NCBI GenBank assembly: GCA_019634415.1
Contig: JAHQVJ010000039.1
Location: 1-64,000, forward strand
Length of the DNA stretch: 64,000 nt
Reading direction: 5' to 3'
From: Myxococcales bacterium
Lineage (GTDB): Bacteria; Myxococcota_A; UBA796; GCA-2862545
Of this stretch, positions 1-64,000 are shown piece after piece. Each line of letters starts with the position of its first letter. The first letter of the stretch is position 1. Below the pieces are notes generated by a model, which saw only the letters and a list, made by a program, of their open reading frames with translations, was not told where the DNA came from and made no database searches. Made by a program: the position numbers and the translations under genes.

Positions 1-1220
1 GAGTCGTTGAGCCCGTTGCTGTTGAAGTCGATGAAGTAGTCCTGGATCCCGTTGACGTTGTTGAGGATCCCCCACTCCACGCCGATCCAGATCGGGTCGA
101 AGTTGGGCGCCTGGGGCACGAAGGCCAGATCCACCAGATCGATGTCGACGTCGATGCAGGCGTCGTCTGCCGGGTTCAGGGGATTGGTGTAGTCCACCAG
201 GACTTCCTGACCGTCGGGGATGCCGCCCAGGTCCGTGTCGCCCACCAGCGGGTCGGTCCCCTGGTTGTTCACCTCGTCGCCGTCCGTCAGCAGGTCACCG
301 TCGGTGTCGGGCACCAGCGGATCGGTGCCCTCGTCGTTGACCTCGATGCCGTCGTCTAGTCCGTCGGCGTCGGTGTCGGCGTCGGTGGGATCGGTGTTCC
401 ACAGGCCGACCTCCTCGCCGTCCAGCAGCGAGTCGTAGTCGGTGTCGGGGTTGAGCGGATCGGTCTTGAAGGTGATCTCGGTGCCGTCGCGCAGCCCGTC
501 CTTGTCGGTGTCGGGGTTGAGCGGATCGGTGCCGTTGGTGATCTCGTCGCCGTCCACCACGAAGTCCTCGTCGGTGTCGGCCACGAGCGGATCGGTCGAG
601 TACTTGTTCAGCTCGTCACCGTCGCTCAGCCCGTCGAAGTCCGAGTCGGCCTGGAGCGGGTCGGTGAGCGTCTTGTTGACCTCTTCGAAGTCGTCGAGGC
701 CGTCGCCGTCGGTGTCGGCCTCGAGCGGGTTGGTCTTGAGCTTGGCCTCTTCGCCATCGTCGAGGCCGTCGCCGTCGGTGTCGGGGTCCAGCGGATTGGT
801 GCCGTTGGTGATCTCGTCGCCGTCGAGCACGGTGTCCTTGTCGGAGTCGGGATCGAGGGGGTCGGTGCCCTCGGTGATCTCGTCGCCGTCGTCGAGCCCG
901 TCCGCATCGGAGTCGGGGTCGTTCGGATCGGTGCCGTGGGTGTTGACCTCGTCGCCGTCGGACAAGCCGTCGTCGTCGGAGTCCGGATCGTCGGGGTCGG
1001 TGTTGTGCTTGTTCTTCTCGGCCTCGTTGGTCAGGCCGTCGCCGTCGCGATCCTCGTTGGGCACGTCGGTGTCGGCGTCCGAGTCGGCGTCGGCGTCGGC
1101 GTCGGCGTCCGTGTCGGCGTCGGTGTCGGCCACCACTTCATCGGTGTCGACGTCGGTGTCGGTGGTGTCCTTCGTGGGACAACCGCCCAGCAGGATGAGA
1201 AAGGGCAAACCAAAGCGCAC
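1..1220 (-). CDS. Lipoprotein with thrombospondin type-3-like calcium-binding repeats (3' end outside window)
   Basis: The protein starts at a GTG (1218-1220) preceded by GGAG at a 5-nt spacing. It opens with a short signal peptide ending in the lipobox LLGGC, so it should be lipidated and sit in the envelope. An Asp/Thr/Ala-rich stretch (DTDADADAD type) follows, then about a dozen repeats of the form DPDSDxDGLxDGDE. This pattern is typical of bacterial type-3 calcium-binding repeats, where the acidic residues coordinate Ca2+ and stiffen a stalk. Near the left edge the repeats stop and a different sequence begins, with aromatic residues (IWIGVEWG) and DFNSNGLND. That could be another calcium-binding domain or the start of a globular head. 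About 406 codons are visible and the reading frame is open at position 1. Likely a surface stalk or adhesin; no enzymatic function is visible. Confidence 0.85.
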   Translation of the reverse strand, partial: MRFGLPFLILLGGCPTKDTTDTDVDTDEVVADTDADTDADADADADSDADTDVPNEDRDGDGLTNEAEKNKHNTDPDDPDSDDDGLSDGDEVNTHGTDPNDPDSDADGLDDGDEITEGTDPLDPDSDKDTVLDGDEITNGTNPLDPDTDGDGLDDGEEAKLKTNPLEADTDGDGLDDFEEVNKTLTDPLQADSDFDGLSDGDELNKYSTDPLVADTDEDFVVDGDEITNGTDPLNPDTDKDGLRDGTEITFKTDPLNPDTDYDSLLDGEEVGLWNTDPTDADTDADGLDDGIEVNDEGTDPLVPDTDGDLLTDGDEVNNQGTDPLVGDTDLGGIPDGQEVLVDYTNPLNPADDACIDVDIDLVDLAFVPQAPNFDPIWIGVEWGILNNVNGIQDYFIDFNSNGLND

Positions 1221-1371
1221 AACCGCTCCAGGGGTGTCGAGACGAGGGCGAGCGTAGCACCGGCACGTCCGAAGGTGAGCCCGTTTGTTTCTTTCGGTCA
1301 CGATGCAGGACGCGTGGGGGTCGTGACGTAGCTCCAGGTGACACTCCGTGCCGTGCTAGGCGGCAGGGGTG

Positions 1372-1389
1372 GCGCGAGGAGCCTCGCGC
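1372..1389. promoter_or_regulatory. Perfect hairpin just upstream of the Pmp3-like gene's ribosome binding site
   Basis: GCGCGAGG and CCTCGCGC form a perfect 8-bp inverted repeat separated by 2 nt; in practice this is a 7-bp stem with a tetraloop. It lies 3 nt before the GGAGGA ribosome binding site at 1393-1398. It could tune translation of the membrane protein at 1407 or simply be a GC-rich coincidence. The rest of 1221-1406, between the two divergent genes, shows no clear promoter. Confidence 0.35.
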
Positions 1390-1406
1390 AACGGAGGACG
1401 ACAGCC

Positions 1407-1781
1407 ATGGCGAACGAAGGAACACGTGACTTCTGGCGACTGATCATCGCCTTCTTCCTGCCCCCTGTCGGGGTGCTCATGCAGGAGGGCGCCTCCGTGA
1501 ACTTCGTGATCAACCTGGTGCTCACCATCCTGCTGTTCTGGGTGGGGGGCCAGGTGCACGCCGCCTACATCATCACCACGAAGAACACCGACGGCAGCGA
1601 GGCGGCCGACGGCATGAAGAAGTTCGTGAGCGTGCTGCTGTCGTTCTACATCCCGCCGGTGGGCGTGGCCATCACCCGCGGCGTGAACGGAACGCTGGTG
1701 CTCAACGCGCTGCTGTCGCTGCTGTGCGTGCTGCCGGGCACGCTGCACGCCATGTGGGTGATCTCGCACCACGAGGCCTGA
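1407..1781 (+). CDS. Tandem-duplicated Pmp3/YqaE-family membrane protein
   Basis: This is a 124-residue integral membrane protein. The start at 1407 is chosen because GGAGGA lies 8 nt upstream; an in-frame start at 1338 would add an arginine-rich stretch unlike the family. Pmp3/YqaE proteolipids are usually about 50-60 residues with two helices and an FLPPVGV signature. Here the unit occurs twice. Residues 10-57 contain FFLPPVGVLMQEG and end QVHAAYII; residues 73-120 contain FYIPPVGVAITRG and end GTLHAMWVI. A polar linker (residues 58-72) joins them, giving four predicted membrane segments. Family members affect membrane potential and salt or cold tolerance in yeast and plants; the bacterial role is poorly defined. 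Family membership is secure, the exact role is not. Confidence 0.85.
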   Translation: MANEGTRDFWRLIIAFFLPPVGVLMQEGASVNFVINLVLTILLFWVGGQVHAAYIITTKNTDGSEAADGMKKFVSVLLSFYIPPVGVAITRGVNGTLVLNALLSLLCVLPGTLHAMWVISHHEA

Positions 1782-1798
1782 GGGCGCGCCTCCCTCGG

Positions 1799-2677
1799 TC
1801 ACATCTGGCCGAGCCAGTCCTGCTCGTGACGGCGATGGGCGCCGTCCACCAGCGCCACCACGTGGCGCGGCAGGGGACCCATGGCCACGGCCTGCACGTT
1901 GGCTTGCAGATGGGCCACGCTCGAGGTGCCCGTGAGCGCCACGTGCACTGCTGGGTGGTACACCGTCCAGCGCAGGGCGAGCTCCTCGGGAGGCATCTCC
2001 ACCTGCAGCCCCATGGCCTCCCAGCGCCGCTGGTACTCGGTGGCGGCTGCGTCGGCGGGGGCCAGCTCCTCAAGCCAGGGAGCGTTGGCCATGGAGCGCT
2101 TGGCCACCACGCCGATCCCACGGGCCACGGCGCGGCGAAGCAGGTCGCGACCTGCGGCCGGGTCGCAGCAGCTGACCGAGGCCTGCACCACGCCGAAGGC
2201 CTTGGAGCGCACTGCCCACACCAGGCCGTCGCCCTCCCCGGCGTAGCCTGCGGCCTTGACCTTGCCGGCCTCCACGGCCTCGCCCAAGGCCTCCACCACG
2301 CCGTTCTTCTCGAGGGTCTCGGCCGAGCAGCCGTGCAGGTAGGCGATGTCGAGCGCCTCGGCCCCCGTGCGCTGTAGCGCCTGGTGGATGCCGATGGTCA
2401 CGCTGTCGGCCGTCCAGTCCATCGCGCCGGCCACACCGTGGCCGAGCTTCGCGCACACCTTCACCCGCTGGCCCCGCTGCAGCGCCTTGGCGACCCACTC
2501 CTGGGCGCCAGCGAAGGTGGGGGAGGTGTCGATCACGTCCATGCCGTGATCGATGGCCTGGTCCACCAGCGACGCCACCTCGGCCTGCGTCAGGGAGCTG
2601 TTGGCGAGCTGCCGCCCCCCCAGGGCCAGGGCGGAGGTGCGGATTCCGGTGTTTCCGAGGGTACGAAGCGGTAGCAT
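1799..2677 (-). CDS. Aldo/keto reductase-family protein with Phe in place of the catalytic Tyr
   Basis: The 292-residue protein has the layout of an aldo/keto reductase TIM barrel. These enzymes normally use NADPH to reduce carbonyls through an Asp-Tyr-Lys-His tetrad. Here Asp50 (VIDTSPTF), Lys77 (VCAKLG) and His115 (AYLHGC) are present. The residue at the Tyr position is Phe55, where the codon at 2513-2515 reads TTC. The C-terminal half keeps the barrel pattern and the late NADPH-site-like stretch (LTGTSSVAHLQANV). It may therefore be a poor reductase, act on a special substrate, or serve a non-catalytic role. It lies 22 bp downstream of the gene at 2700-3497 on the same strand and is probably co-transcribed with it. 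The start is ATG. Confidence 0.85.
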   Translation of the reverse strand: MLPLRTLGNTGIRTSALALGGRQLANSSLTQAEVASLVDQAIDHGMDVIDTSPTFAGAQEWVAKALQRGQRVKVCAKLGHGVAGAMDWTADSVTIGIHQALQRTGAEALDIAYLHGCSAETLEKNGVVEALGEAVEAGKVKAAGYAGEGDGLVWAVRSKAFGVVQASVSCCDPAAGRDLLRRAVARGIGVVAKRSMANAPWLEELAPADAAATEYQRRWEAMGLQVEMPPEELALRWTVYHPAVHVALTGTSSVAHLQANVQAVAMGPLPRHVVALVDGAHRRHEQDWLGQM

Positions 2678-2699
2678 GACCCAACGCCTAGCGTGCCGA

Positions 2700-3497
2700 T
2701 CACGCCCCGTCGACCAGGCCTCGGCCCGCCGCCACGGCGCTCTGCAGGAAGCTGCGCACGGCTTCTTCGGTGTCGTCCCACTCGGAAGCGGTCAGGACGG
2801 CTCCGAACCACCCCTGCGTGTGCCAGTGCCCCACCGACAGCTGGGGCTCCTGCCGCTCTGCGGGGTAGGGCCAGGGGGTGACGTAGAAGTAGGCCTCGGG
2901 GATGCCTGCGTCGCCTGGCGTCATTCCAGCCCCCACGCTCTTGGCCTTCTCCGGATCCGCCGCCTCGGGCTCGAGCCGGATCAGCGTGGCGATGTCGAAG
3001 TGGTGCGGCCAGCACCGCACCTCCGTGGCGTTGGGCTCCGACACCGCCACCTCCCGCAGGGCGGTGTGAGCCACGGAGAACCATCGCGCCAGCGCCACGA
3101 GCTGCTCGGGATCCACCTCGGGAAAGGGCGCGCCATGGATGACGGGGTGGTCGGGCAGCTCGAACCCCATGGGGGCGAGCGGCTTGTCCGTGGCTCCTGC
3201 AGCCGTGGCGGCCTCTCGCAGCCACTGTAGGCCTTCGGCCAGGGTGGATCCGGTGGCTCCGCGTTCGGCGAGGATCTCCTGACCTCGCAGCAGGAACCAC
3301 GTGAGGTCACGGAGCCGAAGGCCTGCGGCGAGCCCGGCGGCGGGTCGACCGACGAGGGCCTCGAGGCGAGCATCCCAGCCCAGGTTCGAGTGCTCGGTGT
3401 CGGGATCGGGGGGAAGGTGGGTGGCCCCGAGTGCGCTCACCACCTGTGCGGCGTGGTGGGCGGCGTTGCGCGCTTCCATGAAACGAGACTGTGTCAT
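2700..3497 (-). CDS. Conserved-looking protein of unknown function with a WPHHFD motif
   Basis: A 265-residue cytoplasmic protein without a signal peptide or membrane segment. Features that look conserved are CWPHHFDIATL in the middle, then EAYFYVTPWPYP and GHWHTQGWFGAVL near the C terminus. Clustered Trp/His/Phe with Asp suggests a ligand or metal pocket. The WPHxFD element recalls DUF5996-type proteins, but I cannot confirm this by search. The N terminus contains AARNAAHHAAQ-type helix sequence. It lies upstream of the aldo/keto reductase-like gene and is divergent from the Rieske operon that begins at 3572, leaving 74 bp for both promoters. No function assigned. Confidence 0.7.
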   Translation of the reverse strand: MTQSRFMEARNAAHHAAQVVSALGATHLPPDPDTEHSNLGWDARLEALVGRPAAGLAAGLRLRDLTWFLLRGQEILAERGATGSTLAEGLQWLREAATAAGATDKPLAPMGFELPDHPVIHGAPFPEVDPEQLVALARWFSVAHTALREVAVSEPNATEVRCWPHHFDIATLIRLEPEAADPEKAKSVGAGMTPGDAGIPEAYFYVTPWPYPAERQEPQLSVGHWHTQGWFGAVLTASEWDDTEEAVRSFLQSAVAAGRGLVDGA

Positions 3498-3571
3498 CCT
3501 GGACTCCGATTGCCGATCGCGCGCGGCGATGTGATGGGCCGCGCCGTGCCGGTGCCACTTCGGGAGGGGCG

Positions 3572-5533
3572 ATGGCGGAACGTGATCTCGAGTGGGTGAA
3601 GGTCCTGGAGACGGGGGAGCTGACGGAGGGTCGGGTGAAGCCCGTCACCTGCCATCGCGCCACCGTGTGCATGACACACTATCAAGGGCGGTTCGCGGCG
3701 CTGGACAACCGCTGCCCGCACCAAGGGGGACCCCTGGGCGAGGGGTCCATCGAGAACGGGTGGCTGCGCTGTCCGTGGCACGGCTGGGACTTCCACCCCA
3801 CCAGCGGAGACTCCCCTGGCGGTCACGACGACGGCGTGGACAGCTGGCCCGTTCAGGTCCGCGAGGACGGCGTGTACGTGGGCTTCGAGGTGCCCGACGC
3901 CCATGCCGCCACCGTGAGCGACGTGATGGCGCGCACCTTCACGGAGTGGGGGATCCGCTGGGTCTTCGGGATGGTGGGACACTCGAACCTGGGGCTGGCG
4001 GACGGCCTGCGTCGGCAGACCATGGTGAACCGCCTCCGTTACGTGGGGATCCGCCACGAAGGGGCTGCGGCCTTCGCCTGCTCGGCCTACGGCAAGCTCA
4101 CGGGTCGACCTGCGGCCTGCCTGGCCATCGCGGGCCCCGGGGCCACCAACCTGCTCACGGGCCTGTGGGACGCCCACGTCGACCGCAGCCCGGTGCTGGC
4201 CCTCACGGGCCAGGTGGACACCCAGGTGATCGGCAGAGGGGCCTTTCAGGAGGTGGATCTGAAGGCCGCTTTCGGGGGCGTGGCCGTGTTCTCGGCCGAC
4301 GTGCAGCGCGACTCGGACCACGCGGAGCTCGCCGCTCGCGCGGTGAAGACGGCGATCCTGCAGGACGGGGTGTCGCACCTGGTGTTCCCCGACGAGGTGC
4401 AGACCATCCCCAGCGATGCGCGACCCAAGGGGCCCGCCGGACGCATCGTGCAGCGCACGGCCGTGCCCGATCCCGCGCAGCTGCAGCCCGCCATCGAGGC
4501 GATCGCTCACGCTCGTCGGCCTTGCATCGTGGTGGGCCATGGCGCGCGCTTCGCGATGGACCAGGTGGTGGCACTGGCCGAGGCGCTGAAGTGCCCCGTG
4601 CTCACCACCTTCAAGGCCAAGGGGCAGATCAGCGACCATCACCCGCTGGGCTGTGGTGTGCTGGGGCGCTCGGGTACCCCCATCGCCTCGTGGTTCATGA
4701 ACGAGGCGGATCTGCTGGTGGTGCTCGGTGCGAGCTTCTCCAACCACACCGGCATCACGCCCAAGAAGCCCATCGTGCAGGTGGACCGAGATGCGCAGGC
4801 GCTGGGCAAGCACCACCCCGTAGAGCACGCCGTTTGGGGAGAGGTGGGGCAAGCCACCGAGCGGATCCGCGAGGCGGTGCAGTCGGGCCATGCCGCGGTG
4901 GATCACACGGCCGAGATCGCCCAGCGCTGGCAGATCTGGCGGCAGGAGAAGGCGAGGCGCCTCACGGAAGGGCGCGGGCAGGGCGTGTCCAGCGTGGCCG
5001 TGTTCGAGGAGCTGGCCCGGGCGGTGCCCGGCGACGCCATCGTCTGCGTGGACGTGGGCAACAACACCTACTCCTTCGGCCGCTACTTCGAGGTGGCCGG
5101 TCAGACGGTGCTGATGAGCGGCTACCTGGGCTCCATCGGCTTCGCGCTCCCGGCGTCGCTGGGCGCCTGGGCGGCCACCCAAGAGGAGGGCACGCCGTGG
5201 CACGGTCGGCAGGTGGTGTCGGTGTCGGGCGACGGCGGGCTCGGGCAATACTTGGCGGAGCTGACCACGCTGGTGGCCCACGACATGAACGTGGTGCACG
5301 TGGTGCTCAACAACGGTGAGCTGGGCAAGATCAGCAAGGAACAGCGTGCCGGCAGCTTCGACGTCTGGCAGACCGACCTGGTCAACCCGAGCTTCGCCGC
5401 CGTGGCCGAGGCCTGTGGTGCGCTCGGGATCCGCGTGGACACCGAGGCGGACCTTGCTGCGTCCTTCGCCCGCGCCCTGGCCCACGAGGGCCCTGCGCTG
5501 GTCGAGATCATGGCCGACGTCACCCTGATCTGA
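3572..5533 (+). CDS. Rieske [2Fe-2S] domain fused to a ThDP-dependent oxidase/synthase
   Basis: 653 residues starting at ATG 3572, with GGGAGGGG just upstream. Residues 1-105 form a Rieske ferredoxin domain with both ligand pairs intact: CPHQGGPL and CPWHGWDF. From about residue 115 to the end it is a complete thiamine-diphosphate enzyme of the pyruvate oxidase/acetolactate synthase superfamily. RHEGAAAFACSAYGKLTG carries the catalytic Glu, GPGATNLLTG follows, and the ThDP/Mg site is GDGGLGQYL plus LNNGELGK. Such enzymes decarboxylate 2-oxo acids or transfer aldehyde units. The Rieske domain would give a built-in route for electrons away from the ThDP intermediate, an inference I cannot test here. 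The next gene, 11 bp downstream, is also Rieske-fused. The substrate is unknown. Confidence 0.88.
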   Translation: MAERDLEWVKVLETGELTEGRVKPVTCHRATVCMTHYQGRFAALDNRCPHQGGPLGEGSIENGWLRCPWHGWDFHPTSGDSPGGHDDGVDSWPVQVREDGVYVGFEVPDAHAATVSDVMARTFTEWGIRWVFGMVGHSNLGLADGLRRQTMVNRLRYVGIRHEGAAAFACSAYGKLTGRPAACLAIAGPGATNLLTGLWDAHVDRSPVLALTGQVDTQVIGRGAFQEVDLKAAFGGVAVFSADVQRDSDHAELAARAVKTAILQDGVSHLVFPDEVQTIPSDARPKGPAGRIVQRTAVPDPAQLQPAIEAIAHARRPCIVVGHGARFAMDQVVALAEALKCPVLTTFKAKGQISDHHPLGCGVLGRSGTPIASWFMNEADLLVVLGASFSNHTGITPKKPIVQVDRDAQALGKHHPVEHAVWGEVGQATERIREAVQSGHAAVDHTAEIAQRWQIWRQEKARRLTEGRGQGVSSVAVFEELARAVPGDAIVCVDVGNNTYSFGRYFEVAGQTVLMSGYLGSIGFALPASLGAWAATQEEGTPWHGRQVVSVSGDGGLGQYLAELTTLVAHDMNVVHVVLNNGELGKISKEQRAGSFDVWQTDLVNPSFAAVAEACGALGIRVDTEADLAASFARALAHEGPALVEIMADVTLI

Positions 5534-5544
5534 GAGGAGATCCG

Positions 5545-7173
5545 ATGTCCGAACGCGTCCCCCATGTCGTGGCCACCCTCTCGGCCCTCGCCGACCGTGA
5601 GCCTGCCTATGCCCTGGTGTCCGGCGTGGACCTGGTGGTGGTGCGCCTGGACCAGGAGGTCCGGGTGCTCTACGGGCGCTGCCTGCACCGCGGCGCGCTG
5701 ATGGCCGACGGCCGCGTGGAGGGACGGAACCTCGTCTGCGGCCTGCACGGCTGGGACTACCGGGTCGACACGGGCGTGTCCGAGTACGCCAACGACGAGG
5801 TGCTCCACCGATTCACGGCCTGGATCGAGGGAGACGAGGTGTTCGTGGACACGGCCGAGGTGGAGGCCTGGGCCCGCAGCCACCCGCAGCCCTTCCAGCG
5901 CGACGCCTACCTCGGTCTGTACGCCGATCCCCACGGCACTCCCGACGAGCCCCACAACAAGCACATCCAGGAGCTCGCGAAGCATGGGCTCGATCGCGTG
6001 GGCCACCACGGTCCCGTGAGTGCGATGGGGGTGAGCCGGCAGGAGCTGCCCACCTTCGACGACCTGCAGCTGCTCACGGCCCAGCTCCACCGTCTGCCAC
6101 TGATGGAAGACGAGGCAGTGCAGACCGAGCTGGTGATCGGTCCACGGGCGGCGAAGCCCCTGCGGCTGCAGATCCCCATCTTCGTCAGCGACATGAGCTA
6201 CGGCGCGCTGTCGGAGGAGGCGAAGGTGGCGCTGGCCACTGGAGCGCAGCAAGCGGGCACCGGGATCTGCTCGGGGGAGGGCGGCATGCTGCCCGAGGAG
6301 CAGGCCGCCAACCAGCGCTACCTGTACGAGCTCGCCAGCGGGCGCTTCGGCTGGTCGCTGGACAAGGTGCGCGGCGTGCAGGCCTTCCACTTCAAGGCGG
6401 GGCAGGGGGCGAAGACGGGCACCGGGGGCCACCTGCCGGGGCACAAGGTGACGGGCAAGATCGCCGCCGTGCGGGGGCTGCAGGTCGGGCAGGCCGCCAT
6501 CAGCCCGCCTCGGTTCCCCGATCTGTCGACGGTGGCCGACTACCGCCGCGTGGCCGACGAGGTGCGCGACGTCTCGGGAGGGATCCCCATCGGGTTCAAG
6601 CTCTCGGCGCAGCACGTGGAGCTGGACGTCGACTTCGCCCTGGACGCAGGTGCGGACTACATCATCATGGACGGGCGCGGTGGCGGGACGGGGGCCGCCC
6701 CCGATCTGTTCAAGAAGAACATCAGCGTGCCCACCATGGCCGCCATCGCACGCGCTCGCCGTCACCTGGACCAGCGCGGAGCCCACGACGTGACCCTCAT
6801 CGCCACCGGTGGGCTGCGCACCGAGGCGGACTTCGTGAAGGGGATGGCGCTGGGGGCGGACGGCGTGGCCGTGGCCAACAGTGCGCTGCAGGCCATCGGC
6901 TGCCTGGGCATGCGCGCCTGCCACACCAACAACTGCCCCGTGGGCATCGCCACCCAGCAGTCGCACCTCCGCGCGCGCCTGCAGGTGGCGGCCTCCGCCA
7001 AGCAGCTGGCCAACTATCTTCGGGCGACCACCGAGCTGATGTGTGTGCTCGCGCGCGCCTGCGGCCACCGTCGACTGGCCGACTTCGCCATCGGCGACCT
7101 GACCACGTTCAAGCGGGAGGTCGCTTACCTTACCGGAGTGGCGTACGGGGGCGTGGTACCGATTCCCCTATGA
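5545..7173 (+). CDS. Rieske [2Fe-2S] domain fused to a glutamate synthase (GltB) FMN/3Fe-4S domain
   Basis: 542 residues with ATG at 5545 and AGGAG 8 nt upstream. Residues 1-110 are a Rieske domain with CLHRGALM and CGLHGWDY, so both Cys/His pairs are present. Residues from about 170 to 530 are the central synthase domain of glutamate synthase. Visible elements are IFVSDMSYGALSEEAK, GEGGMLPEEQ, DGRGGGTGAAP and the 3Fe-4S cluster motif CLGMRACHTNNCPVG. The N-terminal glutaminase domain of classical GltB is absent. Ammonia, an amine or another substrate must therefore come from elsewhere. It could be a ferredoxin-type glutamate synthase or a related amino-acid-forming flavoenzyme. It is almost certainly co-transcribed with the Rieske-ThDP gene. 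Confidence 0.88.
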   Translation: MSERVPHVVATLSALADREPAYALVSGVDLVVVRLDQEVRVLYGRCLHRGALMADGRVEGRNLVCGLHGWDYRVDTGVSEYANDEVLHRFTAWIEGDEVFVDTAEVEAWARSHPQPFQRDAYLGLYADPHGTPDEPHNKHIQELAKHGLDRVGHHGPVSAMGVSRQELPTFDDLQLLTAQLHRLPLMEDEAVQTELVIGPRAAKPLRLQIPIFVSDMSYGALSEEAKVALATGAQQAGTGICSGEGGMLPEEQAANQRYLYELASGRFGWSLDKVRGVQAFHFKAGQGAKTGTGGHLPGHKVTGKIAAVRGLQVGQAAISPPRFPDLSTVADYRRVADEVRDVSGGIPIGFKLSAQHVELDVDFALDAGADYIIMDGRGGGTGAAPDLFKKNISVPTMAAIARARRHLDQRGAHDVTLIATGGLRTEADFVKGMALGADGVAVANSALQAIGCLGMRACHTNNCPVGIATQQSHLRARLQVAASAKQLANYLRATTELMCVLARACGHRRLADFAIGDLTTFKREVAYLTGVAYGGVVPIPL

Positions 7174-7196
7174 TGGGCGCCCACGGAGGCACGGAC

Positions 7197-10100
7197 ATGT
7201 CCATGCGCGAGACCACCCAGGGGGAGATGGAAGGAACCAGCTCCGTTCCTCGGGTCACGCCTGCGTACGCCAGCGACGAGATGCGGGAGCTCGGGGAGGA
7301 GCTGGCCAGGCTCTATGCGCAACGCGATGCGCAGCCCGACGCCGACGTCGCACGCGACATCGCTCGAATTCGCGCTCGCATGCGCACCGGACCGCGGCTG
7401 CACGCCGGCGAGTTCGTGGCCGACGGCCGCTACCGGCTGGTGGAGCGGCTCCCCAGTCGAGGCGTCGACGGCTACTGGAAGGCCTGGGACCGCAGGAACA
7501 CGGAGTTCGTGTTCGTGCGCATCTTCCATGGCGAGTGGGTGAGTGATCCCACCGCGATCTCGGCGTTCCTGGAGCGGGGCGAGGCCCTCACCAAGCTGGA
7601 GCATCCGGCCATCGGACGGGTGCTCGACGCCGATCGCTCCGAGGGCGGCTTCCTCTACATCGCCACCCAGATGTTCGAGTCGGGCAGCCTGCAGAACGCC
7701 ACCACCATGGACGCCATCGATGCCATCCAGGTGGTGGTGGAGGTGGGTCGCGGCCTGCACGCGGCCCACGCGCAGGGGGTGGTGCACGGCGACCTCAACC
7801 CCTCGTCGGTGATGCTGTCGACCCATGGCTCGGCCCACGTGATCGGGTTCTCGGTGGGGCTGCAATCCCACACCGAGGCGGCGTCGCTGTTCCGCGCGCC
7901 CGAGACCACGGAGCGCGGCTACGAGCCCGTGCCCGCCTCGGACGTCTATGCCCTCGGCATGACGGCGGTGCAGGCGCTCAACGGTGGCGATCTGCCCTTC
8001 TGGGTGCTGCGGGATCCAGGCCGCCTGATCCACTCCCTCGACGTGCCCGAGCACGTGCGCTCTGTGCTGGTGAAGGCCACCGAGTGGGATCTGTCGGTGC
8101 GGTACCCCGATCCGGGGGCGATGCTCGCCGATCTGATGTTCGACTCGGAGCTGGTGGAGGCGCTGGCCAGTCGGGCGCGCGAGCGAGGCCGCTTCGACGT
8201 GGCCGGCCGGCACCTCGAGGCGCTGCTGAAGCTGCAGCCCGAGCGAGCCGTGGAGATCCGTACCACCCTGGGCGAGGTCTACTCTGCCCTGGGCTCCTTC
8301 GACGACGCCTTCACGCACCTGCTGGCGGCCCTGCAGTCCTCGCGTGACGTCACCACGCTGTTCGCACCGCTGCGCACCGTGGCCGAGCGCACCGGCGACT
8401 GGCCCCGGCTCGCCAAGGCGCTGTGGGATCAGGCGCGTCGCGCCGACGACGACACGCGCGTGGCACTGCGCACCGAGCTGGCGCGCATCAACCAGTTCGA
8501 GCTCGACGACCCCACGGCGGCGAGCGAGACCTGGAGCCAGGTGCTGGGGGATCATCGCACACCGACGCAGGCCGCCACGGCGCTGCGGGCCATGATCGGC
8601 ATCGCCGAGTCCCAGGGCGACTGGGACGGCTACGTGCGCAACAGCGACCGCCTGCTCGACTTCGTTCCCACCGAGGAGCGGCCGAAGATCGAGTACGGGA
8701 TCGGTCGGGCGTACATCGAGCACCTCAACCGCGAGGAGCTGGGGCTCGAGTACATCGACCGCGCCGAGGCGGCCGGCTGGACGGAGCTCGACATCTCGTC
8801 GCGGCTGCAGCAGGTGCGCGCCCACATGGGGCAGTGGCAGCGGGTGATCCAGCTCATGGTGCTGCAGGCCGAGGGGCAGGAGCTGGCCCAGGCGTCTCCC
8901 ACGCTGCTGCGCGCGGGCATCATCGCCACGGCGGTGCACCTCGAGGAGGAGGCGTTCGCGGTCTACCAGGCGCTGCTCAAGCGGGCGCCACGCCACGTGG
9001 TCGCGCTGCGCCACCTCGCGCGCATGCACCACCGTGCCCACGAGTACGAGCAGGCCATGGTCTACTACGAGCGCCTGTGGGAGACCTACCGGGGCAAGCC
9101 CAGCGAGGAGCCCGAGGCGAGCGAGCGCGCCGCGGACTGTACGGCCTACGCCCAGCTGCTGATCAAGGACGGTCGCGCCGAGGAGGCCACGGCCCGTCTG
9201 GACGAGTCCCGGCGGCTCGCGCCGCATCACGTGCCCACCTTGAGGTTGGCCGGCCCCCTGTTCTTGGGTCTCGGCGACACCGAGCGCGCGGCGGCTGTGT
9301 TCGAGCAGACGCTTGCGGTGTTCAAGTCCGTCGAGCACTCCCCCAGCAAGATCGAGGCCTGCCTCGGCATGGGCGAGCTGTGCTGGATCGCAGGGCGGAT
9401 CACGGCGGCGATGGGCTGGTACAACCGGGCCATCGAGCTCGATCCATTCTCCGTGCCCGGCTGGTGGGGGCTGGCGAAGGTCGGTCTGTCGTCGCGAGGC
9501 GGGCATCCAGGGGTCGAGCGGGCGCCGTGGGTGCGCGCCACGCCCAAGCGCTACACGGCCAACGAAGCCCTCGCACGGCTGCTCGCGGGGATCTTGTCTC
9601 CTCGCAGCACGCGGACGTGGCTGTCGCTGTCGGCCATGGGTCGCGCGATGCTCGAGGGAGGCACCAGCCCCATGCGGCTCGCATGCTGCGTGGTGGACGT
9701 GATGGTGCACAACGACGTGATCACGCCGCAGCTGTTCGAGCGGCTCCGCCAGTCAGCGCCTCGGTGGGAGACCCCCATCGGGGAGGTGGAGCGACTGTGG
9801 TTGGGGGGAGGCGCCTCCACGTTCCCCGTGAACCAGACCTACGCCTGGTCGGAGCGCCACACCGACTCGGACTTCGAGATCACCGAGGTCCGCGCCGTGC
9901 TGCCTCCTCCCACGGCCGCTCGCGCCGTGGTGATCGAGGATCTGCGCAACCCGGAGGCCTGGGAGAACCTGGTCGCCGATGCACAGCCCAAGCCCCCGGC
10001 GAGCTTCGAGATCACCGAGGATCTGTCGGCCGTGGGCGAAGGGCACGCGGGACCCATCCTGGCCCTGTTCCAGGATGGCGTGCTGTGGGCTGCGCTGCGG

Positions 10101-11741
10101 CGGGATCGGTCCGAGCTCACGGTGGGCACGGACACACGCTGTGATCTGCGCATTCCCGAGGACCCGGAGGTCAGCGAGCAGCACGCCGTGCTGCGTCGCC
10201 AGGGTGGGCAGATCTATGCCTCCGTCTCGGAGGGCAGCTCCCTGAAGGTGGCGGGCATGCCGCGCAACGACTGGCGATTGCTGCACGGCGATCGCGTGCA
10301 GTTCGGCGCCACCGAGCTCGACGTGGTGTTGGTGGAGGACGCCCACGAGCTTCCCGACGAGGTGCGCATTCCTCCGGATCACACGTCGCCGGAGGACGTG
10401 GCGGAGCTTCAGGCCCAGTTCCTGGATGCTGCCCGCTCCGAGGAGGCGCCCCTTCACGAAGAGGATCCCCTCGACGAGGACTCTCTGTCCGAGGTGAGCG
10501 TTCCGCTTCCGCCGCGTGGGCAGCCCTCGGATGCGTCCGAGTCGCTGGCCGCCGAGGAAGAGCCCACCGTGGTCTCGGAGGCGTTTCCCCTCGAGATCGA
10601 GGAACCCTCCGAGCATTCGGAGCCCTCGACGACATCGGAGCCTCCGCCCGTCGTGGCCTCTGCCGTCGACGTGGAAGAGGACGATCCGGCGGTGTGGGAC
10701 ATCGCACCGGATGCAGGCGTCGAGCCTGCTCCCGCCGAGATCGATCCGTTCTTCACTGCCTTCCCCGAGGAGGACGAGGAGGAGCAGGAGATCTACGACG
10801 ACGCGCCCGAGATGACGCGTCCGCTCCCGGACGCACCCACGCAGGTCGACGAGGCACCCGCCGAGGTGGCAGAGGAGCCTCCGCCGGTGAACACCTCGCT
10901 GTACGACATGATGGATCCGACGCCTCCTGCGCTGCCCACCGTCGAGGAGCTCTCGATGCCGGCTCCCGCGGAGGAAGAGGGGCCGCCGCCGCTGCCCGAG
11001 ACGGTCGAGGAGGCCCCTGCTGCGACGGCCGAGCCCGAGCTCGGCGAGCTGCCGGAGGACGCGCCCGCGTGGTTGCGGCATGCACTGGAAGCAGAGGTGT
11101 CGCAGGATCTCCCGACGGTGGAGGAGGAGCCACCCGAGGCCGAGTGGACCGTGGCCGCGCCCGAGAGCCCGCCGGCGGAGCCTGCGCGCCCGGCCGAGCC
11201 CGCCTCGCCGCTGGAGGCTCCGAACGACGACTCCGGGCCGTCCTTCGACGAGGTGGTGGTCACGGAGCCAGCGCCCATCGCCATGGAGGGGACCGACGGT
11301 GCGGGCACCCAGGCCGTGGTGGCCGAGGCCATCGACGGGGACATGGTGGAGTTCACCGACGCTGGCGTCCGCACGCCCACGCCGGTGCCCATGCCTCGGA
11401 CGGGCGAGCTGGATCAAGACGACGCCACCGAGACCCTCACCAACATCGCCGCCTGGATCGACGTGATGTCGGGACCGCAGCGCGGCGTGTCGGTGGTGGT
11501 GGGACCACAGCTGTCCGTCGGCCAATCCGATGCCTGTGGGGTGAGCATTCCCGGTGACGCGCGACTGTCGCCGACCCACTGCGTGGTGAAGCGCACGGCG
11601 GAGGGCTTCGTCCTCCGGGATCTGGGCTCCGCCACGGGAACGGTCGTCAACGGGCAGCGGATCGAGGAGACGCCGCTTCAGGGGGGAGAGACCATCATGG
11701 TCGGACGCACGGTGCTACGCTTCCGCGCGGAGGCGAGCTGA
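7197..11741 (+). CDS. Giant pseudokinase-TPR protein with two FHA domains
   Basis: 1514 residues; ATG 7197 is chosen because GGAGG lies 7 nt upstream (ATGs at 7170 and 7173 are alternatives). Residues about 75-320 look like a bacterial Ser/Thr kinase, but key residues are changed. The VAIK lysine is Arg (FVFVRIF), the catalytic loop is HGDLNPSSV (Lys and Asn lost) and DFG reads GFS. This predicts a pseudokinase. Residues about 320-770 are TPR-like helical repeats. An FHA domain follows at about 959-1048 (SEQHAVLRRQGG), then an acidic, Pro/Glu-rich linker of about 370 residues. A second FHA is C-terminal (LSPTHCVVKR, GSATGTVVNG). FHA domains bind phospho-threonine, so this is probably a signalling scaffold that reads other kinases' output. 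It overlaps the flavin reductase gene by 1 bp (TGATG). Confidence 0.85.
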   Translation: MSMRETTQGEMEGTSSVPRVTPAYASDEMRELGEELARLYAQRDAQPDADVARDIARIRARMRTGPRLHAGEFVADGRYRLVERLPSRGVDGYWKAWDRRNTEFVFVRIFHGEWVSDPTAISAFLERGEALTKLEHPAIGRVLDADRSEGGFLYIATQMFESGSLQNATTMDAIDAIQVVVEVGRGLHAAHAQGVVHGDLNPSSVMLSTHGSAHVIGFSVGLQSHTEAASLFRAPETTERGYEPVPASDVYALGMTAVQALNGGDLPFWVLRDPGRLIHSLDVPEHVRSVLVKATEWDLSVRYPDPGAMLADLMFDSELVEALASRARERGRFDVAGRHLEALLKLQPERAVEIRTTLGEVYSALGSFDDAFTHLLAALQSSRDVTTLFAPLRTVAERTGDWPRLAKALWDQARRADDDTRVALRTELARINQFELDDPTAASETWSQVLGDHRTPTQAATALRAMIGIAESQGDWDGYVRNSDRLLDFVPTEERPKIEYGIGRAYIEHLNREELGLEYIDRAEAAGWTELDISSRLQQVRAHMGQWQRVIQLMVLQAEGQELAQASPTLLRAGIIATAVHLEEEAFAVYQALLKRAPRHVVALRHLARMHHRAHEYEQAMVYYERLWETYRGKPSEEPEASERAADCTAYAQLLIKDGRAEEATARLDESRRLAPHHVPTLRLAGPLFLGLGDTERAAAVFEQTLAVFKSVEHSPSKIEACLGMGELCWIAGRITAAMGWYNRAIELDPFSVPGWWGLAKVGLSSRGGHPGVERAPWVRATPKRYTANEALARLLAGILSPRSTRTWLSLSAMGRAMLEGGTSPMRLACCVVDVMVHNDVITPQLFERLRQSAPRWETPIGEVERLWLGGGASTFPVNQTYAWSERHTDSDFEITEVRAVLPPPTAARAVVIEDLRNPEAWENLVADAQPKPPASFEITEDLSAVGEGHAGPILALFQDGVLWAALRRDRSELTVGTDTRCDLRIPEDPEVSEQHAVLRRQGGQIYASVSEGSSLKVAGMPRNDWRLLHGDRVQFGATELDVVLVEDAHELPDEVRIPPDHTSPEDVAELQAQFLDAARSEEAPLHEEDPLDEDSLSEVSVPLPPRGQPSDASESLAAEEEPTVVSEAFPLEIEEPSEHSEPSTTSEPPPVVASAVDVEEDDPAVWDIAPDAGVEPAPAEIDPFFTAFPEEDEEEQEIYDDAPEMTRPLPDAPTQVDEAPAEVAEEPPPVNTSLYDMMDPTPPALPTVEELSMPAPAEEEGPPPLPETVEEAPAATAEPELGELPEDAPAWLRHALEAEVSQDLPTVEEEPPEAEWTVAAPESPPAEPARPAEPASPLEAPNDDSGPSFDEVVVTEPAPIAMEGTDGAGTQAVVAEAIDGDMVEFTDAGVRTPTPVPMPRTGELDQDDATETLTNIAAWIDVMSGPQRGVSVVVGPQLSVGQSDACGVSIPGDARLSPTHCVVKRTAEGFVLRDLGSATGTVVNGQRIEETPLQGGETIMVGRTVLRFRAEAS

Positions 11742-12223
11742 TGAGCGCGGATGCCGAGTCGTTCAAGGCCGTCATGGGCCACTGGGCGTCGGGGGTGTCG
11801 GTGGTCACGACCAGCGACGACGGGATGCTGTACGGGCTCACCGTGTCGAGCTTCACCTCGGTGTCGCTGGATCCGCCTCTGATCCTGGTCTGCCTGAGCA
11901 ACCACAACCGGATCATCGAGATGATCTCGAACAGCGGCGGGTTCGCCGTGAGCATGCTGGGCTCGGATCAGCAAGAGGTGTCCAACTACTTCGCGCGCCC
12001 CGGGCGGCTGCCCACCCCGGACTTCACCGAGGTGGAGGGGCAGTGGACGTCGTCTGGCTTGCCAGTGGTGGGAGGCTCCATGGCGTGGCTCACGTGCACC
12101 GTGCAGGCTGCCATCGCCCAGGGAGATCACACCCTGATGGTGGGATGCGTGCAGGAGACCCACGTGGAGCAAGGGCGGTCGCCGTTGCTGTACTTCGATC
12201 GTGGCTACCGCTCGCTGCAGTAG
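11741..12223 (+). CDS. Flavin reductase-like FMN-binding protein
   Basis: 160 residues of the flavin reductase domain family (HpaC/DIM6/NTAB type). The visible signatures are GHWASGVSVVTT at the N terminus, LTVSSFTSVSLDPPLILVCL and SGGFAVSMLGSDQQEVSNYFA. These match the family's FMN-binding split barrel. Members reduce FMN or FAD with NAD(P)H and pass it to a monooxygenase, or act as single-component flavoenzymes. No partner monooxygenase is adjacent. The start codon overlaps the stop of the pseudokinase/FHA gene, so the two are translationally coupled despite an unclear functional link. It converges with pcm 4 bp away. Confidence 0.88.
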   Translation: MSADAESFKAVMGHWASGVSVVTTSDDGMLYGLTVSSFTSVSLDPPLILVCLSNHNRIIEMISNSGGFAVSMLGSDQQEVSNYFARPGRLPTPDFTEVEGQWTSSGLPVVGGSMAWLTCTVQAAIAQGDHTLMVGCVQETHVEQGRSPLLYFDRGYRSLQ

Positions 12224-12227
12224 GGGC

Positions 12228-12839
12228 TCACATCAGGGGCACGAACAGCACGCGGCACACAGTGCGGCGCCGGTGCTCGCCCCACGGCGTGGGCTCGAAG
12301 ACCCACAGCTCCTGAACGTCGTCGTTGCCCACGGGCACGACGAGGCGTCCATCGGGGTGGAGCTGCTCCAGGAGGGCTGGGGGCACGGAGGTGGCTGCCG
12401 CGCCTACCAAGATGGCATCGAAGGGGGCTGCCTCCGGCCACCCCAGACGCCCGTCCCCCACACGGAACTGCACGGGAGGAACGCCTGCATCCGACCAGCT
12501 GCGACGTGCAGCCTCCAGCAGCTCGGGGCGAGTCTCCAGCGTGTAGACCTCTGCACCCAGTGCTGTGAGCACCGCCGTCTGGTAGCCGGATCCGGTCCCG
12601 ATCTCGAGGACGCACCGACCGTGGCCGATCTCCGCCAGCTCGGACATCAGCGCCACGATGTAGGGCTGGCTGATGGTCTGCTCGTGCCCGATGGGCAGCG
12701 GTGTGTCGTCGTAGGCCGACGCTCGCAGCGCCGGTGGCACGAAGAGGTGGCGCGGCACCTGCCGCATGGCCTGCAGCACCCTCGGGTCGTGAACACCGCG
12801 GGCCTGGATGGTGTCGCGCACCATCCGCTCGCGCTGCAT
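12228..12839 (-). CDS. pcm: Protein-L-isoaspartate O-methyltransferase
   Basis: 203 residues. The enzyme uses S-adenosylmethionine to methylate isoaspartyl residues and so begins repair of age-damaged proteins in the cytoplasm. Visible landmarks are RVLQAMRQVPRHLFVP at the N terminus, the substrate loop YDDTPLPIGHEQTISQPYIV and SAM motif I VLEIGTGSGYQTAVL. A second SAM region (FRVGDGRLGWPE) and the C-terminal GRLVVPVG follow. Length matches the family. A small unrecognised gene starts upstream at 13282 on the same strand, with a 23-bp gap, so the two are likely one transcript. Confidence 0.95.
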   Translation of the reverse strand: MQRERMVRDTIQARGVHDPRVLQAMRQVPRHLFVPPALRASAYDDTPLPIGHEQTISQPYIVALMSELAEIGHGRCVLEIGTGSGYQTAVLTALGAEVYTLETRPELLEAARRSWSDAGVPPVQFRVGDGRLGWPEAAPFDAILVGAAATSVPPALLEQLHPDGRLVVPVGNDDVQELWVFEPTPWGEHRRRTVCRVLFVPLM

Positions 12840-12862
12840 GGCGAACGGATCGGAGGGCTGAT

Positions 12863-13282
12863 CTATGCGGGGGCCGAGGCGACGGGTCGCGGAGCCAGAC
12901 GCGGCTGGCGCGCGAGGCGCTCCTCGATGGCCTTGAGCACGGTCTTGCGGGACTTGGTCTGCTGCTCACGGCGCAGGGCGTTGCGCAGGCCTGCGCGATC
13001 GAGCTGGCGCACGGCGGCAGCGGCCCGCTTGGCGTTCAGATCGTCCCAGTTGTCGACGGGGACCTCGGTAATCCGCTCCAGCTGCTGCTCCACCAGCTGC
13101 TGGGCAGGCTCGAAGATCGCTCCGATGGTGGGCACGTCGCTGGCCCGATCCAGGAACTGACCTGCTTGCTCCAGGGCCTCGGTCCGCCAGCCCCAGATCC
13201 GATCGTCCGAACGTTGCGCCACTCGCTTCACGCGCCGCCGGGCACGTGCGATCACGTCCCTCGAAGCATTCCACACCGCCAT
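12863..13282 (-). CDS. Small basic helical protein of unknown function
   Basis: 139 residues starting at ATG 13282, with a strong GGGAGGAG site 5 nt upstream. It is rich in Arg, Ala and Gln, and predicted almost entirely helical. It has a basic N terminus (RARRRVKRVAQR) and a basic C-terminal stretch (LRREQQTKSRKTVLKAIEERL). There is no signal peptide or transmembrane segment. The charge suggests nucleic-acid or membrane-surface contact, but no domain is recognisable. It lies upstream of pcm in what looks like the same operon. Confidence 0.65.
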   Translation of the reverse strand: MAVWNASRDVIARARRRVKRVAQRSDDRIWGWRTEALEQAGQFLDRASDVPTIGAIFEPAQQLVEQQLERITEVPVDNWDDLNAKRAAAAVRQLDRAGLRNALRREQQTKSRKTVLKAIEERLARQPRLAPRPVASAPA

Positions 13283-13332
13283 GAACTCCTCCCGATGAAA
13301 TGGGTGGGCTCGCCAGACGACTGGATCCGCAC

Positions 13333-13372
13333 CCTTGACATCCGAGTAGTCCCGTGCCTGGGAACGTCAAGG
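13333..13372. repeat. 7-bp inverted repeat between two minus-strand genes
   Basis: CCTTGAC (13333-13339) and GTCAAGG (13366-13372) are perfect complements separated by 26 nt. They lie downstream of the pseudokinase gene (stop at 13391) and upstream of the small basic protein gene. The pair could be part of a terminator or an operator, but no T-run follows on the minus strand. Confidence 0.25.
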
Positions 13373-13390
13373 TAATGCGTCACCTGGTTG

Positions 13391-14923
13391 CTACCGCTGA
13401 GCTTTCCACTGGCCCGAGGCGCGCTTGCCGTCGCTCCAGGTGCCCGATGCCCTGCCCGAGGCGTGGATGGTGCCGTCGTAGGTCGCGCGGCGCGAGCCTT
13501 GCAGCTCCCGCGCCTGGAAGTGCATCTGAGGCCCTTCTCGGTTCCAAGAGCCCTGCACCGCGTTCTTCATCTGCCTCGGGCCGATGGTCACGCAGGCGGT
13601 GCCGGTGACCGTGCCATCCGCCTCGAAGGTCAAGATCAGATCGAAGGGCCGGCCGGTCCGGCTGCCGGTGTAGGTGCCCGTGAAGCCCTCGGGCTCGAAC
13701 AGCGCCGCCGCAGACGGAGGCTCGGGCTGCGCCGGCTCCACGTCGGCCTGGGGTGGAGCCACCGTGAGAACCACGGGCTCGCTGGCCTCCTGAGGGGTGC
13801 CCTCCTCCGAGGCGGGCTCTGGCACGGGGGCGGCGGGCTCGGAGCGGGGCGTGGGTCGGGGCGCCTGTGGCGGACGCGCGACGCGGAGTTCGGCGGCCTC
13901 CTCGGGGGTGCCCTCGTGAGCTGCGGGCTGCTCGGGACGGGGCTCGGGCGTCAGGGCCGAGCTCAAGGAGGAGCTCCCGTTCGGACGCGGGGTGCTCGTG
14001 GTCGTGCTCGACAGGGTGACCGCGAGCCCGGCGAGCACCGCGGTCAAGGTGACGACACCTGCCCCCAGGACCGGGACGACGAGCCGGCTGGTGGATCGCG
14101 TGGATGCGGTGGCGGCCGCCCTTCCGCCCGTGCGATGCACGCCGAGTGCCTGGCTGACCCGGTCGATCTCCGACACGGCCTCGTCGAGGCTCTCGAAGCG
14201 GCCGCCGGGGGCCGGAAAGGCCAGGCGTCGAGCCAGGGCGTCGGCCTGCGGTGCCACGTTCACGTCGGGGGCGCGCTGGGCCATGGGCGGCAGCGGCGCG
14301 TCGGACGAGGCCTCGACGGGCCAGACGCCACAGCACGCTGCGTAGAGCACGAGGCCCAGGAAGTACTGATCGGCCGCTGCCGAGACGTGCCCGGAGGACG
14401 ACACCTCGGGGGCCAAGAACTCGTGACGCGTCGTTCGCACTGCGCAGGGAAGCACGGGGACCTGTAGCAGCGGGCTCGGCAGCAGCGACACGCTGCCGGT
14501 CGGGTCGTCGGGTAGGTGCAGCCGGACGTGGGAAGGGTGGAGCGCCCCCATGATCAGGCGCTCGGCGTGCAGGGCCCGCAGGGCGCGTCCGAGCTCTGAG
14601 ACCAGGCGGAACGCCAGCGGCAGCGACAGCGGCGTGCCGTGGCCGAGGCTGCGCAGATCGTCGGGTAGTGCGGCGGAGAGCACCACGTAGCGATCGCCCT
14701 GCAGCGTCTTGCCAGAACCGCGCGGTCTCCACAGTGCAGGGTGGATCGCGCCGGCGGAGCGCTCGAGCTCGGTGGCGAGGATCGTTGCATTCGCGCCGTT
14801 GGTGGGGGTGATCCACACCTCCACCGCCTCTCGCCCGTGCACGGCTCGCCAGCGTTGGAACGGGCCCAGCTGCCCTCGCCTCGCGAGCAGGTCGATCCCG
14901 TGGATGCGAGGCGTGGTGTCCAA
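13391..14923 (-). CDS. Membrane-anchored pseudokinase with a C-terminal extracytoplasmic beta domain
   Basis: 510 residues. Residues 1-250 resemble a Ser/Thr kinase fold: a GRALRALHAERL helix, MGALHPSHVRL in place of HRDLKPxN, and APEVSS plus DQYFLGLVLYA in the C-lobe. The catalytic Asp, an ATP-site Lys and DFG are not found, so it is predicted inactive. A membrane helix lies at about 283-305 (VPVLGAGVVTLTAVLAGLAV). A Pro/Glu-rich linker (about 310-415) leads to a roughly 95-residue C-terminal domain with alternating hydrophobic strands (FTGTYTGSRTGRPFDLILTF). The topology suggests cytoplasmic pseudokinase, helix, then periplasmic beta-sheet sensor. It is divergent from the outer-membrane-type gene at 14994, with 70 bp between them. 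Confidence 0.75.
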   Translation of the reverse strand: MDTTPRIHGIDLLARRGQLGPFQRWRAVHGREAVEVWITPTNGANATILATELERSAGAIHPALWRPRGSGKTLQGDRYVVLSAALPDDLRSLGHGTPLSLPLAFRLVSELGRALRALHAERLIMGALHPSHVRLHLPDDPTGSVSLLPSPLLQVPVLPCAVRTTRHEFLAPEVSSSGHVSAAADQYFLGLVLYAACCGVWPVEASSDAPLPPMAQRAPDVNVAPQADALARRLAFPAPGGRFESLDEAVSEIDRVSQALGVHRTGGRAAATASTRSTSRLVVPVLGAGVVTLTAVLAGLAVTLSSTTTSTPRPNGSSSLSSALTPEPRPEQPAAHEGTPEEAAELRVARPPQAPRPTPRSEPAAPVPEPASEEGTPQEASEPVVLTVAPPQADVEPAQPEPPSAAALFEPEGFTGTYTGSRTGRPFDLILTFEADGTVTGTACVTIGPRQMKNAVQGSWNREGPQMHFQARELQGSRRATYDGTIHASGRASGTWSDGKRASGQWKAQR

Positions 14924-14993
14924 GGCGAGCTCTCGTCAGTAACGGTCCGATTCCTTACGAGACCCATCGTAGCGTGCTCGTAGGGGGGTTGGC

Positions 14994-15929
14994 ATGTCGG
15001 TTGGCATCATTGCTGTGGCGTCATGGTCGAACATGGCGATGGCTGGGAGTGGGCCTTGGACGCTGGAGCCCGGTGAACACAACGTCTACGTCGGGACCGA
15101 CTACTTTCGGTACGCCAGCTTTCGCGGTGACGACGGTGAGGTTGCGATGCGTACCCGGATCACGAGCGCGGGGGGAACCGCGGTCTGGACGTTCGGAATG
15201 GCCTATGGCCTCGAGGGCGAGCTGGATGCTCGCTACGAGTCCGTCCGCGTTCGGGATCCGGCGGATGCGTTCTGCACCATGCTGGACGTGCCCGACGACT
15301 GGTGTGCGCCCACGCACGGGCTCGGAGACGTGGGGGCACGGCTGAAGTGGCGGTTCCTCGACGAGGCCTTCGGTGCGCCCTTCTCTGCGTCCGTGCACCT
15401 GGGGTTCCGCTCTGGCGAGGCCTACGCCAATCGCCGCGGTCGGCTCACCACGCTGGGCGACGGGAGCACCGATCTGGGAGGCGGACTGTCGGTTGGACGA
15501 GCTGGCACGTTGGGGGCGTCTGGGTGGTATCAGATGTCGATCGATGCCACCTACTTCTACCGGTTCGCAAACCAGAACGCCGACATCGGGCGGGTGCCCA
15601 CCGACGAGGTGAACACGGAGGCATCCTTGCTCGTGTCGCTGCGACCCTCCGTCGGGATCGGGCCCACGGTCGCTGGATTCTGGAGGGTGTCGGGGCGCGC
15701 GCTGCGGCCCGAGGAGGCCGACTTCTTCGACCCCGACTACTGGGGGTCGCTGCAGGCAGCTCAGCTGAAGGTGGGCGGCAAGCTCGGCGTGTACTCCATC
15801 GACAACGGACCCACGATCTCGGTGTCCGTGCTGCAGACCGTGTGGGCGCGCAACAATCCGGCCGACACCCTGTCCTTGTCGCTCGGGATCGGGCAGTGGG
15901 TGCAGGCGCGTAACCGAGCTGGCGATTAA
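14994..15929 (+). CDS. Probable outer-membrane beta-barrel protein
   Basis: 311 residues. A stop codon in frame at 14970-14972 limits the start to ATG 14994. The N terminus is a short signal peptide (MSVGIIAVASWSNMAMAGSG). The remainder has repeated amphipathic strands with aromatic ends (HNVYVGTDYFRYASF, FSASVHLGFRSGEAY, SIDATYFYRFANQN) and ends in a long alternating strand near the C terminus. This is the pattern of outer-membrane barrels of the transporter/channel type. Two Cys (FCTMLDVPDDWCAP) could form a disulfide in an extracellular loop. The substrate is unknown. It lies 8 bp before the ion channel gene and may share its transcript. Confidence 0.7.
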   Translation: MSVGIIAVASWSNMAMAGSGPWTLEPGEHNVYVGTDYFRYASFRGDDGEVAMRTRITSAGGTAVWTFGMAYGLEGELDARYESVRVRDPADAFCTMLDVPDDWCAPTHGLGDVGARLKWRFLDEAFGAPFSASVHLGFRSGEAYANRRGRLTTLGDGSTDLGGGLSVGRAGTLGASGWYQMSIDATYFYRFANQNADIGRVPTDEVNTEASLLVSLRPSVGIGPTVAGFWRVSGRALRPEEADFFDPDYWGSLQAAQLKVGGKLGVYSIDNGPTISVSVLQTVWARNNPADTLSLSLGIGQWVQARNRAGD

Positions 15930-15937
15930 ATCGGTGC

Positions 15938-17353
15938 GTGGCTAGACCCGCCGCGACGCCCATACACCGCCTGAAGCGCTCTATCGACCGTGCTCTGCAC
16001 ATGGTCGTGACGGAGCTGGTGTTGTTGATCCTCATCACCGCCTCGGTGTTGCTCACCGCGGTCGAGGTGATGCTCCCGGGCATGGAGCTCCAGGCGGTGG
16101 AGGCGGCCTCTGACGGCTTGACCGCCTTGTTCGCCGTGGAGCTGGTGCTCCGCTTCTGGATCGCGCGGAAGAAGACCCGGTTCTTCGAGCGCTACTGGGT
16201 GGACATCCTGGCGGTGTTGCCGCTGATCCGCCCGCTACGCCTGTTTCGCGTGCTCCGGATGCTGCGCCTCTTCCGAGCGGGAGTGCTCTTCCGTCGCAGG
16301 ATCTCCACCTTCAATGGCGGCTTCCGGACCCAGGGTGGCGAGTTCCTGGGCTTAATGATCGCGACCATCTTGATCCTGGTCTTCTGCGCCATCGTGCTGC
16401 GGGCGGTGGAGGGGCCGGGCAACGGCGAGTTCGACACGCTGTCCGAGGTGCTGTGGTTCTCGGCCTTCAGCTTGGTGGGGGGCGAGCCCATCGGTGGAAC
16501 CCCTGTGAGCGACGCGGGCCGCTGGACCACGCTGCTGCTCATGGTCGGAGGCATGACCCTGTTCGGGGTCTTCGTGGGCACCGTGTCGGCAGGGATGGTC
16601 ACCCGCTTGCGCGGGCGGCTGGAGGTACACGAGTTGGACATCGACGAGCTGGTGGATCACGTGGTGGTCTGCGGTTGGAATCACTCGGCCCGCGCCGTGC
16701 TCACGGAGATGTTCGGGCCCGGCTCGCCGGTGGGACGAGCGGTCGTGGTCGTCACCGAGAAGCCGATCCCCGACGACGACATCCCGATGGACAAGGTCCG
16801 GGTGGAGCACCTGTACCGGCACATCGGGGACTACACGCGCGAGACGGTGCTGAAGGCCATTGGGATCGTGAACGCCGAGTCGGTGATCCTCATGGCGGAC
16901 GATCTGGTGGCTCGCTCCAACCAGGACTGCGACGCGCGCACGGTGCTCGCGGCACTCACCATCGAGCGCATGGTGCCCGACATCTACACCGTGGCCGAGC
17001 TGCACAGTCGGCAGAGCGAGGAGCTGCTGCGCAACTCCGGCGTGGAGGACGTGGTGGTGGCGGACTTCTATGCCGGCATGATCCTGGGCAGCGTCCAGCG
17101 GAACCGGGGGCTGGTGCGCGTGCTCAACGACATCCTCACCCAGGCCCACGGCAGCGCGTTCCACACCGTGTCGCTTCCCAAGTCCTGGGCAGGTCGACGG
17201 GCGGCGGAGCTGCACCAGGAGCTGTATCGCGAACACCGCGCGCTGCTGGTGTCGGTGGAGCAGGAGGGCAACGTGTTCGTGAACCCCGACCCGGAGGTGG
17301 AGCTCACCGCGGGTCAGCGGATCGTGGTGATCTGTCAGCGGATTCCCTTCTGA
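15938..17353 (+). CDS. Voltage-sensor-type cation channel with cytoplasmic RCK/TrkA-N domain and unusual pore motif
   Basis: 471 residues from a GTG start. Residues 1-225 hold six membrane segments, including an Arg-rich S4-like helix (RPLRLFRVLRMLRLFRAG). The pore loop between S5 and S6 reads FSLVGGEPIGGTP, where potassium channels have TVGYGD; the GYG signature is missing. The C-terminal part (about 235-471) is a RCK/TrkA-N regulatory domain beginning HVVVCGWNHSARAVL, followed by a TrkA-C-like end. RCK domains gate channels by binding ligands such as Ca2+, Na+ or nucleotides. The ion passed here cannot be read from the sequence. The gene overlaps the downstream aminotransferase start by 1 bp (TGATG). 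Confidence 0.85.
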   Translation: MARPAATPIHRLKRSIDRALHMVVTELVLLILITASVLLTAVEVMLPGMELQAVEAASDGLTALFAVELVLRFWIARKKTRFFERYWVDILAVLPLIRPLRLFRVLRMLRLFRAGVLFRRRISTFNGGFRTQGGEFLGLMIATILILVFCAIVLRAVEGPGNGEFDTLSEVLWFSAFSLVGGEPIGGTPVSDAGRWTTLLLMVGGMTLFGVFVGTVSAGMVTRLRGRLEVHELDIDELVDHVVVCGWNHSARAVLTEMFGPGSPVGRAVVVVTEKPIPDDDIPMDKVRVEHLYRHIGDYTRETVLKAIGIVNAESVILMADDLVARSNQDCDARTVLAALTIERMVPDIYTVAELHSRQSEELLRNSGVEDVVVADFYAGMILGSVQRNRGLVRVLNDILTQAHGSAFHTVSLPKSWAGRRAAELHQELYREHRALLVSVEQEGNVFVNPDPEVELTAGQRIVVICQRIPF

Positions 17354-18786
17354 TGCGGGTGCGCGTGGAGCTGGGCTCCGGCGTGCCGGACACGCAGGCG
17401 GCACTCGCCACGGCCTGGGCCCGGGCGCTGTCCGCCGCCCACGTGTGGGTGCCATCGTCCCCAGCAGATGCGGACGTGGTCCGGGTCATGCGGGAGGTGG
17501 GCGTCGAGCTGCCGCTCCGGGTGGAGGATGGGGGCACTGCCGAGATCACGCTGGTGCTGCAGCCCGTGCCCCAAGGCCCGCTCCGCACGGTGCGAGATCG
17601 GCTCGAGCCGATGGTGGCCGACGCGCTGTCGCAGCAGGGGCTGCTGTTCGACGCGCGACCCTGGGCCAGCCACTTCGCCTTGGCACCCGACATGGTGTTC
17701 CTGAACAACGGCTCCTTCGGGGCCACGCCGCGCTCGGTGCTCGCCGCCCAGCGGCGCCTCGTGGACGAGATGGAGGCGCAGCCCATCCGGTTCATGGCCG
17801 AGATCCCGCAGCGCCTGCGGGCGGCTGCAGAGCGGGTGGCGGGTATGTTGGGCGCCGACCCGGCGGGAACCGTCTTCGTCGACAACGCCACGAGCGGTGT
17901 GGACACGGTGCTCGCCTCCATCGACTGGCGCCCGGGCGATGTGATCGTGGCCACCACCCACGTCTACCCCGCCGTGCACAACGGGCTGCGCCGTCTGGTG
18001 GAGCGGTTCGGCGTGCAGCTCGTGTCCATCGAGATCCCATTCCCGGTGACGGGCCCCGAGGACGTGCTCGCGCGGGTGCGAGACGCCTGGCCCGACGGTG
18101 CGCGGCTCGCGGTGTTCGACCACATCACATCTGCCACTGGGTTGGTGTTGCCGGTGATGGAGCTCGTGGCCTTCGCACGCGAGCGAGGCGCAGAGGTCCT
18201 CGTGGACGGCGCGCACGCTCCCGGGCAGGTGCCGGTGGACCTCGACGAGCTGGGTGCCGACTACTGGGTGGGCAACTGCCACAAGTGGCTGTTCACCCCC
18301 AAGAGCTGTGCGGTGCTCCACGTGGCTGCTGCCCACCGGAGCCAGATCTTGCCCTTGGTGATCTCCCATGGCTTCGGGGGGCCCATGACGAGCCAGTTCG
18401 ACTTCGTGGGCACGCGCGACTACAGCCCTTGGTTGGCTGTCGAGGCAGCGCTGGACTTCGTGGAGGAGGCCGGCGGGGCGAACCGGATCCGGGCGCACAA
18501 CATCCGCCTGCGTCGCCGTGGCACCGAGCAGCTCGGTGAGCGTTTGGATCTGGCTCGGGGTGCACCCTCCACGATGCTCGCGGCGATGGAGTCTCGCCCA
18601 CTTCCCATTTCGGCAGGGTCCGACGCGCTGGCGCTCAACCGACGTCTGTGGGAGCGCCATCGGGTGGAGGCGATGATCGCCCCTTTCGCAGATCGGCTCC
18701 TCCTTCGGACTTCTGCCCAGTTGTTCAATTCCATGTCCGATTTCGAGAGGCTCGGGCAGGCGTTGAGTGAGGAACTGTCTGGCTGA
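17353..18786 (+). CDS. Class V PLP-dependent aminotransferase-fold enzyme
   Basis: 477 residues, ATG at 17353 overlapping the channel stop. From about residue 110 it matches the class V family (isopenicillin-N epimerase and cysteine-desulfurase-like). Landmarks are FLNNGSFGATPRSV, FVDNATSGVD, VDGAHAPGQVPVDL and the PLP-binding lysine in NCHKWLFTPK. The fold binds pyridoxal phosphate; the reaction may be epimerisation, transamination or C-S lyase chemistry. The first 110 residues are an unusual N-terminal extension with strand-helix pattern (MRVRVELGSGVPDTQ) not typical for the family. The substrate is not predictable from context; the upstream neighbour is an ion channel. Confidence 0.85.
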   Translation: MRVRVELGSGVPDTQAALATAWARALSAAHVWVPSSPADADVVRVMREVGVELPLRVEDGGTAEITLVLQPVPQGPLRTVRDRLEPMVADALSQQGLLFDARPWASHFALAPDMVFLNNGSFGATPRSVLAAQRRLVDEMEAQPIRFMAEIPQRLRAAAERVAGMLGADPAGTVFVDNATSGVDTVLASIDWRPGDVIVATTHVYPAVHNGLRRLVERFGVQLVSIEIPFPVTGPEDVLARVRDAWPDGARLAVFDHITSATGLVLPVMELVAFARERGAEVLVDGAHAPGQVPVDLDELGADYWVGNCHKWLFTPKSCAVLHVAAAHRSQILPLVISHGFGGPMTSQFDFVGTRDYSPWLAVEAALDFVEEAGGANRIRAHNIRLRRRGTEQLGERLDLARGAPSTMLAAMESRPLPISAGSDALALNRRLWERHRVEAMIAPFADRLLLRTSAQLFNSMSDFERLGQALSEELSG

Positions 18787-18848
18787 TCGGGAAGAGGCTT
18801 GTTGGGGGGCTCGTCTTCTCGTATCCTTGTTGGCAAAGGGAGTTGCCA

Positions 18849-19268
18849 TTGCCCGCAAATCGTGAGGTCAGCGAGTGGCTCGACGCCTACACCAACCCCA
18901 TGGCGCCGGTGGTCCGTAAGGTTCGAGCAGTGATCCTCGATGCCGATCCACGCATCGGGGAGTGCATCAAGTGGAAGAGCCCCACGTTCGTCTTTCGAGG
19001 GAACTTGGCGAGCTTTCAGCCACGCATCACGCGCCATGCTTGCCTGATGTTCCACACGGGCGCCCACATCCCGGGCGTCTATCCGAGCCTCGAGGGCACG
19101 GGCGGAGCGACTCGCTACATGCGCTTCACCTCCTTGGCCGACGTCGACCGACTGGCCCACGAGCTTCGTGCCATCGTGAGAGCGTGGTGCGATCTTCGCG
19201 CCGAAGCCCGCAGCTCGGGTCGAACTCGGATGCCCCCACAAGGGCCGCAGTACGCCACGGTGCCCTAG
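18849..19268 (+). CDS. DUF1801-family protein
   Basis: 139 residues from a TTG start at 18849, chosen because AAAGGGAG ends 6 nt upstream; TTG 18843 sits too close to that site. The sequence shows the DUF1801 (YdhG-like) pattern: ILDADPRIGECIKWKSPTFVF near the N terminus and a final helix with basic residues. Family structures are small alpha/beta folds of unknown role, sometimes linked to iron or stress. The C-terminal tail is rich in Arg and Pro. It converges with the SRAP gene 18 bp away. Confidence 0.75.
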   Translation: MPANREVSEWLDAYTNPMAPVVRKVRAVILDADPRIGECIKWKSPTFVFRGNLASFQPRITRHACLMFHTGAHIPGVYPSLEGTGGATRYMRFTSLADVDRLAHELRAIVRAWCDLRAEARSSGRTRMPPQGPQYATVP

Positions 19269-19286
19269 CGCAGGTCGGGCTGCTGG

Positions 19287-19982
19287 CTAGTCGTCGTCCT
19301 CTTCGAAGGGACCCTGAACCTCTGGCCCCTTGTTGCGCACGTTGCCCACGCTCTTGCTGACGCGACGCTCCTTCATGTCGTCGGCGGGGTAGGGCACCAG
19401 CAGCTCCTGCAGCACGGACTTGTCGTCCACGCTGCGGTCGAGCCAGAGATCCCACCGGTCAGCGGGCAGGATGACCGGCATCCGATCGTGGATGGGCTTC
19501 ATCAAGTCGTTGCCCTCGGTGGTCACGATCGTGCAGGAGCGAAGCTCCTCCTCTGTCTCCGGATCCACCCAGGTCTCCCACAGACCAGCCATGGCAAAGG
19601 GCCGCCCGTCGGCCAGCTGGATCAGGTGCGGCGTCTTCTTCTGCGCCTTTCCCGTGCCGACCCGATGCCACTCGTAGAAGCCATCGGCCAGGATCAGCAA
19701 GCGTCGACGCTTGAATGCCGCCCGGAACGCCGGCTTGCTGGCCACGGTCTCGGAGCGTGCGTTGATGGTGCGGTACGCGATCTTCTTGTCTTTCGCCCAG
19801 CGCGGGATCAGGCCCCAGCGGAAGGTCTGCATGCTGCGCTGCCCGTCGTCTTCTTCGACGACACAGGCCACCTGGGTGGTGGGAGCGACGTTGTACCGCG
19901 GAAGGATGTCCGGGAGGACGTCGACCTGGAAGATCTCGGCGATGTCGCTGGCAGGAGCCGTCAGCGCAAAGCGACCACACAT
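19287..19982 (-). CDS. SRAP (YedK/HMCES) DNA-crosslink protein
   Basis: 231 residues beginning MCGRF; Cys2 becomes the N-terminal residue after Met removal and forms a thiazolidine crosslink with abasic sites in single-stranded DNA. The active-site residues are all visible: Cys2, Asn31 (YNVAPT), Asn75 (RTINARSE), Glu104 (GFYEWH) and His165 (PIHDRMP). The protein shields abasic sites at stalled replication forks. Length and motif spacing fit the family. It sits alone, downstream of a 312-bp intergenic region with several hairpins. A short acidic tail (EEDDD) ends it. Confidence 0.95.
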   Translation of the reverse strand: MCGRFALTAPASDIAEIFQVDVLPDILPRYNVAPTTQVACVVEEDDGQRSMQTFRWGLIPRWAKDKKIAYRTINARSETVASKPAFRAAFKRRRLLILADGFYEWHRVGTGKAQKKTPHLIQLADGRPFAMAGLWETWVDPETEEELRSCTIVTTEGNDLMKPIHDRMPVILPADRWDLWLDRSVDDKSVLQELLVPYPADDMKERRVSKSVGNVRNKGPEVQGPFEEDDD

Positions 19983-20294
19983 CGCTGCCTCCAGATTCCT
20001 GTTGACGGTCCGGACGAGCCGATGCCATCCTTAACGCATCTTGCTTTGGGCACGGAGCAAGCTGGTTTACCGGGCAGGGGCTGCCCGGTGGAGTTCTGCT
20101 TGTGGTGTGGGAAAGCAGGTCACCCGCTACCTTTCCATCGTCGCACGAGAAGCTGGGACCGGTGGTGGGAGCGGGTGACCTGCAACTCCCCCCAAATCAC
20201 CGACTGCGACTCGTGCTGTGACGAGTCCGCCGGCTCGGGTTTCACCCATTATGACGCGTGAGACGGAACGTGATCGGGTTCGTGACCGTTTTTG
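19983..20294. other. 312-bp gene-free region with three perfect inverted repeats
   Basis: This gap separates two minus-strand genes and has no plausible coding frame. It holds three perfect stems. ACCGGGCA/TGCCCGGT is 8 bp with a 5-nt loop, at 20069-20089. A 14-bp pair lies at 20115-20128 and 20170-20183 with a 41-nt loop. GACTCGT/ACGAGTC is 7 bp with a 6-nt loop, at 20208-20227. None is followed by a clear T-run. On the minus strand these would form the 3' region of the lipoprotein transcript and the leader of the SRAP transcript. A structured leader, a small RNA or a factor-dependent terminator are all possible. Confidence 0.5.
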
Positions 20295-21122
20295 TCAGTC
20301 TTCGGACCCGCCCGACAGGTAGACGTCGAGGTTTTCGCCCTCAGTCTTCATCGCGTTGATCATCGCATCGAGCGCCAACGCGTCGGGCACATCGGCGCTT
20401 CCGATGTCTGCCGCGATCCAGGTGGTGCCCAGTCGGACCGAGCCGGCGTCCCACGGCATGGTGATCCCCACATAGATCTGCTCGTTGACCTTGATGACGT
20501 CCCAAGGGGGGCGGATCTCGGCTTTGTCCATCAGCCAGGTACGGTGGAGAAGCACCGTCATCTCGTTGCCTTCCTCACCGACCGTGAGCCAGCGGTACTG
20601 GGCACGGCTGCGCGTGGCGATCTTCAGGCCGAGCGTGTAGCTGGCCTCGACCTCGTTGGTGGTGTCGAGGAAGTCGCAGGACTGATCGCGGAAGCAGTCC
20701 GGATCAGTGTCGAAGGTCCGATTGTGGGAGTCGTAGTTGTCGGGGAACACGGTCTCCTGCTCTTCCACCGACAGAGCGGTCCCGATGGGGACCACACCGA
20801 AGCCGGAGTCCACAGCGACGGATGCCCCGGCGAGGCCGTCGAGGTTGTGCTCCCGATCGGGCTCGACGGACTCGAGGACGCCCTCGTCCAGCTCGAGCAC
20901 GCTGTAGCCGTCGCGCACGTTGTCTTTCTCGTCGCTGTCGATGTTGTCCTGCAGCCAGGCCTGGAGGTTGGTGATCCCCAGCTCGAGGTCTGCCGTGTCT
21001 TCGTCTTGGAAGCGCTCGAACAGGAAGCCGGCTAGCTCATTGAGCTCCGATGGCGCCTCGGGGGGCGCCTTGCAGCCGATGATGAAGGAAGAACAAACGA
21101 GAACGGCCAAAGATCTGGTCAT
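20295..21122 (-). CDS. Lipoprotein of unknown function
   Basis: 275 residues from ATG 21122, chosen because it opens a textbook lipoprotein signal (MTRSLAVLVCSSFIIGC). The mature protein is acidic and soluble-looking. It begins with Pro/Glu (KAPPEAPSELNELAG), then a helical stretch (LFERFQDEDTADLELG) and a beta-rich body with two Cys close together (DPDCFRDQSCDF) that could form a disulfide. The last part (PWDVIKVNEQIYVGITMPW) looks like paired strands. No family recognised. A divergent small gene starts about 200 bp away at 21325. Confidence 0.75.
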   Translation of the reverse strand: MTRSLAVLVCSSFIIGCKAPPEAPSELNELAGFLFERFQDEDTADLELGITNLQAWLQDNIDSDEKDNVRDGYSVLELDEGVLESVEPDREHNLDGLAGASVAVDSGFGVVPIGTALSVEEQETVFPDNYDSHNRTFDTDPDCFRDQSCDFLDTTNEVEASYTLGLKIATRSRAQYRWLTVGEEGNEMTVLLHRTWLMDKAEIRPPWDVIKVNEQIYVGITMPWDAGSVRLGTTWIAADIGSADVPDALALDAMINAMKTEGENLDVYLSGGSED

Positions 21123-21324
21123 GCTGCCATCCACTCGCACGATTGTACTGGCACGATGTGCCTCCCGCGCGCCCAAGTTTGGTGACGCGGGGTGACATCC
21201 GGGGATCTTTACCCCAAACGCAGGGTTGAAGAGGAGTCGAATGTGGCTGGACGAGGTGCGTCCAGCCATTGGACACCGCTTCGGCGCTGATGAGTCGGGT
21301 GTGTGTGTTGGAGGTCTGGTCGAG

Positions 21325-21498
21325 ATGAAGCGCGTGGTGATGATTCTGACGTTGGTAGCTGGAGCATTCGGCCTGGGGGCAACGGGAGCGCCCGGACAGG
21401 CGATCGCCACGGCGGTGGCCCTGCTCGTTCCGGAAGGCGCCGACGCGCCAGCGGCACAGACCCGCCCCGTGCAGGCGACCCCGCGAGAAGGGGGCTGA
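21325..21498 (+). CDS. Small exported peptide of unknown function
   Basis: 57 residues from ATG 21325, with GGAGG about 10 nt upstream. It consists of a hydrophobic N-terminal segment (VVMILTLVAGAFGLGATG), a second hydrophobic run (AIATAVALLV) and a Pro/Ala tail. It could be a small secreted or membrane peptide. An in-frame ATG at 21226 would add a cytoplasmic-looking stretch and is less likely. It lies 17 bp upstream of the exported peptidase-like gene and may be co-transcribed. Confidence 0.45.
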   Translation: MKRVVMILTLVAGAFGLGATGAPGQAIATAVALLVPEGADAPAAQTRPVQATPREGG

Positions 21499-21515
21499 CG
21501 AGGTAAGACGCCCCT

Positions 21516-22418
21516 ATGGCATGGCTAGGCTGGCTGGGGATCGCCGCAGCACTCGCGGGCGCGACGTGGGAGGTGGATGCGACGTCGCTGCACCTGCACC
21601 GCGGCACCGCTCCCGTGGCGACCTTCGCCCCCTGCGACGCCGATGCACCCGAGGACGAGGCGCCGCGCACGCTGGGGGTGGCGCTGGTGGCCTACTCCAA
21701 GAAGCAGGGCACGATGAGCTGGGGGCACGCCTCGCTGCGGGTGGTGTCCTGCAGCGGTCCAGAGCTCGTCGACCTGGAGTACGAGACCTACCGCCTGTCG
21801 GGCTGGAACGAGGAGCAGCTGCGCAGCGAGCATCGCGGCGAGGTGTTCACTCGCGGTGACTGGCTGAGCAGCCAGCGGGGGGCGCTCGTGCTGTTCCGCA
21901 ACCGCGATCCCGTCGACGCGGGGTGGTACGGCGACGCCCAAGCGCGCAACCGCGAGATCTACGAGGTGTGGCTGGATCTGAGCCAAGAGGACCTCGACGC
22001 CGTCGCGCAGCGCGCTGATGCGGCCTATGCCGAGCAGCTGAGTCGGCTTCGCGCCGGGCAGGATCTACCGCAGCGCTACGACGTGGTGCGGCGCAACTGC
22101 ACCTGGGTGCTCTCGTCGTTCCTGCCGCAGGAGCTGGTGCGGGGCGCGCCCATCACGCCCTTCGCGTGGGTGCGGAGACTGCCCCCCGATGTGGTGCGCG
22201 CTCGGGTGCTCCATCCGTCTCATCACCTCGTGAATCGCTGGGACGGATCGCTGCTCGGGGTCACCGAGCGCGTGCGGCCCGTGTTTCGTCGTCCGCGCCG
22301 CATCCGGCGCGACCGGCTCGATGCGGTGCATGCCTCGCTGTCGGGGGCGCGCCCGTGGCTCCCGGCCGTGGCTGGTGGTGGGGGCGGCTCGGACGAGCGC
22401 GAGGTCGGGGTCCCTTAG
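21516..22418 (+). CDS. Exported protein with papain-like (NlpC/P60 or DUF4105-type) signature
   Basis: 300 residues with an N-terminal signal segment (MAWLGWLGIAAALAGA). Two elements suggest a permuted papain-like fold: WGHASLRV, with a candidate catalytic His, and RRNCTWVL near residue 200, with a candidate catalytic Cys. The order His-then-Cys is typical of circularly permuted NlpC/P60 and DUF4105/Lnb-type domains. These act on peptides, lipids or cell-wall links outside the cytoplasm. The C-terminal 60 residues are Arg- and Gly-rich and probably disordered. Function is inferred from two short motifs only. Confidence 0.6.
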   Translation: MAWLGWLGIAAALAGATWEVDATSLHLHRGTAPVATFAPCDADAPEDEAPRTLGVALVAYSKKQGTMSWGHASLRVVSCSGPELVDLEYETYRLSGWNEEQLRSEHRGEVFTRGDWLSSQRGALVLFRNRDPVDAGWYGDAQARNREIYEVWLDLSQEDLDAVAQRADAAYAEQLSRLRAGQDLPQRYDVVRRNCTWVLSSFLPQELVRGAPITPFAWVRRLPPDVVRARVLHPSHHLVNRWDGSLLGVTERVRPVFRRPRRIRRDRLDAVHASLSGARPWLPAVAGGGGGSDEREVGVP

Positions 22419-22428
22419 CCCTGCCGGG

Positions 22429-22908
22429 CTACTTCTCCGCGAGCGCCGGGGCGGCGAAGTCGGTGAAGCGGACGATGTCGCGGAACCCGCGCCCCTGGCA
22501 CGTGGTCCAGATCAGCGCGGTGTAGGTGTCGCCCGGAATCATGGGCGCGGCCTCCCAGGTGACGCCGTCCTCTCGAGACAGCGTGTCGATCTCGGGCACC
22601 ACGCCATAGGTCAGCTCCAGCGGGATGCACTTCAGGAACTCCCGGTCCTCCTTGTCGCGGCAGTCCAGCTCTCCGCCTTCGACCCCCGCGTTGCGCTCGC
22701 ACTCGCACACCAGCTCCCACGCCGGGGCACCCAGCTCGTCGAGTACGGCGAAGCCGTTGGGCTGGTCTCCATCGAAGGCGAACTGAACGGGGTCCGTCGT
22801 CGTGTCCACCGTCACCGGGCTGTGCAGCACGTCTTCGCAGTCGGGTCCGCGGTATCCACGGCCGCACGCCACGCAGCCCAGGAGCACCCATGGCACGACA
22901 CGCTGCAT
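22429..22908 (-). CDS. Cysteine-containing lipoprotein of unknown function
   Basis: 159 residues from ATG 22908, behind GGGAGGAG. The signal peptide ends CVACG, giving a lipobox-like cleavage before Cys. The mature part has several further Cys (PDCEDV, LVCECE, LDCRDK, LKCIP, TTCQG) that probably pair as disulfides in the periplasm. The body is beta-rich. No domain recognised. The gene is divergent from signal peptidase I (start 22967), leaving 58 bp. Confidence 0.7.
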   Translation of the reverse strand: MQRVVPWVLLGCVACGRGYRGPDCEDVLHSPVTVDTTTDPVQFAFDGDQPNGFAVLDELGAPAWELVCECERNAGVEGGELDCRDKEDREFLKCIPLELTYGVVPEIDTLSREDGVTWEAAPMIPGDTYTALIWTTCQGRGFRDIVRFTDFAAPALAEK

Positions 22909-22966
22909 CCTCTCCTCCCAGGCGGGCCGATGGCCCGGCTTCCCGCGCAATGTTACGCGGCGCGCC

Positions 22967-23857
22967 ATGATCGTGGCCAGGGCCTGTATCGCGGCACTGT
23001 GGGCTCTGGTGGTGCCAGGGGCAGGGCACGCCTACGTCGGCGACCTGCGAACCGCACTGACCGTCATGTTCCTCGCGCCAGCCCTGGGCGCGCTGGTTTG
23101 CCTGTGCACTGCCACTGGATGGATTCCGCCCGAACTCTTCGTGCCTCTGGCATTGGGAGCGCCGGGCTTGGTGCTGGTGGCCACCGCCGTCTCGGCGGCA
23201 TGGTCGGTGGTGAAGGGGGCCGAGACCTGGAACGGGTCGGCCGTGGCCAGCTTCGCCTTCGGATCGGCGTTCCTCACCGTGGGGGCGATGGCCATCGTGC
23301 ACGCGGAGGTGCTCTCGCTGCGTCGCATCGCGAGCTCGAGCATGCTGCCGCTGCTGGAGGTCGGTGACTACGTCCTCGTCCGGAGGGGCCAGTTCGCCCC
23401 CGAGGCTTTGCGCGGGCAGATCCTGGAGTTCCGCTTTCCACGAGACCGTCGGTTCACCTATGTGCAGCGCGTGATCGGCGTGGGCGGGGAGGAGGTCTCG
23501 ATGACGGGCTTCGTGCCCGAGATCGATGGTGCGGCGTTCGTCTGGAGCGAGCCCGGAACGGGGGAGTGGCGTGGTGCCGACTGCACCGTGCGCACTGACG
23601 ATCGCGCGACGGAGACGCCGGAGGGACAGTCCGGCTACACCGTGCTCGGGGGCCAGCTCGACTCGAAGGACAAGCCCCTGCGCTTGGGATCGGACGAGCT
23701 GTTCATGTTGAGCGACAACCGGTCGAACGCAGACGACTCCAGGCGCTGGGGTCCGCTGCCTCGCCGAGACGTGTCCGGTCAGGTCTTCGGCATCGCGATG
23801 TCGTGGGATCCGTGTGAGGGGCGCCTGCGCTCCCAGCGCGCTGGGGCGCTGCCCTGA
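22967..23857 (+). CDS. Signal peptidase I-family protein with N-terminal membrane domain; catalytic Lys replaced by Gln
   Basis: 296 residues. About 110 N-terminal residues form several membrane helices (ALWALVVPGAGHAYVGD and following). An S26 peptidase domain follows. The nucleophile Ser125 is in ASSSMLPLLEVGD and the distal box is present (SDNRSNADDSRRWG). The general-base lysine that family members carry in YxKRviG is Gln167 here (YVQRVIGVGGEE; codon CAG at 23465-23467). Signal peptidase I removes signal peptides at the outer face of the inner membrane. With Gln in this position the protein may be inactive or use another base. A second, normal signal peptidase probably exists elsewhere in the genome. 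It lies 8 bp before the oligopeptide-binding gene. Confidence 0.85.
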   Translation: MIVARACIAALWALVVPGAGHAYVGDLRTALTVMFLAPALGALVCLCTATGWIPPELFVPLALGAPGLVLVATAVSAAWSVVKGAETWNGSAVASFAFGSAFLTVGAMAIVHAEVLSLRRIASSSMLPLLEVGDYVLVRRGQFAPEALRGQILEFRFPRDRRFTYVQRVIGVGGEEVSMTGFVPEIDGAAFVWSEPGTGEWRGADCTVRTDDRATETPEGQSGYTVLGGQLDSKDKPLRLGSDELFMLSDNRSNADDSRRWGPLPRRDVSGQVFGIAMSWDPCEGRLRSQRAGALP

Positions 23858-23865
23858 GGGGCCCC

Positions 23866-25806
23866 GTGTGGTGGCGTCGCCACGTCCTTCGGGCGTTGGT
23901 GGCCGGAGTTGCCGCCACGACGTCGGCGTGCTCCGTGAATCCGTACCCCGGCGAGGAAGGAGCGGTGCTCCACGTGAGCCTGCGCAGCCTGCCCAAGACG
24001 CTGGATGCCCCTCGGGTGGAGCAGGAGAGCTCCAGTAAGCTCGTGGCCAACGTCTACGAGGGCTTGCTGCAGTACCATCCCTATGCGCGCCCATACCAGG
24101 TCCAGCCTGCCTTGGCACAGGCGCTGCCAGAGGTGTCGGAGGACGGTACCACCTACACCTTCAGGCTCCGGCCCGGGGTGCGCTACCACACCGATCCGTG
24201 CGTGGATCCGGAGCGCACCGTCGACGCCCACGACGTGGAGTACGCGTTCAAGCGGTTCCTGCACCCGACCACCCAGGCGCGTAGCTTGTGGTTGCTGCGC
24301 GACAAGCTGCTCGGCCTGGCCCAGTGGCGGGAGGCCATGTCGGACCACGTCGCCCGCGCCCGCGAGCGAGGGGAGCCTGCAGGTCTGCACGGTCTCGACG
24401 AGCTCGACATCGCAGGGGTCCGCGTGGTCGACGACCTCACCCTGCAGCTCGTGATGGAGCGGCCCTATCCACAGCTGTACTGGGTGCTCGCCATGCCCCA
24501 GCTGTCGGTGTACCCCCGTGAGTGCGTCGACTACTACGACGAGGCTTTCGCCTCGCACCCCGTGGGCACGGGCCCCTTCCGGGTCACCTCCTACAACCCC
24601 GTCTTCGGCGCCAGCATGGTGCGACACGAGCGCTATCGGGAGGTGAGGGTGCCCGATCCGGCGGAGCGCCCCGCAGATCGGTACCCCGGGTGGGAGGAGG
24701 ATCTCGAGCGGGGGCTGCTCGATCGAGCTGGAGAGCGGATCCCCTTCCTCGATGGGATGGAGTTTCGCTTCATTTTGGAGGATCAGCCCCGCTGGCTGTA
24801 CTTCAAGAACGGCTACACCGACTTCGTCAACCCGCCGAAGGACAACACCGCCGAGGCGCTGCCGCTCGGGGACCTGTCGGAGCAGATGGTGGACCGCGGT
24901 GTGCGTGTGCAGCGCTGGACCGAGCTGGGCACGGTGTACGCCTGCCTGAACACCGAGGACGAGCTGCTGTCCAACGTGGACGTTCGCCGCGCCGTCGCGC
25001 TGGCCTACGACCACCGCTGGACGGTGGACAATCTCTACGCTGGGCAGGCGCTCGTGGCGCGCAGCCTCATCCCGCCCGGGGTCGCTGGGCACGACCCCAG
25101 CTACCACCCGTTCCACAGCGAAGACGGCACCGCCGACGTGCAGGCGGCGCGCGAGCAGTTGGCTCGCGCGGGCTACCCCGAGGGGATCGACCCCGAGACC
25201 GGGCAGCCGCTCCGCATCACGTTCCAGAGCTCGGGTAGCTCGGTGACCAACCGGGCCTTCGCCGCCCGCTTCACCGACGAGATGCGTCGCATCGGGATCG
25301 AGGTGGACGTGGTGGTGAACACGTTCCCGCAGATGGTCGAGAAGATGCGGAACAAGGAGTTCCAGATCGCGTCGCTGGCCTGGGGTTTCGACTACCCCGA
25401 CGCGCAGAACATCCTGCAGCTGCTGTACGGACCCAACAAGGCGCCAGGGGTTGGCTCGGCCAACTTCGACCACCCGGAGTTCGACGCGCTGTACGATCAG
25501 GCGGCGGTCATGGCCCCTGGCCCCGAGCGCACCGAGCTGTACGTGCGCATGGCGCACATCGTGGCCGACGAGGTGCCTTGGGTCACGCGTACCCACCGGA
25601 TCCGACCGAACCTCGGGCACCAGTGGGTGGGCGGCTACAAGTACACCGAGGTCAACGATCAGCACCTGAACTACGTGTGGGTGGACGATGCCCTGCGTGA
25701 TCGGCTGGTGGCGGAGTGGAACCGGCCGCGGCTGTGGCCGCTGCCGGTGTTGGGCCTCGCCGTGGTGTTGCTCGTGGGGATCTCGGCGCTGCGGACGCAG
25801 CCATGA
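23866..25806 (+). CDS. Extracellular solute-binding protein, oligopeptide type (SBP family 5)
   Basis: 646 residues from GTG 23866. The N terminus is a lipoprotein signal (AGVAATTSAC), so the protein should be tethered outside the inner membrane. The body matches family 5 binding proteins. Landmarks are LPKTLDAPRVEQESSSKLV, YEGLLQY, the YTFRLRPGVRYHTD segment and VDAHDVEYAFKRF. The GTGPF motif follows (ASHPVGTGPFRVTSYN). These bind peptides or other small ligands for ABC uptake. Unusually, a hydrophobic segment also lies at the C terminus (LPVLGLAVVLLVGISAL). The protein thus has two possible membrane anchors. The permease gene starts within its last four bases (ATGA). Confidence 0.9.
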   Translation: MWWRRHVLRALVAGVAATTSACSVNPYPGEEGAVLHVSLRSLPKTLDAPRVEQESSSKLVANVYEGLLQYHPYARPYQVQPALAQALPEVSEDGTTYTFRLRPGVRYHTDPCVDPERTVDAHDVEYAFKRFLHPTTQARSLWLLRDKLLGLAQWREAMSDHVARARERGEPAGLHGLDELDIAGVRVVDDLTLQLVMERPYPQLYWVLAMPQLSVYPRECVDYYDEAFASHPVGTGPFRVTSYNPVFGASMVRHERYREVRVPDPAERPADRYPGWEEDLERGLLDRAGERIPFLDGMEFRFILEDQPRWLYFKNGYTDFVNPPKDNTAEALPLGDLSEQMVDRGVRVQRWTELGTVYACLNTEDELLSNVDVRRAVALAYDHRWTVDNLYAGQALVARSLIPPGVAGHDPSYHPFHSEDGTADVQAAREQLARAGYPEGIDPETGQPLRITFQSSGSSVTNRAFAARFTDEMRRIGIEVDVVVNTFPQMVEKMRNKEFQIASLAWGFDYPDAQNILQLLYGPNKAPGVGSANFDHPEFDALYDQAAVMAPGPERTELYVRMAHIVADEVPWVTRTHRIRPNLGHQWVGGYKYTEVNDQHLNYVWVDDALRDRLVAEWNRPRLWPLPVLGLAVVLLVGISALRTQP

Positions 25807-26735
25807 TGCGGTTCACCCTGCGCCGTGTGGCGTACGCCGTGCCCGTGCTCCTGGGGGTGGCATTCATCACGCTGTTCCTGTTCCACGTCGCCGGCGGGGA
25901 TCCGGTGGCCATCAAGCTCGGCAAGAACCCCGATCCGGCCGAGGTGGAGGCCCTGCGTCAGGAGCTGGGGCTGTACGACAGTCTCTTCGCCCAGTACGTG
26001 GAGTTCCTGCGGCAGACGCTGATGCTGGACTTCGGGCGCAGCTGGGCCGACGACACCCCCGTCGCGCAGATCTTCGCGCGGGGGTTGGGCCCGACCCTGT
26101 CGGTGTCGTTGCCTGCCTTCGTGCTCGGGGCGTGCGTGGCGATCTCGGTGTCGCTGTTGGTGGCCTACCTGCGCGGCTCGGTGGTGGATCGCACGGTCAC
26201 GGCCCTCGCCGTGGGTGGAATCTCGGTCAGCTCCCTGATCTACATCCTGCTGGGCCAGTGGCTCCTGGCGGATCAGTGGAAGTGGTTCCCCGTGTGGGGC
26301 TACGCCTATGGCCCGGGTGCCGCCACCTTCGTGGCGCTGCCCGTGCTCATCTGGGTGGCGCTGTCGGTGGGCACCGACGTGCGGTACTTCCGCACCGTGA
26401 TCCTCGAGGAGGTCGAGCGGGACTACGTGCGCACTGCGCGGGCCAAGGGGATGCTGCCCAGGCAGGTGCTGTTCGGGCACGTCCTACGCAACAGCTTGAT
26501 CCCCATCATCACGCGGCTCACCATCGCCGTGCCCTTCTTGGTCACGGGCTCGTTCCTGCTCGAGGTGTTCTTCGGCATTCCCGGCCTCGGCAGCACGCTC
26601 TATACCGCCATCCAGAACTCGGATCTCCCCGTCGTGAAGGCGTTCACGATGCTCGGGGCGGTGCTGTACGTGTTCTTCAACCTGGTGGCGGACCTGCTGT
26701 ATGCCTGGGCGGATCCGCGGATCCGCCTCGGCTGA
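25803..26735 (+). CDS. ABC transporter permease, DppB/OppB type
   Basis: 310 residues with about six membrane helices; ATG 25803 overlaps the preceding stop codon. Family marks include the N-terminal RRVAYAVPVLLGVAFITLFL segment and the GDPVAIKLG region. The cytoplasmic EAA loop contacts the ATPase (RTARAKGMLPRQVLF, then VLRNSLIPI). The C terminus is the conserved ADPRIRLG. It forms the membrane path for the substrate delivered by the binding protein upstream. No OppC-type second permease or ATPase follows; the next gene is on the other strand, so the remaining subunits must be encoded elsewhere. Confidence 0.92.
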   Translation: MMRFTLRRVAYAVPVLLGVAFITLFLFHVAGGDPVAIKLGKNPDPAEVEALRQELGLYDSLFAQYVEFLRQTLMLDFGRSWADDTPVAQIFARGLGPTLSVSLPAFVLGACVAISVSLLVAYLRGSVVDRTVTALAVGGISVSSLIYILLGQWLLADQWKWFPVWGYAYGPGAATFVALPVLIWVALSVGTDVRYFRTVILEEVERDYVRTARAKGMLPRQVLFGHVLRNSLIPIITRLTIAVPFLVTGSFLLEVFFGIPGLGSTLYTAIQNSDLPVVKAFTMLGAVLYVFFNLVADLLYAWADPRIRLG

Positions 26736-26744
26736 TCGCGCTGC

Positions 26745-29258
26745 CTACGGGGCGTTCGTCAGCTCCACGACCTCGAGATTCGGATCTGCAGCGATCTGCT
26801 CTTCGGTGAACAGGATCGGCCGCATCCGCGACTCGTTCGCGTACAGCGCGGTCTGGTCTTCGAAGTGGGCAGACTCGGGGTTGTCGCTCTGGCTGTAGAC
26901 CAGGATGGCGCGTGCATTGGGTCCATCGTCGGTGAACTCCATGGCCATCACCCAGCTGTTGCCGTTGTTGACGTAGTAGCCGCCCTTGGCGAGGTCGGTG
27001 TTGTCGTTGTAGATGGGCTGCGGTGGCCGATCGAAGGGCAGCATCATGGAGTTGCCGCCACCGTAGGTGGAGATCGCGATCAGCCCCTCGGCGTACTGGC
27101 CTCCGAGGCGCGCGTACTTCTCACCGTCGCGCAGGCCGTACTGCACCGAGCCGAGGGTCGCGTCCAGCGCCACCCCTGCTTGCCCCAAGCGGACCACGGC
27201 TGCGGCCAGGCCCTCCAGGACCGGATCGCCATCCTTGGTCGCGGGAGCCAAGGTGCTCGGCGTGAAGATCGGGTTCGCCGGATCGAAGGCGTCTCCGTAG
27301 AGGCGGCCGCTGTCCAGGATGTCGATCTCTTCGTTCAGCTCGCTCAGCACGGCCTCGCGCCACACGTGGGCGCCGACACTGTCCGTGCGGGAGCGTCCGT
27401 CCCACTTGGACAGGATGGCGCACGCCTCGCTGATGTCGACGTCTTCGTAGTTGGCGTCGTCGAGGCGCACGGTGACGGGGCCTGCACCGGTGCAGCGGGC
27501 CACGACCTGGGCGAGCAGATCCTCGGCGATGGCGGCGCGGGCCGACAGGGCTGCGCTCTCGAGCTCGTCGAGATCGAACAGGTAGTCCGCTCCCGAGGCG
27601 CCGTTCTTCTCCATCAGGTAGCGGTTGTTCATCTTGGTGCGCGGCAGCAGCGGGGCCCCGGTGGGTCCGTAGAGCCAGGGGTAGCCCTCCAGCGGCTCCA
27701 TCGGGTTCGACATCCAGTGGTTCATGTTGGCGTTGTTCACGAAGTCCGTGCGCTGCAAGCGCGGGGCCTCGTCGTAGGGCACAGCGCCGGGCAGCGAGCT
27801 GCGAGCGTCTTCCACCCAGTTGTAGATCGGGTCGTTCCCGTCGACCACGATGAGACCGAAGCCGCCGAACAGCTGTGCCGCGCCGTTCGTCTTCAGGAAG
27901 GTCTGGTAGGCAGCGACGGCCTGCTCGGACAGGTTGGGCGTGGCGGCCGAGTCGACGTACAGGGCCGTGCCCTGGTCGTCGGCGAACATCGTGTGCACCC
28001 AGGGGATGCCTTGTGTCTCGCGGTGGGCTGCCTCGAACTCCGCCTGGGTGCTGGCGAGCCCCATGCGCCGGAACACCGAGATCAAGTTCACGTTCTCGGC
28101 GTTCACGTCACGCCAGGTGAAGCCGATGGTCTGGGTCCAGCCGACCACGGGGGCGTTGAACATCGGGCCCCACTGGGTGGCGTACAGGGTGCGTCGCATG
28201 GTCTGCAGCGAGCCATTCTCTTGGAGCACCTGGATCTCGTGGGTCTTCGACGTCATGTCGACCCACTTGTCCTCGTACAGGTACTGGGTGGGCTGTTTGG
28301 GGTTGATGGTGAGCGCCACCACGATGAAGCGCGGTGTGCCCGACACGGTATGGGTCCAGGCCACGTTCTCGTTGAAGCCCAGGTTCGGGATGGCGCTGCC
28401 CAGCAGCCCAGCACCGTACACGTTGAGCTCTCCGGGGATGGTCTGGTGCATCTCCCACCACTGCAGCTCCCCCTGAGACGGGAAGTGCGTGTTCGACAGC
28501 AGCATGCCGCGACCCGACGCGGAGCGATCCGAGCCGATGGCCCAGCCGTTGCTCCCGATGGGAGGCTCCAGGAAGGGCTGCAGCACCTCGATGGGGGGCG
28601 GCGGCGCCCGGTCGGGCGGAGGTGCGGTGGTCCCTTGGGCGCTGCTGCGCGGGGGCGGAGGCTGGGCATTGCCCACCTCCTCGAGCAGGTTGATGCCCGA
28701 GCCGCGCTGCCCGAGCCGGAGGTAGTAGGCGAACAGCTCCACGTCGCTGATGGGGGTCACCCAGGCCTCGCCCCGACACCGCGGATCGATCTCGGCCTCT
28801 GGGGTGGTCTGCAGGTAGTGGTTGTAGCCAGCGGCGTAGCCCTGGATGGTGGCCTGCTCGTCCTCCTGCAGCGTCGAGAAGGTGGCCTGGGCACGCTCCA
28901 TGATGCCCAGTCCGAGCCAGCCGAAGTCGGCATCGATGTTGGCATCTCGATCACCGGGTCCGAAGTACCGCGCTCGCTCGGAGCGAACGATCACGAACTG
29001 GTCGGCCAGTGTGCACAGGTGATCTCGGGCGGCCGCCCATCCCGTGCCGAAGCCCAGGCTGCCCATGTCGTCGGCCAAGATGTGCGGAACTCCGTAGCTC
29101 GTGGTCCGCACGGTGGCTTCGTAGACGGTCTCGGGCGTGGTGGACGACGTATCCGACGTCTCTGTCGGGTCGTCCGTGTCTTGATCGGACGTGCCGTCCT
29201 TGTCGCCGTTGCAGCCGGTTGCTGCCCATAGACCCACGACGAACCACCTCACGCGCAC
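26745..29258 (-). CDS. Penicillin acylase-family (S45) N-terminal-nucleophile hydrolase, lipoprotein
   Basis: 837 residues with a lipoprotein signal (GLWAATGC) and an Asp/Thr/Ser-rich linker (SDQDTDDPTETSDTS). The alpha region begins with YGVPHILADD. The precursor cleavage site and nucleophile Ser236 are in IGSNGWAIGS, followed by the beta subunit with LLSNTHFP and FNENVAWTHT. Family enzymes cleave amide bonds of penicillins, acyl-homoserine lactones or other N-acyl compounds after self-processing in the periplasm. The spacer before Ser236 is strikingly Pro-rich (AQPPPPRSS, PPPDRAPPPP), unlike most members. The substrate is unknown; quorum-signal breakdown is one possibility. It is convergent with the permease gene, 9 bp apart. 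Confidence 0.9.
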   Translation of the reverse strand: MRVRWFVVGLWAATGCNGDKDGTSDQDTDDPTETSDTSSTTPETVYEATVRTTSYGVPHILADDMGSLGFGTGWAAARDHLCTLADQFVIVRSERARYFGPGDRDANIDADFGWLGLGIMERAQATFSTLQEDEQATIQGYAAGYNHYLQTTPEAEIDPRCRGEAWVTPISDVELFAYYLRLGQRGSGINLLEEVGNAQPPPPRSSAQGTTAPPPDRAPPPPIEVLQPFLEPPIGSNGWAIGSDRSASGRGMLLSNTHFPSQGELQWWEMHQTIPGELNVYGAGLLGSAIPNLGFNENVAWTHTVSGTPRFIVVALTINPKQPTQYLYEDKWVDMTSKTHEIQVLQENGSLQTMRRTLYATQWGPMFNAPVVGWTQTIGFTWRDVNAENVNLISVFRRMGLASTQAEFEAAHRETQGIPWVHTMFADDQGTALYVDSAATPNLSEQAVAAYQTFLKTNGAAQLFGGFGLIVVDGNDPIYNWVEDARSSLPGAVPYDEAPRLQRTDFVNNANMNHWMSNPMEPLEGYPWLYGPTGAPLLPRTKMNNRYLMEKNGASGADYLFDLDELESAALSARAAIAEDLLAQVVARCTGAGPVTVRLDDANYEDVDISEACAILSKWDGRSRTDSVGAHVWREAVLSELNEEIDILDSGRLYGDAFDPANPIFTPSTLAPATKDGDPVLEGLAAAVVRLGQAGVALDATLGSVQYGLRDGEKYARLGGQYAEGLIAISTYGGGNSMMLPFDRPPQPIYNDNTDLAKGGYYVNNGNSWVMAMEFTDDGPNARAILVYSQSDNPESAHFEDQTALYANESRMRPILFTEEQIAADPNLEVVELTNAP

Positions 29259-29308
29259 CTCCGAGCCGGTATCTTACACGGTGGTGCAGCGCTTGACGGT
29301 GGCCGTTC

Positions 29309-30151
29309 CTACAGCGTTCGCTTCTTGGGTCCCGCCGTGGGCGGGGTCTCGTCGTCTCCGTCTCCGTCGTCGTCCTCGGAGGGTGCGGCAGATGGAGAAG
29401 CCAAGGTGCCAAGGGCCTTGAGGCGATCCAGCTCTCGCTGTGCGCGCTGCTCCCGTGCCAGGGCGGTGGGGCTGCGCCCCAGCGTGCGGCGGACCTCGGC
29501 TGCCTTCGCCAGGGCCTCCTCCGCCTCGGCCAACGGATCGCGGGGACCCTGGGCCACGATGGGCTTCGGAGGCTTGGGGGGCTGGTAGGTGTCACCTCGG
29601 GCTTCGGCCGCTCTGCGGAGGGCATCGGTGGCGGCTGCGAAGGGATCGGCGGGAACGACGGGTGCAGGCGCAGGGGGGGCCGGGGTGGAGGCCTCGGGCT
29701 CCGCTTCGGCCATCTCGGGCGCTGTCTCGGCGACTGCGGGCTCCGTCTGTGCGACCTCGGGCTCCTCGGGGGGCAAGGGCGGGGGAACGTCCTCGTCGGC
29801 GGCAGCCAGCGAGCCGCTGCGCGCCTTGAGGGCGGCGAGGGCTTGCTCCGCCACCGAGGGCTCGGCCACGCGCGGCAGATCGGCGACGGTGTCGACCTCG
29901 TCCTCGTCGCGCTCCTCCTCCTCCTCCGCGGCCTCGTCTTCAGGGGGGGCGTCGGGGTCGGCTGTCTGCTGCCTGCGCTCGAGCTCCTGCTCCGCTGCCG
30001 ACAGCAGGTTCTCGGCGATGGCGCCCACCCGCTGCTCCACGGCGCCAATGGCGTTGCGCACGGCGGACTTGCCAGCTTCTTGCGTGGCCTTGGTGGCCGC
30101 ATCCGCGGCCGCTTTCGCGGCCCGTTCCTTCGCGTCGTCGACCCATTTCAT
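29309..30151 (-). CDS. Low-complexity protein with amphipathic N-terminal helix
   Basis: 280 residues. The first 60 form an Ala-rich amphipathic helix (DAKERAAKAAADAATKATQ) resembling phasin or apolipoprotein helices. The middle is acidic and Pro/Ala/Glu-rich (DEAAEEEEERDEDEVD, PPPLPPEEPEVA). A second helical segment follows (DPLAEAEEALAKAAEVRRTLG), with a charged tail. There is no signal peptide or membrane helix. It may bind a membrane or polymer surface, or form a disordered scaffold. Function unknown. The frame is open over its full length and has a plausible ATG start. Confidence 0.6.
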   Translation of the reverse strand: MKWVDDAKERAAKAAADAATKATQEAGKSAVRNAIGAVEQRVGAIAENLLSAAEQELERRQQTADPDAPPEDEAAEEEEERDEDEVDTVADLPRVAEPSVAEQALAALKARSGSLAAADEDVPPPLPPEEPEVAQTEPAVAETAPEMAEAEPEASTPAPPAPAPVVPADPFAAATDALRRAAEARGDTYQPPKPPKPIVAQGPRDPLAEAEEALAKAAEVRRTLGRSPTALAREQRAQRELDRLKALGTLASPSAAPSEDDDGDGDDETPPTAGPKKRTL

Positions 30152-30237
30152 GATGTTGCCCCCTCGAGAGCGGTTGACGGATCCCTATCCCGTACGCCGC
30201 AGCGACCCGCAATCATGCCGCAGGGCCTACGACGTCC

Positions 30238-30975
30238 CTAGGGGAAGGGGAACGGACGGGACGACGACGTCGTCTCGTTGAACCGGGCCACCTCTCGCTG
30301 TACGAAGGGATGGTCCGAGTGCTGGACCACCTCGGACACGTAGGCCTCGACCGCACCTCGAACCTGCTCGCCCCACTTGGTCTCGGTGCGGCTCTCCCAG
30401 AAGGAGAGCAGATCGGCACGTCGCGCCCGAAACGTGGCCAGCGGACTCCCGCCGCCGAGAGGGCGCCCCTCGATCCACAGGGCCTCGAGTGCATCGGGGA
30501 GCAGCTCGAGGTTGCTCGCCACGGCGGCGTCGGCCATTCGGTCGCCCAAGGTGCGCAGCTGGGGCGTGATGGCGGTCATGGTGCGGCTGCGAACGGCGTT
30601 CAGCTTGCGGTCGGCCACCGTGGCCCCCACCCGCACGCAGGCCGTGGGCACGATGATGCACGGCAGCCAGCGAGTGCCCTTGGGCAGCTCCTTGGCAGGT
30701 CCCTCCACCACGCGAACGCCCTGGCGTCGGTGCTTGAGGAAGCCGTCCTCGTACAGCACGATCTTGCCGCGCCAGGTGGTGCCGTGCTTGAGCACGACTC
30801 GGCCCGAGCGCTCCCGCACCCGGTCGAATCCCAGGTCCACGAGATCGTCGATCACCGCCTGGCGGGCTTGCTCGACGGCATCTCCCACCACGATGATCTC
30901 CTCCGAGGCCTCGGGCTCGGAGTCCTTCACGGGCACCTGGGCCCAGGCGGCGAGACCGACCAGGGAGCCGATCAT
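30238..30975 (-). CDS. Exported protein of unknown function
   Basis: 245 residues with a signal peptide (MIGSLVGLAAWAQV). The mature protein opens with an acidic stretch (KDSEPEASEEIIVVGD), then a helix and strand pattern (AVIDDLVDLGFDRVRERSG) followed by a Lys/Trp-containing strand (VVLKHGTTWRGKIVLYEDG). The C-terminal half looks helical (ATFRARRADLLSFWESRT). No domain recognised. It starts inside the end of the upstream gene (4-bp overlap with 30972-31490), so the pair is translationally coupled and probably functions together at the envelope. Confidence 0.7.
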   Translation of the reverse strand: MIGSLVGLAAWAQVPVKDSEPEASEEIIVVGDAVEQARQAVIDDLVDLGFDRVRERSGRVVLKHGTTWRGKIVLYEDGFLKHRRQGVRVVEGPAKELPKGTRWLPCIIVPTACVRVGATVADRKLNAVRSRTMTAITPQLRTLGDRMADAAVASNLELLPDALEALWIEGRPLGGGSPLATFRARRADLLSFWESRTETKWGEQVRGAVEAYVSEVVQHSDHPFVQREVARFNETTSSSRPFPFP

Positions 30976-31490
30976 GGCACGCGCCGGCTCAGAGCCTCGA
31001 GCTCCGGATCGGTGGGGAAGTGGGCCAGGGCGACGTCGAGCTGCTCGCGAGCAGCCACCACGAGGCCCTCGCCGAGCAACCCCTCGATGCGCACGCTGGC
31101 CTCGATGGGGTCGCGGAATCGAATGGCGGGCTTCTCGATGCGCTCACGCAGCTTGGCTGCGTGCGAGCGACCCACCGGATCGGCCTCGAGCCTGGCCAGC
31201 CCCTCCTTCACGAGGGAGTGCTGCCCGTAGCGGATCGCCTCCTGCACGAGTCCGATCAGTCGTCCGCGTCGGGTGCCGGCCAGGTCCAGTGCGCGTCTGG
31301 CCAGGGCGGAATGCTCCGACTCGGGGGCACGGACCATGCGACGGATGGCTCCCTTGATCTGCTTGCCGCGCACGGACTCGAGCCAGGGCAGCAGGAGGAG
31401 CAACAGAAAGCCGCCTGCCACGAAGGGCAGAGCCCAAGGCGGCACCAGGGTCGTCACCACCTGTCCGAGGTCGGAGAAGATGCGAAACAC
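30972..31490 (-). CDS. Membrane-anchored helical protein of unknown function
   Basis: 172 residues. One N-terminal membrane helix (LPFVAGGFLLLLLLPWLE) is followed by a cytoplasmic or periplasmic helical region with Arg/Ala-rich repeats (RRALDLAGTRRGRLIGL, LEADPVGRSHAAKLRERI). The C-terminal part has a TPR-like feel (LVVAAREQLDVALAHFPTDPELEAL). It could anchor an envelope complex. The next gene downstream, for an exported protein, overlaps its stop by 4 bp. Confidence 0.65.
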   Translation of the reverse strand: MFRIFSDLGQVVTTLVPPWALPFVAGGFLLLLLLPWLESVRGKQIKGAIRRMVRAPESEHSALARRALDLAGTRRGRLIGLVQEAIRYGQHSLVKEGLARLEADPVGRSHAAKLRERIEKPAIRFRDPIEASVRIEGLLGEGLVVAAREQLDVALAHFPTDPELEALSRRVP

Positions 31491-31559
31491 GTTCGCCTCC
31501 TAACCTCCGCTCCCGCGTCATCATGGTCTGTGCGACGCAGCTGAGACCAAGGCCTGGTC

Positions 31560-32177
31560 TCAGGCCTCGCCGGCCACCTGGACCCAGTCCATGGAGGCGA
31601 CTCGAGACATCATGGAGAGGAAGTCGGGTGGCGGGAGGACCGTGATGTCCTCCTCTCCGTGGTGCACGGGGATCGCACGCCAGCACCGGCCATCGAACCA
31701 GAACAGCTGATCCGACAGCAGGTCGTCGCGCGTGGCCTCCAGGTGGCCCACCGCCGAGGCGAGGGCCTGCAACCCATCGATGGCGCGGGCGGAATCGACC
31801 GGCACACACAGCAGCTGGCTCGGCTCGGGGACAGCCACCACCACTCCGCCCAAGGGGAGGGGCTTCATCAGCTCGGGGAGGACGGCGATGCGCGAGGCCG
31901 CCAGGCCATCCCCCACCTTGAGGAAGCGCAGACCGGGCAGCGTGTCGACCACGCGGAGGTCGTCGGGCTCCGACGTGCGACGCAGTCGAGCCATGGCGAT
32001 CTCCATCGCCCGATGGGGAGACAGACCGAGCCGGGTCAGCTCTGTCGTCGTCATGGGGGCCACGCCCTCGGTGGACTGGATCCCGACGCTCACGAAGAGG
32101 TGATCTTCGACGAGCTCGTGTCCTACCTCCGTGGCGTCGTCGGTCAGCAGGATGCGCAGCTGCGAGGCATCTGTCAT
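31560..32177 (-). CDS. Soluble protein of unknown function, DUF1444-like segment
   Basis: 205 residues without signal peptide or membrane helix. It reads as alpha/beta: MTDASQLRILLTDDATEVG, then ALQ-type helices. LPLGGVVVAVPEPSQLLCVPV in the middle recalls the central strands of DUF1444 (YtpQ-like) proteins, a link made by eye and not tested. A motif FWFDGRCWRAIPVHHGEED lies near the C terminus. It stands alone between the small exported operon and the arginase region. Confidence 0.55.
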   Translation of the reverse strand: MTDASQLRILLTDDATEVGHELVEDHLFVSVGIQSTEGVAPMTTTELTRLGLSPHRAMEIAMARLRRTSEPDDLRVVDTLPGLRFLKVGDGLAASRIAVLPELMKPLPLGGVVVAVPEPSQLLCVPVDSARAIDGLQALASAVGHLEATRDDLLSDQLFWFDGRCWRAIPVHHGEEDITVLPPPDFLSMMSRVASMDWVQVAGEA

Positions 32178-32303
32178 GGCGTCCTCCGGGGGGCCTCGAG
32201 CCCTTCCATCTGAGGATCCATGTCGTCACATCTGCGATCCTGCTCTAGGCTCCCTTGTCTGTTTTTGTCCTGAAACGGAGCGAACGCAGGCCCTGTGCGG
32301 GTC

Positions 32304-32330
32304 GTTCGAGTGTTCCGAACGTTTCGAAAC
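32304..32330. promoter_or_regulatory. Tandem palindromes upstream of the arginase gene, possible operator
   Basis: GTTCG (32304-32308) and CGAAC (32316-32320) form an inverted repeat with 7 nt between them. Directly after comes the perfect 10-bp palindrome GTTTCGAAAC (32321-32330). The surrounding 32178-32463 region is more AT-rich than its neighbours. It contains T-runs and has no open reading frame of note. Two abutting palindromes of related sequence suggest a repressor or activator site for the arginase gene, whose start is 134 bp downstream. Confidence 0.4.
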
Positions 32331-32463
32331 ATGATGGGAATAATGTGCGTGTATTCTTTGTTATCCGAGTACGGTTTAGCGTGCTGGTGCCGCGACCGCC
32401 CGGCTGCTGCTCTGGATGTCGTTCAGTGCTAGGGGCTGGTGCGCGTTGTGGAGGTGTGACAAC

Positions 32464-33369
32464 ATGAACGTTTCGATCACGAACGTCCATCTGGATCTCG
32501 GTGCTGGTCGGCGCGGCACCGACATGGGTTCCTCGGCGATCCACGTGGCAGGGCTGGTCCCACAGCTCGAGGCCCTCGGCCACACCATCGCCGATGTGGA
32601 TGCCATCGACACCTCGGCCTTCGAGAAGGTGACGGCGACGGATCCGAGGGCTCGGTTCCTTCCGCAGATCACCCGCACGTGCGAGCTGCTGGCCGATCGT
32701 GTGCAGCAGGCCGTGGAGGCGGGGAACTTCCCGCTGGTGCTGGGCGGCGACCATGCGCAGGCAATGGGCACGATCAGCGGTCTCGCACGGGCGTACGGCG
32801 CTCGTTCGGAGCGGGTAGGGGTGGTGTGGGTCGATGCGCACACCGACATGAACACACCGGACACCACGGTGTCGGGCAACATCCACGGCATGCCGCTGGC
32901 CGCACTGCTGGGGCACGGTCCCGAGCAGTTGGTGCGCATCGCGGGCGATCAACCTGCTCTGAACCCGGAGGACGTGGCCATCATCGGCGTGCGCGACGTG
33001 GATCGGAGCGAGACGAGCCTGGTGTCTCGAACCGGTGTGCGCGTCTACACCATGAGCGAGCTCGACGCGCGGGGCACGGCGGTGTGCGTGCGAGAGGCGC
33101 TGGAGCACGTGCAGCGCCACACGGCCGGGGTGCACCTGTCCTTCGACCTGGACGGAGTGGATCCCGCGCACGCACCAGGTGTGGGCACGCCCGTGCCTGG
33201 TGGTCTCACGGTGCGGGAGAGCCACCTGATCTGCGAGTCCCTCGCCAACACGTCACGCTTGCTGGGCATGGAGATGGTGGAGCTGAACCCCACCTTGGAC
33301 GTGCGCAACAAGACGGGAGAGCTGGCGGTCTGGCTCATTCAGTCGGCGCTGGGCAAGACCATCCTCTGA
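32464..33369 (+). CDS. rocF: Arginase
   Basis: 301 residues from ATG 32464, behind GGAGG. Arginase hydrolyses L-arginine to ornithine and urea with a two-Mn site. The metal ligands are all present: His97 in LGGDHAQAMG, Asp124/His126/Asp128 in VDAHTDMN, and Asp228/Asp230 in SFDLDGVDP. SGNIHGMP after the second motif is the arginase-type substrate loop and argues against agmatinase. GTPVPGGLTVRE is also conserved. Length fits bacterial arginases. No urease or ornithine-pathway gene is adjacent. Upstream palindromes suggest regulation. It converges with the phosphoesterase gene. Confidence 0.92.
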   Translation: MNVSITNVHLDLGAGRRGTDMGSSAIHVAGLVPQLEALGHTIADVDAIDTSAFEKVTATDPRARFLPQITRTCELLADRVQQAVEAGNFPLVLGGDHAQAMGTISGLARAYGARSERVGVVWVDAHTDMNTPDTTVSGNIHGMPLAALLGHGPEQLVRIAGDQPALNPEDVAIIGVRDVDRSETSLVSRTGVRVYTMSELDARGTAVCVREALEHVQRHTAGVHLSFDLDGVDPAHAPGVGTPVPGGLTVRESHLICESLANTSRLLGMEMVELNPTLDVRNKTGELAVWLIQSALGKTIL

Positions 33370-33376
33370 AGGGGAC

Positions 33377-34240
33377 TCATCGCACCCAGTGGGGCCCTGC
33401 GTTGGCGGCGGGGGCGGCCCGCTCGGGTGGCCAGACCTGGCGCAGGTAGCCCGGAGCGCCCTTCTGGGGGTCGTACTGGCGAGGGTAGCCCAGGCTCACT
33501 TCCTCGAAGCGCACCCCATCTCGCCAGTCCGTGGCGCGCATGTGGAGGTGGCCGCTCACGACGACCTCCGCGCGGTAGCGCAGGTGCCAGTCCTCGGTCT
33601 GTCGCGTGCCACACCAAGGCGTGAACCGAGGAATACGGAACAGTCGGCACAGGTCCAGTCGCAGCGGCCAGTGATTGACGAGCAGCGTTCGCTCGTGGGG
33701 CTGGAGCGCGTCGAGTCGGGCGGTCGTCTCTTGGAGTCGGGCGGCGCACCACGCCTGACGGGTCGGGAACGGATCGGGCCGCAGCCGGCGCTCGTCGGCG
33801 CACACGATCCCTCCCTCGGCAGCCCAGGCCACGGCCTCCTCGGGCCCCAAGCCCGGTGGGCAGAAGCTGTAGTCGTACAGCAGGAACAGGCTGGCCACGA
33901 CGATGGCCGGCACCTCGCCCTGTGCCGGGAGTGTTGGCCAGGGATCCTCGGGGGTGAGCACGGAGAACTCGCGACACACCTCCACGAGGCGTTGGTACTT
34001 GGCCACCCCCGACAGGGCGGGGTCCTCGCTCGTCCACAGCTCGTGGTTGCCTGGCACCCAGAAGATGCGCTGGTACTTCGGCGCCACGGTGGACAGCACG
34101 AAGCGCAGGTGGGCCTCCGTCTCTCCCAGATCTCCGCCGAGGATCAGCCAGTCGTCTGGGTGGGCCGGCAGCTTCGCCACCGTGGTGCGGTTGGCTTCGA
34201 TGCCGACGTGCAGGTCGGACAGGGCGAGGATGCGCGTCAA
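33377..34240 (-). CDS. Calcineurin-like metallophosphoesterase
   Basis: 287 residues from a TTG start at 34240, chosen because GGGAGGA lies 5 nt upstream and ILALSDLHVG must be N-terminal. The five metal-binding blocks of the family are visible: DLHVG, GGDLGE, GNHELW, NHWPL and SGHLHM. Enzymes of this family hydrolyse phosphomono- or diesters (lipid, nucleotide or protein substrates) with two metal ions. It carries a C-terminal tail of about 40 residues rich in Pro and Ala. It is coupled to the upstream YhhN-like membrane gene by a TTGA overlap (34237-34240), which suggests linked lipid or envelope functions. Confidence 0.88.
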   Translation of the reverse strand: MTRILALSDLHVGIEANRTTVAKLPAHPDDWLILGGDLGETEAHLRFVLSTVAPKYQRIFWVPGNHELWTSEDPALSGVAKYQRLVEVCREFSVLTPEDPWPTLPAQGEVPAIVVASLFLLYDYSFCPPGLGPEEAVAWAAEGGIVCADERRLRPDPFPTRQAWCAARLQETTARLDALQPHERTLLVNHWPLRLDLCRLFRIPRFTPWCGTRQTEDWHLRYRAEVVVSGHLHMRATDWRDGVRFEEVSLGYPRQYDPQKGAPGYLRQVWPPERAAPAANAGPHWVR

Positions 34241-34896
34241 GACAGTCCTCCCGAGGCGGTGCCGAACAGCAGCTGGGCCCCGTAGTACAGCGGGAGGCCC
34301 GCCAGTCGGTTGTGGAAGCTGGCCCGAACGAAGCGCTCTCGGGCCACGAAGAGGTCGCTGACGAGGAACAGCACGGCGGCTGCGGCGAGGGTCCAGCGGA
34401 GCGGCGTGGGACCGGCAGCCAGCAGGCCGAAGGCGCAGGCCGTCATGGCCACGATGGCGAGGATGTAGGCGCCCACCGCAGGCCCCATGGACCTGACTCG
34501 AGCCCGCGGCGCGAGCCACCGCCACACGCTCCACGCCACCAGGGCGAGTGGGGCGAGCGACACGAGGACTCCGGCGGTTGCGACTCCCGCCGAGACGAAT
34601 GCGGCAGCAAAGGCCAGGTGGGCCAACAGGAACGCGGCGAGTCCCGGCAGGAACCCTCGCCGGAACAGCAGACAGACGTCCCCCACCACGGACAACCCCA
34701 GCGCGACCAGCAACAGCGCTCCTGGTGGGCCTTGGTCGGGCGCGCCCATCGCCACGGCATGCATCACGAAGGCCACCGACGCCGTCGTCTTCGCCAGCAC
34801 TCGGATGGTGGGCGGGCGCGTGGTGGTGGGCTGCCGTCGGATGGAGAGTAGCAACGTGACAGTGGCAGCGACGCACAGGGCCGCGTAGGGCGTCAT
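34237..34896 (-). CDS. YhhN/TMEM86-family membrane protein (lysoplasmalogenase-like)
   Basis: 219 residues with about seven membrane helices; ATG 34896 opens the first one (MTPYAALCVAATVTLLL). A diagnostic segment is LSVVGDVCLLFRRGFLPGL with LLAHLAFAAAF, matching YhhN/TMEM86, whose characterised members cleave the vinyl-ether bond of lysoplasmalogens. Myxobacteria are known to make plasmalogens, so this function is plausible here, but residues beyond the general pattern cannot be checked. Its stop codon overlaps the TTG start of the phosphoesterase. It is divergent from the suf regulator, with the palindrome 34938-34953 between them. Confidence 0.8.
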   Translation of the reverse strand: MTPYAALCVAATVTLLLSIRRQPTTTRPPTIRVLAKTTASVAFVMHAVAMGAPDQGPPGALLLVALGLSVVGDVCLLFRRGFLPGLAAFLLAHLAFAAAFVSAGVATAGVLVSLAPLALVAWSVWRWLAPRARVRSMGPAVGAYILAIVAMTACAFGLLAAGPTPLRWTLAAAAVLFLVSDLFVARERFVRASFHNRLAGLPLYYGAQLLFGTASGGLS

Positions 34897-34937
34897 GGGT
34901 CCCCCGCGAGGCCGCTCATAACGGACTCCCGTGAATC

Positions 34938-34953
34938 TGGACTCTTTAGTCCA
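34938..34953. promoter_or_regulatory. Palindromic operator upstream of the Rrf2/suf operon
   Basis: TGGACT and AGTCCA form a perfect 6-bp inverted repeat separated by CTTT. The GACT/AGTC core matches the halves of IscR/Rrf2-type sites, though with one fewer central base than the classic type-1 site. It overlaps the place expected for a -35 element, with TTATCT at 34960-34965 as a candidate -10. The regulator gene starts 30 bp downstream. This makes autorepression of the suf operon by its own Rrf2 protein likely; it could also affect the divergent YhhN-like gene. Confidence 0.6.
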
Positions 34954-34982
34954 CATTTGTTATCTCGCCGATCGGAGGCCAG

Positions 34983-35453
34983 GTGAAGCTGACGGCCCAA
35001 GAAGAGTACGGTCTGCGCTGCCTGATCCAGGTGGCTCGGCGTGCGCCCGGACCAGATGCAGCACCTGTCCCCATTCGCGACGTAGCCTCGGCCGAGGGCT
35101 TGTCGGTCGACTATGCGGCGAAGCTGCTCCGCGTGCTGCGTTGTGGGAACCTGCTGGTCGCCGAGCGGGGCGCGCAGGGTGGCTTCAAGCTGGCGCGCAG
35201 CGCCGAGTCCATCACCCTCTCCGAGGTCCTCGGCGTGCTCGACACGCCGCTGTACGGGGGAGGGGATTTCTGCCAGGCCCACTCGGGTCGGCTCGACAGC
35301 TGCGTTCACACACGATCGTGCTCGCTGCGCGTGGTGTGGCGTGCCGTGGAGTCGGCCATGGTCAAGGTCCTCAGTCGCGTCAACTTGGCCGACCTCCTCC
35401 TCGACGAGGCGCAGGTGGCGTCTCGCATCCTCCAGCCCATGGAACAGGCATGA
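34983..35453 (+). CDS. Rrf2-family Fe-S-sensing transcriptional regulator (SufR/IscR-like)
   Basis: 156 residues from GTG 34983, with GGAGG 4 nt upstream. The N-terminal winged helix is clear: [32 protein letters not shown] and the wing AQGGFKLAR. Three cysteines, Cys97, Cys107 and Cys113, lie in [18 protein letters not shown], where Rrf2 proteins bind an Fe-S cluster. Loss or gain of the cluster reports the cell's Fe-S status and changes DNA binding. Its stop overlaps the sufB start (ATGA). A palindromic site lies upstream at 34938-34953. It most likely represses the suf operon when clusters are plentiful. Confidence 0.93.
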
Positions 35454-36901
35454 GCACCGAAGCGACCGATACCGTCGAGGAGCTCGTCGCCGAGCGCGAC
35501 GACTACAAGTACGGCTTCGTCAGCAACTTCGAAGCCGACACACTGCCCCCTGGCCTCGACGAGGATGTCGTCCGCTTCATCTCCGGCAAGAAGGAGGAGC
35601 CGGAGTGGTTGCTGAAGTGGCGGCTGAAGGCCTTCGAGCTGTGGCGAGGCATGGAGGAGCCCCACTGGCCCCACTTTTCCTATGGCCCCATCGACTATCA
35701 GGGTGTGAGCTACTTCTCGGCACCCAAGACCGACGGGCCCAAGAGCCTGGACGAGGTGGACCCCGAGATCCTCGAGACCTTCGAGAAGCTCGGCATTCCG
35801 TTGCACGAGCGGGCTGCGCTGGCCGGGGTCGCGGTGGACGCCGTGATCGACAGTGTGAGCGTGGCCACCACCTTCAAGGACAAGCTCGCCGATCTGGGGA
35901 TCATCTTCCTGTCCTTCGGGGAAGCGGTGCGGGAGTACCCCGAGCTCGTGCAGCGCTACCTCGGCTCCGTCGTGCCCGTGACGGACAACTTCTTCGCGGC
36001 GCTGAACGCCGCCGTCTTCTCGGACGGTACCTTCGTCTACATCCCGAAGGGCGTGAAGTGCCCGATGGAGCTGTCGACCTACTTCCGGATCAACGAGGCG
36101 AACACGGGGCAGTTCGAGCGGACCCTCATCGTGGCGGAGGAGGGCTCGCACGTCTCCTACCTCGAGGGATGCACGGCCCCGATGCGCAAGGAGAACCAGC
36201 TGCACGCCGCGGTGGTGGAGCTGGTGGCCATGGAAGACGCCACCATCAAGTACAGCACTGTGCAGAACTGGTACCCGGGCGACCGGGAGGGTCGGGGTGG
36301 TGTCTACAACTTCGTGACCAAGCGCGGCCGCTGCGCTGGGGCTCGCTCGCGCATCAGCTGGACCCAGGTGGAGACGGGATCCGCCATCACCTGGAAGTAC
36401 CCGAGCTGCATCCTGGAGGGAGACGACTCCATCGGTGAGTTCTACTCGGTGGCGCTGACCAACAACCACCAGAAGGCCGACACCGGCACCAAGATGATCC
36501 ATCTGGGCCGGAACACGCGCTCCACCATCGTCAGCAAGGGGATCAGCGCGGGACAAGGGCAGCAGAGCTACCGCGGCCTGGTCCAGGTGGGCAAGCGGGC
36601 GCGCGGTGCGCGCAACTACACGCGGTGTGACTCCCTGCTCATCGGGGACCGCTGTGGCGCCCACACGTTCCCCTATGTGGACGTGCGCAACGGCAGCGCC
36701 ACGGTGGAGCACGAAGCCAGCACGTCCCGCATCGGAGAGGATCAGCTGTTCTACCTGCGTCAGCGAGGGCTGTCGGAAGAGGACGCTGTGTCCATGGTGG
36801 TCAACGGCTTCTGCCGCGAAGTGTTCAAAGAGCTGCCGATGGAGTTCGCCGTCGAGGCGCGAAAGCTCCTCGAGGTCTCCCTGGAAGGGGCTGTCGGCTA
36901 G
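35450..36901 (+). CDS. sufB: Fe-S cluster scaffold subunit SufB
   Basis: 483 residues. SufB is the scaffold of the SufBC2D complex on which Fe-S clusters are assembled in the cytoplasm. Recognisable elements are [13 protein letters not shown] near the start, [17 protein letters not shown], the core strand region [21 protein letters not shown] and [21 protein letters not shown]. The conserved C-terminal [16 protein letters not shown] follows. Length and layout fit the family. The ATG overlaps the regulator's stop. Partners sufC and sufD follow immediately. Confidence 0.96.
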
Positions 36902-36966
36902 CCAACAACCCGCAACGTCGGGCGCGGTCCCTGGTGTGGACCGGTGCCCCTGGAGCGCACAGATCC

Positions 36967-37716
36967 ATGCTCGAGTTGAAGGACCTACACGCCGAGATCG
37001 ACGGGACGCCGATCCTCAAGGGCCTGACCCTCACCCTGAACCCAGGGGAGGTGCACGCGGTGATGGGGCCGAACGCGTCTGGGAAGTCCACGCTGTCGAA
37101 GGTGATCACCGGCCACCCCGACTACCAAGTCACCGGTGGAGACGTGTGCTTCGAGGGCCAGTCCATCCTGGAGCTGGAGCCCGAGGAACGTGCTCATCTC
37201 GGGATCTTCCTGTCGTTCCAGCACCCCGTGGAGATCGCTGGCGTCACGACGTCGGTGTTCCTCAAGGAGGCGGTGAACGCCACCCGCCGGGCGCGGGGGG
37301 AGGCCGAGCTGGACGCTGCGGGCTTCCTACGGCTGGCCAAGGAGAAGATGCAGCTCGTGGAGATGGACAAGTCGCTGCTGCATCGCTCCCTGAACGAGGG
37401 GTTCAGCGGGGGTGAGAAGAAGCGCAACGAGGTGTTCCAGCTCGCCATGCTGGAGCCGAAGCTCGCGATCCTGGACGAGCCCGACTCGGGCCTCGACGTG
37501 GATGCGCTGCGGATCGTGGCGCAGGGCGTGCAGGCGCAGCGCAACCCCGAGCGGGCCATGTTGGTGATCACGCACTACCAGCGCTTGCTCGAGCACCTGA
37601 CCCCCGACTTCACCCACGTACTGCTGGACGGTCGGATCGTGCGCTCCGGGGGCCCGGAGCTGGCGCGTCAGGTGGAGGAGCGTGGCTACCAGTGGGTTCG
37701 CGAGGCGTCCGCATGA
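36967..37716 (+). CDS. sufC: Fe-S cluster assembly ATPase SufC
   Basis: 249 residues, an ABC-type ATPase without membrane segments that powers SufBC2D. Walker A is GPNASGKST, the signature is FSGGEKKRNE, Walker B is LAILDEPDSGLDVD and the switch His is in VITHYQRLL. The ATG at 36967 is in a 65-bp gap after sufB; GGAGCG is a weak ribosome site. The stop overlaps sufD by 4 bp (ATGA). Confidence 0.97.
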   Translation: MLELKDLHAEIDGTPILKGLTLTLNPGEVHAVMGPNASGKSTLSKVITGHPDYQVTGGDVCFEGQSILELEPEERAHLGIFLSFQHPVEIAGVTTSVFLKEAVNATRRARGEAELDAAGFLRLAKEKMQLVEMDKSLLHRSLNEGFSGGEKKRNEVFQLAMLEPKLAILDEPDSGLDVDALRIVAQGVQAQRNPERAMLVITHYQRLLEHLTPDFTHVLLDGRIVRSGGPELARQVEERGYQWVREASA

Positions 37717-38954
37717 GGGGCCGCACCTTCACCTTGGCGGAGCCCTACGCCGATGCTGCCGCGCAGCTTCCCAGCGCGTCTCCCTGGATCGACGCCCTAC
37801 GGCAGCGCGCGGTGGCCACGCTGCGCGAGACCGGATTCCCGGGGCGGGACGAGGCCTGGAAGTTCACGCGCGCCAGCCGGCTGCTGAAGACCCAGTTCAC
37901 GCCCGTGATCGGCGCTCCCGCGGAGATCTCGCTTCCTCGAGGTCCCTACGACGAAGGGCCCCGATTGGTGTTCGTGGACGGGGTGCTCTCTCCTGCGCTC
38001 AGTACGCTGGAGCAGCAGCCTCACGAGGCCCTCCAGCAGCGCGTGTCCGAGATCCTCGGGCCCGCCGACGGGTTCTTGGCCCTGGGGCTCGCGTTCCTGC
38101 GGGATGCCGGCACCGTCGTGGTGCCGGATTGCTCGCAGGTGGGACCAGTGCACTTGGTGCACGTGACCACCGGCGGCGCGCGGCTGGCCGCCGTGCGGCA
38201 CGCGGTGTCCGTGGGCGTCGGGTCCGACCTCGAGCTGCACGAGCACTTCGTGGCTGCCGAGGGCGCCGATGGTCCCTCCCTGACCAGTGCTGCGATCGAG
38301 CTGTTCCTCGAGAAGGGGGCGCAGGTCAAGCACGTGCGCGTCGTGTCCGAGGGGGCGCAGGGGTTGCACGTGGGCGCGGTCGGGGCCCACGTGGCCGCCG
38401 ACGCACGCTATGCGCTGACCAGCGCCGTGATCGGCGTCGATCTGGCTCGGGTGGAGGCGCTCGTGAAGCTCGCGGCGCCCGGGGCCGACACGGCACTCAC
38501 CGGGCTCACCCTCGCGCGCGACGCCCAGCACGTGGACCATCACGTGCTCGTGGACCACATCGCGCCGCAGGGCACCAGCGACCAGACCTTCCGCTCGGTG
38601 CTCGATGATCAGTCCCACAGCGTCTACACCGGCGCCGTGGCGGTGCGCAGCGGGGCGGTGGGCACGGACTCGAACCAGCTGCACCATGCGCTGCTCCTCT
38701 CCGACGACGCCGTGGCCAACGTGCGTCCGTGGCTCGAGATCGACAACGACGACGTGTCGTGTGCTCACGGGGCGGCCATCGGCAGCTTGGATCCCGACGC
38801 GCTGTTCTATCTGCGTCAGCGGGGGCTCACCCAGCTGGAGGCGCGGTCGCTGCTCACCCGTGGCTTTGCCGAGAGCAGCCTGCAGGCGGTGCCCGAGGGG
38901 CCCGTTCGTGACTGGCTGGCGGCGCGCTGCAGTGCATGGCTGGGGGAGGCATGA
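37713..38954 (+). CDS. sufD: Fe-S cluster assembly subunit SufD
   Basis: 413 residues. SufD pairs with SufB and is needed for iron entry into the complex. The N-terminal helical part contains GFPGRDEAWKFTRASRLL. The beta-helix core contains HVRVVSEGAQGLHV and DQTFRSVLDDQSHSVYTG. The C-terminal [20 protein letters not shown] parallels the SufB C terminus. It is coupled to sufC by a 4-bp overlap and followed within 2 bp by sufS. Confidence 0.93.
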   Translation: MRGRTFTLAEPYADAAAQLPSASPWIDALRQRAVATLRETGFPGRDEAWKFTRASRLLKTQFTPVIGAPAEISLPRGPYDEGPRLVFVDGVLSPALSTLEQQPHEALQQRVSEILGPADGFLALGLAFLRDAGTVVVPDCSQVGPVHLVHVTTGGARLAAVRHAVSVGVGSDLELHEHFVAAEGADGPSLTSAAIELFLEKGAQVKHVRVVSEGAQGLHVGAVGAHVAADARYALTSAVIGVDLARVEALVKLAAPGADTALTGLTLARDAQHVDHHVLVDHIAPQGTSDQTFRSVLDDQSHSVYTGAVAVRSGAVGTDSNQLHHALLLSDDAVANVRPWLEIDNDDVSCAHGAAIGSLDPDALFYLRQRGLTQLEARSLLTRGFAESSLQAVPEGPVRDWLAARCSAWLGEA

Positions 38955-38956
38955 AC

Positions 38957-40186
38957 ATGGCGGCCATCGAGGCCCTGGACATCCAGGGCGTGCGCGAACA
39001 GTTCCCCATCTTGAGGAAGCAAGTCGGCGACAAGCCACTGGTCTACCTCGACACGGCGGCCAGCGCGCAGAAGCCGCAGGCCGTGATCGACGCGCTGCAC
39101 ACCTACTACACCTCGGAGCACGCCAACGTGCACCGGGGTGTGCACCACCTGTCAGCACTGGCCACCCAACGCTACGAAGCGGCCAGAGAGCAGGCTGCTG
39201 CCTTCCTCCATGCGCCCAGTCCGCGGGAGGTGGTCTTCGTGCGGGGCACGTCGGAGGCCGTCAACCTCGTGGCCTCCTCCTGGGGCCAACAGCTGCAGCC
39301 CGGCGACGAGATCGTGGTGTCGGCCATCGAGCACCACTCCAACATCGTGCCCTGGCAGCTGCTCGCCCAGCGTACCGGCGCCGTGCTCCGGGTGGCTCCC
39401 GTTCGCGACGACGCGTCGTTCGACCTCGATGCCTTCGAGGCGCTGCTGGGTCCTCGCACCCGCCTGGTATCGGTGGTGCACGTGAGCAATGCCTTCGGCA
39501 CCGTGCTGCCCGTGAAGCGCATCGTGGAGCTCGCCCACGCCGCCGGTGCACTGGTGATGCTCGACGGTGCGCAGGCGACGGTGCACGGCCCGGTGGACGT
39601 GGCTGCGCTGGGCTGCGACTTCTACGCCTTCAGCGGCCACAAGGTCTACGGTCCCACGGGGATCGGCGTGCTCTGGGGCCGCGAGGCGCTGCTGGATCGG
39701 ATGCCTCCGTACCAAGGGGGCGGAGAGATGATCAGCAGCGTGTCCTTCGAGGGATCCACCTGGGCCGAGCTGCCCGCGAAGTTCGAGGCGGGCACGCCTC
39801 ACATCGCGGGCGCGGTGGGCTTGGGAGTGGCGCTGCGCTGGCTCATGGATCTCGGACGCGAGACGGTCGCTGCGAGCGAGGCCAGCGTGCTCGCCCACGG
39901 CACCCAGCGGCTCTCCGAGGTCGATGGGCTGCGACTCGTGGGCACCGCCCCCGACAAGCAAGGCGTGCTGTCCTTCGTGATGGAGGGGATCCATCCACAG
40001 GATCTCGCCACCTTGCTCGACGAGCAGGGCATCGCGGTGCGGACAGGACATCACTGTGCCGAGCCTGGCATGCGCCGCTTCGGCATCGACGGGACCGTGC
40101 GGGCCTCCATCGGCGTGTACACCACGACCGGGGACCTCGACGCCCTGGTGGACGGGCTGCAGCGCGCCGCGCGCCTGCTGCGCTGA
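38957..40186 (+). CDS. sufS: Cysteine desulfurase SufS
   Basis: 409 residues, a PLP enzyme that removes sulfur from L-cysteine for Fe-S cluster synthesis. The PLP lysine is in FSGHKVYGPTG and the catalytic cysteine in RTGHHCAEPGM. YLDTAASAQKP and ANVHRGVHHLS are typical of the group II family. The start at 38957 is preferred because GGAGG lies 7 nt upstream; ATG 38951, which overlaps the sufD stop, is the alternative. No sufE or sufU activator gene follows in this window, so the sulfur acceptor must be elsewhere. Confidence 0.95.
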   Translation: MAAIEALDIQGVREQFPILRKQVGDKPLVYLDTAASAQKPQAVIDALHTYYTSEHANVHRGVHHLSALATQRYEAAREQAAAFLHAPSPREVVFVRGTSEAVNLVASSWGQQLQPGDEIVVSAIEHHSNIVPWQLLAQRTGAVLRVAPVRDDASFDLDAFEALLGPRTRLVSVVHVSNAFGTVLPVKRIVELAHAAGALVMLDGAQATVHGPVDVAALGCDFYAFSGHKVYGPTGIGVLWGREALLDRMPPYQGGGEMISSVSFEGSTWAELPAKFEAGTPHIAGAVGLGVALRWLMDLGRETVAASEASVLAHGTQRLSEVDGLRLVGTAPDKQGVLSFVMEGIHPQDLATLLDEQGIAVRTGHHCAEPGMRRFGIDGTVRASIGVYTTTGDLDALVDGLQRAARLLR

Positions 40187-40204
40187 GGCGAGACCGCGTC
40201 TGCT

Positions 40205-41137
40205 TCAGGTGAAGATCGACATGATCTCGCCGCGAGACTCCACCATTCGCGTCCACATCCCCTCGATGTCGTCGACCTTCAGGCTCAGCCAGCGCGCCTC
40301 GGCCGTCGACGCCAGGAACTCGGGGAACTTGGCCGGCATCAGGGTCTGCGCCAGGTACCAGGCGATGCGGTCGGCGATCCGGAGCAGGGCGACCTGCGTG
40401 CCGATCGCGCCGTCTGCGGCGTATGCCCGCGTCGGCTGGTGATGCCAGGCGACGATCTTGGGGATCGGCTCCGGAATGGTCCACGCCTGCAGGACGTGGG
40501 CGCCGAGGACCGCGTGATCGTAGCCCAGCTCCTGGCGCTCGAGACGGTGGATCACGTCCGGCGTGCACAGATCCTGGGGAGACAGGCGGGTGTAGTCGAA
40601 CTCACGGGTCTCCGCGAGCAGCAGCTTGCCGATGTCGTGCAGTAGCCCTGCGAGGAACAGCGAGTGCTCTCCCGGCAGCTCGTAGTGCTGATCGAGCACC
40701 CGCACGATGGCGGCAGTGGCTGCGCAGTGGTCGCGGAACGTGCTCGCGATCCCCTGTAGATCGTTGAACATCTGCATGGTGGCGGCAGCGGAGACCATGT
40801 CGCGCACGCGCCGCCCACCCACTCGCACGATGGCCTCGTCCACGTGCTGGTAGCCGCCTGCTCGCCCGTACATCGCGCTGTTGGCCAGCCGTAGCACCAT
40901 GGAGGCCAGCGCGGGATCGGACTCGATCAGGTTGGCCACCCACGCGACGGAGTAGTCCTGTTGGTTGAGGGCATCGAGCACCCTCGTGGCCACCACCGGG
41001 AACGGCTTGAGGCCGCTGATCCGCGCCACCTCGGCCGCCATGGAGGCCTGGGCCTGCTCATCCGAGCTGGCCGGATCGTCTTCACCGAACCACAACGCTT
41101 CGTCGAGGGTGTCGGCCAGCTTACCTGCAGTCGCCAT
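40205..41137 (-). CDS. HDOD-domain signalling protein
   Basis: 310 residues. The HDOD domain spans about residues 38-240: LKPFPVVATRVLDALNQ at its start, ESDPALASMVLRLANSAMYG in the middle and an HD-like motif LAGLLHDIGKLLLAE. HDOD proteins are regulatory relatives of HD phosphohydrolases, often in chemotaxis and c-di-GMP networks. The HD motif is fairly intact. The ~35-residue N terminus is acidic. The C terminus adds a further helical region (EARWLSLKVDDIEGMWTRM). It converges with sufS and may be co-transcribed with the downstream-facing genes only weakly. Confidence 0.88.
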   Translation of the reverse strand: MATAGKLADTLDEALWFGEDDPASSDEQAQASMAAEVARISGLKPFPVVATRVLDALNQQDYSVAWVANLIESDPALASMVLRLANSAMYGRAGGYQHVDEAIVRVGGRRVRDMVSAAATMQMFNDLQGIASTFRDHCAATAAIVRVLDQHYELPGEHSLFLAGLLHDIGKLLLAETREFDYTRLSPQDLCTPDVIHRLERQELGYDHAVLGAHVLQAWTIPEPIPKIVAWHHQPTRAYAADGAIGTQVALLRIADRIAWYLAQTLMPAKFPEFLASTAEARWLSLKVDDIEGMWTRMVESRGEIMSIFT

Positions 41138-41203
41138 CGCGTCCTCTGCGCCGATCGACCACGCGATCGTGCGAGGACTCCATCGGCAGCAGCGGAACGC
41201 GCT

Positions 41204-41515
41204 TTACAGGCCCAAGCGTGCCTTCTTCTCTTCGGCAGTGGGCAGCGGGTCGGACGACTCGGTGATGTTCTCCAGCTCGCCCGATTCGCTCTTCGTCGTG
41301 TTGATCTCCTCCCACTTCGCCTGATCTTCGGGCAGATCGTCGACCGCGAAGATGGCGCGCACCGGACAGGCCGGCTCGCAGGCACCGCAGTCGATGCACT
41401 CGTCGGGGTGGATGTACAACATGCGATCGTCGCCGTAGAAGCAGTCCACCGGACAGACCTCCACGCAATCGGTGTAGCGGCAGTCCTGACAGTTTTCGGT
41501 GACGACGTAGGCCAT
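41204..41515 (-). CDS. fdxA: 7Fe ferredoxin (FdxA type)
   Basis: 103 residues. Cluster ligands are in NCQDCRYTDCVEVCPVDC (3Fe-4S and the ligands of the neighbouring cluster) and CIDCGACEPACPV (4Fe-4S), the arrangement of Azotobacter-type FdxA. It carries low-potential electrons in the cytoplasm. The C-terminal 40 residues (WEEINTTKSE onward) are the acidic extension normal for this family. It is close to the suf operon, which makes Fe-S clusters, but on the other strand, so a functional link is only suggestive. Confidence 0.95.
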   Translation of the reverse strand: MAYVVTENCQDCRYTDCVEVCPVDCFYGDDRMLYIHPDECIDCGACEPACPVRAIFAVDDLPEDQAKWEEINTTKSESGELENITESSDPLPTAEEKKARLGL

Positions 41516-41696
41516 GTGTTCTCCTCGAGGCCGCAGGCCGTGGGGCGGTCACCCGCTGGTGGGCGTTCGCGCCACGGACGCCGACCCATAACCATGTCGG
41601 CGCGGGCAGCCACACCGAGGGTCCCTCACGCTGGCGTAGCCGAACAGGTCAACTCTTGTACCCCCCTGGTCACCGAAGGAAGGGTAGGATGGGACG

Positions 41697-42884
41697 ATGA
41701 AAGAGCGATACGCCATCGCCGCCACCATCGGAGCCGTGAGCGCTGCCGTGGGTGCCACCTTGGGGTTGATGGCTGCTCAGGGCCTGGGCGGCTCCGGTGT
41801 CAGCGCGCTGCTCACCAGCGGTGGTGGCTCCATCATGGCGGGGGTGCTCGGAGTGGCAGCGACCCTCGCGCTGCCCTGGCGCGATGGCGGGGGCCCCGAT
41901 TCGGACGCTCGGCAACAGCTGGTCCTCGCAGTGGAGCGGCTGGCCACCGGGCGGGTCTCGGACGTCAGCATGGAGCTCGGCGAAGAGTGGAACGACATGG
42001 TGTTCGCGCTGCAGCAGCTCGCCGATCGATTCGCCGAGGATCGTCGCCGCGCTCAGGCCCGCGAGAGCGAGCTGCGCGACGCGAGCACCCAGCACTCCAC
42101 CGTCGTCCGACAGCTTCGTGTGGAGGTGGAGCGGCGCACCGAGCAGATGGCGGCAGCCAAGAAGGTGCGTGACACCTTCCTCACGCGCATGAGCCACGAG
42201 CTGCGCACGCCCTTGAACGCCATCCTCGGCTACCTCGAGATGATCGAGGAAGACGTCGAGGAGCCGCAGATGCTCCAGGATCTCGCACGGGTGCGGGCGA
42301 GCGCCATGAGCTTGCTCGCCACCGTCACCACGGTGCTCGATCTCACGCAGCTCGAGGCAGGCTCCTACGAGGTGATCCCCGAGACCATCGACATGGTGGC
42401 CATGGGGCAGCAGGTCCAGGCCAGCGTGAAGGCGGAGGCCGACGGCAACGGCAATCGCCTGGACGTGGCGGTGCCGGCCAACCTGATGGTGCGGCTGGAT
42501 CGACGCATGGTGAAGTCGATCCTCTTCAATCTCATGTCGAACGCCTGCAAGTACACCACCAACGGCGACGTGTCCCTGAGCATGGCCGAGGACGACGGGC
42601 GCCTGAGCATGTTGGTGCGCGACACCGGCATCGGCATGACGCCCCGGCAGATCGAGGAAGCCTATCGACCGTTCGGCCAGGGCGACGAGAGCGCTACCCG
42701 GCGCTACGATGGAGCGGGACTCGGGCTCGCGGTGGTGCGTGGGTTCGCCGAGGCCATGGGTGGCGAGGTCGAGATCGAGAGCAAGCTCGGACAAGGGGCC
42801 AGCGTGGCGGTGAGCCTGCCGCTGAAGTGTGCGCCCAAGACGGTGGGGCTCAACGACGACGACCCCACCATGCTTCTTCGCTAG
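41697..42884 (+). CDS. Sensor histidine kinase
   Basis: 395 residues. Two membrane helices near the N terminus (TIGAVSAAVGATLGLMAA; IMAGVLGVAATLALPW) enclose a very short exposed loop. A coiled-coil signalling region follows (about 100-160), then HisKA with SHELRTPLNAILGYLEM holding the phospho-accepting His. The ATPase domain has FNLMSNACKYTTNGD, DTGIGM and GAGLGLAVV boxes. With almost no periplasmic domain, the signal is probably sensed in the membrane or inside the cell. No response regulator is adjacent. It lies 2 bp before the next gene. Confidence 0.93.
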   Translation: MKERYAIAATIGAVSAAVGATLGLMAAQGLGGSGVSALLTSGGGSIMAGVLGVAATLALPWRDGGGPDSDARQQLVLAVERLATGRVSDVSMELGEEWNDMVFALQQLADRFAEDRRRAQARESELRDASTQHSTVVRQLRVEVERRTEQMAAAKKVRDTFLTRMSHELRTPLNAILGYLEMIEEDVEEPQMLQDLARVRASAMSLLATVTTVLDLTQLEAGSYEVIPETIDMVAMGQQVQASVKAEADGNGNRLDVAVPANLMVRLDRRMVKSILFNLMSNACKYTTNGDVSLSMAEDDGRLSMLVRDTGIGMTPRQIEEAYRPFGQGDESATRRYDGAGLGLAVVRGFAEAMGGEVEIESKLGQGASVAVSLPLKCAPKTVGLNDDDPTMLLR

Positions 42885-42886
42885 TC

Positions 42887-44539
42887 GTGCTCGACGTCGA
42901 CGCGTGTGTGGCGTTCTCGAGCGCGACGGAGGTGCGGGGGATTCCAGTGTCCGGCGAGCGGCTTGGGATCGCCCCCAGTGACCTGGCGCGATCCCCTGCG
43001 GCGGCGCGGGTGGGAGCGCTGGCGGCCTCCGACGGCTTGTTCTTGTCGCACTTCGAGCACCGGGTCGCCGCTCCCACGTCGGAGGAAGCGCCCACGTGGT
43101 CGGACGGCGTGCTGGTGGAGGACAAGTACGCCGTGTTCCGCCACGAGATCCGCATCGGGAGCTTCCATCCTGGCCATCGGGCGAAGTGGGGAGCGCACGA
43201 GCTGTGCCACGGCCTCGTGGGGTTCGCCGCGGCTCCCGGTGTGTCGCCGCTCTTCGTGGCCACCGCCGCTCGCCTCGCTGAGTTGGTGCCGGTGGTGCTG
43301 TGGTACTTCCTCGACGAGGTGGGGCTCCGGCGGTGTCCGCGCCACGTGGGGCCGCTGTTCCGCACGCACTGCGTCGACTGCGAGGCCGCCGCTGCGCGAG
43401 GGGCCGTGCCCGTACAGCCCGATCGCGCACGGGTGCTCCTCGCCGACGCCGCGCGCTTCCTCGACGGGGAGCTGGCGGCCATCGCCCGGACGTTGCGATC
43501 GGGGCGTCCTTGTCCACACGTGTGGGGATCACTGGACCTGTGCAGTGACGGGTTGGCGTATGCGGCAGCTCACGGAGAGCGGATGCGGGGGGAGGCCTTC
43601 GCGCTCTGGCACGAGCGGTTCTTCGCAGCGGGCGCAGGAGGGCTGCAGCAGCTCGACGAGCTTCAGGAGCGCGCCGTGGCGGTGGCGCGGGCCATCGCCC
43701 AGGGGGCCGAGCTGTCCCCGCTGGTCACCGATCCGGAGCACGGTCGGCAGCGGTGGATCGCCCAGGATCTGGGGGCTCGTCTGTTGGAGGTGTGGGAACT
43801 CACCGAGGGCGCGTGCGCGCGAGCGCTGCTCGCGCTCGTGGATCGACTTGCCGAGGGCGCCGACGCAGCACAGGTCGCCACGGACTATCGCCAGCTGGCC
43901 GAGGAGCACGTGTTGCCCGACCCCAGCGTGCTCCTGGCCGTGGGCTACGAGCTCGGACCGTCCGTGCCCGAGGCGCGTGGCGTGGAGCAAGTGGAGGAAG
44001 GGTTGGCCTCGGTCGTGCCCCTCACCATGGAGCTGTTCGAGGACGCCGCCCTCGATCCCGTGCCTGCGTTCCTCGCGACGGACGCCCCCGCTCGCGAGCC
44101 CCTGGGGTTGCGCTTCGCCCGGTGGATGGACACCCACCACCCCGGGCCCGCGGCGGAGCTGGCTGGGTACGAGGCTGCGCTTCGGCGCGCCGCAGGAGAG
44201 CCCGAGGCCGTGGTGCTCGGAGCAACGGGGGAGGGTTGGCGGCTGCCCTCGGGGGCGGTGGTGCTCGCCTCGCAGCACGACCCCGTCCGGATCGCCGAGG
44301 CGGCGTCCTCGGGGGAGACGGAGGGGCGTGCCGTGGAGGGGCGGCTGGAGATCGATGATCCGTCTCCGCGCGCGACCACCTTGGTGATCGCTCGCGATGG
44401 TGCTGGCGAGCTCGTGGTCGCGGATGTGGAGGCGGAGCCAGGGCCCGACGGACTCGACGTGTCGAACTTGTCGGACGACACCTGTGCCGGGCTCGTCGAA
44501 CTGGGCTTGCTCGTCCCTTGTCGGTGGTCGGTGGGATAG
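42887..44539 (+). CDS. Unrecognised protein with HELCH metalloprotease-like motif
   Basis: 550 residues from GTG 42887, 2 bp after the histidine kinase. The motif GAHELCHGLVGF (His104, Glu105, His108) fits the HExxH zinc site of zincin metallopeptidases. CPRHVGPLFRTHCVDCE further on holds four Cys/His residues that could bind another metal. The rest is helical and Ala/Arg-rich in the middle, with an acidic C-terminal quarter. There is no signal peptide. I do not recognise the family. The tight link to the kinase may mean it is part of the same signalling unit. Metal binding is a hypothesis from motifs only. Confidence 0.6.
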   Translation: MLDVDACVAFSSATEVRGIPVSGERLGIAPSDLARSPAAARVGALAASDGLFLSHFEHRVAAPTSEEAPTWSDGVLVEDKYAVFRHEIRIGSFHPGHRAKWGAHELCHGLVGFAAAPGVSPLFVATAARLAELVPVVLWYFLDEVGLRRCPRHVGPLFRTHCVDCEAAAARGAVPVQPDRARVLLADAARFLDGELAAIARTLRSGRPCPHVWGSLDLCSDGLAYAAAHGERMRGEAFALWHERFFAAGAGGLQQLDELQERAVAVARAIAQGAELSPLVTDPEHGRQRWIAQDLGARLLEVWELTEGACARALLALVDRLAEGADAAQVATDYRQLAEEHVLPDPSVLLAVGYELGPSVPEARGVEQVEEGLASVVPLTMELFEDAALDPVPAFLATDAPAREPLGLRFARWMDTHHPGPAAELAGYEAALRRAAGEPEAVVLGATGEGWRLPSGAVVLASQHDPVRIAEAASSGETEGRAVEGRLEIDDPSPRATTLVIARDGAGELVVADVEAEPGPDGLDVSNLSDDTCAGLVELGLLVPCRWSVG

Positions 44540-44564
44540 GTTGCCGCCCTTCAGGGGGGAGCTC

Positions 44565-45908
44565 GTGATTGTGTGGGCCGTTGCGCAGGCCTGGGGTGCC
44601 GTTCCAGAGTCCTTCGTCGTCGAGCCGCGCGTCGAGACCCTCGACAATGGCTTGGTGGTGGTGCTCGCGGAGGATCACAGGACGGACACCGTCGCGCTGC
44701 ACCTGGTCTACGGCGTGGGGTCCCGCGACGAGACCGAGGCCGAGCGTGGATGTGCCCATCTCTTCGAGCACCTCATGTTCGAGGGCTCTGCCTTCGTTCC
44801 CACCAACGCCTTCGACGACTGGCTCACGTCCGCGGGTGGCTGGAACAATGCCTACACCAGCCGCGACGTCACGGCCTACTTCATGGAGTTTCCCTCCGGA
44901 GCGCTCGATCTCGCGCTGTTCCTCGAGTCGGACCGCATGGCCTTCCTCGAGGCGGGGCTGCTCGACGAGAACCTCGACAACCAGCAGAAGGTGGTGCTGC
45001 AGGAGCGCGAGGAGGGGTACGCCGAGCCCAACGGGCGTGACTTCGACGCGCTGGGGCGGATCAGCTGGCCCGCCGATCACCCCTACCACCACCCCGTGAT
45101 CGGAACCGTGGCCGACATCGAGGGGTTCACCCTCGAGGCCAGCTCGGCGTTCTGGCAGCGGCACTATCGGCCCAGCAACGCGGTGCTGGTGCTCGTGGGT
45201 AGCTTCGACACCGAGGGCGCGCTGGATCGGGTGCGTCACTGGTTCAGCGACGTGCCCGATCGTGGCGCTGCGGCGCAGCGCGAGGTGGCGCCGCTGGTCG
45301 GCGGCGTGCGGGGCAACCACGGAAAGGTCGAGGATCAGGTCGAGGAGCGCACCCTGTACATGACGTGGGAGACCGTGCCCGAGGGCCATCCCGATGCAGC
45401 CGCTCTCGACGTGCTCACCTACGTGATGGCGGACGGGCGGGGCACTCGCCTCGAGGATCGCCTCTACTTCGATCGGCAGCGCACCAGCGCCATCGGCATG
45501 TTCCACTGGGCGAGCGATCGTGCGGGCCGAGTGATCCTCTATGCCTCCAGCCCGAAGGTGCCCCTCCCCACCATCCGCAAGCTCGTCGACAAGGAGCTGG
45601 CACGGCTCCTCAAGCGTCCTCCCACCCAAGCCGACGTCGATCGCGCGCTGAGGTCCATGGAAGGAGAGATCCACGACCAGCTGGAGATCCCTCGGCGCAA
45701 GGCCCAGCTGCTGGCCGAGTGCTATCGCACCCGCGGTCGCGCAGACTGCCTGGCAGAGGAGTGGGGGCGTGTGCTGTCCGTGACCCCGGAAGACGTGGTT
45801 CGGGTCGCGCGCACCTACCTCGTCGAGCAGTCTCCCAACACCCTGTCGAACATCCCCGTGGGTGACGAAGGCGCCATCGAGGGTGCCGTCGCCGTGGAGC
45901 TGCCATGA
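44565..45908 (+). CDS. M16-family zinc peptidase, catalytic member, exported
   Basis: 447 residues from GTG 44565, behind GGGGGGAG (GTG 44571 is possible). The N terminus is a short hydrophobic signal (VIVWAVAQAWGAVPE). The catalytic zinc motif of M16 peptidases is present as HLFEHLMFEG (HxxEH) after AERGCAH, with the downstream ligand Glu in QQKVVLQEREEGY. A second M16 half domain follows. Such enzymes degrade peptides in the periplasm or process exported proteins. The gene overlaps the next M16 gene by 4 bp. The pair resembles the catalytic/non-catalytic M16 heterodimers found in many bacteria. Confidence 0.9.
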   Translation: MIVWAVAQAWGAVPESFVVEPRVETLDNGLVVVLAEDHRTDTVALHLVYGVGSRDETEAERGCAHLFEHLMFEGSAFVPTNAFDDWLTSAGGWNNAYTSRDVTAYFMEFPSGALDLALFLESDRMAFLEAGLLDENLDNQQKVVLQEREEGYAEPNGRDFDALGRISWPADHPYHHPVIGTVADIEGFTLEASSAFWQRHYRPSNAVLVLVGSFDTEGALDRVRHWFSDVPDRGAAAQREVAPLVGGVRGNHGKVEDQVEERTLYMTWETVPEGHPDAAALDVLTYVMADGRGTRLEDRLYFDRQRTSAIGMFHWASDRAGRVILYASSPKVPLPTIRKLVDKELARLLKRPPTQADVDRALRSMEGEIHDQLEIPRRKAQLLAECYRTRGRADCLAEEWGRVLSVTPEDVVRVARTYLVEQSPNTLSNIPVGDEGAIEGAVAVELP

Positions 45909-47602
45909 CCGCGGTCCTGCTCGCCCTCGGCTCCCTCGCCGTGGCCTCCGATCTCGAGGTCGTGAGCTCGGTGGATCCGGTCTGGCCCGACGATGCGGAT
46001 CCTGCGCTGGGCCGTGTCCTGTGCAACGTAGAGGCGGTGGTGCGCCCCGATGGTGTGGTGGAGCAGGTCATGCCCGGACCATGCGACGGGGTGGAGGAGC
46101 CGGCGCTGCTTCGGTCCTTCGGTCAGGCCATGGTGGACGCCTATCGCACCTGGACGTTCTCACCCTTCGAGGCCTCCGACGACGGCACCGAGCTGATCTA
46201 CGGAGAGATGGGTGTGGAGTTCGTTCCCGAGGGCATGCCTCGTCGCTCCGTTCCCCCCGAGGTGCCCGCGCCCGACCCCCTTCAGCTACCCGAGCCCGTG
46301 GTGCACGAGCTCGGCCCTGGTCAGACGGTGTGGCACGTGCGCGTGCCCGGCGTGCGCAAGGTCGTGGTGAACGTGTTGTTCCGAGGTGGGATGGTGGAGC
46401 TGCATGGCTCTCCCACCGAGCTCGGGCGCGCCATGGGCTGGGTGCTCGACTCGGCGGGAGGCGAGTACTCCGCAGCCGAGCTGTCGGTGGCCAAGGATCT
46501 CTCGGAGACCGAGCTGTGGTCCTCCATCGGAGTCCATGACGGCAGCGTGGAGCTGGTGGTGCCCAAGACGGAGCTCACCCGGGGGCTCCAGCTGATGGGG
46601 GCCGTGCTTCGCGATCCCAGCTTCCCCAGGAAGGATCTGAAGCGGTATCTGCAGGATCGCCGAGAGTTCTACGAGGTCACGGGTCCGGCCAGCCAGGAGG
46701 AGGTGGCCGACAGCGCAGTGGCCTACGGCTGGTTCGCTTCTGATCATCCGTATGGAGCGCGCCCCGCCCCGAGCACGTTGAGCGCAATCCGACGCTCCTC
46801 GCTGGGGGAGACCTACGAGGTCTGGCGGAGCACCGTTCCCTTGACGGTGTTGGTGGTGGGGGACGTGTCGATGGCGGAGCTGGAGCGACCGCTCGGTGAT
46901 CTGCTCTCTGGATTCGGCACCGCGGGGACCGTGCCCAAGGGGCTGCCCGTCACAGCGCCGCAGCGACGGGTGCTCGCGGTGAACATGCCGGGGCAGGAGC
47001 AGGTCGCCATCCGTCTGCGCACGCCCGCTCCCTCCGAGGGGCACGAGGATCGCGTGGCCATGCGGGCAGGGCAGTGGGTGCTCGGTGGCCACTTCCTGTC
47101 GCGCCTCAACCGAGTGTTGCGCGAAGAGAGAGGCTTCACCTACGGCTCGCGGGCTCGCTACAACAAGGGTCGCACCTGGGGAAGCTTCACGGTGTCGGTG
47201 TCGGTGGCTGCGGAGAACGTGTCCGAGACCGTCGACGTGATCCGCAACGAGATCACCGCATTGGCTATGGAGGGAGCCACCCCAGAGGAACTCCAGGCAG
47301 CCCAGCGGAGCCTCGTGCAGGAGTGGAACACCACCCTTCAGACGGCAGAGACTGCGGCAGACCGATACGTAGAGGCTCTCCGCGCAGAGGAGTCCATGTC
47401 GGACGTACGAGAACGGCAGACCGCCCTCGGAATCCTCTCGTCTCGAGAGGTTGCCGACGTGGCATCCGAATGGCTGGTCCCCGAGGAGGGACGAGTCTGG
47501 GTGTTCGTGGGCGACCGTGCGAGGATGGAAGCCGAGCTTGCAGAGGCCGGGCTCAGGCCGGAGTGGCTGAGTCCCAAACAGACCGTTCTTGGTAACTTCT
47601 AG
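45905..47602 (+). CDS. M16-family non-catalytic partner with TonB-C-like N-terminal domain
   Basis: 565 residues, coupled to the catalytic M16 gene. The signal peptide is MTAVLLALGSLAVA. Residues about 18-110 resemble a TonB C-terminal domain (CNVEAVVRPDGVVEQVMPG, then YRTWTFSPFE), though I see it only by pattern. From about 135 onward lies an M16 fold with FRGGMVELHGSPTELGRAM, where the HxxEH zinc site should be and is absent. The second half carries LREERGFTYGSRARYN, typical of the R/Y pair in M16 partners. It probably binds the catalytic subunit in the periplasm, like the beta partners of paired M16 peptidases. Confidence 0.85.
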   Translation: MTAVLLALGSLAVASDLEVVSSVDPVWPDDADPALGRVLCNVEAVVRPDGVVEQVMPGPCDGVEEPALLRSFGQAMVDAYRTWTFSPFEASDDGTELIYGEMGVEFVPEGMPRRSVPPEVPAPDPLQLPEPVVHELGPGQTVWHVRVPGVRKVVVNVLFRGGMVELHGSPTELGRAMGWVLDSAGGEYSAAELSVAKDLSETELWSSIGVHDGSVELVVPKTELTRGLQLMGAVLRDPSFPRKDLKRYLQDRREFYEVTGPASQEEVADSAVAYGWFASDHPYGARPAPSTLSAIRRSSLGETYEVWRSTVPLTVLVVGDVSMAELERPLGDLLSGFGTAGTVPKGLPVTAPQRRVLAVNMPGQEQVAIRLRTPAPSEGHEDRVAMRAGQWVLGGHFLSRLNRVLREERGFTYGSRARYNKGRTWGSFTVSVSVAAENVSETVDVIRNEITALAMEGATPEELQAAQRSLVQEWNTTLQTAETAADRYVEALRAEESMSDVRERQTALGILSSREVADVASEWLVPEEGRVWVFVGDRARMEAELAEAGLRPEWLSPKQTVLGNF

Positions 47603-47622
47603 GTAGATCTTCGGGAGGTCCT

Positions 47623-48510
47623 ATGACCGATGACGAACTGGACGACGAGAACACCGGTGAAGCTGGTGTCGTCGCCATGGTGCTGCCCTTCGCCACCGCC
47701 ATCGCCGCGCTCGTGTTGGGGGCTGTGCTCGGCGTGGCCATCGGGTGGGTCGCCAAGCCCTCCGAGAAGTCCGAAGTCCAGGTGCCTCGTGAGCTGACCG
47801 CCGCCGAGCTGGCCGAGGCCTGTGCGCCCCAGCTCGAGGAGACGGTGGGGGATCTGGAGGAGGCGCAGAACAAGGTGGCCTTCCTCGAGAAGGAGGTCTC
47901 CGACCGCGACAAGCGGGTCAAGGAGCTCGAGAAGACGAACGCTCGGTCGTCGTCTGGAGGCTCCACGGGCGGAGGTGGTCGCGCCATCTCCCGTGAGCTC
48001 GCGCAGGCCAAGGCCGATCTGGCCGAGGCCCTCGAGCAGCTCGACATCGCACGCTCCGAGAAGGAGCGGCTCGTCCTGGAGCTGACGGAGACCAAGGAAG
48101 AGCTGGCCAACACCAAGGTGGCGCTCACCGATCAGATCGACAAGACCGAGCGCGCCAAGGAAGATGCACTGGTCAACAAGTGGTACCGATTCATCAACCA
48201 GGCACAGCTCGACATCTGCGAGAAGGGTGGCCGCAAGAAGCTCGGGAAGTGCCGCGAGACCGTCCAGGGCACGCTGATGACCAACGCGCGGCGCGACAAG
48301 TTCGCACACTGCGTGCGCAGCGGTCAGGCGATGCCGTCGGTGCGGGAGCTGGAGAAGAACGAGGCGCTGCCCGACTTCTCAGAGATGATCGACGAAGAGC
48401 AGAAGCAGACGCGCGACTGGTTCGTGATGCTGTGCGATCCCACGCTGCCCGAGCGGGACGACGGGTTCCTCAACGAGGTTCCGCTGCCTCCCACGGCACG
48501 CCGGAACTGA
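47623..48510 (+). CDS. Membrane-anchored coiled-coil protein
   Basis: 295 residues. A short acidic cytoplasmic N terminus (MTDDELDDENTGEAG) is followed by one membrane helix (VLPFATAIAALVLGAVLG), then a long coiled coil (about 65-185) interrupted by a Gly/Ser linker (SSGGSTGGGG). A C-terminal globular part has paired Cys (DICEKGGRKKLGKCRET; KFAHCVRS; MLCDP). It may be an envelope organiser or spacer. It lies 20 bp after the M16 pair and may be in the same operon. No family recognised. Confidence 0.7.
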   Translation: MTDDELDDENTGEAGVVAMVLPFATAIAALVLGAVLGVAIGWVAKPSEKSEVQVPRELTAAELAEACAPQLEETVGDLEEAQNKVAFLEKEVSDRDKRVKELEKTNARSSSGGSTGGGGRAISRELAQAKADLAEALEQLDIARSEKERLVLELTETKEELANTKVALTDQIDKTERAKEDALVNKWYRFINQAQLDICEKGGRKKLGKCRETVQGTLMTNARRDKFAHCVRSGQAMPSVRELEKNEALPDFSEMIDEEQKQTRDWFVMLCDPTLPERDDGFLNEVPLPPTARRN

Positions 48511-48545
48511 CTGGTTGCGAGCGCGGCTCGAGGCGAGTCAGAGCA

Positions 48546-48564
48546 GCGCCGGCGCAGCCGGCGC
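48546..48564. terminator. Perfect GC hairpin between convergent genes, possible bidirectional terminator
   Basis: GCGCCGGC and GCCGGCGC are complementary 8-mers with a 3-nt loop. They lie between the stop of the coiled-coil gene (48510) and the stop of the lipoprotein gene (48591). There is no T-run on either side, so factor-independent termination is unproven; position between convergent genes is the main support. Confidence 0.45.
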
Positions 48565-48590
48565 GAGCCTGATCTGGCCGCGAGCGCAGC

Positions 48591-49298
48591 TCAGAAGAGC
48601 TTGACGCGCAGCTTGGCCTCGAACTCGGCGTCTTCCGACAGCTCCACGGTGATGATCGTGGGGGACTCGTCGAGCAAGGCGTCGGGCACCACCACCGATG
48701 CCACCGTGATCACCTGAAGGCTCGGATCGTTGTCCCAAGAGGCGGTCAGCGTGTCGATGGGGCCGCTGTTGTTGTAGGTGACCGGCACGACGTCCACCAG
48801 GTTCGTCGGCTCCGTGCCGTCGAAGGTGTACTGCAGCCCCATGAGGTAGCGGTCGCTGCCGTCGATGGTGTTCGAGCCGATGGCGTCGATGAGGCCGTAG
48901 GGATCGGCCTCGTAGTCTGCCAGGTTCGTGCTGTCGGTGGCCACCAGCTGCTCCAAGCCGATCTGCACGCCGGCGGGGATGGGGCCGCGATCCGAGGTGA
49001 CCGTGAGCGTGTCGACGCTCGTGAGCAGGCCACGCCAGACCAGGCGGTTGTCGCCGATCTCCTCGGCGATGTCGTCCCATGTGATGGCTTCGGTTCGCAC
49101 GTAGACCGAGCCGCGGCATCCGGCGGGATCCTCTTCGACCTTGCTCACGACGCGGTTGCCGTTCTCCTCGACGTCGTCCTCGGATGGGTCACAGTCGAGG
49201 TCCATCTCGGGCAGCTCGCTCGCCACGTCGAGCTCGGCGGTCTCGGTGAAGTTGATGCACCCGACCAAGCAAGTCGTCAGCAGGGGGATGGAACGCAT
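48591..49298 (-). CDS. Lipoprotein of unknown function
   Basis: 235 residues from ATG 49298, with GGAG 5 nt upstream. The signal ends LTTCLVGC, giving lipidation at Cys. The mature protein begins with an acidic linker (ELPEMDLDCDPSEDDVEENG) and a beta-rich body (ITWDDIAEEIGDNRLVWRG, YLMGLQYTFDGTEPTN). A likely disulfide joins DLDCDPSE and PAGCRGSV. The type, an acidic lipoprotein with an all-beta domain, is common in Myxococcota. No function can be assigned. Confidence 0.75.
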   Translation of the reverse strand: MRSIPLLTTCLVGCINFTETAELDVASELPEMDLDCDPSEDDVEENGNRVVSKVEEDPAGCRGSVYVRTEAITWDDIAEEIGDNRLVWRGLLTSVDTLTVTSDRGPIPAGVQIGLEQLVATDSTNLADYEADPYGLIDAIGSNTIDGSDRYLMGLQYTFDGTEPTNLVDVVPVTYNNSGPIDTLTASWDNDPSLQVITVASVVVPDALLDESPTIITVELSEDAEFEAKLRVKLF

Positions 49299-49379
49299 GT
49301 GATCTCCAGGTGGTTGCGGCCGGTAAAGGATTAATCGCTTCCGCGCCGATCCGTGCAGGGGTGCACCCACCGTGAAACG

Positions 49380-49754
49380 CTACCTGAATTCGCCCGTGCC
49401 GGGATCCACGTCGGCTGCATCCAGTGCATCGGCCAGCCAGGGATCGTCGAGATCCTCCCGCGTGAGCAACAGCCGTGCTGCGGCGAGCCGCACGGGCGGT
49501 AGCTCCGACCACACGGCAGAGCCCAGGAAGTGAGCCTCCACCGGATCGATGCGCTCCTGCTCCATCCATCGGCGACAGCGGCTGCACGCCATCAGCGTGC
49601 GCTCCGGATCGGGCTCCTCTGGAAAGGGCCACAGCTCGAAGGGGCGAACTTCGTCGCGTCGATCACACAGCTCACACCGCCCCCGAGAGCGTCGGGTGAG
49701 GTGCTTCCCCAGGCGCCCCACCTGTGGGCGCTGCTTGGTGCGTTTGCGAGTCAT
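49380..49754 (-). CDS. Small zinc-ribbon protein (PhnA-like ribbon)
   Basis: 124 residues; ATG 49754 is preferred, with ATG 49772 as alternative, neither with a strong ribosome site. CELCDRRDEVRPFE and MACSRCRRWM supply two CxxC pairs with spacing like the PhnA zinc ribbon (CELCG...CxxC). The N terminus is strongly basic (TRKRTKQRPQVGRLGKH). It may bind nucleic acid through the ribbon. The C-terminal 40 residues are acidic and helical (LTREDLDDPWLADALDAAD). Role unknown. Confidence 0.65.
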   Translation of the reverse strand: MTRKRTKQRPQVGRLGKHLTRRSRGRCELCDRRDEVRPFELWPFPEEPDPERTLMACSRCRRWMEQERIDPVEAHFLGSAVWSELPPVRLAAARLLLTREDLDDPWLADALDAADVDPGTGEFR

Positions 49755-49817
49755 GGTGGAGGTTGCGAACATCCGGGCTGCAGCTAACCCGGCAAGTGGC
49801 CATGTCGCGCGACACGC

Positions 49818-51161
49818 TCACGCCGCACGCAGTGCGTACTCCCGAACATGCCGGTACAGACGAAATCGTAACGGTCCATCGGACGCCACGGGGGCGAGCA
49901 ACGATCGATCTCGGAGATCCAGGAGCAGCTCGGCGACGACCTCGCTGTCGCCGCTGCCTCTGGCCTCCACCTCCGACACCTGGAAGGGTCGATCGAAAGA
50001 GGCACATCGCGTGAACAGCGTTCGTGTCGCATCCGACAGATCGGCAAACGACCACGACACGGCTGCATCCAGCGACTGGTGCCGGGTGTCGTGGTGACGA
50101 TCGAGGGCCTTTAGCCAGTGCAGCGAAGTCTGCAGCCGGTGCAGGGCCTGCTCGGGGGTCAGCGTCAGCAGTCGAGGGGCCAGCAGCACGATGGCCAGGG
50201 GCAGACCATCCACGGCCTCCACGAGCTCGGTGGCCATGGCGTCCGTCAAGGAACTCGACAGCCCCGCGCGGACCGCGTCCACCCGGTCTCTCAGCATGGC
50301 CACGGCGTCCTTCGCCGGGAGCGGGCCGAGCTCCAGGCAGCGCTCGTCGGGGTGCTTGAGGCGGATCCGGCTGGTGGTGATCACCGAGATCGGAGCACAG
50401 CGGAGCAGCTCACAGACGATCTGTGCAGTCAGCTCCGCCACGTGCTCCACGTTGTCGAGGACGAGCAGGGTGGGGTGGCGGCACTCCTGTGGGGCGACCG
50501 GGAGGGTGTCCCGCACGAGGCGGTGGATGCAGTTGGCATCTCGTGCCTCCGCCAAGCTGCAGAAGTGTACGCCGCCTGCCGGGGCGTCCGGACCGTGGGC
50601 GATGCGACCCGCCACGTGTCGCGCGAGACGCGTCTTGCCGATGCCTCCGGGTCCGAGCAGCGTCACCCATCGATGGCGGGCGATCAGCGGGCTCAAGGCA
50701 GCCAGTGGCGCCTCTCGCCCCACGAATCCCGGATCGTCGAAGGAGGTGGGGGCAGTGGTGGTGACCGGGGCGATGAACCGGTAGCCCAGACCCGGAACGG
50801 TCTGCAGGTAGCGGGGACAACGGCGATCGTCTCCCAGCGCTCGGCGCAGCTTGCGGATCACCTGGGCCATGCTGCTGTCGGTGACCACCACGTCCGGCCA
50901 GAGGCTCTCCCGCAGCTGGTCTCGGCTCACCAGCTGGCCGGGCGCGGCCACGAAGAGCGCCAGGGCCTCGATGACCTTGCGCTGCAGCGTCACCGGCTGG
51001 CCGTCGCGAGTGAGGCGGACCGCGCGCGAGTCGAAGACGAAGGGGCCGAACTGCGATGGCACGTCGCTCGAGGCGCTGGACAATCGACACTCCCTGCACG
51101 ATCCCGTGCGTGATGCCTCCGGTGTTCGTGCCGGGTCCTCCGACCTGACGGCCGGCGCCAC
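49818..51161 (-). CDS. Winged-helix/STAND-type NTPase transcriptional regulator without TPR region
   Basis: 447 residues. Residues about 36-132 form an OmpR/PhoB-type DNA-binding domain (FGPFVFDSRAVRLTRDG, SMAQVIRKLRRALGDD, RYLQTVPGLGYRFIAP). It is followed by a STAND/NB-ARC NTPase with Walker A GPGGIGKTRLA, TLLVLDNVEH as Walker B and the GLPLAI motif. This is the head of AfsR/SARP-like regulators, but the usual TPR sensor domain is missing. The frame stops after a short winged-helix-like segment (about 400-447). The start is uncertain; GTG 51062 would give a protein beginning at PSQFGPFVFD. It is next to PPK2 and, through it, the cox operon; regulation of either is possible but not shown. 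Confidence 0.82.
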   Translation of the reverse strand: MAPAVRSEDPARTPEASRTGSCRECRLSSASSDVPSQFGPFVFDSRAVRLTRDGQPVTLQRKVIEALALFVAAPGQLVSRDQLRESLWPDVVVTDSSMAQVIRKLRRALGDDRRCPRYLQTVPGLGYRFIAPVTTTAPTSFDDPGFVGREAPLAALSPLIARHRWVTLLGPGGIGKTRLARHVAGRIAHGPDAPAGGVHFCSLAEARDANCIHRLVRDTLPVAPQECRHPTLLVLDNVEHVAELTAQIVCELLRCAPISVITTSRIRLKHPDERCLELGPLPAKDAVAMLRDRVDAVRAGLSSSLTDAMATELVEAVDGLPLAIVLLAPRLLTLTPEQALHRLQTSLHWLKALDRHHDTRHQSLDAAVSWSFADLSDATRTLFTRCASFDRPFQVSEVEARGSGDSEVVAELLLDLRDRSLLAPVASDGPLRFRLYRHVREYALRAA

Positions 51162-51206
51162 TTTTTCGAGTGCAGGCCGCCGACGGAGACTCCTCCGGGT
51201 CTTCGT

Positions 51207-52079
51207 CTACTCCTCTTCGAGGCGGCGCCGCATGGCCTGCAGCTGGTCTGCAGCCTCGTCGTCGAGGGTGGGGTAGCGCAGATCGAGGCTCTGCAGTGCC
51301 GCCACCGCGATGCGGGCCACCTCCCGGCGCATGAAGGGCTTGTCGTCCGCGGGGATGGCGTACCACGGCGCCCAGGGCCGACTCGTGGCGCGAAGGACCT
51401 CTTGGTAGGCATTCATGTAGGCGGGCCACAGGGCCCGCTCCGCCAGGTCCGCCTCGTTGAACTTCCAGTTCTTCTCGGGTCGGTCGATCCGCGCCAGGAA
51501 CCGCTTGCGTTGCTCGTCGCGGGACACGTTCAGGAAGAACTTCAGGATCACGGTGCCGTTGCGGGCGAGGTGCTGCTCCATGTTCCGGATGGAGTCGAAC
51601 CGCTCTTGCCAGAGGGCTTCCCCCGAGGCCCGCCAGGGCAGGCGCTGGTAGCCGAGGTACTCCGGGTGCACCCGCACCACGAGGACCTCCTCGTACCAGG
51701 ATCGGTTGAAGACCCCGATCCGGCCTCGCTCGGGAAGGCGGCGCACGCAGCGCCACAGGTAGTCGTGATCCAGCTCCTCGGCGGACGGGCGCCCGAAGGC
51801 CGAGACCTGACATCCCGCCGGGTTCACGCCCGACAGGACCTTGCGGATCGTGCTGTCCTTTCCAGCGGCATCCATCGCCTGGAACATCATCAGTACCGAT
51901 GCCGTGTTGGACGCGTAGAGAATGCGCTGAAGCTCGGCCAGCTCGTCGACGGCCTCGCGAAGATGCTCCTTGAGGGTGGATTTGCTCGGCGTGTCGGCCG
52001 GCGGCGCGGTGGAAAACTCGTTGTGCTCGAATGTTCCATCGAAGGGGACCAGGTGGGGGCTGTCCGGCGCTCGAAACAT
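51207..52079 (-). CDS. ppk2: Polyphosphate kinase 2 (PPK2)
   Basis: 290 residues from ATG 52079, with GGAG 6 nt upstream. PPK2 uses polyphosphate to phosphorylate nucleotides (AMP, ADP or NDPs). Walker A is MDAAGKDSTIRK and Walker B is GRIGVFNRSWYEEV. QVSAFGRPSAEELDHDYLWR is the conserved lid/substrate region, and KFFLNVSRDEQRKRF is typical. Sequence length suits the short PPK2 classes; the class cannot be decided by eye. It points away from the cox operon, with only 79 bp between the start codons, so both promoters are close. Confidence 0.93.
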   Translation of the reverse strand: MFRAPDSPHLVPFDGTFEHNEFSTAPPADTPSKSTLKEHLREAVDELAELQRILYASNTASVLMMFQAMDAAGKDSTIRKVLSGVNPAGCQVSAFGRPSAEELDHDYLWRCVRRLPERGRIGVFNRSWYEEVLVVRVHPEYLGYQRLPWRASGEALWQERFDSIRNMEQHLARNGTVILKFFLNVSRDEQRKRFLARIDRPEKNWKFNEADLAERALWPAYMNAYQEVLRATSRPWAPWYAIPADDKPFMRREVARIAVAALQSLDLRYPTLDDEAADQLQAMRRRLEEE

Positions 52080-52118
52080 CTTCGACTCCACGAAGATGCC
52101 CAATCTACCGCCTTCCCC

Positions 52119-52147
52119 TTGACGTGCCGGGCTGCAATTTCTATACC
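52119..52147 (+). promoter_or_regulatory. Sigma-70-type promoter of the cox operon
   Basis: TTGACG (52119-52124) and TATACC (52142-52147) are separated by 17 nt. Both elements are close to the sigma-70 consensus and the spacing is ideal. The expected start of transcription is about 52154, only a few bases before the ATG of coxD at 52159. No ribosome binding site is visible in between. The cox message could therefore be nearly leaderless. Confidence 0.6.
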
Positions 52148-52158
52148 CACGGGACTTC

Positions 52159-53073
52159 ATGTCACACGAATCGTCGATTGAGCCCAATCCGTGTTTCGCG
52201 TCGCCAGACGAGGTCGTCTCGGTGTTGGGTGAGCACGACTACGTCGCGGGCGACGCGCTCGCCATGAGCGTGTTTCTAGCCCTCAAGATGGGGCGACCCC
52301 TGTTCCTCGAGGGGGCTCCGGGGGTGGGCAAGACGCTGCTGGCACAGACGCTCGCCGCTGTCTTCGACACCGAGCTCGTGCGACTGCAGTGCCACGAGGG
52401 CCTCGATCTGGCCCAGGCAGCCTATGAGTGGAACTACCCCAAGCAGCTGCTCACGCTCCAGGCGCAGCGGGACGGCTCGGCATCTGCGGACTCGGTGTTC
52501 ACGCAGGAGTTCCTGCTCGCGCGGCCTCTGCTCAAGGCGATCGATGCCTCGACGAACGGCTCCGTGGTCTTGCTGATCGACGAGCTGGATCGGGCCGACG
52601 AGGAGTTCGAGAGCTTCCTGCTCGAGCTGCTGTCCGAGTTCCAGATCACGGTGCCCGAGCTGGGCACCGTGCGAGCGCGCCACCGCCCCTTGGTGGTGCT
52701 CACGTCGAACCGCACCCGCGACGTGCACGACGCGCTGAAGCGACGCTGCGTGTACCACTGGATCGATTATCCAGCCCTCGAGGACGAGGTCGGCATCGTG
52801 CGTCGCAAGGTCCCTGGGCTGCCGGACGGGCTGCGACAGCAGGTGGTTCGCTTCGTGCAGCGGCTGCGGCAGGAGGAGCTGCACAAGGTGCCCGGTGTGG
52901 CCGAGACCGTCGACTGGTCCGAGGCGCTGACCCACCTGGAGGTCTCGGATCTGGACGAAGCGGCGGTGGACGCCACCCTGGGGGTGCTGCTCAAGGCCTC
53001 CGACGACCACGCCCGCATGAGGGCCGGACTGTCCGAGGCGGTGCTCGCCGAGCTGTCGACGGAGGAGGGCTGA
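52159..53073 (+). CDS. coxD: MoxR-type AAA+ ATPase, CoxD maturation factor
   Basis: 304 residues. Walker A is EGAPGVGKTLLAQ, Walker B is VVLLIDELDRADEE and sensor 1 is VVLTSNRTRDVHDALKRRC. In cox clusters CoxD is needed to build the Mo-Cu centre of CO dehydrogenase, with CoxE as partner. VWA-domain CoxE follows within 5 bp. The ATG is the first after the promoter at 52119-52147. Assignment rests on family plus the neighbouring coxE, G, M, S, L and F. Confidence 0.9.
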   Translation: MSHESSIEPNPCFASPDEVVSVLGEHDYVAGDALAMSVFLALKMGRPLFLEGAPGVGKTLLAQTLAAVFDTELVRLQCHEGLDLAQAAYEWNYPKQLLTLQAQRDGSASADSVFTQEFLLARPLLKAIDASTNGSVVLLIDELDRADEEFESFLLELLSEFQITVPELGTVRARHRPLVVLTSNRTRDVHDALKRRCVYHWIDYPALEDEVGIVRRKVPGLPDGLRQQVVRFVQRLRQEELHKVPGVAETVDWSEALTHLEVSDLDEAAVDATLGVLLKASDDHARMRAGLSEAVLAELSTEEG

Positions 53074-53078
53074 CGCAC

Positions 53079-54242
53079 GTGCCAGACTCCAGCGTCGACG
53101 CCGTCTCCTTCGTGCGCGCTCTGCGTGGAGCGGGCCTGTGTGTGGGGATCGAGCAGTCGATCGCGTTTGCGCGGGCGCTGTCGTGGCTCGCTCCCCTCGA
53201 CCGTCGCAGCGCCTACCTCGCCGGTCGATCCACCTTGGTGGTTCGGCGGGTGGATCTGGCCACCTACGATGCCGTCTTCGATGCGTTCTGGTTGGGGCAG
53301 CCCAGGCGTCAGCCCACGCCCCAGGCCCCGCGTCACGATCCCGACAAGTTTCGTCGAACGGCGCTGATGGCCTACATGGCCACGCGGCCCGAGCGTGACG
53401 CGAAGGAGGTGGAGGTCTCGGAGCACCAGCGGGCCGCGAGTCCGCTGGAGCAGCTCCAGCGCAAGGACTTCGGGGAGCTGACCCCCGAGGAGCACGTGGC
53501 GCTGCAGGACGCCATGCGCAGGCTCCGCTTCCAGCCCGCGCGGCGCCGCACCCGGCGTCGCATCTTTGCGCGGCGGGGCGACCAGACCGACCTGCGACGG
53601 GCCCTGCGCGAGTTCGCGCAGCGGGGCGTCGTGCCCAGGCTGCCGCGTCGGCGTCGGAAGTGGAAGCAGCGTCCCGTGGTCGTGCTGGCGGACGTCTCGG
53701 GATCGATGGAGCTGTACAGTCGCTTGCTGCTTCAGTTCCTGCACGGCCTGTCCCACCAGCTCACGCGTATGGAGACCTTCGTGTTCGGGACGCGCCTGAC
53801 CCGAATCACCCCCGCCCTGAAGCTTCGCAACGTCGACTCGGCCCTCGAGGAGGCCACCTCCAGCATCCCCGACTTCGGAGGGGGGACCCGCATCGCCGAG
53901 TGCCTCGCCTCCTTCCATCGGGAGCACGCGTTGCGCGTGCTGCGCGGTGGCGCGGTCGTGCTCGTCGTCAGCGACGGCTGGGAGACGGGAGATGCCGAGG
54001 ATCTGGGCGTGCAGGTCGCTCGCATTCGCGAGCGCTGCCACCGCCTGGTCTGGCTCAACCCTCTGATGGGGCGCGCAGGCTATCATCCGGCGGTTCAGGG
54101 AATGGCGTCTGCGCTGCAGCACGTCGACGATTTTCTACCCATCCACGACTTGAGGTCCCTCGTGCAGCTCGCAAACCATCTGTCGCGACTGCCTTCTCGG
54201 AGGGGCTCCAGCCGCGCACACGCGCCAGGAAGGTATCGATGA
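53079..54242 (+). CDS. coxE: VWA-domain protein, CoxE
   Basis: 387 residues from GTG 53079, behind GGAGGAGGG. The C-terminal half is a von Willebrand A domain with the metal-dependent MIDAS site in VVVLADVSGSMELY and the later VLVVSDGWETGD. The N-terminal half is helical and basic (RRRTRRRIFARRGDQTDL). CoxE works with the MoxR ATPase CoxD in maturation of CO dehydrogenase. The gene is coupled to coxG by a 4-bp overlap (ATGA). Confidence 0.92.
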   Translation: MPDSSVDAVSFVRALRGAGLCVGIEQSIAFARALSWLAPLDRRSAYLAGRSTLVVRRVDLATYDAVFDAFWLGQPRRQPTPQAPRHDPDKFRRTALMAYMATRPERDAKEVEVSEHQRAASPLEQLQRKDFGELTPEEHVALQDAMRRLRFQPARRRTRRRIFARRGDQTDLRRALREFAQRGVVPRLPRRRRKWKQRPVVVLADVSGSMELYSRLLLQFLHGLSHQLTRMETFVFGTRLTRITPALKLRNVDSALEEATSSIPDFGGGTRIAECLASFHREHALRVLRGGAVVLVVSDGWETGDAEDLGVQVARIRERCHRLVWLNPLMGRAGYHPAVQGMASALQHVDDFLPIHDLRSLVQLANHLSRLPSRRGSSRAHAPGRYR

Positions 54243-55552
54243 AGCTCGATGGTGACTACCTGTTCGACGCTCCCCGTCCCGCCGTGTGGGAGGCACTGTT
54301 CGATCCCGAGGTGCTCGCGGCGGTGATGCCGGGCACGGACAAGCTCGAGGTCGACGGCAACGAGTACACCGGCGAGATCAACGTGAAGGTGGGGCCCGTC
54401 CAGGGGCGCTTCGACACGAAGATCGAGGTGAGCGACATCGACGAGCCCAACAGCTACACGCTGACCATCAACGGGCGTGGCTCCACGGGCTTCGTCACGG
54501 CGACGGCGCTGGTGTCGCTGGCGGAGGAGGGCACGGGTACCCGCATGTCCTACGCCTCCGAGGCGCAGGTGGGTGGACGTGTGGCGAGCGTGGGTCAGCG
54601 CCTGATCGACGCGACGGCGCGCGCCATCGCCAAGCAGAGCCTCGATGGCCTGAACGCCAACGTGCAGGCCCGCACTGCGTTCTACGCAGCCCAGCAGGCC
54701 GAGCAGGCCGGCTCGAACGCTCCAGCGGAGCCCGCCGCGCAGGAAGCTCCGCCCGCACCCGCTCCGGAGCAACCGCCCATGCCGGACCCTACGCCTCCTC
54801 CGGCTCCTGCGGCCTCGACTGCAGACCCTGCCGATGTGCCGTCCAACCCCTTCGGAGTCCCCACCCCCGGCGTCGCAGCCATCGTGGATGCGCCCATGCC
54901 GGGGCTCGACGAGGACCTGGCGGACGCCGTGACCGAGGAAGCGGCCTTCGCGGCGATGGAGGACGTGCCGGAGCCGCAGGCCTTCGTGGCGGCCACCGCC
55001 GATGCGCCCGCCGTGGCGCCCAGCGCCATGCTGGATCCGGAAGAGACGCTGCCCGTGCCAGAGCCTGGCACTCCCGTCGACGACTTCACGCTGCCACAGC
55101 TCGCACCGCCGAGCAATCCCTTCGGCATGCCCACGCCCGATGCGGCTCCGGCCTCGGAGCCCGAGCCGGCTGCGGACCCGGCGCCTGTTCCCCAGCCCGC
55201 GCCGGTCCCCGAGCCCGAGCCGGTTGCGGACCCGACGCCGGTCCCCGAGCCGGTTGCGGACCCGACGCCAGTGCCCGAGCCGACACCGGTTCCCGAGCCC
55301 GAGCCCGCTCCTCCAACGCCGGTGCCGCCTCCGGCCGCTACCCCACCCACCGTGGAGGCTGCCGCTCCGGCGCCTGGTCCGGCTCCCACCGCCAAGCCCC
55401 CCGTGGTGAAGACCGACGACGCCGCGTTCGTGGCCGGGGTGGCCAAGGAAGTCAGCCGGAGCCTCATCCCTGCTCCGGTACTCTATGGCCTGCTGTTCCT
55501 CGTGATCGCGGCCGCAGCAGGTGGTGCCTACTGGTTCACCCAGATGCAGTGA
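54239..55552 (+). CDS. coxG: CoxG-type membrane anchor with long Pro/Ala-rich linker
   Basis: 437 residues. Residues 1-145 are an SRPBCC/CoxG domain (GDYLFDAPRPAVWEALFDPE, then VMPGTDKLE). In carboxidotrophs CoxG helps tie CO dehydrogenase to the inner membrane. A long low-complexity linker of Pro, Ala and Glu (about 155-400) follows, including a 10-residue tandem repeat. A C-terminal membrane helix ends the protein (VLYGLLFLVIAAAAGGAYWF). Ordinary CoxG proteins are much shorter, so the extended linker is unusual. It would let the enzyme hang far from the membrane or reach a partner. AGGAAGG precedes the ATG. Confidence 0.88.
   Translation: MKLDGDYLFDAPRPAVWEALFDPEVLAAVMPGTDKLEVDGNEYTGEINVKVGPVQGRFDTKIEVSDIDEPNSYTLTINGRGSTGFVTATALVSLAEEGTGTRMSYASEAQVGGRVASVGQRLIDATARAIAKQSLDGLNANVQARTAFYAAQQAEQAGSNAPAEPAAQEAPPAPAPEQPPMPDPTPPPAPAASTADPADVPSNPFGVPTPGVAAIVDAPMPGLDEDLADAVTEEAAFAAMEDVPEPQAFVAATADAPAVAPSAMLDPEETLPVPEPGTPVDDFTLPQLAPPSNPFGMPTPDAAPASEPEPAADPAPVPQPAPVPEPEPVADPTPVPEPVADPTPVPEPTPVPEPEPAPPTPVPPPAATPPTVEAAAPAPGPAPTAKPPVVKTDDAAFVAGVAKEVSRSLIPAPVLYGLLFLVIAAAAGGAYWFTQMQ
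55220..55279 (+). repeat. Two 30-bp tandem repeats inside coxG
   Basis: The unit at 55220-55249 is repeated at 55250-55279 with one base difference. It encodes PVADPTPVPE twice in the Pro/Glu-rich linker of CoxG. Related degenerate copies flank it (about 55150-55320), so the linker probably grows and shrinks by slippage. Confidence 0.75.
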
Positions 55553-55605
55553 GCCGTCGGGCTCGACCTTCGAGATGATCTGACACTTGCCACAGTGGAG
55601 CTCGC

Positions 55606-56478
55606 GTGATTCCTGCTTCCTTCGACTATCGGGCTCCCACGTCCGTGAGCGAGGCCATCGCCATCCTCAATGAGGTGAGTGGCGCCAAGCTCCTGGCGGG
55701 AGGCCACTCGCTGGTACCCGCCATGAGGTTTCGGCTGTCCGAGCCCCACACCCTCGTCGACCTCAACGGAATCGCCGCGCTGCGGCACCTGGAGGATCGA
55801 GGTGACCATCTGGCCATCGGTGCGATGTGCCGAGAGAGCGCGCTCGAGGAACATCCAGCTGTAGCCGCGCATTTTCCGTTGCTGCTGGACACCGCGAAGG
55901 TGATCGCCGACCCCTTGGTCCGCAACCACGCGACCGTCGGAGGGAACCTGGCGCACTCCGATCCGGCCAACGATCATCCTGCGACGATGCTCGCCTACAA
56001 CGCCACCATCGTGGCACAAGGGGCCTCGGGGCAGCGCGAGATCCCCATCGACTCGTTCTTCACTGGGCTGTTCGAGAACGCGCTCGGCGAGCAGGAGATC
56101 CTTACGGAGATCCGGGTGCCGAAGCCGGGTGCTGGAGCGGGTGGGGCCTACAGCAAGATCGAGCGCAAGGTCGGAGACTACGCCATCGCCGCCGTGGCCG
56201 TTCAGCTCACGATGGCCGGTGACACCATCTCCGCCATTCGGATCGGGCTGACCAACGTGAGCCTGGTGCCCATGCGGGCCACCCAGGCCGAGGCGGCCCT
56301 GATGGGCCAGACCTGCACGGATCAGTCGCTGGAGGCAGCCGGGAGTGCGGCCGCCGCCGAGTGTGATCCCTCCGCAGACCTGCGGGGGCAGGTCGACTAC
56401 AAGCGCGACATGGTCCGGGTGCTCGTGAAGCGGACCGTTCGCAAGGCCGTGGCCCGCGCCCAAGGAGTCTCCGCATGA
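55606..56478 (+). CDS. coxM: CO dehydrogenase medium (FAD) subunit CoxM
   Basis: 290 residues from GTG 55606, with GGAG nearby. It is the FAD-binding subunit that passes electrons from the Fe-S clusters to the respiratory chain. The two FAD motifs are [14 protein letters not shown] and [14 protein letters not shown]. The first is preceded by the strand [13 protein letters not shown]. Length is typical. The stop overlaps coxS by 4 bp (ATGA). Confidence 0.96.
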
Positions 56479-56960
56479 GCCAGCACACCGTGTCGATCGA
56501 GATCAACGGCGAGGAGCACACCCACGAGGTGGACGCGCGCACCCTGCTCGTCCACTTCATCCGGGAGAACGCCAACCTCACGGGGACCCACATTGGCTGC
56601 GACACCACCAGCTGCGGCGCGTGCACCGTGCTCGTGGATGGCGTGGCCGTGAAGAGCTGCACCATCTTTGCTGTGCAAGCCAACAACAAGAACGTGCAGA
56701 CCATCGAAGGTGTGGCCGGAGAGGAGCTGCATCCACTGCAGGAAGGCTTCTGGGAGAAGCACGGCTTGCAGTGTGGGTATTGCACTCCCGGCATGATCAT
56801 GAGTGCGAAGTACTTCCTGTCGAAGAACCCGAATCCCACGGAAGACGAGATTCGTCATGGAATCTCCGGGAATCTGTGTCGGTGCACTGGGTACAACAAG
56901 ATCGTCGAAGCGATTCAGTATGCCGCGCAGAAGATGCGCGAGCAGGGCGGGGAGGGCTAG
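56475..56960 (+). CDS. coxS: CO dehydrogenase small [2Fe-2S] subunit CoxS
   Basis: 161 residues carrying two [2Fe-2S] clusters. The plant-ferredoxin-type cluster is held by [16 protein letters not shown] with the later SCTIFAV, and the second by QCGYCTPGM and GNLCRCTGY. It relays electrons from the Mo-Cu site of CoxL to FAD in CoxM. Coupled to coxM, and followed by coxL after 3 bp. Confidence 0.97.
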
Positions 56961-56963
56961 GAC

Positions 56964-59399
56964 ATGCCACATCTAGACGACAAGAAGGAAGTCCACACTC
57001 CCGTTCCCGAGGATGCCTCCGCGGTGGTGCCCACCACCGAGGAGATCCGGGTGACCACGCCGGCTTCGGTGTGCGGCATGGGTCACCGCATGAAGCGCAA
57101 GGAGGATCCTCGCTTCATCCAGGGTCGCGGCAACTACGTCGACGACGTGAAGCTGCCGGGCATGCTCTACATGGACATCGTGCGGAGCCCCTTCGCGCAC
57201 GCCCGCATCAAGAGCATCGACTCCAGCGCTGCCGAGGCGATGGAGGGGGTCGTGGCCGTGATCACGGGCGAGACCCTGAAGGCCGCTGGTGATCTGCACT
57301 GGATGCCCACGCTGATGTCGGACACCCAGATGGTGCTCCCCATCGACAAGGTGGTGTACTACGCGCAGGAGATCTGCGTGGTGGTGGCCACCGATCGCTA
57401 CATCGCCGCCGACGCGGTGGAGAAGATCTTCGTCGACTTCGAGCCCCTGCCCGCCGTCGTGGACCCCTTCGAGGCCATGAACGACGAGGTCATCGTACGG
57501 GAGGACAAGGAGAAGCAGACGAACCACATCTGGCACTGGGAGGCGGGCGACAAGGACGCCACCGACCAGATCTTCTCGAGTGCCGCCAAGGTGGTGCAGC
57601 AGAAGATGTACATCCCGCGCATCCACGTGGCGTCCATCGAGACCTGCGGCATGGTGGCCAACTACAACAAGGCCCGCGGGCACATGCAGATCTACATGAC
57701 CTCGCAGGCACCCCACGCGCACCGCACGGTGTTCGCCTTGGTGAGCGGCCTGCCCGAGCACATGATCCAGATCATCAGCCCCGACATCGGCGGTGGGTTC
57801 GGCGGAAAGGTGCCGGTGTACCCAGGCTACGTGTGCTGTGCGGTGGCCAGTCTGGTCATCGGCAAGCCCGTGAAGTGGATCGAGGACCGCAGCGAGAACC
57901 TGCAGGCCGACAGCTTTGCGCGGGACTACCACATCGACGCCGCCATGGCGCTGGATGCCTCGGGCAAGATCACCGGGCTGAAGGTGAAGACCCTGTCGGA
58001 TTGTGGCGCCGCCGATGCGGCCGCGAACCCGAGCAAGTTCCCTGCGGGCCTGTACTCCATCTGCACGGGCTCCTACGACATGTCCGCGGCCCACGTGGAG
58101 GTGGACGGCGTCTACACCACCAAGCCTCCGGGTGGGGTGGCCTACCGGTGCTCCTTCCGGGTGACGGAGGCCGTGCACATGATCGAGCGCATGGCCGACA
58201 TCGCAGCGCACGAGCTCGGCGAGGATCCGGCGGACTTCCGCATGCGCAACTTCATTCCAGCCACGGGCTTCCCGTACAAGTCGCCCACCGGCTGGGAGTA
58301 CGACAGCGGCAACTACGCTGCGGCCTTGCAGAAGGCCATGGACATGGTCGACTACCGCGCCCTGAGGCAGGAGCAGGCGGAGAAGCGGGCGCGCGGTCAG
58401 CTCATGGGCATCGGGATCTCGAGCTTCACCGAGGTGGTGGGCGCGGGCCCCTCGCGCGACTTCGACATCCTGGGCATCAAGATGTTCGACTCCGCCGAGA
58501 TCCGCATCCACCCCACGGGCAAGGCGCTGGCACGGTTCGGCACCAAGTCCCAGGGGCAGGGCCACGAGACGACCTACGCCCAGATCGTGGCGGAGGAGCT
58601 GGGCCTCCCCGCGGCGGACGTCCAGGTGGAGGAGGGCGACACCGACACGGCGCCCTACGGGCTCGGCACGTACGCCAGTCGCTCCACGCCCACCTCTGGT
58701 GCCGCCGCGGCCATGGCGGCGCGCAAGATCAAGGCGAAGGCCAAGAAGATCGCCGCCTACCTGCTGGAGGTGGGGGAGGACGATCTCGAGTGGAACGTCG
58801 ACAAGTTCCAGGTCAAGGGCTCGCCCGACAAGGCCAAGACGATCCAGGAGATCGCGTTCGCGGCCTACACCGACAACCCGCCGGGCCTGGAGCCGGGGCT
58901 CGAGGCCACCGACTACTACGATCCGCCCAACCTGACGTTCCCGTTCGGTAGCTACATCTGCGTGGTCGACATCGACACCGGCACGGGCGAGGTCACGGTG
59001 CGGCGGTTCGTGGCCATCGACGACTGTGGCCACATCATCAACCCGTTGGTGGTGGAGGGCCAGGTCCACGGTGGCCTCACCATGGGGCTGGCTCCGGCCA
59101 TGTACGAGGAGATCGTGTACGACTCGAACGGCCAGAACCTGACGGGCACGTTCGGCGACTACCTGGTGCCCACCGCGGTGGAGTCTCCGAAGTGGGAGAC
59201 GGGCCATACGATCACGCCGTCGCCTCACCATCCGTTGGGCGCGAAGGGCGTGGGGGAGTCACCCACCGTGGGTGCGCCTCCGGCCATCGCCAACGCCGTC
59301 GTAGACGCGCTGTGGCATCTGGGCGTGCGACACATCGACATTCCCATCACGCCGCAGAAGGTCTGGCGCCTGTTGCGTCAGCACGGCGTTACCGACTGA
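56964..59399 (+). CDS. coxL: Form I aerobic CO dehydrogenase large subunit CoxL (Mo-Cu active site)
   Basis: 811 residues. CoxL oxidises CO to CO2 at a Mo-Cu centre bound to molybdopterin cytosine dinucleotide. The active-site loop is AYRCSFR (residues 393-399). Its Cys396 (codon 58149-58151) is the copper ligand, and this loop is diagnostic for form I enzymes; form II and xanthine-oxidase relatives have AYRGAGR. Other landmarks are GGGFGGKVPVYPG for the cofactor, SQGQGHETTYAQI and GAKGVGESPTVGAPP with the active-site Glu. The N terminus MGHRMKRKEDPRFIQGRGNY fits the family. It is followed by the maturation gene coxF. Assigned as a genuine CO dehydrogenase with high confidence. Confidence 0.97.
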   Translation: MPHLDDKKEVHTPVPEDASAVVPTTEEIRVTTPASVCGMGHRMKRKEDPRFIQGRGNYVDDVKLPGMLYMDIVRSPFAHARIKSIDSSAAEAMEGVVAVITGETLKAAGDLHWMPTLMSDTQMVLPIDKVVYYAQEICVVVATDRYIAADAVEKIFVDFEPLPAVVDPFEAMNDEVIVREDKEKQTNHIWHWEAGDKDATDQIFSSAAKVVQQKMYIPRIHVASIETCGMVANYNKARGHMQIYMTSQAPHAHRTVFALVSGLPEHMIQIISPDIGGGFGGKVPVYPGYVCCAVASLVIGKPVKWIEDRSENLQADSFARDYHIDAAMALDASGKITGLKVKTLSDCGAADAAANPSKFPAGLYSICTGSYDMSAAHVEVDGVYTTKPPGGVAYRCSFRVTEAVHMIERMADIAAHELGEDPADFRMRNFIPATGFPYKSPTGWEYDSGNYAAALQKAMDMVDYRALRQEQAEKRARGQLMGIGISSFTEVVGAGPSRDFDILGIKMFDSAEIRIHPTGKALARFGTKSQGQGHETTYAQIVAEELGLPAADVQVEEGDTDTAPYGLGTYASRSTPTSGAAAAMAARKIKAKAKKIAAYLLEVGEDDLEWNVDKFQVKGSPDKAKTIQEIAFAAYTDNPPGLEPGLEATDYYDPPNLTFPFGSYICVVDIDTGTGEVTVRRFVAIDDCGHIINPLVVEGQVHGGLTMGLAPAMYEEIVYDSNGQNLTGTFGDYLVPTAVESPKWETGHTITPSPHHPLGAKGVGESPTVGAPPAIANAVVDALWHLGVRHIDIPITPQKVWRLLRQHGVTD

Positions 59400-59412
59400 G
59401 GAAGGAGGAGGA

Positions 59413-60231
59413 ATGCCCCACGCGTTCACAGCAGCGGCCGCCGATCTGGAAGCGCGCGGCATTCCCTACGTGACGGCGACGGTGGTACGGGTGGTCCCCC
59501 CTGCCTCCGCCCGCCCAGGCGACAAGGCGATCCTCACCCGCGACGGCCTGGTGCACGGCTGGGTGGGGGGCAGCTGTGCCGAGCCCATCGTGCGGGCGGA
59601 GGTGGCTGCGGTGCTCGATGCGGGCGAAGCCCGGCTCATCTGCATCACGCCGACGGCCGAGGAACTCGCGGGCCGTAGCGGCCTGGTGGTGCACACCATG
59701 ACCTGCTTCAGCGGTGGAGCCATCGACGTGTATCTCGAGCCCACGCTGCCCTCGGATCAGCTGGTCGTGTTCGGCCGCTCTCCGGTGGCGCTGGCGCTGT
59801 GCGAGCTGGGAGCCTTCATGGGCTACCGCGTGCAGCACGTACCGGAAGCCGAGGCGATGGAGTCACTGACGGCCTTCGAGCCTTCCCAGACGGCGGCGGT
59901 GGTGGCCACCCACGGCAACTTCGACGCCGACGCGCTGCACCATGTGTTGGGGGTGGGCGCTTGCTACGTGGGGCTGGTGTGCAGCCCGAAGCGGGGTGCG
60001 GCGATGCGCCAGCGCCTCGCGGACGACGGTGTGAGCGACGAGCAGCTCGCTGCGATCGACGCGCCGGCGGGGGTTCACCTCGGCGCGCGAACGCCCCAGG
60101 AGGTGGCGGTCTCGATCATGGCGTCGGTGGTGGCGGCGCGCAGGGGGCGGCAGGTGTCGTCGGAGCCAGTGGACGCGTCAGCGACCGAGACGGTCACCGA
60201 GGGTGCCGCGAGCGGCTGCTGCTCTGGCTGA
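59413..60231 (+). CDS. coxF: XdhC/CoxF-family maturation factor
   Basis: 272 residues behind GGAGGAGG. The XdhC family loads sulfurated molybdenum cofactor into molybdenum hydroxylases. The N-terminal domain reads VTATVVRVVPPASARPGDKA, WVGGSCAEPIV; the C-terminal Rossmann-like domain has LVVFGRSPVALALCELG and VGLVCSPKRGAAMRQRL, followed by IDAPAGVHLGARTPQEVAVSI. It ends in CCSG, whose two Cys might take part in sulfur transfer. In cox clusters this position is held by CoxF. It is the last gene of the operon. Confidence 0.9.
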   Translation: MPHAFTAAAADLEARGIPYVTATVVRVVPPASARPGDKAILTRDGLVHGWVGGSCAEPIVRAEVAAVLDAGEARLICITPTAEELAGRSGLVVHTMTCFSGGAIDVYLEPTLPSDQLVVFGRSPVALALCELGAFMGYRVQHVPEAEAMESLTAFEPSQTAAVVATHGNFDADALHHVLGVGACYVGLVCSPKRGAAMRQRLADDGVSDEQLAAIDAPAGVHLGARTPQEVAVSIMASVVAARRGRQVSSEPVDASATETVTEGAASGCCSG

Positions 60232-60255
60232 CAGCCGACAGCCGACACCTGATCC

Positions 60256-60648
60256 TCAGCAGTCGCAGGGCCAGTCCGTGTCGAGGTCGATGACCGTGAT
60301 CACGGGCGTGTTGCGCTCGCAGGCCCCGAAGACCATGCGAGCGTGCTGGCCGTCGGAGGTGGTGCCCTCCAGCGCGTAGGACGGGCACTTGCCGTCGAAG
60401 CGTGTGCGCGAGGGGTCCACGACGCCGTTCTTCAAGATCTCCTCCACCTCCCCTTCGTCGAAGTGGCGGCAGTCCATGCGACAGCGCGCGTGGTGGGTGA
60501 AGCCCAGCGGACGGCTGCGCATGAGAGACACCCCGTCATCGGGTGCCACCACGGGCTGGATCCGAGGGCTCGGGGTCGGCGAGGGGGCGGAGATGGGCGT
60601 GGGAGCAGGCACGGGCTCCACCACGCCGCAGGCGAACAGCCACCACAT
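60256..60648 (-). CDS. Lipoprotein with DUF4258 domain
   Basis: 130 residues from ATG 60648, with AGGAG 5 nt upstream. The start MWWLFACG provides a very short lipobox. A Pro-rich linker (PVPAPTPISAPSPTPSP) leads to a DUF4258-like domain (FTHHARCRMDCRHFDEGEVEEIL, with ILKNGVVDPSRTRF, then MVFGACERNTPVITVI). DUF4258 resembles toxin-type RelE folds in sequence pattern, though its role here at the membrane is unknown. Extra Cys residues suggest a disulfide. Confidence 0.7.
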   Translation of the reverse strand: MWWLFACGVVEPVPAPTPISAPSPTPSPRIQPVVAPDDGVSLMRSRPLGFTHHARCRMDCRHFDEGEVEEILKNGVVDPSRTRFDGKCPSYALEGTTSDGQHARMVFGACERNTPVITVIDLDTDWPCDC

Positions 60649-60717
60649 GGAGGCTCCTTGGGTGAGGGCGTGTTGTACCCCAGGAGCTGTCGCGGTACCC
60701 AACCGCAGGAGGTGGAC

Positions 60718-61173
60718 GTGGCCCTTTGGATCCTGCCGCTGTTCGTGGCGTGCGACACCGACGAGGGTGTCGTGGGGGAGACGAAAGAGGTGATCGAGGC
60801 CATCGAGGATGGCAAGTCCCTCAAGCAGATCGGCAAGCAGGCCAAGGACGTCCTGAAGACGCTCAACCAGGACAGAAAGGACGTCGAGGCCAAGCTGGAG
60901 GACTTCGAGAAGTGGGCGCGCAAGGCTCACAAGTCGATCAAGTCCGAGGCCAAGGACCTCGACGAGCGCCTGGCGAAGCTCGACGATCAGCTGGCGCGCG
61001 TGCGCGAGCAGCTCGCGGCAGGCAAGGAACTCACCGACGACGTGCGCAAGGTGATCTCGGACCTCGAGGGCGAGATCAAGTCCTTGTCGGAAGATGCGCA
61101 CATCCCCGCCGACGAGCTCGACGCGGAGCCAGAGGAAGGCACTGCCGAGGAAGCGGCTCCCTCCGAGGAGTAG
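60718..61173 (+). CDS. Coiled-coil lipoprotein
   Basis: 151 residues from GTG 60718, with AGGAGG 5 nt upstream. The signal is VALWILPLFVAC, giving lipidation at Cys. The mature protein is a long charged coiled coil (KEVIEAIEDGKSLKQIGK to VRKVISDLEGEIKSL) with an acidic tail. It resembles small outer-membrane lipoproteins of unknown role. Its stop TAG abuts the stop of the TldD-like gene on the other strand (61171-61176 reads TAGCTA). Confidence 0.72.
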   Translation: MALWILPLFVACDTDEGVVGETKEVIEAIEDGKSLKQIGKQAKDVLKTLNQDRKDVEAKLEDFEKWARKAHKSIKSEAKDLDERLAKLDDQLARVREQLAAGKELTDDVRKVISDLEGEIKSLSEDAHIPADELDAEPEEGTAEEAAPSEE

Positions 61174-62865
61174 CTACGGCAGCGGCGGCGCGGTGAGCAC
61201 CGGCACGTCGCGCGGGTCGGCCGAGGTGGGCACCAGCTCCACCTCGCCCACCAGCACGTCGGGCGCGGACAGCCAGCTCGCCACCCCCTCCGTGGGCGAC
61301 AGCGATGCGTAGGAGCCCCGCAGCGGAGCCATGAAGCTGCCCTCGGACTGCGGACCCGCCGACAGGATGTCGCGGAGGATCCACCGCTGCACGGCGGCGA
61401 ACCGTGCACCCCGGAGCCGCTCCTCCGAGCCGTCGGCGCGGACCCGGTAGACGGCCACCGGCGGAGGCAGGGCCGTGCCCTCGTCCACCGCGTCGAACCA
61501 GGTGCCGTCGGCCAGCCGGAGCATGGAGGGCTCCTGTAGCCGGCGCACCACCAGCACGTGGTCGCGTCCGTAGTCGCGGGCCACGCGCAGCGCCTTGCGG
61601 CGCAGGGCACGTCGCGAGCGATGGCGATCGGGCTGCACCTGGAGCTGCGTGACCCGCGCCGTCTGGCGGGTGCCCACCATGCCGCGGGCATGGCCATTGG
61701 TGGGACCCAGCCCCCGACGGGGAACACGCGTCATGGCCAGATCCCGCACGATGCCGTCGGTGATCAGCTGCACCGCGCTGGCTGGCGTACCCTCCATGTC
61801 GTGGGTGTAGGAACCCGGATGCGACGGCGCCCGCTGCGGATCGTCGGCTGCGGTCCACTCGTCGGGGAGCACCCGTCGGCCCAAGCGCACCGGATCCTGG
61901 TCGTCGCCCAGATCTCCGAAGAAGCTGTCGAACGGGATCTCGGGGGGCGTGCCCTGCAGCTGCGGGATCAGCACGTAGCGAAACAGGGTGCGCGCGGCTT
62001 CGCCCTCGAAGATCACGGGACCCACGTACTCCTCGGCCATCGGAGTCGCGGCCACCGTCGCCAGCAGGTCTGCGCGCAGCTGGCCGGCCTGCGCCACCAT
62101 CTGGGCCTCGGACGGCAGGTCCGACGGATCCCGCACCGTCCATAGCCGCTGATCCGTCACCAGCGCTCCGTCCGAGGCGCGGGCCATCACCACCGCGCGC
62201 ACCGTGGTCTCCTGGACCGGCGTGCGCACGTCGGTGCCTTCGCTGTCCACGATGCGCAGGTCCCCTGCTTCGTGGCCCACGTACACGTCTGCGAGCATCA
62301 GCTCTGGACCCGCCAGCGCACCGGAGATGGCGGTGGCCAGCTGCGTGAGGGGGCCCGGATCCGAGTGCGCGCTGGCGGAGCCCAGATCCGCCACCACCGG
62401 GCCCGTGAGCGTGTAGTCGCCGGGATGGGTGTCGGGTGGGGTCCACTGTGCCACCTTGCGGGCGCGCTGCTCCACGGCTTCCTTGTAGGCCGAGTCCGTG
62501 AGCCGCCAGGCCGCCGTCGCCAGGGCCTCGGGGGTCAGATGGGCAGGCAGCCCGGAGCGCCCGAAGCCGTCCTGCCACCCACCGAAGCCGGTGTTGTCGA
62601 GCTCGGGGGTGCCCACCCGCACCTCCACGCCGAGGAGGCCCTGCGGAATGACGTTGCTCCGCACGACGGAGCCCATGGAGGCGTGTACGTCCACCTGGTC
62701 CAGGCGCATGGTCTGGTAGCGCAGGTGGTACAGCTCGGGCGCGTCGGGCAGCGACAGCTGCTCGATGCTCCGCGTCAGCTCGGCCTCCAGCACGTCCCCC
62801 AGCCAGTCGGTGTCGGTGGTGGCGTCGGCGGCCAGCGCCGTGGACAAGGTGACGAGTCCGATCAT
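61174..62865 (-). CDS. TldD/PmbA-family protein lacking the metal-protease motif, exported
   Basis: 563 residues with a signal peptide (MIGLVTLSTALAADAT). The TldD/PmbA family comprises zinc peptidases that work in TldD-TldE pairs. Here the HExxxH site is replaced: the block EGEAARTLFRYVLIP (RYVLIP at 61963-61980) aligns with GEAAGVFFHEVLGH in the neighbouring gene. The LGPTNGHARGMVG segment is retained. It probably plays the structural TldE-like role. The signal peptide is unusual, since TldD/E normally act in the cytoplasm. The ATG overlaps the stop of the metal-site partner at 62862 by 4 bp. Confidence 0.85.
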   Translation of the reverse strand: MIGLVTLSTALAADATTDTDWLGDVLEAELTRSIEQLSLPDAPELYHLRYQTMRLDQVDVHASMGSVVRSNVIPQGLLGVEVRVGTPELDNTGFGGWQDGFGRSGLPAHLTPEALATAAWRLTDSAYKEAVEQRARKVAQWTPPDTHPGDYTLTGPVVADLGSASAHSDPGPLTQLATAISGALAGPELMLADVYVGHEAGDLRIVDSEGTDVRTPVQETTVRAVVMARASDGALVTDQRLWTVRDPSDLPSEAQMVAQAGQLRADLLATVAATPMAEEYVGPVIFEGEAARTLFRYVLIPQLQGTPPEIPFDSFFGDLGDDQDPVRLGRRVLPDEWTAADDPQRAPSHPGSYTHDMEGTPASAVQLITDGIVRDLAMTRVPRRGLGPTNGHARGMVGTRQTARVTQLQVQPDRHRSRRALRRKALRVARDYGRDHVLVVRRLQEPSMLRLADGTWFDAVDEGTALPPPVAVYRVRADGSEERLRGARFAAVQRWILRDILSAGPQSEGSFMAPLRGSYASLSPTEGVASWLSAPDVLVGEVELVPTSADPRDVPVLTAPPLP

Positions 62866-64000
62866 GGCTGCATCTCCGCGTCGCTGGAGCCGTCGGTGGC
62901 GGGGGCGCTGGGCTTGGCGAGCAGCGGCGGCCGATCCTGGCCCTTCTCCTTGAGCTGGAACTCCAGGCGGCTGAACAGCAGGCTCGGCGCCACCGCGCTC
63001 ACCGGCACCCAGCCGCTCTCTGCGCCGCAGGATCCGTTGAACACCGCTGGCTCGTCGCCGGCGGCGATCAGGTTGCTGAAGGCCACCAGCGGGGTGCCCA
63101 CGAGATCGATGCCGCGCACGAGCTCGTCGGGGCGGCCGTCGGCGTAGACCCGCCAGGTGGTGGACGCGCGCACGTTGAAGGCGTTGGGGGTGACGCGTCC
63201 CGTCATGGTGAAGCCGCCCTCGATCTCGTCGACGATGTAGCCGTAGGGCAGTCCCTGCCGGCGGACCTGGGCGAGGAGCCGAGAGCGGAGGCGCGCATCC
63301 GACGACGTGCGTGACGCCTCCACCACCGTGTTGCCCATGCGCGCCAGGGGCACGTTGCCCGTGGAGCGGCGTCCGTGACCGTTGCTGTGATCGAAGCCGG
63401 GGATGGGGGAGCGACTCATCAGGAAGCCCACGAAGCGCCCGTCGGTGACCAGCTCGGCGCGATCGGCGGCCACGCCTTCGTCGTCGTAGAGGTAGTGGCC
63501 GTTGAGCTGCTCCCCGTGCAGCTCGGCGATCCGGGGGTCGTCGTAGACGTCGATCCAGGAGGGCAGGACGCTGCGACCCACCTGCTCGGCGAACGTGCGC
63601 CCTTCGTCCTCACGCTTCTGGCGATGCCCCTCTACGCGGTGTCCCAAGACCTCGTGGAAGAACACGCCGGCCGCCTCGCCACGCAGCAGCACCGGTCCCG
63701 AGTAGGGAGCGCCGCGGGGCGCAGCCAGGCGGGCCTCGAGCTGCTCCACCGCCTCGACGGCCCAGGCGTCCAGCTCGCTCGGATCCGGGAGGCGGGCCGG
63801 ATCGTGCACGTCCAGCGCGCGGAAGACCGACACCTGGTCTCCGTCTGCCGCGGTGCTCGCCACCGTCAGCGACAGCCGTGCGTGTCGGCGCCCGTGCACG
63901 AGCCGCGTTCCCGCGGAGTCCACCAGCGTCGTGACCACCCGCTCGCCGGTCAACGAGACCTGTCCAGTGTGAACGGCATCGGCTTCCTGCAGGGCGCGGC
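62862..64000 (-). CDS. TldD/PmbA-family zinc peptidase (5' end outside window)
   Basis: At least 380 codons are visible and the frame stays open to the right edge, so the N terminus lies beyond the window. The metal-binding site FFHEVLGH (63639-63656) is intact. The family blocks GVAADRAELVTDGRFVGFLM and FDHSNGHGRRSTGNVPLARM are clear, as are SNLIAAGDEP and FNGSCGAESG. It is the catalytic half of a TldD pair with the downstream gene, to which it is coupled by a 4-bp overlap. The C-terminal tail (KPSAPATDGSSDAEMQP) is disordered. Whether it has a signal peptide cannot be seen. Confidence 0.9.
   Translation of the reverse strand, partial: RALQEADAVHTGQVSLTGERVVTTLVDSAGTRLVHGRRHARLSLTVASTAADGDQVSVFRALDVHDPARLPDPSELDAWAVEAVEQLEARLAAPRGAPYSGPVLLRGEAAGVFFHEVLGHRVEGHRQKREDEGRTFAEQVGRSVLPSWIDVYDDPRIAELHGEQLNGHYLYDDEGVAADRAELVTDGRFVGFLMSRSPIPGFDHSNGHGRRSTGNVPLARMGNTVVEASRTSSDARLRSRLLAQVRRQGLPYGYIVDEIEGGFTMTGRVTPNAFNVRASTTWRVYADGRPDELVRGIDLVGTPLVAFSNLIAAGDEPAVFNGSCGAESGWVPVSAVAPSLLFSRLEFQLKEKGQDRPPLLAKPSAPATDGSSDAEMQP

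What the first reader, a model, noticed from the sequence alone, without database searches (positions are those of the whole stretch)
7197..11741. 1514-residue pseudokinase-TPR-FHA-linker-FHA protein
Three catalytic positions are lost (VAIK Lys to Arg, catalytic-loop Asn to Ser, DFG to GFS), yet the kinase fold pattern remains. Two FHA domains separated by about 370 acidic, Pro-rich residues suggest a scaffold that reads phosphothreonine marks rather than making them. It is translationally coupled to a flavin reductase, which is odd.
Basis: partly seen in the sequence, partly recalled or inferred. Interest (0 to 1): 0.6.

Follow-up and report, generated by a model that had tools for sequence, protein, structure and literature searches.

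The report
Myxobacterial pseudokinase scaffold with adaptor domain
A large bacterial protein carries a dead protein-kinase domain and two worn FHA domains that have lost phosphate-binding residues, plus a small helical domain that other proteins in the same genome carry next to likely cell-death or defence enzymes, so it is probably an assembly hub and not an enzyme or a phosphate reader.

Summary
The ORF is real (7197-11741, 1514 aa) and the catalytic losses are as described: VAIK Lys→Arg108, catalytic-loop Asn→Ser204, DFG→Gly217-Phe-Ser. HRD Arg, HRDxK Lys, the Gly-loop and much of the activation loop are also lost, yet an AF2 model is a PknA/PknB-like kinase fold. Homologues occur in 7 of 21 genomes of its own Myxococcota family and nowhere else searched. 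Six of seven are pseudokinases; one (G010) keeps every catalytic residue. The fold, not the active site, is conserved.

Two corrections. (1) Both FHA domains lack the key phosphate-binding Arg and Asn, so "reads phosphothreonine" is not supported. An independent profile finds seven copies in this genome, fused to TIR, trypsin-like protease, KAP NTPase, an active kinase or membrane helices, the pattern described for "effector-associated domains" in bacterial conflict systems.

The flavin-reductase overlap (TGATG) is real and kept in a second species of the genus, but that gene is absent at this locus in G012; upstream neighbours are not kept.

Best reading: a catalytically dead assembly hub in an EAD-like effector network. 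The pseudokinase is well supported; the network role is inferred.

The parts
7185..7189 (+). Shine-Dalgarno GGAGG, 7 nt before the start codon
   Evidence: sequence
7197..11741 (+). CDS, 1514 aa: pre-kinase helices - pseudokinase - TPR - EAD-like domain - FHA1 - acidic linker - FHA2
7260..7406 (+). pre-kinase helical segment (residues 22-70), shared with active kinases L037, L038, L040
   Evidence: alignment; two helices in the AF2 model
7407..8141 (+). pseudokinase domain (residues 71-315)
   Evidence: Pfam; PDB sequence match; AF2; Foldseek
7518..7520 (+). R108 at the beta3 (VAIK) lysine position
7785..7808 (+). catalytic loop HGDLNPSS (H197-S204): HRD Arg, Lys and Asn lost, Asp kept
7845..7904 (+). 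GFS in place of DFG, and a shortened activation segment ending in APE (residues 217-236)
8148..9491 (+). TPR repeats (about residues 318-765)
   Evidence: Pfam
9555..9800 (+). EAD-like helical adaptor domain (residues 787-868), not in Pfam
   Evidence: independent profile A6 hits C8:9558-9800 at E 5.9e-5; HMM of 25 non-family copies 26.9 bits; hhalign probability 97.9, E 4.2e-13
10056..10337 (+). FHA1 (about residues 954-1047), degenerate: no GR Arg, no Asn
10347..11441 (+). acidic Pro-rich linker (residues 1051-1415); short stretch APAWLRxALEA shared with the same-genus species
11448..11732 (+). FHA2 (about residues 1418-1512): GQ for GR, SATGT for SxNGT, VNG kept
11739..11743 (+). TGATG stop/start overlap with the flavin reductase gene; the same overlap is in G001
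11741..12223 (+). flavin reductase-like gene, translationally coupled; linked in two species of the genus only
   Evidence: Pfam PF01613 6.1e-41

Best explanation
It is a cytoplasmic, catalytically dead kinase-fold hub of a Myxococcota signalling or conflict network. SHOWN: the kinase fold is kept while phosphotransfer and metal residues are lost in six of seven homologues; both FHA domains lack canonical phosphothreonine-binding residues; the protein carries an EAD-like helical domain that this genome also fuses to a TIR domain, a trypsin-like protease, a KAP NTPase, two membrane proteins and an active kinase (L037), which also has the closest kinase domain found in this genome. INFERRED: the EAD-like domain pairs with like domains on those proteins and brings them to the hub; the pseudokinase and its pre-kinase helices bind a partner, possibly the L037 kinase, without transferring phosphate; the TPR array holds a client or trigger; the two FHA folds on a flexible acidic tether are protein-binding beta-sandwiches that no longer need phosphothreonine.
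For: Fold. Active-site decay with conserved APE, alphaF Asp and alphaI Arg. Purifying selection. One intact member, G010/L032 (VVVK, HRDLKPAN, DFD). FHA residues. EAD-like domain: found unprompted when the family's post-TPR profile hit L064 (7.8e-8) and L048 (2.8e-7); recovered reciprocally with a profile lacking family members; hhalign probability 97.6-97.9 and score 66-68 against a shuffle maximum of 13.9 (shuffles of the family columns run). Fusion partners: TIR_2 5.7e-15, Trypsin_2 1.2e-22, KAP 3.6e-12, NACHT 1.5e-13, CHAT 8e-7, SEFIR 1.7e-12, Pkinase 3.9e-33; TIR, SLOG and DnaA. Precedent: EADs as coupling adaptors, and mostly inactive kinases plus occasional FHA domains in conflict systems (PMC7159879).
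Against: No operon partner with an EAD-like domain adjoins the gene. The core parts of known EAD systems (vWA/MoxR, VMAP, GAP1) were not searched for. The domain fails the Pfam EAD1 test and its link to EAD1 by hhalign is weak (18%, E 0.0013). Homologue L034 has barely any EAD-like signal. The hub is patchy (7 of 21 genomes), whereas the EAD-like domain occurs in genomes without the hub. No binding or phenotype data exist.
Confidence: 0.5

Rival explanations
1. Phosphothreonine-reading scaffold: the dead kinase is phosphorylated or docks a kinase, and the FHA pair reads pThr marks.
For: Two FHA folds above Pfam cut-off. FHA2 keeps the SxxH Ser and the VNG motif. MviN pseudokinase with FhaA is a precedent in which an FHA domain reads a phosphorylated pseudokinase tail (PMC12599244).
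Against: GR Arg is lost in both FHA domains, with FHA2 Gln also in the same genus; the SxNG Asn is lost; FHA1 lacks the Arg in all five homologues compared. FHA1 diverges fast (41% identity within the genus). Only L032 has a canonical FHA, and it also has the intact kinase.
Confidence: 0.15
2. Active or alternative-activity kinase: retained Asp199 plus basic residues support ATP binding or non-canonical chemistry, as proposed for DLHK pseudokinases or known for SelO/SidJ.
For: HRD Asp is kept in the window and in G001; Arg replaces the beta3 Lys; some pseudokinase families have proposed arginine-mediated ATP binding (PMC12599244).
Against: The DFG Asp is lost in all six pseudokinases; the HRD Asp is lost in four; beta3 is Q in the same genus and E in two others; the Gly-loop and activation segment are reduced. 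No conserved substitute constellation is seen.
Confidence: 0.1
3. Redox-linked regulator: the pseudokinase hub controls, or is co-made with, the coupled flavin reductase.
For: TGATG overlap kept in two species of the genus although the flavin reductases are only 51% identical.
Against: No flavin reductase between the homologue and PCMT in G012. In G009, G017, G018 and G012 the flavin reductase lies on another contig. Upstream genes differ between the two species of the genus.
Confidence: 0.1
4. Decaying protein without present function.
For: Many catalytic and FHA residues lost; patchy distribution.
Against: Full-length open frames in five genomes and partial ones at contig ends in two; kinase domain 69% identical within the genus with dN/dS about 0.4; fold-determining residues invariant.
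Confidence: 0.05

Closest known systems
MviN/Rv3910 pseudokinase (ActPs3 family) with FhaA, Mycobacterium tuberculosis
   Same: dead kinase fold with scaffold use and an FHA partner; found by sequence (1.9e-7) and by fold (3otv, 3uqc)
   Different: MviN is a membrane protein and the FHA that reads its pThr is in a separate protein; here kinase, TPR, EAD-like domain and two worn FHAs are one polypeptide, and the FHAs lack canonical pThr-binding residues
Effector-associated domains (EAD1 and others) of NTP-dependent conflict systems (PMC7159879)
   Same: small helical domain repeated in one genome and fused to TIR, trypsin-like, caspase-like (CHAT), STAND and kinase proteins; inactive kinases and FHA domains reported in such systems
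   Different: not matched by Pfam EAD1; only a weak profile link; the core NTPase system was not identified here
Bacterial pseudokinase families ActPs1-3, GLW, CP1, DYD, DLHK (PMC12599244)
   Same: conserved bacterial Ser/Thr pseudokinases with degenerate VAIK, HRD and DFG motifs
   Different: CP1 is always linked to COG3899 and DLHK often to DEAD helicase or DNA2; neither partner is here. The review text does not mention TPR or Myxococcota
EssB/YukC pseudokinase of type VIIb secretion
   Same: degraded Gly-loop, shortened activation loop, scaffold role (PMC12599244)
   Different: membrane secretion component of Firmicutes; not this arrangement of TPR, EAD-like and FHA domains

Membership tests
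Hanks-type kinase fold | kinase-like sequence and bilobal fold | tested here: met
   Pfam 46.1 bits against cut-off 31.7; AF2 pLDDT 81.7; Foldseek best 6i2p/4x3f, TM up to 0.68 by query
Active Ser/Thr kinase | beta3 Lys, HRD Asp, catalytic-loop Asn, DFG Asp | tested here: not met
   R, D, S, G in the window; only HRD Asp kept
[quoted passage not shown]
Canonical pThr-binding FHA | GR Arg, SxxH Ser and SxNG Asn | tested here: not met
   FHA1 T/S/none; FHA2 Q/S/T
FHA fold | Pfam FHA above cut-off | tested here: met
   two stretches, 76.9 bits in all; the AF2 model of FHA1 alone was poor, pLDDT 49
EAD1 (PF19955) | match to the Pfam EAD1 model | tested here: not met
   no match at E<=0.01 in the own genome; no match for the domain copies
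EAD1 (PF19955) | profile-profile homology to EAD1 | tested here: inconclusive
   18% probability, E 0.0013, score 21.2 against shuffle maximum 14.0 over 71 columns
EAD-like coupling domain (works like) | same small helical domain fused to several different effectors in one genome | tested here: met
   seven copies in the own genome on TIR, trypsin, KAP, kinase, two TM proteins and the hub
EAD-like coupling domain (works like) | homotypic binding | not testable with these tools
   needs biochemistry
CP1 pseudokinase | fusion to COG3899 | tested here: not met
   no ATPase domain found in the protein by Pfam
DLHK pseudokinase | HRD Asp and catalytic-loop Asn kept, with conserved active-site arginines | tested here: not met
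   catalytic-loop Asn is Ser204; beta3 Arg and HRD Asp are not conserved in the family
TIR domain at the N-terminus of homologues L032-L035 | TIR profile match | tested here: inconclusive
   no Pfam or PDB support; resemblance by eye only

The most novel reading that the evidence does not exclude
The protein is the central hub of an undescribed Myxococcota conflict or regulated-death network with its own EAD-like adaptor domain, in which a lineage converted an active kinase with a working FHA reader (as still seen in G010) into a scaffold that neither writes nor reads phosphate.
Probability: 0.3. Interest if true: 0.75.

Novelty: new variant of a known kind. Interest (0 to 1): 0.5.

Why it matters
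Bacterial pseudokinases are largely unstudied (PMC12599244). This family offers a natural comparison: one homologue keeps all kinase and FHA residues, six lost the kinase residues and several lost the FHA ones. It also ties a pseudokinase to an adaptor domain shared with TIR, protease and NTPase proteins in the same genome, which makes the proposal that inactive kinases serve as assembly parts of bacterial conflict systems directly testable by domain-domain binding.

Tried and rejected
EAD1 membership: rejected as a filing, kept as 'works like'. N-terminal TIR in L032-L035: seen by eye, no profile support. Single loss of kinase activity: with catalytic columns removed the six pseudokinases are no longer a supported clade (50/31), the two alternative groupings tested are not rejected, and the TPR tree places L032 inside, so one or several losses remain open; the first tree leaned on the catalytic columns. 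Rieske/TPP and Rieske/glutamate-synthase neighbours as functional partners: rejected, absent upstream in the same genus and found in genomes without the hub. First impression that the flavin reductase link was unique to this genome: corrected when L055 showed linker, FHA2, flavin reductase and PCMT in G001. Viral-contig search found no relative. AF2 of FHA1 uninformative. PADLOC hits of the kinase part are generic kinase models. In one search the eighth query was a stray filler string, which is not used, and the first residues of the ninth were mistyped.

Full report
OBSERVATION. The ORF 7197-11741 translates to 1514 residues, starts behind a GGAGG Shine-Dalgarno and ends in a TGATG overlap with the next gene. 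Pfam gives Pkinase 46 bits, TPR repeats, and two FHA stretches. The genome (G000, 9.8 Mb, 254 contigs) is rich in kinases, with about a hundred matches to this query, most of them to its kinase part. The related MAG HyVt-553 is placed in Myxococcota.

THE KINASE DOMAIN. Residue by residue the domain has R108 for the beta3 Lys, HGDLNPSS for HRDxKPxN and GFS for DFG. The Gly-loop is degenerate and the activation segment is 17 residues against 25-26 in active relatives. An AF2 model from five sequences has mean pLDDT 81.7 and matches PknB and PknA best, MviN/Rv3910 also appearing. So the fold stands and the chemistry is gone. Across homologues the beta3 position reads R, Q, R, R, E, E in the six pseudokinases, the DFG Asp is lost in all six and the HRD Asp in four, while APE, the alphaF Asp and the alphaI Arg are invariant. 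NG86 dN/dS against the same-genus homologue is 0.41 for the kinase, 0.33 for TPR and 0.71 for FHA1; these are rough, since codon bias was not modelled.

FAMILY. Homologues occur in 7 of 21 genomes of the GTDB family and in no other genome of the class or of the phylum sample searched. One, L032 in G010, has VVVK, HRDLKPAN, DFD and a canonical FHA with GR, SRVH and SSNG. The others are pseudokinases. Whether the loss happened once or several times is unresolved: the tree with catalytic columns favours once, without them it does not, and a TPR tree places L032 inside.

FHA DOMAINS. FHA1 has T where the GR Arg should be and no Asn; FHA2 has Q and SATGT. The FHA2 Gln is shared with G001. Only L033 and L032 keep the FHA2 Arg and only L032 the Asn. 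On established knowledge these residues contact phosphothreonine, so reading of pThr is unlikely, though not excluded without assays.

THE MISSED DOMAIN. A profile of the family-specific post-TPR region hit two otherwise unrelated proteins: L048 in this genome and L064 in G044. A profile of only those two recovers the window at 9558-9800 and finds 27 places in 12 of 60 genomes, seven in this genome. Profile-profile probability is 97.6-97.9 with E 2.9e-12 to 4.2e-13; column shuffles, run against the two-sequence profile, reach a score of 13.9 against 65.7. An HMM of 25 non-family copies places it at residues 787-868. Its partners elsewhere include TIR, SEFIR, trypsin, CHAT, NACHT, KAP and active kinases, and a SLOG-TIR-DnaA protein. 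In this genome the carriers are C233 and C190 (membrane helices, by eye), C177 (KAP), C212 (TIR), C166 (trypsin-like), C162 (active kinase L037, which also holds the kinase domain closest to this one in the genome) and the window. This is how effector-associated domains behave in PMC7159879, where most kinase domains of such systems also lack catalytic residues. It is not Pfam EAD1; a distant link is possible.

NEIGHBOURS. The flavin reductase follows the gene with the same TGATG overlap in G001, then PCMT on the other strand. In G012 PCMT follows directly and overlaps the end of the hub gene, and the flavin reductase homologue is on another contig. Upstream genes differ between the two species. 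The coupling is therefore real but confined, on present data, to the genus.

MECHANISM AND RANKING. Most likely (0.5) the protein is a hub that assembles EAD-like partners, with the pseudokinase and FHA folds as protein-binding surfaces. Shown: dead kinase site, degraded FHA sites, shared adaptor domain. Inferred: homotypic binding, partner identity, link to conflict or cell death. Rivals are pThr scaffold (0.15), alternative activity (0.1), redox-linked regulator (0.1) and decay (0.05).

NOVELTY. Pseudokinase scaffolds and EAD systems are both known; this domain order and this adaptor family were not found in the papers or Pfam searched. I class it as a new variant of a known kind.

Noticed in passing
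13391-14923 (-): A second kinase-like protein 1.65 kb downstream with MGALHPSH in place of HRDxKPxN and no DFG, followed by a hydrophobic stretch that reads as a membrane helix and a C-terminal part that looks beta-rich; PDB matches to kinases at about 1e-5. Probably another pseudokinase.
   Followed up: partly
L064:2564-7741: 1726-aa protein in G044 combining SLOG-type, EAD-like, TIR (ThsB-like, 1.3e-16) and DnaA ATPase plus DnaA DNA-binding domains: an unusual fusion.
   Followed up: partly
3566-5533 and 5545-7173 (+): Two adjacent enzymes each with an N-terminal Rieske domain: a TPP enzyme and a glutamate-synthase-like FMN domain. Both, together with the gene at 2700-3497, lie close together in G013 too (L060), so they look like a cassette of their own.
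   Followed up: partly
L032:9483-14327: The only homologue with an intact kinase site and a canonical FHA; it seems to hold a third FHA-like stretch.
   Followed up: partly
10347-11441: In the otherwise fast-changing linker the stretch APAWLR[HD]ALEA is shared with the same-genus species, a possible binding motif.
   Followed up: no
order-wide EAD-like copies: The EAD-like domain has no Pfam model although it is found in 12 of 60 genomes of the order, with up to seven copies per genome.
   Followed up: yes
L057 (G012): The flavin reductase homologue in G012 is directly followed by a kinase-like gene on the same strand.
   Followed up: no
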